A DNA stretch of 35,977 bases from positions 1-35,977 of the forward strand of contig MNZK01000019.1 in the NCBI GenBank assembly GCA_001873635.1, given 5' to 3'. The notes beneath the pieces were generated by a model. The model was not told the origin of the DNA. It saw only the letters and a list, made by a program, of their open reading frames with translations, and ran no database searches. The position numbers were made by a program, and so were the translations under genes. The DNA is from Porphyromonadaceae bacterium CG2_30_38_12 (GTDB lineage: Bacteria; Bacteroidota; Bacteroidia; Bacteroidales; Paludibacteraceae). Shown here in pieces: positions 1-35,977 of the stretch. How positions within the stretch are numbered: the first letter of the stretch is position 1; each line of letters starts with the position of its first letter.

Positions 1-738
1 TTCAGAAAACTTATTAGCATTGGTTTTGTGCCCATTGTTTGCTCTGTTTTCATGTTTCTGGTCTTTGTTTTTGAACGAGGCATGGGTTGGAATTTTTCTT
101 TTTTAGGCATCCATCCAAGGCATATCGATTCTTTGTGGACAATATCCACAGCTATTTTTATTCATGCCAATTGGAGTCATCTTTTTAACAATTTAATTTC
201 ATTTTTTTTACTTAGTTCGTGTGTGTTTTATTTCTATCGCCCCATCGAGCTAAAAATATTTTTACTTTTGTGGCTCGTTAGTGGGTTTTTATTATGGGTC
301 ATTGGGCGCGAGAGTAGTCACATTGGTGCCAGTGGGTTTATTTATGCCTTAGCGTCGTTTCTGTTTTTTAGTGGTTTGCTTCGTAGGCACGTTCCGCTCA
401 TTGCCATTTCATTGGTTACTACCATGCTGTATGGAAATATGATTTGGCATGTCTTTCCCTGGACAGTGAACGATCCCGTATCGTGGGAAGGTCATTTGTC
501 GGGGTTTTTTACGGGCGTGGTTATAGCTATTGCTTTCAGAAAGCAGGGTCCACAAAAACCCATCAAAGTGTGGGAGGACAATTCGGAAGACTTGGAAATT
601 AGCGAAATAGAAGAGCAAGAACTTTATCTACTCCGAAAGGCTACACCGACCCCCAGAGTGGTGTACATATATTATTGCACTATCACATTTATTTATAGAT
701 TAATAGAAAGTTGGTGGCTCGCAGCGCCTCATGCGTAA
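1..738 (+). CDS. Rhomboid-family intramembrane serine protease, 5'-partial, with a foreign 3' end
   Basis: The frame is open from base 1, so the gene starts outside the window; the GTG at 28 is only an internal candidate start. Rhomboid proteases cut transmembrane substrates inside the inner membrane using a Ser-His dyad. Counting from the GTG, HANWSHLFNN is at 46-55, the GASG motif with catalytic Ser at about 102, and the second-to-last helix carries the catalytic His at about 156 (EGHLSGFFTG). Several hydrophobic helices surround these. After about residue 204 the protein stops looking like a rhomboid: bases 641-740 are a decayed copy of the 3' end of the DUF4143 ATPase gene at 3301-3398 plus a palindromic element, and they supply the last 30 or so residues and the stop codon. 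The catalytic core is intact, so the protein may still work with a replaced tail. The family call is firm; the tail replacement is read directly by aligning the two segments. Confidence 0.85.
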   Translation, partial: FRKLISIGFVPIVCSVFMFLVFVFERGMGWNFSFLGIHPRHIDSLWTISTAIFIHANWSHLFNNLISFFLLSSCVFYFYRPIELKIFLLLWLVSGFLLWVIGRESSHIGASGFIYALASFLFFSGLLRRHVPLIAISLVTTMLYGNMIWHVFPWTVNDPVSWEGHLSGFFTGVVIAIAFRKQGPQKPIKVWEDNSEDLEISEIEEQELYLLRKATPTPRVVYIYYCTITFIYRLIESWWLAAPHA

Positions 739-740
739 AG
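641..740 (+). repeat. Decayed duplicate of the 3' end of the DUF4143 ATPase gene plus palindrome
   Basis: Bases 641-740 align with 3301-3398 end to end. By hand count there are about 9 substitutions and one 2-bp insertion (AT, near 671), roughly 90% identity. In the 3301 copy this DNA encodes the last 20 residues of the ATPase, its stop codon and the following palindrome. Here it is read in another frame as the C-terminus of the rhomboid protein. It is a scar of non-allelic recombination or duplication. Confidence 0.85.
709..733. repeat. Palindromic element, copy 1 (mutated core)
   Basis: The core is GGCTCGCAGCGCC, which differs by one base from the perfect inverted repeat GGCTC-GCA-GAGCC of the other three copies. 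It overlaps the 3' end of the rhomboid reading frame and is followed by TAAAGCA, as is the copy at 3368-3392. Confidence 0.75.
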
Positions 741-788
741 CACGTGCTGCCCGCAGCCGCATCGCCTCAAGCCTATTGGTTGAATTGT

Positions 789-822
789 TTTGAATGAAGT
801 TCAATTATTTTCATTATTTTTG
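789..822 (+). promoter_or_regulatory. Putative Bacteroidota promoter of the truncated regulator
   Basis: A TATTTTTG -7 element (815-822) matches TAnnTTTG. A TTTG (789-792) stands 22 bp upstream, slightly longer than the usual spacing of about 19. It would start a transcript about 15 bases before the ATG at 845. The spacing makes it moderately likely. Confidence 0.4.
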
Positions 823-844
823 CAAAAAAAACCAAATAAAATAA

Positions 845-1576
845 ATGCTTACACCCAGGGGCGATATAAAGTTAAAAATGGCTTCGTTGCGATTCTACGA
901 CTTAAAGGCTGATTGTCCGTCGAATGCTGGAATAATGTTGTTTGGCACTAAGCCTGAATACTATTATTTTGGCGGTTATGTGCAGCACGTACGGTTCTAT
1001 CCACATATTGCTATACGTGAGCTAATTATGAATGCTGTAATGCATCGCGATTATGAAAGCAATGCTCTCAGCAAGTTTTACGAATTTTCGGACAGATTGG
1101 AAATTGTAAATCCGGGTGGATTGTATGGCAATGCACGCCCCGAAAATTTCCCAACTGTAAGCGATGACCGAAACCCCATTGTAGCCAAAGCTATGAAAGT
1201 GCTTGGCTATGTAAACAAATACGATAGAGGCATTTATAATGTGCAGACCGAATTAGTGGAGAATGGTAATGGTGAGGCTATTTTCGATTTTGATAAGATT
1301 ACAGTTTTTGGTGCAACCGGAAACAATAACTTAGAACTACTCCTCGCAAAACTAAGTATCGACCGAAAAGATTTCTTTGTAAATTATGATGAAAATGAAA
1401 ACAAACAAATCAATATAAATATTACCGATAATGTAACCGATAGCCACGATATTGACCCCAATGTCACCGATAGGGTCACCGATAAATTGAAGAAAAATCA
1501 ACAGGAAATAGTTCAACAAATAATACAGAACAATACAATCACATCTTCTGAATTATCACAGATAGTAAGCATTTAA
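845..1576 (+). pseudogene. Truncated RecG-like / AlbA_2-type transcriptional regulator remnant
   Basis: The 243-residue product resembles the C-terminal half of the predicted regulators annotated as ATP-dependent DNA helicase RecG-like or putative DNA-binding proteins (AlbA_2 plus HATPase_c_4). Visible blocks are the LLFG-type strand (residues 32-34), AIRELIMNAVMHRDY (56-70), IVNPGGLYGN (about 87-96) and YVNKYDRGI. The N-terminal AlbA_2/Schlafen-like DNA-binding domain is absent. The linker between VQHVRFYP and AIREL is much shorter than in full-length homologues, suggesting an internal deletion. The C-terminus stops in ELSQIVSI, where a winged helix should continue. The segment around 190-215 is rich in N/D/T (ITDNVTD, PNVTDRVTD). 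A stop codon lies directly before the ATG. I read it as a decayed gene; a short expressed protein cannot be excluded. Confidence 0.65.
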
Positions 1577-1625
1577 TAAAACTGGTTACTGGCAAGTAAG
1601 CAACAAATTATAAAACACATAAACA

Positions 1626-1802
1626 ATGACCCCCACCATCATCTGTTTAACGCCCGTACGTAACGAGGCAAACCAAAGTGGTTGGCTCGCAGAGCCTCAC
1701 ACGGCAAGCAAGGAAATAAAGAAAATATTGAACAATGAATCCAAACCTCTCCATTATCACCACTCCCCGCAACAACGCAGCAGGGCTGCGCAAAACTATT
1801 GA
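1626..1802 (+). pseudogene. Chimeric 58-codon remnant starting with a GT2 glycosyltransferase N-terminus
   Basis: The first 15 codons read MTPTIICLTPVRNEA, the typical first strand and nucleotide-binding start of a GT2 glycosyltransferase. Homology then breaks at the palindromic element (1678-1702). The frame runs on through it and through an out-of-frame piece of a second glycosyltransferase start, and stops at 1800-1802. No catalytic DxD region follows, so it cannot encode an enzyme. Confidence 0.6.
1678..1702. repeat. Palindromic element, copy 2
   Basis: The perfect core GGCTCGCAGAGCC is at 1684-1696, flanked by GTGGTT and TCACAC. It sits exactly where the first glycosyltransferase fragment loses homology, 33 bp before the second fragment. 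Confidence 0.8.
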
Positions 1803-1819
1803 AAGCGTGGTAAGTCAGA
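1735..1819 (+). pseudogene. 5' fragment of a GT2 glycosyltransferase, duplicate of 3427-3510
   Basis: The frame from ATG 1735 reads MNPNLSIITTPRNNAAGLRK and continues to SVVSQ, matching the start of the intact glycosyltransferase at 3427. Homology ends at about 1819 and the frame stops soon after (about 1832). The palindrome lies 33-34 bp upstream in both copies, so palindrome, spacer and gene start were duplicated as one unit (1678-1819 versus 3368-3510). Confidence 0.8.
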
Positions 1820-1862
1820 TGCATTATTGTAAGTGAGAAAGTTTACAAACTAACCTTGGTTG

Positions 1863-1961
1863 GGTATCGCATGTTACAAAATTCATTCAAAACAAGGTAT
1901 CGTCTGTGACAAAAAAGCAAGAAAATAAGGTATAGAATGTAACAATGAGGAAAATTTACAT
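1863..1961 (+). repeat. Three direct repeats with a 33-bp period upstream of DUF4143 ATPase 1
   Basis: Copies start at 1863, 1896 and 1929, exactly 33 bp apart. The conserved part is GGTATcGnaTGTnACAA, and the rest of each unit is A-rich. A weak further TTTACAAAC match at about 1842 may be a fourth degenerate copy. The array ends about 60 bp before the probable -7 element. Even phasing suggests protein-binding sites on the same helix face. Confidence 0.75.
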
Positions 1962-2023
1962 GAAAAAACTTCATTTTTAAAAATTTTTTCAGGCAATAAT
2001 GATAAAATCCAGCACAAAAACAA

Positions 2024-2031
2024 TATCTTTG
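2024..2031 (+). promoter_or_regulatory. Probable -7 promoter element of DUF4143 ATPase 1
   Basis: TATCTTTG matches the Bacteroidota consensus TAnnTTTG. No clear -33 TTTG is seen. Transcription would start near 2037, which puts the 23-bp repeats inside the transcribed leader. Confidence 0.5.
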
Positions 2032-2033
2032 CA

Positions 2034-2098
2034 AACGCAAAAATGATATTAAAATTAACGCAAAAGTGATATTGAGATTAACGCAAAAGTGATATTTT
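2034..2098 (+). repeat. Three direct repeats with a 23-bp period abutting the ATPase 1 start codon
   Basis: Copies start at 2034, 2057 and 2080, exactly 23 bp apart, each reading AACGCAAAArTGATATT. The last copy runs into the ATG at 2099. They lie between the -7 element and the start codon, so they could act as DNA operators, as RNA leader elements, or both. Confidence 0.85.
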
Positions 2099-3361
2099 AT
2101 GGCCGATTATTTATACAGGATAGCCGAAAAAGAGTTAAATGAAACCCTATTGGCAATGGGCGCTGTACTTGTACAAGGAGCGCGTGCAGTAGGCAAATCC
2201 ACTATTGCAAAAAAGTTGGCTAAAAGCGATATTTCGCTTGATGCTTCGGTATCGTTGATAGAACTGGCTAAAATCAGTCCTGATATAATTTTAGCCGGGC
2301 AAACACCCCGTTTTATCGACGAATGGCAATTAGCTCCCTCGATTTGGAACGCTTTACGCCACGAAATTGACAAACGCCAGGCAACCGCTCAATTTATTTT
2401 GGCTGGTTCGGCAACACCCGCCGATGATGTAACACGACATACCGGTGCTGGCCGTATTGGACGGGTTACTTTGATGCCTATGACTTTATTTGAAAGTGGA
2501 AATTCCACGAAACAAGTTAATTTAAGAAAACTGTTTGACGATGATTTCTCGACCGTAGCAGGATACGGCGGATTAACAGTGGAGCAATACGTACAAAGAA
2601 TAATTGTTGGAGGCTTCCCAAATCTTATCAATAAATCCGAAAAACAAGCGCATATTTATCTATCGAATTATTTAGACGATATCTCGCGAGTGAATTTAGG
2701 TACAGATATACTGAAAACTGACCCTGTAAGAATGCGCGCATTATTGCGAGCTATTTCCCGCAACATTGCAACCGAAATATCGATAACTAAACTTGCAACC
2801 GAAGCACAGCTCGATACTGAAAATCTTTCGGCACAAACTGCGCGAAAATATGTAGATCAGCTTTCACAGCTTTTTGTTTTACAGGAATTACCTGCGTGGT
2901 CGACTCATATTCGTTCCAACGTGAGGCAAAGGGTAAGCCCGAAATGGTTCTTTTGCGATCCTTCGTTGGCAACTGCATCGCTCGCGCTTTCGTCCGATAA
3001 ACTGTTGAAAGACCTGAATTCGCTCGGTTATTTGTTTGAAGCGCTAGCCATTCGCGATTTGAGAGTGTATGCACAAGCACTTGATGGTGAGGTGTTTCAC
3101 TACCGCGACGAAACAGGGCTCGAAGTAGATGCCATAATTGAACTACGGGACGGAAAATGGCTCGCATGTGAGATTAAACTTGGCGGCGAAGGTTCTGTAA
3201 ACGAGGGCATTTCAAATCTTATAAAGTTGCGAAATAAAGTGGTTGAAAGTAAATCGAAAAGCATTGCAGGGATGTGTGTAATTACAGCCGGTAAAGAAAG
3301 CTACACCGACCCCCGAAGTGGTGTACATATTATTGCACTATCGCATTTATTTATAGATTAA
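2099..3361 (+). CDS. AAA+ ATPase with DUF4143 domain (COG1373 type), ATPase 1
   Basis: This 420-residue protein is a stand-alone P-loop ATPase. Walker A is GARAVGKST at 27-35 and Walker B is RFIDEW with D74 and E75, matching the AAA_14 fold. The DUF4143 C-terminal half ends in a PD-(D/E)xK-like segment, LEVDAII...ACEIK, with D344, E358 and K360. Cellular roles in this large family are mostly unknown, so none is assigned. The start at 2099 gives a full-length product and lies directly after the 23-bp repeats. The gene stands alone between gene fragments and the glycan locus. Its 3' end was copied to 641-740, so this DNA has taken part in recombination. The D...ExK triad suggests a nuclease-like fold, but activity is not implied. 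Confidence 0.9.
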   Translation: MADYLYRIAEKELNETLLAMGAVLVQGARAVGKSTIAKKLAKSDISLDASVSLIELAKISPDIILAGQTPRFIDEWQLAPSIWNALRHEIDKRQATAQFILAGSATPADDVTRHTGAGRIGRVTLMPMTLFESGNSTKQVNLRKLFDDDFSTVAGYGGLTVEQYVQRIIVGGFPNLINKSEKQAHIYLSNYLDDISRVNLGTDILKTDPVRMRALLRAISRNIATEISITKLATEAQLDTENLSAQTARKYVDQLSQLFVLQELPAWSTHIRSNVRQRVSPKWFFCDPSLATASLALSSDKLLKDLNSLGYLFEALAIRDLRVYAQALDGEVFHYRDETGLEVDAIIELRDGKWLACEIKLGGEGSVNEGISNLIKLRNKVVESKSKSIAGMCVITAGKESYTDPRSGVHIIALSHLFID

Positions 3362-3367
3362 TAAAAA

Positions 3368-3392
3368 GTGGGTGGCTCGCAGAGCCTCACAC
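3368..3392. repeat. Palindromic element, copy 3
   Basis: The core GGCTCGCAGAGCC is at 3374-3386, with outer arms GTGGGT and TCACAC that pair imperfectly. It begins 6 bp after the ATPase 1 stop and ends 34 bp before the first intact glycosyltransferase. A transcript could fold it, but no T-tract follows, so it is not a typical terminator. Confidence 0.8.
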
Positions 3393-3426
3393 TTAAAGCA
3401 AAAGCAACAAAAAACTATTTCAACTT

Positions 3427-4290
3427 ATGAATCCAAAACTATCCATAATAACCATTAACCGCAACAACGCAGCAGGACTGCGCCGAACCATCGAAAGCGT
3501 AGTAAGCCAGACCTACACCGATTTTGAGTATATCATTATAGATGGGGCAAGTACCGACGAAAGCGTAGAAGTAATTAAAGAATTTGAAAATTTGAAAATT
3601 TGGGAATTTGAAAATTCTGAAACCCTCACCATCGGTAGCAGACTACAGTGGGTAAGCGAGCCCGACAAAGGCATTTATAATGCTATGAATAAAGGGATTT
3701 TGAAAGCGAAGGGAGAATATTTGTTGATGTTGAATAGTGGGGATTGGCTGGTGGATAGCCAAACATTAGATAATGTTTTTAAAAATAATTATAATCAAGA
3801 TATATTATATGGAAATATAATTTGGACTATAAATTCAGAAATTGCATTTAAAACAGAATTTAATTATAAGCTTCATTTTAAAAATTTTGTTCATGCAAGT
3901 TTAGCACATCAAGCAACATTTATTAAGCGTAAATTACATGATACAATAGGATTATACGATGAAAATCAAAAAATTGTTTCCGATTGGAGCTTTTTTCTTT
4001 TGTCTTTGTTTAAACATAATTGTACTCATTTTCATTTAAACCTATACATTGCTATTAGTGAGCGTGATGGAATTAGTTGCTTGCCACAAAATCAAGAATT
4101 GATTGATGAAGAAAGAAGAACCTTTTTAAAACATAACTTCAATTTGCAATACGAAGAGTATTCTGAAAATATCGACATAGAAAATGAATTAATTAAATAT
4201 CGTAACTTTTACGAAAAAAGCTACAAAACTAAAATTAAACGATTCTTGAAAAGAAATAAGCTGTTAAAAAAAAATAATACTGAAAATTAG
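3427..4290 (+). CDS. GT2 family glycosyltransferase
   Basis: A GT-A fold enzyme of 287 residues that should transfer a sugar from a nucleotide donor to a growing glycan at the cytoplasmic face of the membrane. The N-terminal strand is SIITINRNN (6-13), the nucleotide-binding acid region is IIIDGASTD (36-44), then WVSEPDKGIYNAMNKG (75-90) and LNSGD in the DxD position (102-106). Acceptor and donor cannot be told. Between 52 and about 74 there is an insertion (FEN..WEFEN) encoded by AATTTGAAAA-type repeat DNA at 3581-3625; related enzymes normally join these two blocks with far fewer residues. The C-terminal third is AT-rich and basic (KTKIKRFLKRNK). A 5' duplicate lies at 1735. It is the first gene of a run of six closely spaced genes ending at 9074. 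Confidence 0.9.
   Translation: MNPKLSIITINRNNAAGLRRTIESVVSQTYTDFEYIIIDGASTDESVEVIKEFENLKIWEFENSETLTIGSRLQWVSEPDKGIYNAMNKGILKAKGEYLLMLNSGDWLVDSQTLDNVFKNNYNQDILYGNIIWTINSEIAFKTEFNYKLHFKNFVHASLAHQATFIKRKLHDTIGLYDENQKIVSDWSFFLLSLFKHNCTHFHLNLYIAISERDGISCLPQNQELIDEERRTFLKHNFNLQYEEYSENIDIENELIKYRNFYEKSYKTKIKRFLKRNKLLKKNNTEN
3581..3625 (+). repeat. AATTTGAAAA simple-repeat tract inside the GT2 gene
   Basis: Alternating AATTTGAAAA and AATTTGGG-type units occupy this stretch and encode an extra peptide rich in F, E, N and W. The frame is preserved. It resembles spacer-type low-complexity DNA rather than normal coding sequence. Confidence 0.6.
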
Positions 4291-4296
4291 AAATTA

Positions 4297-5436
4297 ATGA
4301 AAATACTATTTATAGGACATGATGCAAGTAGAACTGGGGCACCTTTGCTTTTATTGCAATTAATGAACTGGTTAAAGGTTAATTACAGCGATATAGAATT
4401 TGATTGTTTGCTTTTAGATGGAGGTGAATTAGAAAACGAATACCAATCAACATGCAAAGTATATTATCGCGAACCAAAGGAAATAAAGCGGCTGAGCTAT
4501 ATAAAAAGAATTTTAAACAGAATTTTTAGAATAAAGCATAATATTACGGCTGCATACTATGATAATTTATTTAATAAATTAAAATCAAATAATTATGATG
4601 TGATTTATGGTAATACAATAGTAAGTTCAAATGCAATACTCGAATTAACCACATTGATACCGCATGCAAAAATATTGATGCATGTTCATGAATTGTATGA
4701 TATTACAAGATTTTATTCTGATTCATTAAATAAACTATCTGTCACAAAAATTAAAATTATTACTGTTTCGCAAATTACGAAGCAAAATTTGATTAAAAAT
4801 CATGGGATTAGTGAATCAAAAATTGAATTGGTATATGAATATATTGACACAAAAAAGATTACAGAAGAACAAATCGAAAACCCAACAACTAAATTTATTG
4901 TAAATGGTAGTGGTTTAGTGCAGGTTAGAAAAGGATATGATATATTTATTTCGGTTGCCAAAAGAGCAATTCAAAAATATCCCGATATACCATTTCATTT
5001 CAAATGGATTGGAACAATACCAGAATATCTGTCATTTTACATCCAAAATGATATAGAAATGGCTGATTTAAATGGAATTGTTGAATTTATTGGTGCAAAA
5101 GAAGATCCGTATTTTGAATTTTCGTCATCTTCCGTTTTTCTTATGACTTCCCGTCAAGATCCGTTCCCTTTAGTTTGTATTGAGCATGCTCTTTTAGGTA
5201 AACCAATTATATGTTTTGATAAAGTTTCAGGAATCCCCGAACTTGTGCGAGATGACGCAGGAATAGTTGTACCTTATTTAGACATTGAAGCTATGGTTGA
5301 TGCATTACAATTACTGTATACAAATCCAGACAAACTTACTATATTAGGCAATAAAGCCAGTCAGAAAGCATTAAACTATGATATTGATATTCAAGCAAAA
5401 AAAATTGTTGAAATTATTGAAAAAACTCTTTTGTAA
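4297..5436 (+). CDS. GT4 family glycosyltransferase
   Basis: A 379-residue GT-B fold retaining glycosyltransferase. It opens with MKILFIGHDASRTGAPL, where the GAP loop is typical of GT4 enzymes. The C-terminal donor-binding domain has NGSGLVQVRKGYDIF (residues about 203-217) and the segment SRQDPFPLVCIEHALLG...SGIPELV, which carries the E-x7-E-type pattern and a sugar-nucleotide contact. There are no membrane segments, so it probably acts peripherally at the inner membrane. It starts 6 bp after the preceding gene and is followed by another glycosyltransferase 17 bp downstream, consistent with one transcript. Donor and acceptor are unknown. Confidence 0.9.
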   Translation: MKILFIGHDASRTGAPLLLLQLMNWLKVNYSDIEFDCLLLDGGELENEYQSTCKVYYREPKEIKRLSYIKRILNRIFRIKHNITAAYYDNLFNKLKSNNYDVIYGNTIVSSNAILELTTLIPHAKILMHVHELYDITRFYSDSLNKLSVTKIKIITVSQITKQNLIKNHGISESKIELVYEYIDTKKITEEQIENPTTKFIVNGSGLVQVRKGYDIFISVAKRAIQKYPDIPFHFKWIGTIPEYLSFYIQNDIEMADLNGIVEFIGAKEDPYFEFSSSSVFLMTSRQDPFPLVCIEHALLGKPIICFDKVSGIPELVRDDAGIVVPYLDIEAMVDALQLLYTNPDKLTILGNKASQKALNYDIDIQAKKIVEIIEKTLL

Positions 5437-5453
5437 TTAATTCAAGCCCACTC

Positions 5454-6380
5454 ATGCCTAAAGTCTCTGTTATAGTACCCAACTACAATCATGCGCCCTA
5501 TTTAGAGCAACGCATTGAGAGTATCATCAATCAAACCTATCAAGATTTTGAGTTGATATTGCTCGACGATTGTAGTACTGATAATAGTGTAGAAGTGCTT
5601 AAGCGCTATGCACAGCACCCCAAGGTTTCGCATTTTATTGTAAACGAGCAAAACAGCGGCAGCACCTTCCGCCAATGGGACAAAGGAATAAACCTTGCCT
5701 CGGGCGAATGGATTTGGATAGCGGAGAGTGATGATTGGGCAGAAAGGGAGTTTTTGGAGAGAATGATGGAAAGTATTGCAAAGGAACCGAAAAATGTAAG
5801 TATTTGTTTTTCAAATTCGTATCTGAGCGACAAAGATAGTGTAGTAGGTGATATTTACGATAAAGATTTTGAATTATACGAAAACGATTTTTCGATTAAT
5901 GGCAAACAATTGGTTGACAAATACATGCCGTATCAGAATATTATACCAAATGCAAGTGCCGTACTTTTCAAAAAGGCATATTTCCCCAAAGACTTAATTA
6001 ATGATTTGACAGCATTTAAAATCAATGGTGATTGGTTTTTATGGATCAATTTACTCCTGAAAGGTAATTGTGTTTTTGTCTCAAAACCACTCAATTATTT
6101 CAGACGACACGATGGAGCTGGAAGCCCTAAAAATGTATTGAATTTTAAAAATATAGAAGAAGCAATGCGTATCAATGTATTTTTAAAAGAGAAAAATGTT
6201 ATAATAAATCCTCAATACTGGCTGAATTTTTGGATAATACAAGCAAATTACAACATTAAAAGGATTTTGAAAATTAATTTTAAAGCAGTATATTCGCAGG
6301 TAGCAAAATTATATCCATATCCAATGCTTTTTATACTAACGAAAATAGCAAAGCAGAAATTCAAGGCAAGGTTTCTATGA
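5454..6380 (+). CDS. GT2 family glycosyltransferase
   Basis: This 308-residue GT-A enzyme begins VSVIVPNYNHAPYLEQRIESI. It has LLDDCSTDNS at about 36-45, then GEWIWIAESDDWAE, where ESDD gives the DxD-type metal site. The middle contains FRRHDGAGSPKN, a common loop in rhamnosyl- or galactosyl-type GT2 enzymes, although specificity cannot be read from it. The C-terminus is basic. It overlaps the next gene by four bases (ATGA at 6377-6380), implying coupled translation. Confidence 0.9.
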   Translation: MPKVSVIVPNYNHAPYLEQRIESIINQTYQDFELILLDDCSTDNSVEVLKRYAQHPKVSHFIVNEQNSGSTFRQWDKGINLASGEWIWIAESDDWAEREFLERMMESIAKEPKNVSICFSNSYLSDKDSVVGDIYDKDFELYENDFSINGKQLVDKYMPYQNIIPNASAVLFKKAYFPKDLINDLTAFKINGDWFLWINLLLKGNCVFVSKPLNYFRRHDGAGSPKNVLNFKNIEEAMRINVFLKEKNVIINPQYWLNFWIIQANYNIKRILKINFKAVYSQVAKLYPYPMLFILTKIAKQKFKARFL

Positions 6381-7192
6381 ACAAAGCAATAATCATAATC
6401 CCAATATACAAAGCCACTCCCGACGCATACGAGCTAATATCATTCAGGCAATGTCTGAAAGTATTGCATCGTTACAAGGTTTGTATCGTTACATTCGATT
6501 CGTTGGATACAAGCTTCTATAAAGACGAATTGCAACAATCGGATGTTAATTATCAGTTTGAATATTTTGATAAAAGTTATTTCGAAAATCTCGATGGATA
6601 CAATCGCCTTATGCTATCTATTGAATTTTACAAACGTTTCAACACTTTCGAGTATATGCTTATTTATCAGTTAGATGCTTATGTATTTAGGGATGAATTG
6701 GATGCATGGTGCACAAAAGGTTACGATTATATTGGTGCGCCGTGGTTTGATGACAATAAATCAATTGAAGAAGGAGCCAAATTATGGGCAGTAGGTAATG
6801 GCGGTTTCTCGCTTCGGAAAACAAATACTTTTTTGAGAATTTTAAACTTCAAGAAAAATGTTTATAGCTATAAATATATTACAAAACAATGGATTTCCGG
6901 AAAAATATCCTTTTTCCTAAATATTAAAATGCTATTAGGATTTGTAGAAAACAAAATTATTTATCTGATTTCAAAGTGGGAAGATGCCGAAGATTTGTTT
7001 TATTGTTTAAAACTCAGAGATACTAAATTGAAAATTAAAGTACCAACAGTAGAGGAAGCCTCATTTTTTGCTTTTGAACAATCGTGCGAGTACCTATATA
7101 AACAAAATAAGCAACAATTACCATTTGGTTGCCACGCATGGCAAAAATACGATTATAAAACATTTTGGTATAAACACATTAAAATGCAATGA
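6377..7192 (+). CDS. DUF5672 family protein, probable glycosyltransferase
   Basis: The 271-residue product matches DUF5672 by its signature: LIYQLDAYVFRDELDAWC (about 94-111), GYDYIGAPWF and the GNGGFSLRKT block. The YQLDAYVF acids resemble a DxD-like metal site and the GNGGFSLR block resembles acceptor-side motifs of GT-A enzymes. Members are regularly found among capsule and O-antigen glycosyltransferases, but I know of no biochemical assignment to rely on. It overlaps the preceding gene and the following gene by four bases each (ATGA), so it belongs firmly to this operon. Confidence 0.85.
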   Translation: MNKAIIIIPIYKATPDAYELISFRQCLKVLHRYKVCIVTFDSLDTSFYKDELQQSDVNYQFEYFDKSYFENLDGYNRLMLSIEFYKRFNTFEYMLIYQLDAYVFRDELDAWCTKGYDYIGAPWFDDNKSIEEGAKLWAVGNGGFSLRKTNTFLRILNFKKNVYSYKYITKQWISGKISFFLNIKMLLGFVENKIIYLISKWEDAEDLFYCLKLRDTKLKIKVPTVEEASFFAFEQSCEYLYKQNKQQLPFGCHAWQKYDYKTFWYKHIKMQ

Positions 7193-8109
7193 TTAAAATA
7201 GTTACTTTGACAAAAAAGGGCTCAGAAACTGATTTTGAAAAGGAATACATTTATGACTTTCTGTTTTCAAAACTTACCGAAATACAAAACCATGACCACA
7301 GGTTAATTATTTATGCCACGAATAATAATGGTATTGTACCTGCGGTGAATGTTTACCCTACGGATGTTTTTCTTCATCTTTCCAACGAAAATTTAAAATA
7401 CGACTATTATTTTTTAAATAAATCAAATACTGTTCTACGTTCTTATTTCAATCCTTTGATTAAGCATCAAAAATGCTTTTCAATTCCTTTGGGCTATCAA
7501 AGCGGCTTTAGAAATATTGAAAATTTAAAAGGAGAGAATAACAGATATATGTGGTCGTTTATTGGTCAGATGAAATCATTCAGAAAACCGATGTATGATG
7601 CATTTCAGAAATACGAACCAAATTATGCAAGCTTTTCGCAAAAATGGAATTCCCAGTCGCTTAGCTTTGATGAGGTGAAACAAATATATTTAGATACTGC
7701 CTTTGCGCCATGTCCTTTCGGGTCGGTGCATGCCGATACTATTAGGGTTATGGAAGTATTGGAGTGGGGATGTATTCCTGTAGTCGTTAATTTTTTAGGC
7801 AACGACTACTACAAATATATTTATGGTGACCATCCCTTCGTTGTAGGGAGAAATTGGGATGATGCAGCGCAAAAAGTGGCTGAAATTTTCGAAAACAAAA
7901 TGTTGTTAAAGAAAAAACAAACCGAAACTGCTTCCTGGTACGAAAAATTCAAAGATAACTTGACTGATGATGTAGTATCGATTGTTTCCGGTCGGTTCAA
8001 CAATTTAAAATCTTCGCAATTTGAATATCAAAATGCCGGACGCAAGGATATAATTATGAAATTAAGGTATTATTATCATTTTCATATAAAAACCAAAACA
8101 ATATATTGA
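7189..8109 (+). CDS. Exostosin-like (GT47-related) glycosyltransferase
   Basis: A 306-residue protein with the exostosin-family C-terminal signature FAPCPFGSVHADTIRVMEVLEWGCIPVVV (about residues 176-204). Exostosin-family signatures share an R..E.l..GCIPV core, which in this family belongs to the donor-binding half of a GT-B fold. No signal peptide or anchor is visible, so it should be cytoplasmic, unlike the eukaryotic Golgi enzymes. It overlaps its upstream neighbour by four bases, and its stop (TGA 8107-8109) overlaps the next start by one base. The likely job is adding one residue to the same glycan as its neighbours. Confidence 0.8.
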   Translation: MIKIVTLTKKGSETDFEKEYIYDFLFSKLTEIQNHDHRLIIYATNNNGIVPAVNVYPTDVFLHLSNENLKYDYYFLNKSNTVLRSYFNPLIKHQKCFSIPLGYQSGFRNIENLKGENNRYMWSFIGQMKSFRKPMYDAFQKYEPNYASFSQKWNSQSLSFDEVKQIYLDTAFAPCPFGSVHADTIRVMEVLEWGCIPVVVNFLGNDYYKYIYGDHPFVVGRNWDDAAQKVAEIFENKMLLKKKQTETASWYEKFKDNLTDDVVSIVSGRFNNLKSSQFEYQNAGRKDIIMKLRYYYHFHIKTKTIY

Positions 8110-9074
8110 TGGCAGCTATTTCAGTTATAATTCCGATATATAATGTAGAAGCATACATTTCAAAATGTCTCGATTCAGTTTTAAAACAACCATTTACAGA
8201 TTTTGAACTGATATGCGTAAATGATGCCTCACCTGATAATTCGAGAGATATTGTACTGGAATATCAGAAAAAGCATTCGAACATCAAACTTATCGACAGA
8301 GAAAACGGCGGATTGAGTGCAGCCCGAAATACAGGTATCAAAAACGCGATAGGCAAATATCTTTTGTTTTTGGATAGCGATGATTATCTTTCGGAGAACA
8401 TTCTTGGTGCTATGTATCAGCAAATGGAAACCGAACATTTAGACTTGCTTTTAGGAAATATTCAGTGGGTGTACGAGGATGGTAAAGTGGTACAGGAAAA
8501 ACAGATTACGGATATAATAAGTACAGTGCAAGAAGGTGAAAATTGTTTTTATACACTTATCGAAACCGATTATTATGTACCTATGGCATATAATGCAATA
8601 TGTAGGAGAGATTTTATTGTGAAAAATAATTTATTTTTCGAAGAGGGTTATGTTTACGAAGACGAAATGTGGACTCCCGAAGCTTTGATTAAAGCTGAAA
8701 GAGTGAATGGTTTTACAACTTATCACTACAATTATTTTCAACGTGCTAATACAATTACAAATTCAGAATTAAGCGATTATAAATTGAGATGCATGTTGCA
8801 AGCTGCCAATCATATCATCGAATTATCTGAAAAAGACAATGGTATTTCAATCAGAACCAAGGCAAACTTATGGTTAAGAGCTTATATAATTTGGGGATTA
8901 TACAACAAAAACAAAGGGAACGTAAAAAATAACCTGAAAACCAAAAACTTTTCAATTAAAAGTTTGCTGCTGGCTAAATTGCCTCAAATGCAATTTGAAA
9001 AATGTTTGCAAAACTGTATAAGTTCAAAGTATGCTCGCAGGTTTTACCGAATAGTCTATAAAATGTGGTTTTGA
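8109..9074 (+). CDS. GT2 family glycosyltransferase
   Basis: A 321-residue enzyme with the N-terminal signature ISVIIPIYNVEAYISKCLDS, the acid motif VNDASPDNS, the GGLSAARNTGI loop and a textbook metal-binding LFLDSDDYLS. This is the EpsH/WcaA-like GT2 arrangement common in exopolysaccharide loci. I choose the ATG at 8109, in the TGATG overlap with the preceding stop; the frame also contains a TTG one codon earlier. It closes the first tightly packed run of glycosyltransferases, after which a 275-bp gap with repeats precedes ATPase 2. Confidence 0.92.
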   Translation: MAAISVIIPIYNVEAYISKCLDSVLKQPFTDFELICVNDASPDNSRDIVLEYQKKHSNIKLIDRENGGLSAARNTGIKNAIGKYLLFLDSDDYLSENILGAMYQQMETEHLDLLLGNIQWVYEDGKVVQEKQITDIISTVQEGENCFYTLIETDYYVPMAYNAICRRDFIVKNNLFFEEGYVYEDEMWTPEALIKAERVNGFTTYHYNYFQRANTITNSELSDYKLRCMLQAANHIIELSEKDNGISIRTKANLWLRAYIIWGLYNKNKGNVKNNLKTKNFSIKSLLLAKLPQMQFEKCLQNCISSKYARRFYRIVYKMWF

Positions 9075-9168
9075 TATGGCTTTTTTAAACCTTAGTAGAA
9101 AGTGATAGTAGAGATAAAACTATAACCAGCGAAAAGCTATGAACTATGTGTCTATTGTGGTTCAATAT

Positions 9169-9257
9169 TCTGCACAACAAAAACCCTTAAATCTGCACAA
9201 TGAAATTTCATTACAATTGCCAAAATCGGAAGTAAAAATGTGCCAAAGTCGGAAGTA
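9169..9257 (+). repeat. Direct-repeat array upstream of DUF4143 ATPase 2 (about 23-bp phasing)
   Basis: TCTGCACAA occurs at 9169 and 9192, 23 bp apart. TGCCAAArTCGGAAGTA occurs at 9218 and 9241, also 23 bp apart. Aligned on TGC, the four units start at 9171, 9194, 9218 and 9241, so the whole region is phased at 23-24 bp. The second pair is the stronger (16 of 17 bases). The array lies about 60 bp upstream of the probable -7 element. The rest of the gap 9075-9349 shows nothing recognisable. Confidence 0.7.
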
Positions 9258-9314
9258 GTTATTAAACTTCAGAATATTTTCAGTCTAAAAATAGCAATTA
9301 TTGGAAATAATGTG

Positions 9315-9322
9315 TAAATTTG
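9315..9322 (+). promoter_or_regulatory. Probable -7 promoter element of DUF4143 ATPase 2
   Basis: TAAATTTG fits TAnnTTTG and lies 27 bp before the ATG at 9350. No clear -33 element is present, as would suit an activator- or repressor-controlled promoter. Confidence 0.45.
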
Positions 9323-9349
9323 CAATTGCATTTCAAAATTACACAAAAC

Positions 9350-10525
9350 ATGGACAATCATTTCATTAAAAGAAAATTAGCAGATGTAATACTTGATGCT
9401 TCTAAATACTTTTCTGTAATAACCATTACCGGGCCACGTCAATCAGGTAAAACAACATTAATTCGTCATTTATTTGATCAACTACCCTATTATTCGCTTG
9501 AAAGTTTTGACATACGGAGTTTTGCATTGAACGACCCTGTCGGATTTTTAAGTCAACATGCACAAGGCATGATTTTGGACGAAGTGCATAATGCGCCGGT
9601 TCTTCTATCGTACATACAACAATTGGTAGATAATAATCCTGAGAAAAGGTTTATATTATCCGGCAGTTCGCAATTCTCGATGTTGAAAAACGTAACCCAA
9701 TCACTTGCCGGTAGAACAGCCGTGTTTGAGTTAATGCCATTGTCGTACGCTGAAATCAGGCAAAATGCAACATCAAAATCGCTCGACGATATATTATTTG
9801 ATGGATTTTATCCTGCCATATACGCCGAAAAAAACAAAGCTGAATATTTATATCCGGCATATATCAAAACATACTTAGAAAAAGATGTTCGCGATATTTT
9901 GCAAATAAAGGACATGTTGCAATTTCAAACTTTTTTGAGACTTTGTGCAGGTCGTATCGGGTCGCTTTTTAATGCTTCGGAACTATCAAACGAAGTTGGT
10001 GTAAGCACCAACACTATTATAGCTTGGTTATCGGTATTGCAGGCATCTTATATAATCCATATCTTACCCCCATTTTTCGACAATAGTAGAAAACGGCTAA
10101 CCAAAACACCCAAAATATATTTTACAGATACCGGATTAGCCTGTAATTTATTGGGAATAGAATCGGCAGCTCAATTAGCCCGTGATAAAATGCGTGGATT
10201 TCTGTTCGAGAACTTTATTGTTTCCGAAGCACTAAAACATCGTTTCAATCAAGGAAAAGCAAGTAATGCTTATTTTTATCGGGATAGTCATCAAAACGAA
10301 GTTGATTTACTACTCAAAACGACTGAGGGTGTAAGCGCTTTCGAAATAAAATCGGCAATGACCTACAATCCACAATTTGAGAAAGCATTAAAGCAACTCA
10401 GTAATTGGATAACAGAACCTGTTGTTGAAAAAACTATTGTATATTCGGGCGAATACGAAAACTCAACTTCTGAAATAAGACTTATTCATTATTCTAATTT
10501 TTCGAATGGCATGATTGCAAAATAA
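9350..10525 (+). CDS. AAA+ ATPase with DUF4143 domain (COG1373 type), ATPase 2
   Basis: The ATG at 9350 gives 391 residues; an upstream TTG at 9320 would add a peptide that overlaps the promoter. Walker A is GPRQSGKTT (28-36) and Walker B is MILDEVH with D77 and E78. A GSSQFSML sensor-like segment follows. The C-terminal DUF4143 part contains NEVDLLL...AFEIK with D319, E332 and K334, a PD-(D/E)xK-like core. It is a paralogue of the ATPase at 2099 but clearly diverged, so it is not a recent duplicate. It interrupts the glycosyltransferase series and has its own promoter region with a repeat array, so it is probably an independently acquired, self-regulated unit. Its molecular role is unknown. 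Confidence 0.9.
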   Translation: MDNHFIKRKLADVILDASKYFSVITITGPRQSGKTTLIRHLFDQLPYYSLESFDIRSFALNDPVGFLSQHAQGMILDEVHNAPVLLSYIQQLVDNNPEKRFILSGSSQFSMLKNVTQSLAGRTAVFELMPLSYAEIRQNATSKSLDDILFDGFYPAIYAEKNKAEYLYPAYIKTYLEKDVRDILQIKDMLQFQTFLRLCAGRIGSLFNASELSNEVGVSTNTIIAWLSVLQASYIIHILPPFFDNSRKRLTKTPKIYFTDTGLACNLLGIESAAQLARDKMRGFLFENFIVSEALKHRFNQGKASNAYFYRDSHQNEVDLLLKTTEGVSAFEIKSAMTYNPQFEKALKQLSNWITEPVVEKTIVYSGEYENSTSEIRLIHYSNFSNGMIAK

Positions 10526-10572
10526 AAAATATTAAATTGTCTGCTTACTCGACTAATCGTTAATCACTAAAA

Positions 10573-11499
10573 ATGAAAGCAACTATCATAATCCCCACAT
10601 ACAATCGCTCCGATGTAATTATTCGCTCGCTCGAAACCTGGGGTGCACAAACGCTGCCTGCAACCGAATTCGAAGTAATTGTGGTGGATAATAATTCTAC
10701 CGATAATTCGGCGCAACTTATTCAAGAATTTATTGCCGATAAACCTAATTTCCGATACTTGTTGGAAACGCAAAAAGGTTCGACCAATGCCCGCCACAGT
10801 GGTGCACGAATGGCTCAAAGCGACATTCTAATTTTTTGCGACGACGACGGACTGTTTAATCCCGAATGTATTCAAGAAGTGCTGAATGTATATACAGCCA
10901 ACGAAAATGCGGCTGCGGTAGCGGGAAAAATTGAAATACAATGGGATGCACCAGCTCCCGATTGGATAGAACCTTATTTGTTTATGTTAGGCAGATTGAA
11001 TTATGGTAACGAAGTAATCTTCCGCAACGATATTTACCTAAACGGTGGTATTTTTTCGATTCGCAAATCGGTATTTAATGAACTGGGTGGTTTTAACCCC
11101 GATTTGGTAGGCGGCTATTTGGTAGGCGATGGCGATACAGGCTTAGTTATTAAGCTACATAAAGCAGGTAAACTTATTGGCTGGACACCCTTTGCCACCA
11201 TGCAACACCTGCAATTTATCGACCGACAGGGAACAGAACGCGATATGGGTCGTCGCTTTTTCAATACAGGTATAAGCAATGCTTACGGTGTTTTTCGCGA
11301 AAATAATTTTCGTTTCAACGGCAAAGTGCTGAAATATATTTTACTTGCTTTGGTGTTTGTGCTAAAAAAACAAGTAGAATTGCTTATTTTTGCAAACGAC
11401 AAACGAAAAACCCGTTTCAGCCTGATGCAACGACGTGGCGAATTGCAGTTTTTCTGGAATCTACGCAAAAAAGAGATTCGAAAGGTTGTTTTTCAGTAA
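10573..11499 (+). CDS. GT2 family glycosyltransferase
   Basis: A 308-residue GT2 enzyme with ATIIIPTYNRSDVIIRSLE, VVDNNSTDNSAQ (about 36-47) and ILIFCDDDGLFNPE, where CDDDG is the metal site. The acceptor-side region GGFNPDLVGGYLVGDGDTGLVIKLHKAG contains a G(D/E)GDTGL acid, the likely catalytic-base loop. A hydrophobic helix near 252-264 (ILLALVFVLKK) followed by basic residues suggests peripheral membrane attachment. It stands alone between ATPase 2 and ATPase 3, about 50 bp after the former. Confidence 0.9.
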   Translation: MKATIIIPTYNRSDVIIRSLETWGAQTLPATEFEVIVVDNNSTDNSAQLIQEFIADKPNFRYLLETQKGSTNARHSGARMAQSDILIFCDDDGLFNPECIQEVLNVYTANENAAAVAGKIEIQWDAPAPDWIEPYLFMLGRLNYGNEVIFRNDIYLNGGIFSIRKSVFNELGGFNPDLVGGYLVGDGDTGLVIKLHKAGKLIGWTPFATMQHLQFIDRQGTERDMGRRFFNTGISNAYGVFRENNFRFNGKVLKYILLALVFVLKKQVELLIFANDKRKTRFSLMQRRGELQFFWNLRKKEIRKVVFQ

Positions 11500-11518
11500 A
11501 TATTTTAACAAAAGTGGA

Positions 11519-11598
11519 TTTTGTCGTCTATATTCGATAAAAAACACCTATTTTTGTCGTGTATATTCGACAAAAACAGTATTTTTTTATCGAATATA
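11519..11598. repeat. Direct and inverted repeats upstream of DUF4143 ATPase 3
   Basis: TTTTGTCGTnTATATTCGA starts at 11519 and again at 11552, 33 bp apart. The second copy is itself a near-palindrome (TTTGTCG against CGACAAA). A third site, TTTTTTATCGAATATA at 11583-11598, is the exact reverse complement of 11529-11544, 16 of 16 bases. The three sites end about 40 bp before the ATG at 11640. This looks like a multi-site operator. Confidence 0.85.
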
Positions 11599-11639
11599 GT
11601 TGGTAAATAGTAAATTTACAATCAAAAACACGAACTCCT

Positions 11640-12893
11640 ATGTCGAAAGATATTTTCAAACAGCTAATTGCCGAATACCAACAAAAGGTATTATCAGTCA
11701 ACTATCAGCCTCGAAATTATGCTGTTGACAAACAATTAAATTATGTTTTTACCGGTTTGCGTCGAGTTGGGAAATCGTATCTTATGTATCAGATAATAAA
11801 CGATTTAGTGCGTGAAGGCCATAGTGCAAACGAAATACTATATTTTAATTTCGAAGATGATCGTATAGCATCGCTCAGCATATCAGATTTGGATTTGATA
11901 AAAGTGAGCTTTGAGGAAATGTACGATGTGCGTCCGATTTTCTTTTTAGATGAAATACAGGTTGTTGATAAATGGGAAAAATTTGCGCGTCGGCTTGCCG
12001 ACCAAGGCTATCGGGTATATATCACAGGTAGCAATGCCCGTATGTTAAGTAGCGAGATTGCCACAACACTTGGAGGGCGATTTATGATTCAGCAAATCTA
12101 TCCCTTTTCGTTTTCGGAATACCTGCAAATGCTTGACTTTGATATAAATGACAAAAATTTAATTTACAGCCGAAGTACAGATATTACAAAAGCTTTCGAA
12201 ACCTATTTTAGGTACGGAGGTCTACCCGAACATTTCAACGTAACCGACAAACGTGCCTGGCTAAGTAATTTGTTTCAGAAACTTTTTTTTGGCGATTTGG
12301 TTACCCGCTATCAGGTACGAAACGATTTTGCACTCAAAATGCTTATACGAAAATTGGCCGAGAGTGTAAAACAGCCCGTTTCATTTTCTCGATTATCAAA
12401 TATTGTTTCGTCGGCTGGTAAAAAAGTAAGTACAGATACCATTATTGATTATCTGAACCACATTAACGAGAACTGGATATGTTTTGAAGTAGAAAATATT
12501 AATGCAAAATTAGCAGCTAAAACTTCGAATAAGAAATACTATTTTAGTGATAATGGGTTGTTAAATCTTTTTCTTATTGACCCAAATACAGCCTTGATTG
12601 AAAACATGGTAGCCATAAAGCTCCAACAGCAGTTCGGGTCCGATTTTTATTATTATCAGAATGGTGTTGAAGTTGATTTTTATATTCCCGAAAAGCATTT
12701 AGCCATACAGATATGCTACGATTTAAAAGATGAATCGACCCGTAAACGGGAAGTAAATGCATTACTTAAAATGAAAAACCAATTCGAGGATATTGATTTA
12801 ATGATAATTACCAAAGATGACGAGAAAACCATTGAGATTAATAATACTGTAATTGAGGTTGTTCCTGTTTGGAAGTGGTTGCTGAATCATTAA
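11640..12893 (+). CDS. AAA+ ATPase with DUF4143 domain (COG1373 type), ATPase 3
   Basis: This 417-residue protein has Walker A GLRRVGKS (39-46) and Walker B IFFLDEIQ with D104 and E105, then a TGSNARML sensor-like strand. The C-terminal domain has VEVDFYIP...AIQICYD, where the usual glutamate of a D...ExK core is replaced by Gln. This is frequent in this subgroup and argues against nuclease activity for this copy. It belongs to a different branch of COG1373 from the other two (GLRRVGKS rather than GxRxxGKT). It sits between a glycosyltransferase and the deacetylase operon, with its own repeat-bearing upstream region. Function unknown. Confidence 0.9.
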   Translation: MSKDIFKQLIAEYQQKVLSVNYQPRNYAVDKQLNYVFTGLRRVGKSYLMYQIINDLVREGHSANEILYFNFEDDRIASLSISDLDLIKVSFEEMYDVRPIFFLDEIQVVDKWEKFARRLADQGYRVYITGSNARMLSSEIATTLGGRFMIQQIYPFSFSEYLQMLDFDINDKNLIYSRSTDITKAFETYFRYGGLPEHFNVTDKRAWLSNLFQKLFFGDLVTRYQVRNDFALKMLIRKLAESVKQPVSFSRLSNIVSSAGKKVSTDTIIDYLNHINENWICFEVENINAKLAAKTSNKKYYFSDNGLLNLFLIDPNTALIENMVAIKLQQQFGSDFYYYQNGVEVDFYIPEKHLAIQICYDLKDESTRKREVNALLKMKNQFEDIDLMIITKDDEKTIEINNTVIEVVPVWKWLLNH

Positions 12894-12900
12894 GGCATAA

Positions 12901-12945
12901 TTTTCCTTATTTTCTTATTTTCTTAATTTCTTAATTTCTTAATTT
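12901..12945 (+). repeat. TTCTTAAT/TTCTTATTT simple-repeat tract
   Basis: The gap between ATPase 3 and the deacetylase gene is almost entirely short tandem units of TTCTTATTT and TTCTTAAT type, with 8-9 bp period. No clear promoter is visible inside it, yet the following operon starts 15 bp further on. Length variation here could alter expression, but that is speculation. Confidence 0.6.
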
Positions 12946-12959
12946 TTTATTTACAAAAA

Positions 12960-13712
12960 ATGATACCTTTAAAACTCCGTCTTATACGCGAAAAAAACAG
13001 ACTATATACCTCCATGCTGAAACTCATTAGCATATTTCAACGTGGACCCGAAGTATATATTTTTCATGATATATTGGAGCGTAAAGAAGATGTAAAATCG
13101 GAGTTTGCCTTGTCGCATGCATCATTCGAAGCATTTTTGAAAGCGCAATTGCAAAAAGGTCGTAAACCTTTGACTTTTCATCAACTTACGCTACAAATTG
13201 AAGGAAAAGTGCCGAAAATCAAAAAGAGTTTTTGCGTTTCGTTCGACGATTGCAACACCAGTGTTTACACACGTGCTTATCCTTTTTTGAAAGCAAACGC
13301 TATTCCATTTATCCTTTTTATTACCAAAGATTTAATTGGCAAAAAGAATTTTCTTACAGCCGAACAAATAATGACGCTGGCCAAAGACCCGCTGTGCACC
13401 ATTGGTTCGCATGCAGTACATCACAAAATGTTCCGCTACTTTACACCCAACGAAGCCAAAGCGGAATACGAACAATCGCGCCGATATTTGCAGCAACTAA
13501 GTGGTCAAGCGGTTGATTGCTTTGCATTTCCGTATGGTCGATTGGTAGAAGTATCGTGCGAAAACATTAAACTATTGCAACAAACGGATTATAAATTTGC
13601 CTTTTCGGCCATCGCCGGCAACTTAAATCAGCAATGGATAAGTGGGAAGTATTATTTGCCGAGGATAAATGTAAGTGAGAAAATTACTCAAAAAATCAAT
13701 AATCTAAAATAA
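12960..13712 (+). CDS. Polysaccharide deacetylase (NodB/CE4 family)
   Basis: A 250-residue carbohydrate esterase 4 domain that would remove N-acetyl groups from a GlcNAc-containing glycan. Motif 1 is SFDDCNTS (94-101, D96 and D97; the usual TFDDG). Motif 2 is GSHAVHH (149-155) with the metal-binding histidines H151 and H155. Motif 3 is FPYGR (190-194). The N-terminus has no cleavable signal peptide, so a cytoplasmic or membrane-associated site during assembly is more likely than an outer-surface one. It opens a tightly packed operon to 17441, with one base between its stop and the gtrB-like start. Confidence 0.88.
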   Translation: MIPLKLRLIREKNRLYTSMLKLISIFQRGPEVYIFHDILERKEDVKSEFALSHASFEAFLKAQLQKGRKPLTFHQLTLQIEGKVPKIKKSFCVSFDDCNTSVYTRAYPFLKANAIPFILFITKDLIGKKNFLTAEQIMTLAKDPLCTIGSHAVHHKMFRYFTPNEAKAEYEQSRRYLQQLSGQAVDCFAFPYGRLVEVSCENIKLLQQTDYKFAFSAIAGNLNQQWISGKYYLPRINVSEKITQKINNLK

Positions 13713-13713
13713 A

Positions 13714-14655
13714 ATGGAAAATAAATTACTTTCATTGGTTTTATTATCGTATTATAGTGGCGAACGAATTACAATCGCTTATAATAAAATAAAAACATTA
13801 TTAGACAAGGAGAAAATACCCTTTGAATTGATTGTAATGGACGATGGTTCGAAAGATAATTCATACCAAATAGCTTTAGAATTGGAAAAGAATGAACCAA
13901 ACGTGAAAGCTTATCAACTAAGTAAGAATTATACGAGTCATTATTCAATTTTTGCTGGGCTATCGCTTTGCAGTGGAGCTTGTGCAATGCCTATGGTCGA
14001 TGACGAACAACAGCCTTATTCTACAATTATTGAAATGTATCGTCTTTGGGAAAAAGGCGCGAAAGTCATTATTCCTCACAGAGTTACAAGAGACGATTCG
14101 TGGACTAGTCGTTTTTTTTCCGAAACTTATTATAAAATAATGAATTCACTATCAGAAGTACAATTTCCGGTTGGTGGAGCCGATTTGTATTTTATCGATA
14201 GAGAAATAATAGATATTTTAGTTACTAAAATTCATCCTATTAAAACCTCAAGTATTACTGAAGTTTTACGTTTAGGTTTTGAACCTGTATTTCTACCATA
14301 CGATCGACCACTTGGACTAAATAAAGGTAAATCGCGTTGGAGTTTTAAAAAGAAAGTAAATTTAGCAAAAGATACTTTTTTCTCATCATCAACATTTCCA
14401 ATTCGTTTAATTCTAAATCTAGGGCTATTCTTTTCATTCTTCTCATTTCTACTTATTTGTTTTTATATTTATATTTACTTTTGGGGTGATAATGCATTTT
14501 GGAACAACACTTTACCAGGCTGGACATCGTTAGTTGTATTTATATCTTTTTTTAGCGGCTTAATACTTTTCTCATTGGGTATTTTAGCTGAATATATTTG
14601 GCGAATTTACGAAGAAGTAAAAGGAAGACCGGGGTTTATTGTAAAAAAGAAATAG
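13714..14655 (+). CDS. GtrB-like GT2 glycosyltransferase with two C-terminal membrane helices
   Basis: A 313-residue protein of the dolichyl/undecaprenyl-phosphate sugar transferase type. It has LIVMDDGSKDNS (39-50), a divergent metal site MVDDEQQP (94-101, in the place of the usual DADLQDPP) and GVADLYF/GGADLYF-like 154-160. Two hydrophobic helices lie at about 232-256 and 270-293. GtrB enzymes load a single sugar onto undecaprenyl phosphate on the cytoplasmic side for later use as a lipid-linked donor. The next two genes encode a GtrA-type protein and a polytopic membrane protein, which is the order expected of a glycan-decoration cassette. It is separated by one base from each neighbour. 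Confidence 0.88.
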   Translation: MENKLLSLVLLSYYSGERITIAYNKIKTLLDKEKIPFELIVMDDGSKDNSYQIALELEKNEPNVKAYQLSKNYTSHYSIFAGLSLCSGACAMPMVDDEQQPYSTIIEMYRLWEKGAKVIIPHRVTRDDSWTSRFFSETYYKIMNSLSEVQFPVGGADLYFIDREIIDILVTKIHPIKTSSITEVLRLGFEPVFLPYDRPLGLNKGKSRWSFKKKVNLAKDTFFSSSTFPIRLILNLGLFFSFFSFLLICFYIYIYFWGDNAFWNNTLPGWTSLVVFISFFSGLILFSLGILAEYIWRIYEEVKGRPGFIVKKK

Positions 14656-14656
14656 A

Positions 14657-15067
14657 ATGCAATCGGATTTGAAAACATTATTAGAAAACAACCTGATTTT
14701 CAAAAAACTGTTAGGCTTTTCAATAGTTGGAATTGTTGTAACACTATTTTCAATATTACTTTTATATCTATTTATTCAATTAATTGGAATGAATGTTTAT
14801 GTTGGATATGTCATTTCTTATTTTCTTTCAATACTTTTATCTTTATTACTCAACAATTTTCTAGTATTTAATAGTGGTAAAATTGAAATTAAAAAGGCTT
14901 TTAAATATTATTTGATTTATTTAATTAGCATGATAATTGGGTTAATTGCACTTTGGGTATTTGAATTAACGCTACCCGATTTAAATAAGTTTTGGCTTTC
15001 AATACTTTGTATTCCAATTACATATACATGGAATTTTTTATTTACAAATAAATTACTATCAAAATAA
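14657..15067 (+). CDS. GtrA family membrane protein
   Basis: A 136-residue protein of the GtrA family with four predicted membrane helices (about 18-40, 44-66, 80-102 and 110-130), a typical length for the family. GtrA proteins are proposed to flip undecaprenyl-phosphate-linked sugars across the inner membrane. The LSLLLNNFLVFNS segment in the middle and the final TYTWNFLFTNKLL motif (WNF.....W/F) fit the family. It lies directly between the gtrB-like gene and a large polytopic protein, which supports the assignment. Confidence 0.9.
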   Translation: MQSDLKTLLENNLIFKKLLGFSIVGIVVTLFSILLLYLFIQLIGMNVYVGYVISYFLSILLSLLLNNFLVFNSGKIEIKKAFKYYLIYLISMIIGLIALWVFELTLPDLNKFWLSILCIPITYTWNFLFTNKLLSK

Positions 15068-15078
15068 AAATTTTAAAA

Positions 15079-16446
15079 ATGAATAAGACAATAATAATTA
15101 CTGTAAGCTCGTTTTTTCTTCTATTTATATTAACTCCTTTAATATATTTAGCATTTAATGTATTTCCCGCAACAGATGATTTTGGATTTGCAGCGTCATT
15201 GCGCGATTCAGATATCTGGTCAATTTCGAAAGCTATATATTTGACTATGGATAATAGATTGAGTGGCAATTTTATTACCTTGTTATTTTGTAATAGTGAT
15301 ACAATATTTATACATCGACTCCAATTTGCAATTTTTATTTTATTACTTTTTAGCTCAATTTACTTGGTTCTTTTCGAGTTTAACAAGTTGTATTTAAAAT
15401 CTTCAAACTTAAATATTTTTATCCTTTTCACTTTCTTCTCATTTCTTTATATTGCATATAATCCAGGAATCAACGAGGCTTTTTTTTGGTATTCAGGTGT
15501 TGCAGTCTGGTCATCAAGTTTGTTGTTCTTTAATATTTTAATCTATAGCATTACCAAATATTTTTCTGTTGTTAAGTATAAATCAATTTTTCTAGTTATA
15601 ATATCTTTTATTATATTTATACTTACTTCGCAAAATGAAATTATGTTTCTTTTAATGTTTGTAATTTCATTAATTCTCATTTTCAGTTACTTCAATAAAA
15701 GGGGAAAGCTATACAGATCACAAATAATTTTGTTATTGGTAATTTTGGCTATAGGAGCAGCAATAGTAATTTTTGGACCTGGTAACTACGAAAGATTAAA
15801 ATTCATTTCAGAAAAACAACCTGCAACATTACTAAAAGTGCTAATTTCTAACGCTTTATTGTATCGTAAAATCTTTTTATTATCAGATATATTGGTTTTT
15901 AACTTATTACTTTTGCCATTTTATTATTACTTAACGTCCAAAGTTGAAGCATATTTCAATCCACGAAAACTATTATTATTAAGTGTAATTTTACTGTTCG
16001 TTTTTATATGCCCTTCAATTATAGCAAAAACATTATATTCTTTTCGAATTCAAAATGTAGTATATTATTTATCGCTAATTCTTGTTTTTATAAATTTCTT
16101 AAATTTGTCTGTTTATTTGAGACTTAAAAAGACTGTTGTTTTTAGATATTCAAACAAATACTTATTGATTATAGTCGTTTTTTTGTCGTTTATATACTTA
16201 TCAAAAAAGGAAAGTGTAGTAAGAACTATATATTCAGATATTTTCACAAAGAAAATTGAAAACTATTCTTATAAAATGTTAGAGCGAGAAAAAACAATTT
16301 TCAATTGTAAAAATGACACAGTTTATGTAATGCCAATTCTGATTAAACCAAAATCAATTTTTATTTATGATATTTCTACAGATAATACCGATTGGAGAAA
16401 TTCTGTTTATAATTCCTATTATAAAAAAACAGTTATTTTAAAATGA
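15079..16446 (+). CDS. Polytopic membrane protein, probable GT-C type glycosyltransferase of a gtr cassette (DUF6056-like)
   Basis: A 455-residue protein with about ten hydrophobic helices. The first periplasmic loop contains FPATDDFGFA (about 29-38) followed by MDNRLSGNF (57-65). A DD pair after the first helix and a nearby R are the hallmark of lipid-linked-sugar GT-C enzymes and of DUF6056 proteins. The C-terminal 80 residues are a soluble, probably periplasmic tail. In a gtrA-gtrB-gtrX cassette the third gene is the serotype-specific transferase that moves the sugar from undecaprenyl phosphate to the polymer, and I infer that role. An O-antigen polymerase (Wzy) is an alternative for a polytopic protein here, but the DD loop argues against it. 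It overlaps the next gene by four bases (ATGA). Confidence 0.7.
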   Translation: MNKTIIITVSSFFLLFILTPLIYLAFNVFPATDDFGFAASLRDSDIWSISKAIYLTMDNRLSGNFITLLFCNSDTIFIHRLQFAIFILLLFSSIYLVLFEFNKLYLKSSNLNIFILFTFFSFLYIAYNPGINEAFFWYSGVAVWSSSLLFFNILIYSITKYFSVVKYKSIFLVIISFIIFILTSQNEIMFLLMFVISLILIFSYFNKRGKLYRSQIILLLVILAIGAAIVIFGPGNYERLKFISEKQPATLLKVLISNALLYRKIFLLSDILVFNLLLLPFYYYLTSKVEAYFNPRKLLLLSVILLFVFICPSIIAKTLYSFRIQNVVYYLSLILVFINFLNLSVYLRLKKTVVFRYSNKYLLIIVVFLSFIYLSKKESVVRTIYSDIFTKKIENYSYKMLEREKTIFNCKNDTVYVMPILIKPKSIFIYDISTDNTDWRNSVYNSYYKKTVILK

Positions 16447-17441
16447 TAATTACATTGCCAGAATTAATAAAACAACCTGATGTATCAGTATTTATAATTA
16501 CCTACAATCAGGAAAAAACAATTGCCCAAACTATCGAAAGTATATTGGAGCAGGAAGGTGATTTTAGTCTGGAATTGGTGATTGGTGAAGATTGTGGAAC
16601 GGATGGAACGCGTGAAATCTGCAAAACTTACCAACAGAAATATCCCGATAAAATTACACTTTTATTGCAGGATACAAATCAGGGAATTACCAAAAACTAT
16701 ATAGATACTTTGCGGCTTTGCCGTGGAAAGTACCTGAATGTTTGTGCCGGCGACGATTACTGGATTGATAAACAAAAGATTGCAAAACAATTGGCTTTTT
16801 TTGAAGCTAATCCGGATTATGGTGCTGTTACAACTTCGGGCTATCGTTTGCTGGTGGAAAGAAATAAAATGGTGGAAGGAATTGCGCCTTTGCAACCCGA
16901 ATATAGTGGAAATGTATTCGACAAAACCTGGCGAGGTGGTGTGTACGCGATGCCTTTATCGTTGTTATTCAAAGCCGATTTATTACAATACATCAATTTT
17001 GATGAATTTATTCGTCGGAAGTTCTCGGTTGAAGATGTGCCCATGCAGGCTATTTTAGCCAAACACACTAAGTTTGGGCATATACCCGATTTGTGTGTGG
17101 TGTATCGTGTGTATAATTCTTCGCAAACATTTATTAATTTCAATCATCCTCGCTACCTGTATTACCATCAGGGATTGGTCGAAATTCGTCGGTATTTGGA
17201 TGAACTTTTCCCTGGCGAAGTGGAATTCAGCGAACAGTGGGCGCACGACTATATGGTTTATCGGCGATTTTTAGTGGCAGTTTATAATTTTAATTATCAA
17301 ATGGCACGAAAAGAATTGCTAACCATTCAAAAAACAACACCAAAGGAACAAAAAGCGTTGAGACGTACCAAAACCCGAATTGGTTTTTATATCTTTGCAT
17401 TGGTAAAACGATGGAAACTGAAACAATCTGAAATGGTTTGA
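16443..17441 (+). CDS. GT2 family glycosyltransferase
   Basis: A 332-residue enzyme of the GT2 subgroup that begins VSVFIITYNQEKTIAQTIESIL. It has VIGEDCGTDGTREIC (46-60) in place of the usual DDGS block, and LNVCAGDDYWID with AGDD as the metal site. The region VEDVPMQAILAKH contains the ED acid pair expected of the catalytic base. The C-terminal helix is basic. It overlaps the previous gene by four bases and is the last member of the deacetylase-gtr operon; 36 bp separate it from the sugar-nucleotide genes. Confidence 0.9.
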   Translation: MIITLPELIKQPDVSVFIITYNQEKTIAQTIESILEQEGDFSLELVIGEDCGTDGTREICKTYQQKYPDKITLLLQDTNQGITKNYIDTLRLCRGKYLNVCAGDDYWIDKQKIAKQLAFFEANPDYGAVTTSGYRLLVERNKMVEGIAPLQPEYSGNVFDKTWRGGVYAMPLSLLFKADLLQYINFDEFIRRKFSVEDVPMQAILAKHTKFGHIPDLCVVYRVYNSSQTFINFNHPRYLYYHQGLVEIRRYLDELFPGEVEFSEQWAHDYMVYRRFLVAVYNFNYQMARKELLTIQKTTPKEQKALRRTKTRIGFYIFALVKRWKLKQSEMV

Positions 17442-17477
17442 AAATCAGTGTCATCAGCGTTCTATATATTAATTAAA

Positions 17478-18365
17478 ATGAAACAACCCAAAATCATACA
17501 ATTACCCAAAATCACTGACCCTCGAGGAAACCTGTCTTTTCTCGAAGGTAATAAGCACATTCCGTTCGAGATAAAACGAGCATATTGGATTTATGATGTG
17601 CCTGGTGGCGAAACACGTGGAGGTCACGCTTTCAGGGAGCAGCAGGAATTTATTGTGGCCATGTCCGGCAGTTTCGATGTGGTAATTGATACAGGCAAAG
17701 GCCGAAAGAAGAAATTTCAGCTCAACCGTTCGTACTTTGGGCTTTACGTACCACCCGGTTGTTGGCGACAAATGACAAATTTCTCGACAAACTCCATTGC
17801 CTTGGTGCTTGCATCAACACACTACCACGAGAACGATTATATTCGAAGTTTCGAAGATTTTCGTACCTTTGCTGCTAAATCTAAAAAAAAACAAAGCCTA
17901 ACTATTCCAAACAATAATCAGTATTCAAATCCGGCTATCGATGATAGCAAAACAAGTGTACACGATTGTAAAATAATTGAATTGGACAAAAATCATCGAG
18001 ATAAAGGCAATATAACGGTGGTAGAAAATGGTGGCATTGTGCCTTTCGACATTAACCGGGTATATTACTTGTACGATGTACCAGGAGGTGAAGAGCGTGG
18101 CGGTCATGCACATAAAGAGCTCTATCAGTTAATAATAGCAGCTGGAGGTAGTTTCGATGTAGTGCTCGACGATGGCAAAGAAAAACGAACAGTTCATCTC
18201 AATCGCCCCTATCAAGGACTTAAAGTTGTACCCGGTATATGGCGTGAACTCATTAACTTTTCGTCGGGTTCGTGTTTGTTAGTTATGGCTTCGCACCGAT
18301 ACGACGAAAAGGATTATATTCGAAAATATGAGGAGTTTGAAATAATAAAAAATTACACTGTGTAA
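17478..18365 (+). CDS. Tandem double-cupin FdtA/QdtA-type dTDP-4-oxo-6-deoxyglucose 3,4-ketoisomerase (WxcM-like)
   Basis: The ATG at 17478 gives 295 residues; an upstream GTG-type extension is not needed. Two FdtA/QdtA-type cupin domains lie in tandem (about 1-135 and 160-295). Each has YDVPGGE.RGGHA, GSFDVV and the NFS-S loop. Family enzymes convert dTDP-4-oxo-6-deoxyglucose to its 3-oxo isomer and use two histidines in HxH. Domain 2 keeps HAH (H210, H212), while domain 1 reads HAF (H50, F52), so only the second is expected to be fully active. In many Bacteroidota two such cupins are encoded by adjacent genes, so this looks like their fusion. The final codons (NYTV, stop) lie inside a GTGTAA-type repeat. 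Together with the acetyltransferase and the aminotransferase it forms a Fuc3NAc/Qui3NAc set. Confidence 0.88.
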
Positions 18366-18396
18366 CTCTGAGTTTACACAATGTAACACTGTGAAA
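18353..18396. repeat. TTACAC/GTGTAA repeat block 1
   Basis: Tandem 10-11 bp units related to TTACACTGTG and GTAACACTGTG fill the space between the ketoisomerase and acetyltransferase genes. The stop codon of the former lies in the palindrome TTACACTGTGTAA (18353-18365). The same sequence family recurs at 18850-18896 and 19278-19325. Confidence 0.75.
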
Positions 18397-18399
18397 TAT

Positions 18400-18849
18400 A
18401 TGATACATAAACTTGCCGACGTTCAATCGTCGAACATTCCTGAAAGCACTCGAATTTGGCAATTCGTAGTGATTTTGCCCGGAGCGGTAATTGGCGAAAA
18501 CTGCAATATTTGCAGCCAGTGCTTTGTCGAAAACGACGTAAAAATAGGTGATAATGTTACCGTTAAGAATGGCGTTTACCTGTGGGATGGAATAACGATT
18601 GAAGATAATGTACAGATTGGACCAAACGTAACTTTTACCAACGATAAATACCCGCGTGCTAAGCAAGCATTCGAACTACAACGCACAACCATCAAAAAAG
18701 GAGCTTCCATTGGTGCTGCATCGGTGATTTTGGGTGGCGTAACCATAGGCGAAAACGCATTGATAGGTGCTGGAAGTGTGGTTACAAAAGATGTTCCTGT
18801 CAATGAATTGTGGGTAGGAAATCCGGCAAGGTTTGTAAGAGTTTTGTGA
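18400..18849 (+). CDS. Hexapeptide-repeat sugar N-acetyltransferase (FdtC/QdtC type)
   Basis: A 149-residue left-handed beta-helix acyltransferase. I choose the ATG at 18400 ([10 protein letters not shown]), as homologues begin there; a GTG nine bases earlier falls inside the repeat. Hexapeptide repeats run from about 30 to 140 ([56 protein letters not shown]), interrupted by the loop [12 protein letters not shown] that is typical of dTDP-3-amino-sugar acetyltransferases. The reaction would be acetyl-CoA plus dTDP-3-amino-3,6-dideoxyhexose to the 3-acetamido sugar. It sits between the ketoisomerase and aminotransferase genes for the same pathway, with repeat blocks on both sides. Confidence 0.9.
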
Positions 18850-18896
18850 GTTACACCATGTTACTCTATGGTAACACAGAGTTACACAGTGAAATT
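18850..18896. repeat. TTACAC/GTGTAA repeat block 2, left inverted flank of the GxxExxY gene
   Basis: Units such as GTTACACAGA and GTTACACAGT repeat at about 10 bp. The inner end ACACAGTGAAATT (18884-18896) is the exact reverse complement of 19278-19290 on the other side of the GxxExxY gene. Confidence 0.8.
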
Positions 18897-18906
18897 AAAA
18901 AAAAAT

Positions 18907-19278
18907 ATGGAAATAGATCAAATTACCCATGAAATAATCGATTCTGCATACAAAGTTCATACTGCTTTAGGGCCAGGATTGCTTGAATCTGCCTATAGAA
19001 CTTGCTTAGCTTATGAATTACGTAAAAAAGGGTTGAAAGTTGAAGAGGAAAAACCACTTCCATTAATTTATGAAGAAATTAATTTAGAATGTGGATACAG
19101 ACTTGATATTCTTGTTGAAAACAAGGTAATTGTTGAGTTAAAAACTGTATCAGAATTTAATGATGTTCATTTAGCACAGATACTTACCTATCTACGATTT
19201 TCCGAAAAGCATGTTGGATTATTGTTAAATTTTTATGTAAAAAGTCTCAAAAATGGGATAAAAAGAGTAGTGTTATAA
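18907..19278 (+). CDS. GxxExxY family protein (PD-(D/E)xK nuclease-like fold)
   Basis: A 123-residue protein with the name-giving motif GLLESAY (about 23-29). A nuclease-like core follows: YRLDILV (D about 65) and VIVELK (E and K about 75-77), then DVHLAQILTYLRFSEKHVGLLLNF, as in family members. Its function is not established. I take the ATG at 18907; the 13-codon upstream extension is made of repeat DNA. The gene is tightly bracketed by inverted TTACAC/GTGTAA repeats and splits an otherwise continuous sugar-nucleotide pathway, so it looks like a small inserted unit. I see no role in glycan synthesis. Confidence 0.9.
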   Translation: MEIDQITHEIIDSAYKVHTALGPGLLESAYRTCLAYELRKKGLKVEEEKPLPLIYEEINLECGYRLDILVENKVIVELKTVSEFNDVHLAQILTYLRFSEKHVGLLLNFYVKSLKNGIKRVVL

Positions 19279-19325
19279 ATTTCACTGTGTTACACTGTGT
19301 TTTACTCGGTGTTACTCTGTGTAAA
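19278..19325. repeat. TTACAC/GTGTAA repeat block 3, right inverted flank of the GxxExxY gene
   Basis: This block starts at the last base of the GxxExxY stop codon with AATTTCACTGTG, then tandem CACTGTGTTA, TACTCGGTGTT and ACTCTGTGTAA units. It mirrors the block at 18850-18896 in inverted orientation and ends 10 bp before the aminotransferase ATG. Confidence 0.8.
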
Positions 19326-19335
19326 GAAAAAGTAT

Positions 19336-20472
19336 ATGATAAAATTTCTCGACCTCCAAAAAATAAATGCCCAATACGCTTCAGAATTAAAGGTAGCTTC
19401 AACTCGTGTAATTGATAGCGGCTGGTATCTGCTGGGCAACGAAGTGAAAAACTTTGAAACGCATTTAGCGGAATATGTAGGTGTAAAACACGCCATTGGC
19501 GTGGCTAACGGATTGGATGCCTTGCGTTTAATACTAAAAGCTTATATCGAAATGGGCATTATGGCCGAAGGCGATGAAGTGATTGTTCCGGCTAATACCT
19601 ACATTGCTTCTATTTTAGCTATTAGCGATAACCGACTCACACCTGTGCTGGTTGAACCTGATATAAACAGCTACAATTTAAATATTTCGCTGATTGAAAA
19701 ACACATAACTGCCCGTACCAAAGCTATTATGGTGGTGCATTTGTACGGTCAGGTTTGCTGGGGTGAAGAGTTGGAGGCATTGGCAAAAAAATACAATCTG
19801 AAAATTATTGAGGATAATGCGCAAGCGATAGGGGCAGTGGGTGGCTCGCAGAGCCTCACACAAGCTGCTCGAAAAACCGGTTCATTAGGCGATGCTGCTG
19901 GCTTCAGCTTTTACCCAGGAAAAAATCTGGGTGCAATGGGCGATGGAGGAGCTGTAACCACCAACGACGATGCATTAGCTACCATGGTTCGCGCATTGGG
20001 AAATTACGGAAGCAAACAAAAATATGTGAATGAATATCAAGGATTAAATAGCCGCTTGGACGAGCTACAAGCTGCCCTGTTGGATGTGAAATTGCGCTAT
20101 ATTGATGCCGACAACCAACGCCGCCGCGAAATAGCACAATATTATATCGAAAATATTAAAAATGATAAATTAATTCTTCCCATTTATAATTTATCATTCA
20201 CCATTCACCATTTTTCTCACGTTTGGCATCTTTTCGTAATCCGTTGCACCGAGCGCGAACGGCTTCAGCAGTATTTGACCGATAATGGCATTCAAACACT
20301 GATTCATTACCCAATACCGCCTCACAAACAAGGAGCATATAAGGAAATGAACACTGTTGCTTTTCCAATCACCGAACAAATTCACAACGAAGTACTTAGC
20401 TTGCCTATGAGTCCCGTTATGGAGTGGGAAGAAGTGAAATATGTGGTAGAGATAGTGAATAATTTCAACTGA
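19336..20472 (+). CDS. DegT/DnrJ/EryC1/StrS aminotransferase (FdtB/QdtB type) with two in-frame repeat insertions
   Basis: The ATG at 19336 ([13 protein letters not shown]) gives 378 residues; an upstream extension lies in repeat DNA. This PLP enzyme should transaminate dTDP-3-oxo-6-deoxyhexose at C3. Landmarks are GVANGLDAL (55-63), EDNAQAIGA (159-167), the PLP lysine K196 in [16 protein letters not shown], and [10 protein letters not shown]. Residues 169-179 ([11 protein letters not shown]) are encoded by a palindromic element at 19837-19861 and lengthen a loop by about 7 residues relative to the usual form. Residues 283-293 ([11 protein letters not shown]) come from an ATTCACC tandem repeat. 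Neither breaks the frame nor touches a known catalytic residue, so activity is plausible. Context with the ketoisomerase and acetyltransferase supports a Fuc3NAc or Qui3NAc product. Confidence 0.9.
19837..19861. repeat. Palindromic element, copy 4, inside the aminotransferase coding region
   Basis: The core GGCTCGCAGAGCC is at 19843-19855 with the same GTGGGT and TCACAC arms as at 3368-3392; the 25-bp element is identical in both places. It is in frame and encodes part of GGSQSLTQ. Confidence 0.9.
20169..20212 (+). repeat. ATTCACC heptamer tract inside the aminotransferase gene
   Basis: TTATCATTCACCATTCACCA contains two tandem ATTCACC units in an AT-rich context, encoding [10 protein letters not shown]. 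Homologues usually have a short acidic or polar link before HVWHLF, so this resembles intergenic repeat DNA caught in frame. Confidence 0.5.
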
Positions 20473-20524
20473 AACAAGACATAAGAAAAAATAAGCAATA
20501 ATATTTTATGTAGAGCATAGAATA

Positions 20525-21010
20525 TCAAAATTTTAGAGATAAATAAGTTGTAATTATTTCGAGATCATGTACATCGGTATCGTCTAAAACATCAAATTGC
20601 TCACTATCAACATCAAGCACAGCAATTACTTGCTTTTGCTTATCAAAAATTGGGACTACAATTTCGGCTACCGACTTACTGCTACAAGCTATGTGACCTT
20701 TAAATTTTTCAACATCAGGTACTAACAAACTTTTGCCTTCTTTCCATGCAGTGCCGCACACTCCTTGCCCATATTTTATTCTGGTACAGGCTATTGGACC
20801 CTGAAACGGTGCTAAAACTAACTCATTTGCTTTCACTAAATAAAAGCCAACCCACCACCAGCCGAAAACTTCTTTGAGTGCGGCTGCCACATTAGCTAAA
20901 TTAGCAATAAGGTCGCTTTCGGGTGCAATAAGTGCAGCAATTTGTGGAAGTAACACTTCGTATTTCTGTTGTTTTGAATAGCTTGCATCTATTGTAATTT
21001 CTTCTGCCAT
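20525..21010 (-). CDS. msrC: Free methionine-(R)-sulfoxide reductase (GAF domain)
   Basis: A 161-residue single GAF-domain enzyme reducing free L-methionine-(R)-sulfoxide in the cytoplasm, part of oxidative damage repair. The family signature is complete: GPIACTRIKYGQGVCGTAW (71-89), VPDVEKFKGHIACSS (97-111) and SEIVVP-like AEIVVP. Cysteines at 75, 85 and 109 have the same 10 and 24 residue spacing as the three redox cysteines of the E. coli enzyme (84, 94, 118). It faces the aminotransferase gene tail to tail (52-bp gap with no clear terminator) and starts about 90 bp downstream of typA on the same strand, with its own promoter. Confidence 0.93.
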   Translation of the reverse strand: MAEEITIDASYSKQQKYEVLLPQIAALIAPESDLIANLANVAAALKEVFGWWWVGFYLVKANELVLAPFQGPIACTRIKYGQGVCGTAWKEGKSLLVPDVEKFKGHIACSSKSVAEIVVPIFDKQKQVIAVLDVDSEQFDVLDDTDVHDLEIITTYLSLKF

Positions 21011-21051
21011 AGTAACTTATAATTCAATTGTATGTATTACATAAAAAGAGA

Positions 21052-21071
21052 CTGCAAATATAATTTTGCAG
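21052..21071 (-). promoter_or_regulatory. Promoter -7 of the methionine sulfoxide reductase gene within an inverted repeat
   Basis: Read on the minus strand, TATATTTG (21062 to 21055) fits TAnnTTTG and would give a leader of about 38 bases. It lies inside the inverted repeat CTGCAAA (21052-21058) / TTTGCAG (21065-21071), which could be an operator overlapping the promoter. Confidence 0.5.
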
Positions 21072-21100
21072 CCCCCTTATTTGGTTAATACCAAGTTTTT

Positions 21101-22900
21101 TTATTTTCTTGTATTGCGTTTGCGTTCGTTCTCGTCTAAGAAAATTTTACGCAAGCGAATACTTTTTGGTGTTATTTCCACATATTCATCTTCTTTGATG
21201 TATTCCAAGGCTTCTTCCAAGCTGAAAACAATTGGTGGAATGAGTTTCGCTTTGTCGTCGGCACCGGACGCACGCATGTTGGTAAGTTTTTTAGGCTTGG
21301 TAACATTTACAACAATATCACCTTCTTTGGCGCTTTCGCCTACTACTTGTCCGGCGTAGATATCGTCTTGCGGAAAAACAAAAAATCGCCCTCTATCTTG
21401 CAATTTATCAAGCGAATAAGCAAATGCTTTTCCATCCTCCATCGAAATAATTGAGCCATTGTTACGCTTCTCGATAGTACCTTTGTAAGGTTGATATTCT
21501 AAGAAACGGTGCGAAAGAATTGCTTCGCCCGCCGAGGCAGTAAGCACTGCATTGCGCAAGCCAATTATGCCACGCGAAGGTATAAGGAACTCTAATTGCA
21601 CGCGGTCGTTAACCACTTCCATAGTGAGCATTTCGCCTTTTCGAATGGCAACCATTTCAATCACTTTGCCAGAGCAGTCTTCAGGAAGGTTCACAGTAAG
21701 TTGCTCAATAGGCTCACAACGTTTGCCGTCAATTTCTTTAAAAATTACCTGAGGCTGACCAACTTGCAGTTCGTAGCCTTCACGGCGCATAGTTTCGATA
21801 AGTACTGATAAGTGAAGAACGCCACGTCCGTAAACGTGCCAAACGTCCGAATTCAGATTTTTTTCAACGCGCAACGCTAAGTTTTTGTCCAACTCTTTCA
21901 TCAAGCGGTCGTGAATGTGGCGAGAGGTAACGAATTTACCTTCTTTACCAAAAAATGGTGAGGTATTGATGGTAAAAACCATACTCATGGTTGGTTCGTC
22001 GATAGCAATTGGTGTAAGAGGTTCCGGATTTTGCAAATCGCACACCGAATCGCCAATTTCAAAACCTTCGATACCCACCAAAGCACAGATATCGCCCGAG
22101 CCAACTTCCGTTGTCTTCGTACGTCCTAAACCAGTAAAGGTGTGTAATTCTTTGATGCGTGATTTTATAGCTTTACCATCACGTTTCACAAGATTAACAT
22201 CCATTCCTTCGCGCAAGGTGCCGCGATGAACACGCCCTACGGCAATACGCCCTACATAAGAAGAGTAATCGAGTGACGTGATAAGCATTTGAGGCGTGCC
22301 TTCAATAAATTCAGGTTCGGGAATGTAAGCAATAATGGCATCTAAAAGTGGAATAATGGTAGTTGTTTCATTTTTCCAGTCTTCGCTCATCCAATTGTTT
22401 TTAGCCGACCCATAAATGGTGTGGAAGTTAAGCTGCTCTTCGGTAGCGTCCAAATTGTACATCAGGTCGAACACCATTTCGTGCACTTCGTCGGGACGGC
22501 AATTGGGTTTATCCACTTTATTGATAACAACAATAGGAGTAAGCCCAAGTTGTAATGCTTTTTGAAGTACAAAACGGGTTTGTGGCATGGGACCTTCAAA
22601 AGCATCAACCAAGAGCAAAACGCCATCGGCCATGTTGAGAACACGTTCTACTTCACCACCAAAATCGGCGTGACCCGGCGTGTCAATAATATTAATTTTA
22701 TAACCAAGATAATCGATGGATACGTTTTTGGCTAAAATGGTAATTCCTCGTTCACGTTCGAGGTCGTTATTATCCATAATTAACTCACCGGCGGCTTCGT
22801 TATCGCGGAATAGATGCCCCGCCATCAACATTTTATCTACAAGAGTAGTTTTACCGTGGTCAACGTGGGCAATAATAGCAATGTTTCTAATTTTCTGCAT
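21101..22900 (-). CDS. typA: TypA/BipA ribosome-associated GTPase
   Basis: A translational GTPase of 599 residues, the normal length, that binds the ribosome and helps 50S assembly and stress adaptation. The start [12 protein letters not shown] at 22900 is preferred over an ATG three codons earlier. G1 is [11 protein letters not shown]2 is in ERERGITI, G3 [11 protein letters not shown] and G4 NKVDKP. The C-terminal [27 protein letters not shown] and [27 protein letters not shown]-type blocks are TypA-specific. A TACCTTTG -7 element precedes it. It lies in a minus-strand group with the helicase and methionine sulfoxide reductase, each apparently with its own promoter. Confidence 0.97.
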
Positions 22901-22926
22901 GGAACACAATCATTTTTTTTAGGGTG

Positions 22927-22934
22927 CAAAGGTA
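22927..22934 (-). promoter_or_regulatory. Promoter -7 element of typA
   Basis: On the minus strand TACCTTTG followed by CACC is the classic Bacteroidota -7 region. It lies 27 bases before the typA ATG. No convincing -33 TTTG was found. Confidence 0.6.
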
Positions 22935-22981
22935 GTGAAAATTATTCAGATTTTCTTTGAGTTAAATTATCTTGTTGAATA

Positions 22982-25303
22982 TTAGTTTTTTAGCACTTCT
23001 AATTTCGCAAACTTGAGCAATAAAGATTTAATTCCTTTGGTGCCAAAGTCAATATTTGCTTTTTCGTTGCCGTTCACAAGCGATGTTTCGAGCACCACAC
23101 CAATGCCAAAAACGCCATGCTTCACCAGGCTGCCAATGGGATAGGTGTCGTTGCTAACAGCGTGGGTTTGTTGCTGCGTAGGACCAATTTTGCGAAGCGA
23201 ATTTTGTTGCGGCTCTCTGTTTGCCGGCATTGATTTTACGGGATTTGTTTTAAACCGTTCGTTTCCCGAAAACCGTTTGCGTTCTATCTCCATGTCATCG
23301 TTCCAATTTGAGAAGCGGCTTTGCTTAGGCTCAAAATCAATATCTTTGGAGGATTCGATATATTGAGGGTCAATATCTTTAATGAAACGACTGGGATTAC
23401 AAAAATCGGACTTTCCGTTGCGGAAACGCGAGCGGGCGTGACTGATATAGCATCGCTCTTCGGCGCGCGTTATGGCTACATAGAACAACCTGCGTTCCTC
23501 TTCCAAACTCCGATCATTGTCTAATGAATAACTTGAAGGAAATAGATTTTCTTCTACGCCCACAATAAAAACAGCTTTAAATTCGAGCCCTTTTGCCGCA
23601 TGGATGGTCATCAACGTAATTTTATTACTATTGGTATCCTTGTCGGTATCTTGGTCGGTGAGTAGGGATACTTCAGACAGAAAATCGGGCAAAAAGGCAT
23701 CTTTGCCTGCTACTTTTTCGCGTTCGCAAAACTCATGAATGGCTTTCAGCAGCTCTTCCACATTATCTTTCCGGCTCAAACTTTCCGTCGATTTATCAGT
23801 GAATGCATCGCTTATTAAACCTGTTTGTTTCACAATATCGCTCACTACTTCGTACGCATTCATTGTTTCTTTTTTTGTAGCGAACAAAGCAATAAGCGAT
23901 TTGAATTTAGCTAATTTTAAAGCTGTTCCTGCATTGACAGGCAGGTTGTAGCGCAAAGCATCGTCCAGCACATCCCACGCACCAACGCCCTGTTCGCGTG
24001 CCGTATCAAAAAGTTTCCCCACAGTGGTATCGCCAATGCCACGTGCCGGCACGTTGATAATTCGCTTTATTGCCTCTTCGTCGTTGAAATTGCATGCCAA
24101 CCTGCAATAAGCAATCACATCTTTGATTTCCTTCCGTTGATAAAACGATAAGCCACCATAAATGCGGTATGGAATAGCATTTTTGCGCAGCGAATCCTCC
24201 ATTACACGCGATTGCGAATTGGTGCGGTATAAAATGGCAATGTCCGAATAGTTGTATGCAAACGTTTTGTGTAGTGATTTAATTTCGTCGGCAACCAAAA
24301 TGCCCTCTTCCAAATCGGTAAAAGCCGTCATTTCATGTATCAGCGAGCCTGTTTCTTTTTCGGAAAATACCGTTTTACGGATTTGTTTTTCGTTTTTGTC
24401 AATCAAGCTATTCGCAGCATTCACAATGGTTTGTGTAGAACGGTAATTGCGCTCTAATTTAAAGGTTTGCGTGTTGTGATATGCTGTTTTAAATTGGAGA
24501 ATATTGTCGATGTTAGCACCACGAAAAGAGTAAATGCTTTGCGCATCGTCGCCAACAACGCAAATACGCTCATGCGTTTCCGAAAGTTTTTTCACAATGA
24601 GGTATTGAGCAAAATTGGTATCTTGATACTCGTCCACCAAAATGTAAGCAAAAGTTTGTTGATATTTTGTCAAAATAGTAGGGTTATTGCGAAATAACAC
24701 GTTGGTTTGCAGTAGCAAATCATCAAAGTCCATCGCATCGGCTTGTTTACAACGGTTACAGTAGAGGCTATAAATTTCGGAAACTCGTGGTATTTTAGCA
24801 TACATATCGCTCTTTTGCAAATCGGCATTAGCCGCATAGGCATTGGGCGAAATTAAGTTGTTTTTGGCATAAGAAATGCGGCTGTGCACAAGTCCATGTT
24901 TGTATAGTTTATCGTCCAATTTAAGCTCTTTAACAAGACTTTTTATAAGGCTTGTAGAGTCGGCACTGTCATAAATACTGAAATTTTTTGTGAATCCAAT
25001 ATGTACAGCTTCAGCACGTAGAATACGCGAAAAAATAGCGTGAAAGGTGCCCATCCAAAGATATCGCGCGGTATCCACACCAACCATTTCGGCAATTCGT
25101 TCTTTCATTTCGCGAGCAGCTTTGTTGGTAAATGTCAATGCCAGAATAGACGATGGGCGCAAACCGCGTTTGAGCAGATAGGCTATCTTGTAGGTTAATA
25201 CGCGCGTTTTTCCTGAGCCTGCTCCTGCTATTACCAAGGATGCACCGTCAATATATTCAACAGCTTTGCGCTGACTTTCGTTGAGTTCGTTTAAAAATTC
25301 CAT
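22982..25303 (-). CDS. pcrA: PcrA/UvrD-type superfamily 1 DNA helicase
   Basis: A 773-residue 3'-5' helicase for nucleotide excision repair and clearing of stalled forks. Motif I is AGAGSGKTR (26-34), motif Ia TFTNKAAREMKERI, motif II VDEYQDTN, motif III GDDAQSIYSFRGA, motif IV LERNYRST, motif V TIHAAKGLEFKAVFIVG and motif VI VAITRAEERCY. A disordered stretch (about residues 650-710) precedes a Tudor-like C-terminal domain (GSLVKHGVFGIGVVLE...), the region that binds RNA polymerase in PcrA. That tail favours PcrA/UvrD over Rep. The start at 25303 fits the conserved MEFLNELNESQRKAV N-terminus. Confidence 0.96.
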   Translation of the reverse strand: MEFLNELNESQRKAVEYIDGASLVIAGAGSGKTRVLTYKIAYLLKRGLRPSSILALTFTNKAAREMKERIAEMVGVDTARYLWMGTFHAIFSRILRAEAVHIGFTKNFSIYDSADSTSLIKSLVKELKLDDKLYKHGLVHSRISYAKNNLISPNAYAANADLQKSDMYAKIPRVSEIYSLYCNRCKQADAMDFDDLLLQTNVLFRNNPTILTKYQQTFAYILVDEYQDTNFAQYLIVKKLSETHERICVVGDDAQSIYSFRGANIDNILQFKTAYHNTQTFKLERNYRSTQTIVNAANSLIDKNEKQIRKTVFSEKETGSLIHEMTAFTDLEEGILVADEIKSLHKTFAYNYSDIAILYRTNSQSRVMEDSLRKNAIPYRIYGGLSFYQRKEIKDVIAYCRLACNFNDEEAIKRIINVPARGIGDTTVGKLFDTAREQGVGAWDVLDDALRYNLPVNAGTALKLAKFKSLIALFATKKETMNAYEVVSDIVKQTGLISDAFTDKSTESLSRKDNVEELLKAIHEFCEREKVAGKDAFLPDFLSEVSLLTDQDTDKDTNSNKITLMTIHAAKGLEFKAVFIVGVEENLFPSSYSLDNDRSLEEERRLFYVAITRAEERCYISHARSRFRNGKSDFCNPSRFIKDIDPQYIESSKDIDFEPKQSRFSNWNDDMEIERKRFSGNERFKTNPVKSMPANREPQQNSLRKIGPTQQQTHAVSNDTYPIGSLVKHGVFGIGVVLETSLVNGNEKANIDFGTKGIKSLLLKFAKLEVLKN

Positions 25304-25307
25304 ACTG

Positions 25308-25315
25308 CAAAGATA
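25308..25315 (-). promoter_or_regulatory. Possible -7 element immediately before pcrA
   Basis: On the minus strand TATCTTTG lies only four bases before the ATG. If it is used, the transcript would start at or near the start codon, making it almost leaderless. No -33 element is placed at the usual distance. Confidence 0.35.
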
Positions 25316-25347
25316 CTACAATGATTCAAAACTAAAAAAAACGATGC

Positions 25348-26358
25348 TTAGGTGGTTGGAGCTTCATTTGAAAAATCACAAACCTGTTTGATGCAGCTTT
25401 TGATGTCATGAAATGGATAGTGGAGAAGGTAGGAAATTTTGTGATTGGAGTAATACGCACGGTAAGATGCTGTGCGTGCCAAACTCCGATCAAAAAAAGG
25501 TTTTGTTCCAACAAGCATTGCCCACATTTCGGCAGCAAAGCCAAGCGCAAGCAATGTTTTTTTACCCAAACACCAACGAGGGCGTTTTTTGCCAAAGCCA
25601 TCTGCCATAGCATCGATAATTTGCTTATTGGAACAATTTTGAGCCACTACGATATAGCGCTCTGCGCTTATGTTTCGTGCTACCAAAGCCATCATTATTT
25701 TCACCACATCCTGCACATCCACATAGCCACTGCCACCAAGTGTATAAAATGGAAGTCCACGACGCACACGATTGAAAAGAGCGGCACTACCAGTTTGCGT
25801 TCCCGAGTAGCCTAAAATGACACCAGGATTCACAATTACTGCATTTAAACCTTGCGCAATGCCACTCCAAACTTCCTGTTCGGCATAATACTTACTTAGC
25901 GCGTAAGCGGAACGTTGTTTAACATCCTCCATGTTAGAGTTCTCGTCCACCATGTCTGTACGAGCAGCTCTACCACAAGCGGCAATTGAACTCACGAAAC
26001 AAAATTGCTGCACTTTTTTTGTGATTGCAGCTTGCACTATAAAAGCTGTACCCCGCACGTTGGTTAGCACAAGTTGCTCATTACCATCGCTTAACGACAC
26101 TATTGCCGCACAATGATACACCGTGTGCATACCAGTCAGCGCATCAGATATTTCAGCTTTATTACAAACATCAGCAGTTCGCCAAATTATTCTTTGTAAA
26201 TACTTTTCGGGCTCATGGCTGTAAAACTGAAAAATTTTACGAAGCGAATCTACATTGCTTTGACATCGCCGAGTAGCATAAACCAATTCGTTTTCCTGCA
26301 ACAAATGCCACAATAAATGTCCGCCGACCAAGCCGGTTGCACCAGTAACCAATATCAT
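25348..26358 (-). CDS. NAD(P)-dependent epimerase/dehydratase-like protein (extended SDR)
   Basis: A 336-residue extended short-chain dehydrogenase. The Rossmann glycine motif is GATGLVGGHL (5-14), followed by the NVRGTA helix, FVSSIAACG and the catalytic YALSK (Tyr and Lys about 152-156). The region VNPGVILGYSG lines the active site. In Bacteroidales such genes are often annotated NAD-dependent epimerase or dihydroflavonol-reductase-like; substrate is unknown. It is not next to the glycan genes, so there is no reason to place it in sugar-nucleotide synthesis. It ends 44 bp before pcrA on the same strand and is divergent from the DUF4271 gene. Confidence 0.85.
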   Translation of the reverse strand: MILVTGATGLVGGHLLWHLLQENELVYATRRCQSNVDSLRKIFQFYSHEPEKYLQRIIWRTADVCNKAEISDALTGMHTVYHCAAIVSLSDGNEQLVLTNVRGTAFIVQAAITKKVQQFCFVSSIAACGRAARTDMVDENSNMEDVKQRSAYALSKYYAEQEVWSGIAQGLNAVIVNPGVILGYSGTQTGSAALFNRVRRGLPFYTLGGSGYVDVQDVVKIMMALVARNISAERYIVVAQNCSNKQIIDAMADGFGKKRPRWCLGKKTLLALGFAAEMWAMLVGTKPFFDRSLARTASYRAYYSNHKISYLLHYPFHDIKSCIKQVCDFSNEAPTT

Positions 26359-26408
26359 TATTATTTGTTTTTATAAAATTCGATGCTCAAAATTACGGAA
26401 AGAAACTG

Positions 26409-26416
26409 TATTTTTG
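26409..26416 (+). promoter_or_regulatory. Promoter -7 element of the DUF4271-hemD operon
   Basis: TATTTTTG fits TAnnTTTG and lies 53 bp before the DUF4271 start, in the divergent gap with the epimerase gene. No clear -33 TTTG is visible. Confidence 0.5.
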
Positions 26417-26469
26417 CATACTAAAATAAGAGAATTTAATTTTTTCTTCACATTTCGCACCTTGTTACT

Positions 26470-27243
26470 ATGCCACAAACAGATACACTCACCTTTGTAA
26501 AAGACTCCTTGAAGCTTGCTTTGGATACGTTGCAGCAAAAAGATTCGGATGTAGTTGTAGTATTCAAAGGCTATGAGGGTGTTTTGCGCGTACCATCGCC
26601 GGCAACAGAGCCATGGGTTTTTATTCTTATAATGCTTGCCTTTGCCTTCGTGGTGCTTGCTGTTGTTCGATCAACAAATCCCATCAGCAATGTATTCACG
26701 TCTTTTTTTAACAAGAGGGAGCGAACGAGCTTGTTTTTGAAAACATCTATTGATAATTTTGAACAAAAATTCTGTTTTTTTAATTTTTCAGTCATTTCAA
26801 TAAGTCTTTTTGCATACCTCAACTTTCAGGCACAAAACCTAACTTTTATTTTCACAACCTACTTGTGGATAATGGTGATAGTACTTGTATTTTTACTATT
26901 TAAATACCTTGCAGCCAAAGTTATAACTTATGTTTTTTTTGACAAGTCAATAGAGAGATCATTGTATGATAGCTATTTAAGTGTGATGAGGTTTATTTCA
27001 ATGTTACTTTTCCCAATCACCTTGTTGCAGCTTTATTCCACTATAGTTAGCCCTGAAATTGCCCGCCAATATGCAATTTCTGTGGTTGTTATAGGGCTAA
27101 TGTTGTTGCTGCTAAAACTTTTACATATTTTTTACAACAAACTTATAGTTTTTTTATATATAATGTTGTATCTTTGCACCCTTGAAATTTTACCCCTACT
27201 CATCCTATTAGAGGCATTTCAAATTATATTAAAAGGGAACTAA
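26470..27243 (+). CDS. DUF4271 domain membrane protein
   Basis: A 257-residue protein with a hydrophilic N-terminus (about 1-48) and about six membrane helices (about 49-66, 102-118, 125-146, 170-190, 203-222 and 226-250). The SLYDSYLSVMRFISMLLFPITLLQLY segment and the EILPLLILLEAF end are typical of DUF4271. In Bacteroidota this family is regularly encoded just before uroporphyrinogen-III synthase, as here (18-bp gap), but its role is not known. An inner-membrane location is expected. Confidence 0.88.
   Translation: MPQTDTLTFVKDSLKLALDTLQQKDSDVVVVFKGYEGVLRVPSPATEPWVFILIMLAFAFVVLAVVRSTNPISNVFTSFFNKRERTSLFLKTSIDNFEQKFCFFNFSVISISLFAYLNFQAQNLTFIFTTYLWIMVIVLVFLLFKYLAAKVITYVFFDKSIERSLYDSYLSVMRFISMLLFPITLLQLYSTIVSPEIARQYAISVVVIGLMLLLLKLLHIFYNKLIVFLYIMLYLCTLEILPLLILLEAFQIILKGN
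27169..27176 (+). promoter_or_regulatory. Possible internal -7 element driving hemD
   Basis: TATCTTTG followed by CACC lies inside the 3' end of the DUF4271 gene, 86 bp before the hemD start. It is a strong match to the -7 consensus, but it has no clear -33 and could be a coding coincidence. Confidence 0.35.
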
Positions 27244-27261
27244 TTATTTAACTCTACCGCA

Positions 27262-28020
27262 TTGAAAATTAAGAAGATACTGGTTTCGCAACCACAACCA
27301 ACCAGTGAAAAATCGCCCTATTTTGACATAAGCGAAAAGTATGGTTTTAAAATTGATTTTCGTCAGATGATAAAAGTTGAGCCAATTTCTTCAAAAGAAT
27401 TTCGGACGCAACGCATTTCGATATTAAGCTATTCGGCTATCATTTTTAATGCGCGTCATGGCATCGATCATTTTTTTCGTATTTGCGAAGATTTACGCAT
27501 AACAATTCCCGAAACGATGAAGTATTTTTGTGTAACAGAATCTGTTGCCGTATATTTACAACATTATATTCATTTTCGCAAACGAAAAGTTTTTTATGTG
27601 AATACAGGTAAAATGGCTGATTTAGTTACTCTTATGAATAAGCATGCAGCTGAAAAATACTTATTAATCACATCGGATGTGCAGAATGAAGAAACACAAT
27701 CCGCACTCGAAAAATCAAAATTTGTTTGCGACAAAGCCGTTATGTATCGTACTGTAAGCAATGATTTTGCTCCCAATGAAGAATTCAATTACGATATGCT
27801 ATTGTTTTTCAGCCCGTTAGGGATAGCCGCTTTGAAGAAAAATTTTCCTAATTTTGAGCAAGGTGATATTAAAATTGGCTGCTTCGGAGCAACTACATGT
27901 CAGGCAGTGAAAGACTTGGGATTACGGTTGGATTTTCATGCCCCAACACCCGAGGCACCCTCGATGACCAAGGCACTCGAAGATTACATGAAAGAATATG
28001 TAAAAAACTACAAAAAATAA
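27262..28020 (+). CDS. hemD: Uroporphyrinogen-III synthase
   Basis: A 252-residue HemD-fold protein that closes hydroxymethylbilane to uroporphyrinogen III in haem and sirohaem synthesis. The family is poorly conserved. Support comes from the N-terminus KIKKILVSQPQPTSEKSPYFDISEKY, the domain-swapped bilobed pattern, the ITSDV block and the ending FSPLGIAAL...IGCFGATTCQAVKDLGLRLDFHAPTPEAPSM, typical of Bacteroidota HemD. The start is TTG at 27262; no ATG lies near the conserved N-terminus. It follows DUF4271 by 18 bp and is followed by a strong hairpin before rnpA. Confidence 0.88.
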   Translation: MKIKKILVSQPQPTSEKSPYFDISEKYGFKIDFRQMIKVEPISSKEFRTQRISILSYSAIIFNARHGIDHFFRICEDLRITIPETMKYFCVTESVAVYLQHYIHFRKRKVFYVNTGKMADLVTLMNKHAAEKYLLITSDVQNEETQSALEKSKFVCDKAVMYRTVSNDFAPNEEFNYDMLLFFSPLGIAALKKNFPNFEQGDIKIGCFGATTCQAVKDLGLRLDFHAPTPEAPSMTKALEDYMKEYVKNYKK

Positions 28021-28043
28021 GCAACAGCTTGCAAATTGAAAAC

Positions 28044-28094
28044 CTATCCCATAAGTTTGGAACTTTTTCCGTACTTTTGGGATAGTTTTTTTTT
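28044..28094 (+). terminator. Rho-independent terminator-like hairpin between hemD and rnpA
   Basis: CTATCCC (28044-28050) pairs with GGGATAG (28079-28085). Inner stems AAGT/ACTT and GGAA/TTCC fill the space, leaving a CTTT loop. Nine Ts (28086-28094) follow. The fold covers 42 bases with few mismatches. The rnpA ATG begins three bases after the T-tract, and the 3' arm contains TACTTTTG (28072-28079), itself a perfect -7 element. Confidence 0.75.
28072..28079 (+). promoter_or_regulatory. Candidate rnpA promoter -7 embedded in the hairpin
   Basis: TACTTTTG fits TAnnTTTG. A start about 7 bases downstream would give a leader of roughly 10 bases or fewer for rnpA. This would let rnpA be transcribed independently of hemD despite the terminator, but the -33 region is not recognisable. 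Confidence 0.45.
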
Positions 28095-28097
28095 GAT

Positions 28098-28496
28098 ATG
28101 ACACACAAATTTACATTTCCCAAGAAAGAGCATCTGTGCGGCGAAATACGAATTGCCAACTTATTTACTCATGGAAAAGCTTTTATAGTTTATCCGTTAC
28201 GCGTTGTGTATAGTATCGAAGCCACGCAGAAAGAAATACCTGTACGTGTTTTGGTGGGGGTACCTAAAAAACGTTTTAAGCTTGCTGTAAACCGAAATCG
28301 TATCAAACGACTCATACGAGAAGCCTACCGCTTGCAAAAAATCACGTTGGTTGAACATTGTTTAGAGGGCAAAGTTTCGGTTCAAATTGCTTTTAACTAT
28401 GTGGCAGACAATGAAATTGATTACAAAACAATTGAAAAGAAAATGATGATTGCCATGGAGCGCATCATTCAGCAATTTCCAAACCATTCAACATAA
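28098..28496 (+). CDS. rnpA: Ribonuclease P protein component
   Basis: A 132-residue basic protein subunit of RNase P, which assists the catalytic RNA in trimming tRNA 5' leaders. The family RNR signature is present as [16 protein letters not shown] (about 73-88), preceded by [12 protein letters not shown]. The family is usually 110-140 residues, so this length is normal. In most bacteria rnpA lies beside rpmH; in Bacteroidota it is commonly found, as here, between hemD and yidD. The yidD start is 14 bp downstream, so the two are probably co-transcribed. Confidence 0.95.
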
Positions 28497-28510
28497 ACGT
28501 ATTTGTTATA

Positions 28511-28732
28511 ATGAAAAAAATCATTGCACATATATTTTTATTACCCGTTTATTTTTATCGTTACAGCATTTCGCCCCTACTAACATCGCGGTGCCGCTAC
28601 ACGCCTACTTGTTCGCAATATACGGTAGAAGCAGTGCTCAAGCATGGTATTTTCAAAGGCGGTATTTTAGCCATAAAACGCATTTTTAGCTGTCATCCAT
28701 GGGGTGGTAGTGGTTACGACCCGGTGCCTTGA
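28511..28732 (+). CDS. yidD: Membrane protein insertion efficiency factor YidD
   Basis: A 73-residue protein with an amphipathic N-terminus, the Cys-rich block [16 protein letters not shown] (26-41) and the terminal signature [13 protein letters not shown]. YidD helps YidC-dependent insertion of inner-membrane proteins and lies at the cytoplasmic face of the membrane. Length is normal for the family. Its stop is 19 bp from the end of the convergent rimM gene. Confidence 0.96.
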
Positions 28733-28751
28733 GCGAAACTTATTTGGGTAA

Positions 28752-29270
28752 TTATAATTCGAGTAGCCCTTGCGGTAGATCTACGAAAATTTGCTTATTT
28801 TCGTGGTCGATGTGATTTATGTAATCTTCGCCAACTGGTATGAGTAATTCATTGTTTTGCTTTTCAATAACAAAAAGTGTATTCGCTGTTGTTTGATCCA
28901 CCTCAACAATAATTCCTAATGAACCATGCTGATTGTCGATTAGTTCAAAGCCAACAAAATAATCGAATTCTATCTCGGTATCTTCTACTTCATTAAGATG
29001 TTTTTTGGGGATAAAAATTGTTTTTCCAAAAAAAAGGCGTGCCTTCTCTTCCGAGTTTATATCCTCAAATTTAAGCAGTCCGCTGCTGTTAGATTTTATA
29101 CGATAGTCTTCTATAAAAAAAGGAACGTAAATACCCTCCATTTCTATTACAAAGTAAGGAATTTCTTGTCTATCAAACACATCTGTTGTAAAACTAAATG
29201 TCAATTCGCCATTTACGCCGTGAGGTTTATTTATTTGACCAATTGGGAATATTTCGTCGTTTTGAATCAT
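28752..29270 (-). CDS. rimM: Ribosome maturation factor RimM
   Basis: A 172-residue 16S rRNA processing factor that binds ribosomal protein S19 during 30S head assembly. The N-terminal RimM barrel has IGQINKPHGVNGELTF (12-27) and the second PRC-barrel half has FDYFVGFELIDNQHGSLGIIVEV and NELLIPVGEDYI. The common partners rpsP and trmD are not adjacent in this window. It is convergent with yidD and divergent from tamL. Confidence 0.95.
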   Translation of the reverse strand: MIQNDEIFPIGQINKPHGVNGELTFSFTTDVFDRQEIPYFVIEMEGIYVPFFIEDYRIKSNSSGLLKFEDINSEEKARLFFGKTIFIPKKHLNEVEDTEIEFDYFVGFELIDNQHGSLGIIVEVDQTTANTLFVIEKQNNELLIPVGEDYINHIDHENKQIFVDLPQGLLEL

Positions 29271-29314
29271 GTCGTTTATTGAAGGGGCTGGTGAGCCAAA
29301 TTATAAAAGCTTGA

Positions 29315-29322
29315 CAAAGGTA
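29315..29322 (-). promoter_or_regulatory. Possible promoter -7 element of rimM
   Basis: On the minus strand TACCTTTG lies 44 bases before the rimM ATG. A second, overlapping candidate TATTTTTG lies just upstream of it. No -33 TTTG at standard spacing was found for either. Confidence 0.35.
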
Positions 29323-29336
29323 CAAAAATATTATGC

Positions 29337-29367
29337 TTTGCATTGTGCCGATAATAAAGTATATTTG
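29337..29367 (+). promoter_or_regulatory. Bacteroidota-type promoter of tamL
   Basis: TTTG (29337-29340), 19 bp spacer, then TATATTTG (29360-29367): both halves and the spacing match the Bacteroidota consensus. The transcript would start near 29374, 20 bases before the ATG. Confidence 0.7.
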
Positions 29368-29393
29368 CAACAAAATAAAATAGCTACAAGAAC

Positions 29394-31685
29394 ATGCAAT
29401 TTTTCCGAGTACAACAATTATCATTTATCATACTTGTGAGTTTATTTACAGCTTGCAATAGCACCAAATATGTTCCTCAGGATAGTTATTTACTGCACAA
29501 AGTAAGCATTTTGCCAGATATTAAAAATTTGGATATGAGCGAATTAAATGAATACCTGCGTCAAACTCCCAATCAAAAAGTGTTCGGATTGTGGCGTATG
29601 CAGCTGGGCATTTACAACTTAGCGCCTCGGGACACCACACGTCGTTTCAAGCGTTTTCTGAGCCGAACGTTTCGGAATATCGGCGAAGCGCCAGTACTTT
29701 TTGATAGTAGAATGACCGAATTATCAGCCAAGCAATTGACTATGTTGTATAAAAATAAAGGTTATATAAATACCCAAGTAGATACTATTTTAAAAATTAA
29801 CGGGAAAAAATTAGATCTGCTATATAAAATAAACACAAACAAAGCCTACACAATACGTAATTATAAAACTATATCCAACCATCCTGTTTTTGATTCGATT
29901 GCTGCCGACACGCTTCGATCCGTTGTCCATAGAGGAATGAATTTCGATACAGACATGTTGAACGAAGAGCGCTCGCGCATTACAGCACGTATGCGTAATA
30001 CGGGATATTATAATTTTATCAAAGACTTTATTGTTTATACTGCCGATAGTACATGGAGTTCCAACAAGGTAGATGTGAAATTAGATATTCGTGCAAATTT
30101 AAAAAATAATAGTGCGCCTATCAATTGGTTAGTTTTTCGCCAGTATTACATTGGCAAAGTTTATTTTGTTGTAAATAACACTGAAAATAATGACTCCATA
30201 ACTTCTATCAACAGCAAAATTGACACAACAAGCTTCCGAAATTATTTTTTAATTCAACCCAAACAAAAATTTGTTGATATTGATGCACTTGTTCACAACA
30301 CTTTTATAGAGCCGAATACCATTTACAACGATTTGTCAGTAGAGCGAACTTATGCTGCCCTGAATGTACTTGCACCTATTAAATATGTTAATATAACATT
30401 CAAAGAAGGTTTGGTGCCCGATGTATTGGATAGCTATATCTACATTGTTCCAGGGAAGCAAATAAGTGTATCGGCTGAAATTGAAGGGACGCTTACCAAA
30501 GGCTATTTAGGAGGTGCTACCCAGCTTGGTTATGTCAATAAAAATCAGTTTAAGGGTGCCGAAACACTAACATTACAAGGACGTTTAGCATTGGAAAAAC
30601 AAAATATTGATTGGGCACGTGAAACAAGTGGTCAGGTGGGTTTGATGTTTCCCCGGTTTATTTTTCCTATTGGAAGCTATGATTTTAAACGAAGCATACA
30701 TGCCAACACACAATTTACGACAAATATAAGCTATCAAAATCGTCCAAAAGAATTTACGACCAACAACATTACTGGTGGTATGAATTATTCGTGGAATACT
30801 CGCAAAACACATCACCAGTTTGAGTTATTCAATCTGAGTTATGTTTTTTTTCCTTACATCGATTCTACATTTCGCGCCACTTATATCACGCCAGGTTTAT
30901 ACAACAAATATAATTATCAAGACCATTTCATTATGCGCACGGGCTACAATGGCTCAGTAAGTTCATTTAACTCGAAAAGACCACTTCGTAATTATTCCGT
31001 TCAAAGTTACAACATCGAGTCGGCAGGCAACTTACTGTATGCCATAAATTCAGTTTTAGGAACGAAAAAAGAAGCAGATGGATTTTTCAAACTTTTCAAT
31101 GTGCGCTATGCACAATACCTTCGCGGAGAATTTAATACAGCACATTACCAAATTTTTGATAAAAACAACCGCTTGGTTTACCATGCCGGCTTGGGCGTAG
31201 CAATGCCTTTCGGCAATGCTGATATCATACCTTACGAGCGTCGTTTTTATGCCGGTGGAGCCAATAGTGTTCGTGGCTGGAGCGAAAGCCGGCTTGGTCC
31301 GGGTGTGTACGAACGAAATCCCAATGCCCGCTCGCGCGACTACAACCAAGTAGGCGATTTGAAGCTTGACCTCAACGTAGAATATCGGGCTAAATTATTT
31401 TGGCTTTTAGAAGGCGCCCTATTCTTGGATGGTGGAAACGTATGGACTATAAAAGATTATCCCACTGAACAACCCGGAGGACAGTTTCAATGGAATAGTT
31501 TTTATAATCAAATTGCTTTATCATACGGATTAGGAGCACGACTCGACTTTTCGTTTTTTGTATTCCGAGTGGATATGGGTGTCCGCCTTTTCGACCCCGT
31601 AAAACCCGCTGCACAACGTTGGCGAACAGCCCCTTCGTTGAATGAAGATTTTGCTTTGCATATTGCTATTGGCTATCCTTTTTAA
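29394..31685 (+). CDS. tamL: TamL-type Omp85 outer-membrane lipoprotein
   Basis: A 763-residue Omp85-superfamily protein. A type II signal peptide ends in LFTAC with lipid-modified Cys at 21 (the -3 residue is F, slightly unusual). POTRA-like modules (about 30-330; e.g. LTMLYKNKGYINTQVD) follow. A 16-strand barrel of the bacterial surface antigen family starts at about 350 and contains RRFYAGGANSVRGWSESRLGPG (about 616-637, with the barrel-lock RGW motif). It ends with an aromatic residue (HIAIGYPF). Lipidated TamA homologues of Bacteroidota are called TamL and act in outer-membrane biogenesis with TamB; no tamB is visible here. BamA is the alternative, but lipidation favours TamL. It is preceded by an excellent promoter. 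Confidence 0.85.
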   Translation: MQFFRVQQLSFIILVSLFTACNSTKYVPQDSYLLHKVSILPDIKNLDMSELNEYLRQTPNQKVFGLWRMQLGIYNLAPRDTTRRFKRFLSRTFRNIGEAPVLFDSRMTELSAKQLTMLYKNKGYINTQVDTILKINGKKLDLLYKINTNKAYTIRNYKTISNHPVFDSIAADTLRSVVHRGMNFDTDMLNEERSRITARMRNTGYYNFIKDFIVYTADSTWSSNKVDVKLDIRANLKNNSAPINWLVFRQYYIGKVYFVVNNTENNDSITSINSKIDTTSFRNYFLIQPKQKFVDIDALVHNTFIEPNTIYNDLSVERTYAALNVLAPIKYVNITFKEGLVPDVLDSYIYIVPGKQISVSAEIEGTLTKGYLGGATQLGYVNKNQFKGAETLTLQGRLALEKQNIDWARETSGQVGLMFPRFIFPIGSYDFKRSIHANTQFTTNISYQNRPKEFTTNNITGGMNYSWNTRKTHHQFELFNLSYVFFPYIDSTFRATYITPGLYNKYNYQDHFIMRTGYNGSVSSFNSKRPLRNYSVQSYNIESAGNLLYAINSVLGTKKEADGFFKLFNVRYAQYLRGEFNTAHYQIFDKNNRLVYHAGLGVAMPFGNADIIPYERRFYAGGANSVRGWSESRLGPGVYERNPNARSRDYNQVGDLKLDLNVEYRAKLFWLLEGALFLDGGNVWTIKDYPTEQPGGQFQWNSFYNQIALSYGLGARLDFSFFVFRVDMGVRLFDPVKPAAQRWRTAPSLNEDFALHIAIGYPF

Positions 31686-31706
31686 ATTTTAAAAAAAAAC
31701 GTACGC

Positions 31707-32474
31707 ATGAAATTACAACTCAAAAACCCGATTGTGTTTTTTGACCTCGAAACAACAGGTACTAACATTGTTTCTGATCGCATTGTGGAAATATCCTATC
31801 ATAAAGTTTCGCCTAACGGACGCGAAGAAACAAAAACAATAAGGATAAACCCGGACATGCCCATTCCTAAGGGAGCGTCTGACATTCATGGCATTTTAGA
31901 TGCCGATGTGGCTAACTGCCCTAAGTTTAAAGAAGTTGCAAAAGAAATTGCAAACGACATTGAAGGTTGCGATTTGGCTGGTTACAATTCAAACCGATTC
32001 GACATACCCTTGCTTGCCGAAGAGCTGCTACGTGCCGAAGTGGACATGGACCTGATGAAACGTAAATTTGTGGACGTGCAGGTTATTTTTCATAAAATGG
32101 AAGCACGAACTTTGGGAGCTGCTTATAAATTTTATTGCAACAAAGATTTGGTTGGTGCTCATGGTGCAGAAGCCGACACCCTTGCTACTTACGAAGTGCT
32201 TCAGGCACAATTAGATAGATATCCAGAATTAAAAAACGACATTGAATATTTATCTAAATTTACGATGCAAAATAACAATGTAGATTTTGCAGGACGCATT
32301 ATTTACAACGATAATGGCGAAGAAATTATCAACTTTGGAAAATATAAAGGAAAAAAAGTTACGGAAGTATTCAAAACAGACATGGGTTACTACGGCTGGA
32401 TGATGAACAGTGATTTTGCCCTACATACAAAAAAAGTGCTAACCAACATCAAACTAAGAGAATTTCATAAGTAA
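31707..32474 (+). CDS. DEDDh-type 3'-5' exonuclease with ExoX-like C-terminal domain
   Basis: A 255-residue protein of the DnaQ-like exonuclease superfamily. Exo I is FFDLETTG (11-18), Exo II NSNRFDIPLL and Exo III HGAEADTLAT with the DEDDh histidine. The C-terminal part, NFGKYKGKKVTEVFKTDMGYYGWMM, resembles the ExoX-like domain that follows the nuclease in exonuclease X-type and DNA polymerase III epsilon-like proteins. It may act in proofreading or repair; it is not obviously the replicative epsilon subunit. It starts 21 bp after tamL and probably shares its transcript. Confidence 0.9.
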   Translation: MKLQLKNPIVFFDLETTGTNIVSDRIVEISYHKVSPNGREETKTIRINPDMPIPKGASDIHGILDADVANCPKFKEVAKEIANDIEGCDLAGYNSNRFDIPLLAEELLRAEVDMDLMKRKFVDVQVIFHKMEARTLGAAYKFYCNKDLVGAHGAEADTLATYEVLQAQLDRYPELKNDIEYLSKFTMQNNNVDFAGRIIYNDNGEEIINFGKYKGKKVTEVFKTDMGYYGWMMNSDFALHTKKVLTNIKLREFHK

Positions 32475-32515
32475 GTAATTCAGAATTCGGTGATAAACAT
32501 AAGACTGTCAAAGCA

Positions 32516-33637
32516 ATGAACAAATTTTATTTTTTAAAAATAAGAGGGAAGCGTTTTCTGAAAATTCTTTTTTGGATAGGACTATGCTTACCATACAATT
32601 TGTTGGCACAGGAGCCTACGGGCTACTACGATGCTGCTTTGGGCAAAAAAGACAAAGATTTAAAAACAGCTTTATTCAAAATTATTCGTCCACATAAGCA
32701 ATTAAATTATTTAGCTTTGCCAACAGCCTTCCAATCAACCGATTGGCACCCGGCAACTTCAACCTCACCCAAGGGCTATTACTGGGATATGTATTCGAGC
32801 AACCAGCATTCAACGTGGTCAAAACAGGAACTAAACCGTGAACACAATATGCCCAAAAGTTGGTTTGGAGTATCAAGCGACCAAGTAAATGATTTTCAGA
32901 TAAGCACCGATTTGAATAATTTATATCCATCGGATATTAACGCCAATTCGGCAAAGCTCAATTACGCATTAGGGGTAGTTTCCAATTCAGCAATCTTCTC
33001 CAATGGTGTTGTTAAAGTTGGCAGCAACAGCTTTCCAGGTTATAACGGAACCGTATTTGAGCCTGCCAATGAATATAAAGGTGATTTTGCACGCGACTAT
33101 ATGTACATGGTTACTTGCTACGAAGACTATGCTAACACATGGCAAAGCATTGGCACATCGAGTATGCTAATTCGCGGCAGTTATTATCCAGTTCTAAATG
33201 CCTATGCAGTGAATTTACTGCTGCAATGGCACCGACAAGATGCGGTGAGCAGCAAAGAAGTAACCCGAAACAATGCCGTTTACAGCTTGCAAAACAACCG
33301 AAATCCGTATATTGATTATCCCGTTTTGGCTGAATATATCTGGGGGAAATTTATAGGCGAAACTTGGGACGGTAGTAACGATGATCCCGAAAACAATAGC
33401 CCTCTGAAGGCATTGTATTCAGCAACCGATAAAAGTGTTTTTGTAAGTATCAAAAATCCCCAAGCTGCATTTTATTCCATATTTTCGGTTTTTGGTATGC
33501 TCAAACAGTCCGGTGAAATTTCAGAAACATCTAAAATTAGCCTTAATAAGGAGAACAAGATTTTTGATAAAGGGATTTACCTGATAGTAGTTTACACGGG
33601 TAATTATCGCAAGTCAACCCGATTTTTAGTATATTGA
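32516..33637 (+). CDS. Secreted endonuclease I family nuclease, possible type IX secretion tail
   Basis: A 373-residue protein with a signal peptide (basic N-terminus, hydrophobic stretch, cleavage near LLA-QEP at 32). The Endonuclease_I core spans about 40-280, with LNREHNMPKSWF (about 104-115, the His-Asn-Met metal/catalytic block) and DLNNLYPSDINANSAKLNY. It should degrade DNA outside the cell. The C-terminal 80 residues hold a short DKGIYLIVVYTGNYRKSTRFLVY ending, which resembles the last strand pair of a type A T9SS sorting domain (GIY...G...K.FLV). I infer but cannot prove secretion by that route. It starts 41 bp after the exonuclease gene. Confidence 0.85.
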   Translation: MNKFYFLKIRGKRFLKILFWIGLCLPYNLLAQEPTGYYDAALGKKDKDLKTALFKIIRPHKQLNYLALPTAFQSTDWHPATSTSPKGYYWDMYSSNQHSTWSKQELNREHNMPKSWFGVSSDQVNDFQISTDLNNLYPSDINANSAKLNYALGVVSNSAIFSNGVVKVGSNSFPGYNGTVFEPANEYKGDFARDYMYMVTCYEDYANTWQSIGTSSMLIRGSYYPVLNAYAVNLLLQWHRQDAVSSKEVTRNNAVYSLQNNRNPYIDYPVLAEYIWGKFIGETWDGSNDDPENNSPLKALYSATDKSVFVSIKNPQAAFYSIFSVFGMLKQSGEISETSKISLNKENKIFDKGIYLIVVYTGNYRKSTRFLVY

Positions 33638-33715
33638 ATAAGTAAACAATTTCAGTTATAACTGTTTACTACTTTGTTGAATTGTAGTATTTTAAACCCT
33701 ATAAATCTAAAACGT

Positions 33716-34972
33716 ATGCGACATTTAATTTTCAAAAAAATTCTTCTATCTATTCCCTTATTAGCTTTTTCTTTTCTGACCATCCAGGCACAAAATGCTC
33801 CAGCTAATATCTGCAAAGGCATAGTGCGCGACAAGAAAACAGGAAACTACCTTGCTTTTACAAGCGTAGCGTTGCAAGGAACAAATATAAGAACAGTTGC
33901 CAACTCGGTAGGCGAATTTGCCCTTAAAGTTCCATCTACCCTTGCAAATTCAATACTCGAATTTCAATACATAGGCTATCAATCGAGGCGATTGCCAGTC
34001 TCCAATTTTGGCACCAACCTCATGACAGTAGAATTAGAAAATGTAGCAGTTGAGCTACCCGAAGTGAGCGTCATATCTTCCGATGCCGAAGCTTTGGTAC
34101 TTGCCATGTTTGCTCACAAGGGCACAAATTACTCGAATCAAGAAGAGCATTTTACTGCATTTTATCGCGAAACCATTCGTAAAAACCGTTCGTATGTATC
34201 GCTTTCCGAGTCGGTGGTAGATGTATATAAGCAAGCTTACACATCCTATAAAGCTGATGGCGTAACCACCTATAAAGCCCGCAAAAAAACAGACTATAGC
34301 AAAGTAGATACACTCCTATTCAAGCTCATGGGTGGACCATTCAATGCACTTTATTTAGATTTGATAAAATATCCCGAAATGATTTTCACAGACAACATGA
34401 AGGAAAACTACGAATTTAGTTTCGACCGTTCTACACTTAGTGACCAAAAGCGTATTTTTATTGTTAATTTTAAGCAAAAACCTTTGATTGACGATCCGCT
34501 TTATGCAGGAAAACTCTATATCGTTGCCCAAACCATGGCTTTGAAGAGTGCTGTTTTCAAACTCAATGTTCAGAATAGAGAAGCGGCATCCACTATGTTT
34601 ATTTTCAAAAAACCTCTCCGTGCCACTGTATATCCATTAGAGGCAACTTACAGAATCGATTTTTTTGAAAAAGACAACAAATGGTACTATGGTTATAGTC
34701 GCATAGAGCTTGCTTTACGCGTAAACTGGAAGAAAAAATTGTTTCATAGTACATTTTATTCCACCATAGAAATGGCTGCTACCGAACGCGAAAAATCAAT
34801 TGACAAAAAAGCATCTTGGAAGAAGGAACGCATACACCCCACCATTGTGATAGCCGATGAAGTGAGTGGTTTTGCTGACCCTGACTTTTGGGGTGAGTTT
34901 AATGTTATTGAACCTGAAAAACCTATTGAAGCAGCCATTCGTAAAATCCAAAAACAACTTCAGAAGAAATAA
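33716..34972 (+). CDS. Secreted protein with carboxypeptidase-like regulatory domain (DUF5686-like context)
   Basis: The ATG at 33716 is chosen because it puts a signal peptide at the N-terminus (MRHLIFKK..., cleavage near IQAQ at 26); a longer form from 33674 would bury it. The mature protein begins with a CarbopepD_reg_2 (TonB-dependent receptor-type beta sandwich) domain, GIVRDKKTGNYLAFTSVALQG...GEFALKVP...ILEFQYIGYQS (about 33-100). The rest (about 130-418) has FTAFYRETIRKNRSYVSLSESVVDVYKQ, which occurs in Bacteroidota proteins of unknown function with this architecture. No membrane barrel is apparent. It probably sits in the periplasm or at the cell surface. Function unknown. Confidence 0.75.
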   Translation: MRHLIFKKILLSIPLLAFSFLTIQAQNAPANICKGIVRDKKTGNYLAFTSVALQGTNIRTVANSVGEFALKVPSTLANSILEFQYIGYQSRRLPVSNFGTNLMTVELENVAVELPEVSVISSDAEALVLAMFAHKGTNYSNQEEHFTAFYRETIRKNRSYVSLSESVVDVYKQAYTSYKADGVTTYKARKKTDYSKVDTLLFKLMGGPFNALYLDLIKYPEMIFTDNMKENYEFSFDRSTLSDQKRIFIVNFKQKPLIDDPLYAGKLYIVAQTMALKSAVFKLNVQNREAASTMFIFKKPLRATVYPLEATYRIDFFEKDNKWYYGYSRIELALRVNWKKKLFHSTFYSTIEMAATEREKSIDKKASWKKERIHPTIVIADEVSGFADPDFWGEFNVIEPEKPIEAAIRKIQKQLQKK

Positions 34973-35063
34973 ACTTTTGAATAGAACTTACGTAAAAACA
35001 AAAATTTCACAAAAAATAAGTGTTAAATAATTAGGTACTTAAGTGTCTATTTAAAAAATTAGT

Positions 35064-35071
35064 TATATTTG
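35064..35071 (+). promoter_or_regulatory. Promoter -7 element of the repeat-bearing secreted protein
   Basis: TATATTTG fits TAnnTTTG, 53 bases before the ATG at 35125. The 150-bp gap after the preceding gene, with AT-rich sequence, indicates independent transcription. Confidence 0.55.
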
Positions 35072-35124
35072 TAGCCCATATTTTTGTATTATTTGTGATC
35101 AATAACTATTAATAAATTTATTTT

Positions 35125-35977
35125 ATGAAACATTTTTTTACCGCTCGCCAATATTTATTGTTGGCTATTCTTATTTTGTTTATTGTTAATGCAAATGCGC
35201 TTACCTATAAGGTTCAAGTACCTCAGGGCACAATGGAATGTTATTTTGCCGGTGAAATTAATGGCTGGATACATCAAAAAATGACTATGACGGACTCTAC
35301 AAAGTTTGAAATTGATTTTGCTGCAGCAACTACCATGCAGCAATATAAGTACTGCTCTGGTCCTGGTTGGGGTTTTGAAGAGATAAGACCCAATGGTGAA
35401 AATAGGACATGGTCTGTTAGTGATGTAGTAACAGGATGGGCACTAATTTACAATCCCAACACCTTGCCAGAGAAAGTTACCTATACTGTTACGGTGCCTT
35501 TAGGAACGAAAGGATGTTGGATTGCGGGAGCAAATAATAATTGGGCTTTCAACGAAATGCAACGCATTGATTCTACACACTACACAATTACTGTCAGCAC
35601 CACAACACGTGATAAGTATAAATATTGTTCGGGTCCTGATTGGAAATATACCGAGTTAGATTCAGTCTTTCAAGATGTACCGAACAGAGATTATAAACCA
35701 AATGACAAAGTCGCTCACTGGACTTATATTTATGATCCAGATTCAACGGCAAATCCGATTTATGGCTGTATGGATGCTAAAGCAATAAACTACAATCCAT
35801 TAGCAACAGCACCGGCACAATGTATTTACGATTCTGTTCCAAATCAAATTGTAGGTTGTATGGATTCGATTGCTAAAAACTACAATCCATTAGCAACCGT
35901 TCCGGCACAATGTATTTACGATTCTGTTCCAAATCAAATTGTAGGTTGTATGGATTCGATTGCTAACAACTACAATC
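35125..35977 (+). CDS. Secreted modular protein with GCMD..NYNP tandem repeats, 3'-partial
   Basis: The frame opens at ATG 35125 and is still open at the window end (284 residues visible). A signal peptide (1-25) is followed by two similar modules: about 26-115 (YKVQVPQGTMECYFAGEINGW...QYKYCSGPGW) and about 116-205 (YTVTVPLGTKGCWIAGANNNW...KYKYCSGPDW). Each looks like an immunoglobulin-like carbohydrate-binding sandwich of the starch/glycogen-binding sort, judged by the AG..N.W and KYC pattern. From residue 214, 30-residue repeats GCMDs.A.NYNPLAT.PAQC follow; related to the GCTDP.A.NYNP.AT.DDGSC repeat of secreted Bacteroidota proteins. The large protein was not listed as a closed ORF because its stop lies outside. 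A surface or extracellular role is expected; the C-terminal sorting signal cannot be seen. Confidence 0.8.
   Translation, partial: MKHFFTARQYLLLAILILFIVNANALTYKVQVPQGTMECYFAGEINGWIHQKMTMTDSTKFEIDFAAATTMQQYKYCSGPGWGFEEIRPNGENRTWSVSDVVTGWALIYNPNTLPEKVTYTVTVPLGTKGCWIAGANNNWAFNEMQRIDSTHYTITVSTTTRDKYKYCSGPDWKYTELDSVFQDVPNRDYKPNDKVAHWTYIYDPDSTANPIYGCMDAKAINYNPLATAPAQCIYDSVPNQIVGCMDSIAKNYNPLATVPAQCIYDSVPNQIVGCMDSIANNYN
35764..35977 (+). repeat. Near-identical 90-bp coding tandem repeats, running off the window
   Basis: Units start at 35764, 35854 and 35944, exactly 90 bp apart. Units 1 and 2 differ at a few bases, and the visible 34 bases of unit 3 differ from unit 2 at one. Such DNA-level identity implies recent expansion or ongoing homogenisation. 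Confidence 0.9.

What the first reader, a model, noticed from the sequence alone, without database searches (positions are those of the whole stretch)
1863..11640. Three DUF4143 ATPase genes each carry their own direct-repeat array just upstream, with 23- or 33-bp periods
Seen in the sequence: ATPase 1 (2099) has three 33-bp units (1863, 1896, 1929) and three 23-bp units (2034, 2057, 2080). ATPase 2 (9350) has paired 23-bp repeats (9169/9192 and 9218/9241). ATPase 3 (11640) has two 33-bp-spaced copies (11519, 11552) plus an exact inverted copy (11583-11598). The repeat sequences differ between genes while the periods recur. The arrays adjoin only these ATPases, not the glycosyltransferase genes around them. 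Inference: each ATPase, or a partner, recognises its own array, as in an autoregulated or iteron-like system, so every gene plus array is a self-contained transferable unit. The C-terminal PD-(D/E)xK-like domain could be the sequence reader. I know of no description of this arrangement for COG1373 proteins.
Basis: partly seen in the sequence, partly recalled or inferred. Interest (0 to 1): 0.85.

Follow-up and report, generated by a model that had tools for sequence, protein, structure and literature searches.

The report
Immune-candidate ATPases reading their own arrays
A common family of DNA-cutting ATPases, suspected of defending microbes against viruses, often carries its own short repeated DNA sequence at its promoter, and the comparison of many genomes indicates that the protein itself reads that sequence, so the gene and its repeats form one small self-controlled unit.

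Summary
The repeats are real and reflect a property of the gene family. In A1's clade, 118 of 152 genes have a 23- or 46-bp-period array upstream, against 6 of 1016 neighbouring genes, across many bacterial phyla and archaea. Two other groups have 32/33-bp arrays. The 23-bp units share a constant frame around a variable core. That core co-varies with the recognition helix of the protein's own winged helix: residues 246 and 245 rank first and second of about 420. A rule written beforehand held on held-out genes for D246 (6 of 6 vs 5 of 26), not for K246 (1 of 4); one other clade was inconclusive. Best reading: a cis-operator array read by the AAA+/winged-helix/PD-(D/E)xK protein, most likely for autorepression. 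The proteins match PADLOC PDC-S01, a common phage-defence candidate. Binding, repression and defence are untested.

The parts
1863..1961 (+). 33-bp-period array upstream of A1, three units, core GGTATMGNNTGTNACAA; owner unknown
   Evidence: 1 of 2000 shuffles; in the draft genome 3 exact sites here plus 2 single sites with 1 mismatch elsewhere, reversed control 3 sites; no strong match among 205 other arrays
2024..2031 (+). Putative Bacteroidota -7 promoter box TATCTTTG of A1, just upstream of the 23-bp array
   Evidence: 81 of 95 array genes have TANNTTTG within 150 bp of the start vs 8 of 95 in a control stretch; box consensus recalled
2034..2102 (+). 23-bp-period array of A1, three units AACGCAAAAGTGATATT+6; the third core ends at 2096, its unit runs over the ATG
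   Evidence: core found nowhere else in the 2.63-Mb draft at up to 1 mismatch; shared with Actinomycetota L264/L267
2099..3361 (+). A1: AAA_14 + winged helix + DUF4143 PD-(D/E)xK ATPase, 420 aa
   Evidence: Pfam; PADLOC PDC-S01; AF2 model pLDDT 93.1; conserved Walker A/B and E314, E342, D344, E358, K360
2831..2869 (+). Codons of the putative recognition helix (residues 245-257) of A1; A245, Q246, R249 track the array core
9169..9214 (+). First 23-bp repeat pair upstream of A2; R245-N246 ('TGCACA') type of A1's clade, no owner found in this genome
   Evidence: 2 of 2000; 34 of 35 bases match L321, also close to L166, L379, L383
9218..9263 (+). Second 23-bp repeat pair upstream of A2, GCCAAAATCGGAAGTA, same type as the array of L002 (contig 56)
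   Evidence: 0 of 2000
9350..10525 (+). A2: AAA_14/DUF4143 ATPase of a clade mostly without arrays
   Evidence: Pfam; arrays at 4 of 43 genes of its clade
11519..11576 (+). 33-bp-period array of A3, two dyad units, e.g. TTTTTGTCGTGTATATTCGACAAAAA
   Evidence: (0 of 2000)
11583..11598 (-). Exact inverted copy of 11529-11544, part of the A3 unit
   Evidence: read directly
11640..12893 (+). A3: AAA_14/DUF4143 ATPase, 417 aa
   Evidence: Pfam; PADLOC PDC-S01

Best explanation
Each array is the cis operator of the ATPase gene beside it (A2 excepted), and the ATPase reads it with its own winged helix. The protein is an AAA+ ATPase with a winged helix and a PD-(D/E)xK nuclease domain. In A1's clade the site is a 23-bp unit: a constant frame (about GCCAAA ... 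A.TRAAA) around a variable core of about 6 bp that gives a gene-specific address. Units repeat at a clade-specific period (23, or 32/33 in other groups), so several protomers can bind side by side. Because the array sits on or next to the core promoter, binding most likely represses the gene; disturbance of the bound complex, for example during infection, would raise the level of the nuclease. Gene and array travel together. Shown by computation: array, period, position, frame, co-variation with the recognition helix, uniqueness of A1's unit in its draft genome. Inferred: binding, oligomerisation, repression, trigger and defence function.
For: Enrichment: 118/152 A1-clade genes vs 6/1016 neighbours. 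Signal concentrated in the 300 bp before the gene. Period follows the protein clade. It persists across phyla and in archaea, and 8 of 8 plasmid or phage-labelled records examined have it, three only at the threshold. Between relatives sharing a unit the array is conserved and the upstream flank is not (A1's clade 22.0 vs 6.4, random flank 6.3). Constant frame plus variable core (7.89 vs 3.7-4.0 bits). Recognition-helix residues top the co-variation with the core; independent gains of D246 carry C13 in 8 of 8, of K246 GG in 4 of 6, of P246 AAA in 5 of 6, of N246 C12 in 7 of 9. Held-out D246 rule 6/6 vs 5/26. The equivalent position is the top column in the ~377-aa group. A1's core is found nowhere else in the draft genome. 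Arrays lie on or next to a -7 box, and in A1 downstream of it and up to the start codon, which suits a repressor better than an activator.
Against: The held-out K246 rule failed (1 of 4 vs 1 of 28). In the ~436-aa clade the top column lies in the nuclease region (Q371) and the winged helix is not on top. In the ~377-aa group the best window did not pass the permutation 95% level (0.244 vs 0.252). With the whole unit (positions 3-17) instead of the core, Q246 still ranks first but A245 only sixth, behind E338, H88, D194 and C393. The top 60 mutual-information pairs are spread over all domains (AAA 12, 136-200 14, winged helix 16, nuclease 18). A2's clade largely lacks arrays (4 of 43); 34 of 152 A1-clade genes have no called 23/46 array, and in Actinomycetota only 7 of 19 do. 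Nothing here measures binding or transcription.
Confidence: 0.66

Rival explanations
1. The ATPase reads the array, but the array is a loading, parking or address site that controls the ATPase/nuclease on DNA (as origin boxes do for Orc1/Cdc6), and transcription control is secondary.
For: Foldseek lists Orc1/Cdc6 bound to origin DNA and RuvB among its best partial matches. Phased repeats suit an oligomer. The nuclease and Walker residues are strongly conserved. Some arrays are long (at least 10 units of 33 bp in L024 and L050).
Against: 81 of 86 arrays of the 23-bp clade have 2-5 units, and Bacteroidota arrays lie on or next to the core promoter. Foldseek TM-scores are low (query-normalised 0.18-0.38).
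Confidence: 0.18
2. The array is the end or target site of a single-gene mobile element, and the ATPase acts on it during movement.
For: Cross-phylum spread with shared units; no conserved neighbours; orphan arrays beside A2; a relative 88% identical to A1 over 328 aa with the same kind of array in another family of the class (L387).
Against: The period-23 signal is concentrated on the 5' side (wide set: 41 hits in 23.6 kb upstream, 0 in 21.5 kb just downstream; Bacteroidales set 25 in 10.5 kb vs 3 in 9.9 kb). Pfam shows no transposase domain in A1-A3. No empty site was examined.
Confidence: 0.07
3. A host regulator, not the ATPase, binds the arrays.
For: A2 has arrays of the type of other genes, so sites can act in trans or outlive their owner.
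Against: The 23-bp period and frame recur in many phyla and in archaea, and the core tracks residues of the ATPase's own recognition helix.
Confidence: 0.04
4. RNA-level element: the transcribed repeats fold or bind in the 5' leader.
For: A1's copies lie downstream of the putative promoter; many units in the ~377-aa group are dyads; in A1's clade the unit has nearly always the same orientation to the gene (84 similar pairs in the same orientation, 6 in the opposite).
Against: In 16 of 22 A1-clade arrays with a box the scored array ends upstream of it; in the ~436-aa clade the same unit occurs in opposite orientation in L056 and L071.
Confidence: 0.03
5. Plain minisatellites without function.
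For: Some arrays (L024, L050) look like recent tandem expansions.
Against: Spacers diverge while core and period stay fixed; units are shared between proteins of mean identity 54-61% while the flanks are not; recognition-helix co-variation.
Confidence: 0.02

Closest known systems
PADLOC PDC-S01 (single-gene phage defence candidate; DUF4143/COG1373 ATPases)
   Same: A1, A2, A3, L024 and L071 all match its models. PMC12988326 (abstract and passages seen) calls PDC-S01 the fourth most common defence across all prokaryotes, an ATPase fused to PD-(D/E)-X-K, with transfers across domains.
   Different: No passage I saw mentions arrays or self-regulation for it.
Archaeal Orc1/Cdc6 initiators with origin recognition boxes beside their genes (recalled)
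   Same: AAA+ plus winged helix; specific repeats beside the gene; several paralogues each with its own sites.
   Different: Extra nuclease domain; 23 or 32/33-bp phased arrays at the promoter; no origin function shown; up to 29 family members per genome.
Iterons of plasmid initiators (recalled)
   Same: Phased direct repeats of about 20-23 bp read by the winged-helix protein of the adjacent gene, often with autorepression.
   Different: AAA+ and nuclease domains; members also on megabase contigs (e.g. three in a 2.66-Mb contig); no replication role shown.
BrickBuilt MITEs of Porphyromonas gingivalis (PMC4596501; passages seen)
   Same: 23-nt tandem repeats in intergenic DNA of a Bacteroidales species.
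   Different: One repeat family at 19 places in a genome; its passages name no ATPase (0 occurrences of the word); A1's unit occurs at one locus.

Membership tests
DUF4143 / AAA_14 (COG1373) ATPases | PF13173 and PF13635 over the curated cut-offs | tested here: met
   for A1, A2, A3
DUF4143 / AAA_14 (COG1373) ATPases | Conserved Walker motifs and PD-(D/E)xK residues | tested here: met
   (107 aligned A1-clade proteins; E342 100%, D344 99%, E358 98%, K360 98%)
PDC-S01 phage-defence candidate | Match to PADLOC models | tested here: met
PDC-S01 phage-defence candidate | Protects a host against phage | not testable with these tools
   no experiment; validation pending for most PDCs according to PMC12988326
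Orc1/Cdc6-ORB pair | AAA+ fold with winged helix related to Orc1/Cdc6 | tested here: inconclusive
   Foldseek E 3.7e-5 to 2qby_B but TM 0.22-0.25
Orc1/Cdc6-ORB pair | Site is a replication origin | not tested
   no replication data
Iteron replicon | Array plus gene is the replication unit of a plasmid | not tested
   up to 29 family members per genome make it unlikely
Toxin-antitoxin operon | Conserved partner gene | tested here: not met
   314 neighbours (two on each side where present) of 107 genes fall into 282 clusters; the largest covers 7 loci
MITE / dispersed repeat such as BrickBuilt | Same repeat at many genomic places | tested here: not met
   A1 core at one place, GCCAAAAYMGGAAGTA at two loci, in an 82.6% complete draft
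Autoregulated operator array | Sites confined to the own promoter | tested here: met
   A1; not met for the arrays beside A2
Autoregulated operator array | Protein binds and represses | not testable with these tools
   co-variation with the recognition helix only

The most novel reading that the evidence does not exclude
PDC-S01 is a family of self-addressed immune nucleases spread over bacteria and archaea: a single gene plus a short DNA address, with a readable amino-acid/base code, which assembles as an AAA+ oligomer on its own promoter array. The array is both operator and safety catch: it keeps expression low and the nuclease parked until infection disturbs the complex, and private addresses let many paralogues coexist in one genome.
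Probability: 0.25. Interest if true: 0.93.

Novelty: new variant of a known kind. Interest (0 to 1): 0.84.

Why it matters
PDC-S01 is reported as the fourth most common putative defence across prokaryotes, with experimental validation pending for most PDCs (PMC12988326, passages). A cis array with a partly readable protein-DNA code gives the family a mechanistic handle: the DNA ligand of a protein can be proposed from its recognition helix, paralogues with different addresses can be told apart, and plasmid-borne members in Bacteroides, Collinsella, Prosthecochloris and Lentilactobacillus give named test material. In the library I found no description of such arrays (preprints and most subscription journals are not held).

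Tried and rejected
Considered and dropped: CRISPR-like array (units are head to tail with a fixed short spacer and an invariant core); transposon ends (signal mainly on the 5' side); RNA element (same unit in opposite orientation in the ~436-aa clade; but orientation is nearly fixed in A1's clade); host regulator (cross-phylum frame and recognition-helix signal). BrickBuilt MITEs were checked and differ. Sequence search found no solved structure of the family (best E 0.84 and 0.09). A viral-contig scan gave 9 loci from 32 pattern matches, so the gene is not typically viral. NCBIfam and PHROGs gave nothing of use.

Results against the reading: the K246 to GG rule failed on held-out genes (1 of 4). 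The recognition-helix test in the ~436-aa clade was inconclusive. Co-variation in A1's Bacteroidales set alone was weak (rho 0.152, 46 of 2000 permutations); in the wide set 0 of 1000 permutations, cross-phylum pairs alone 34 of 1000. Of the further rules noted, the motif as written for R-N-S (TTGCACAA) is in 1 of 5 held-out units, the shorter TGCACA in 5 of 5; TGTAAA is in 5 of 5 R-P units; no A-Q-R gene was in the held-out set.

Choices that affect counts: start = first ATG of the open frame; score +1/-2 per lag, thresholds 12 or 14 as stated; genes with the same last 100 upstream bases were counted once; control genes divergent from a DUF4143 gene were excluded from then on; proteins under 330 aa (300) were dropped, which removed L387 (329 aa). 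The 74 genes include two that are not of A1's clade (L266 and L318, minus strand). In one search I left out the minus-strand genes of L266 and L318 by hand (only L318 would have passed), and one array (L297) kept a single copy after consensus. Register of the 86 arrays used all positions; register of the held-out arrays ignored positions 9-14, and several held-out units look out of register (L380, L395 second gene, L407, L410).
Full report
OBSERVATION. Dinucleotide shuffles reached the observed scores in 0/500 (A1, 23 bp), 1/2000 (A1, 33 bp), 2/2000 (A2, first pair), 0/2000 (A2, second pair) and 0/2000 (A3) cases. Tandem Repeats Finder reports only the A1 23-bp array of these. The three genes are AAA_14 + DUF4143 proteins.

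IS IT GENERAL? The own draft genome (2.63 Mb, 82.6% complete) holds 7 DUF4143 matches, one a fragment with a stop codon. Of the six intact ones, A1 and L002 have 23-bp arrays, A3 and L005 33-bp arrays (L005 best at lag 66), A2 two 23-bp pairs, L003 none. In loci from own, family, order and phylum searches, arrays scoring at least 14 lie within 300 bp upstream of 72 of 173 DUF4143-like genes and 19 of 464 neighbouring genes; restricted to periods near 23, 32/33 and 64-66, 63 of 173 and 6 of 464.

PERIOD FOLLOWS THE PROTEIN CLADE. On a tree of 237 intact genes: A1's clade (33 genes) has 26 arrays of score 12 or more, 23 at lag 23, 2 at 46 and 1 at 64. A ~436-aa clade (53 genes) has 37, of which 31 at 32 or 33, 4 at 65 or 66 and 2 at other lags. 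The ~377-aa group (three neighbouring clades, 68 genes) has 37, of which 32 at 32 or 33, 1 at 34, 2 at 64 and 2 at other lags. A2's clade (43 genes) has 4, with mixed lags. A3's small clade (6 genes) has 3, one of them at 33. So 23 and 32/33 go with the protein lineage; they lie about one helical turn apart (inference).

ACROSS PHYLA. Of 74 intact genes there, 49 have a 23 or 46 array (score 12 or more), against 6 of 431 neighbours at nearby lags. By group, as typed from the record titles: Actinomycetota 7/19, Bacillota 8/12, archaea 5/6, Gemmatimonadota 3/6, Pseudomonadota 5/5, Bacteroidota 15/17, Nomurabacteria 0/2, Deltaproteobacteria 0/1, and 6 of 6 single genes of other groups. Eight records were examined out of 4 phage and 207 plasmid records matched: Bacteroides ovatus, two Collinsella aerofaciens, Bacteroides uniformis, Prosthecochloris aestuarii, Lentilactobacillus hilgardii and two faecal phage-labelled contigs. 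All 8 have 23-bp arrays, three of them only at the threshold of 12. Over all fetched loci, 118 of 152 A1-clade genes against 6 of 1016 neighbours.

ANATOMY. Period-23 signal in A1's clade is concentrated in the last 300 bp before the gene: 25 hits in 10.5 kb in the Bacteroidales set (7 in 143 kb of other regions) and 41 in 23.6 kb in the wide set (4 in 448 kb of other regions). In Bacteroidota, 81 of 95 array genes have a TANNTTTG box within 150 bp of the start, 8 of 95 in a control stretch, and the scored array ends a median 3 to 14 bp from the nearest box. In A1 the three copies lie just downstream of TATCTTTG (2024-2031) and the last unit runs over the start codon. Aligning 86 arrays in register gives a frame (positions 3-8 about GCCAAA, A15, T17, R18, AAA19-21) with 7.89 bits against 3.7-4.0 in 12 nulls; copies within an array agree best at positions 3-15 and worst at 22-1. 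A variable core, positions 9-14, differs between genes.

WHO READS IT? Pairs that share a unit, with mean protein identity 54-61%, have upstream flanks at background. Co-variation of unit and protein identity: rho 0.419 and 0.505 with 0 of 2000 permutations in the two 32/33-bp groups, 0.152 with 46 of 2000 in A1's Bacteroidales set. Column by column, after removing overall identity, the core of the 23-bp unit tracks residues 246 (partial rho 0.332) and 245 (0.225) before any other of about 420 columns (next 0.150); the triplet 245/246/249 exceeds 3000 of 3000 entropy-matched triplets. With the whole unit (positions 3-17) residue 246 is first, 245 sixth, and the triplet exceeds 2999 of 3000. 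In the AlphaFold model (mean pLDDT 93.1) these residues start helix 245-257, which follows helix 229-235 as in a helix-turn-helix. Mutual information agrees on the top pairs, of which two exceed all 30 permutation maxima, but the top 60 pairs are spread over the protein. On a tree built without residues 240-258, D246 arose 8 times, with C at unit position 13 in 8 of 8 (13 of 71 non-carriers); K246 6 times with GG at 12-13 in 4 of 6 (0 of 69); P246 6 times with AAA at 13-15 in 5 of 6 (3 of 71); N246 9 times with C12 in 7 of 9 (21 of 71). Before fetching further genes I wrote the rule in the notebook. On 34 new A1-clade genes, 32 with an array, D246 to C13 held in 6 of 6 (5 of 26 others, p 5e-4) and K246 to GG failed, 1 of 4 (1 of 28 others, p 0.24). 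These genes came from the window's own class, not from other phyla as planned. In the ~377-aa group, with another period and often dyad units, the top column is T228, which profile alignment places on Q246, although no 7-residue window passed the permutation 95% level. In the ~436-aa clade the top column is Q371 in the nuclease region; the question is open there.

A2 AND THE ORPHAN ARRAYS. A2's second pair is the unit of L002, an A1-clade gene on another contig; in the whole draft this motif (up to one mismatch) is found only at these two loci, five sites. A2's first pair matches 34 of 35 bases of the array of a Sphingobacteriaceae A1-clade gene, and others of the R-N type; the only A1-clade genes found in this incomplete genome, A1 (A-Q-R) and L002 (E-K-S), are of other types. 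These may be trans operators of L002-like proteins or relics of lost genes. A1's 33-bp array is likewise without a known owner.

PARALOGUES AND TRANSFER. Genome G429 has three A1-clade genes within about 7 kb, with other DUF4143-like genes between them, each of the three with its own unit, and G434 has five with different units. A relative 88% identical to A1 over 328 aa, in another family of the class, has the same kind of array (L387). Neighbours of A1-clade genes show no conserved partner: 314 neighbours fall in 282 clusters, the largest covering 7 loci and looking, by eye, like another ATPase.

MECHANISM. The protein combines AAA+, winged helix and a PD-(D/E)xK domain with conserved catalytic residues. 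Foldseek finds partial matches to MalT, Orc1/Cdc6, RuvB and the Card1/Cdn1 nucleases at low TM-score. The most economical reading is an autorepressor that binds its own phased operator. Whether the bound state also silences the nuclease is open.

KNOWN OR NEW. All five proteins tested match PADLOC PDC-S01. [quoted passage not shown] PMC13356809 (passages) reports 10,358 occurrences in rumen genomes. I saw no mention of arrays in those passages or through seven library searches.

Noticed in passing
window 640-738, 1678-1836, 3297-3530: Read by eye: the 3' tail of A1 and the start of the following glycosyltransferase gene recur in diverged form upstream (tail at 640-738 inside the end of the rhomboid frame, truncated glycosyltransferase start at 1739-1836), with a small hairpin GGCTCGCAGAGCC beside them. 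It suggests older duplication or gene turnover here.
   Followed up: no
window 845-1576: A short frame with a HATPase_c_4 (RecG C-terminal-like) match lies just before A1. A family that looks, by eye, AlbA_2-like neighbours A1-clade genes in 5 loci; whether the two are related was not tested.
   Followed up: partly
window 35767-35977: A 90-bp tandem repeat (2.3 copies, score 324) at the window's end.
   Followed up: no
L006 (own genome, contig 63): A DUF4143 fragment with an internal stop: remnant of another family member. Copies with stops or cut short also occur in relatives, a sign of turnover.
   Followed up: no
L024, L050: Very long arrays, at least 10 nearly identical units of 33 bp, as if recently expanded.
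   Followed up: no
L318: In a Methanoplasma archaeon two divergent DUF4143-like genes share one 23-bp array.
   Followed up: no
L045: A gene that groups with A2's clade (alone) has four clean 23-bp units (such as CAAACTTTAGATTTTTACCATAT), an exception.
   Followed up: no
L387: A relative 88% identical to A1, with a similar array, in a genome of another family of the class; its frame reads only 329 aa. It may mark a recent transfer of gene plus array.
   Followed up: partly
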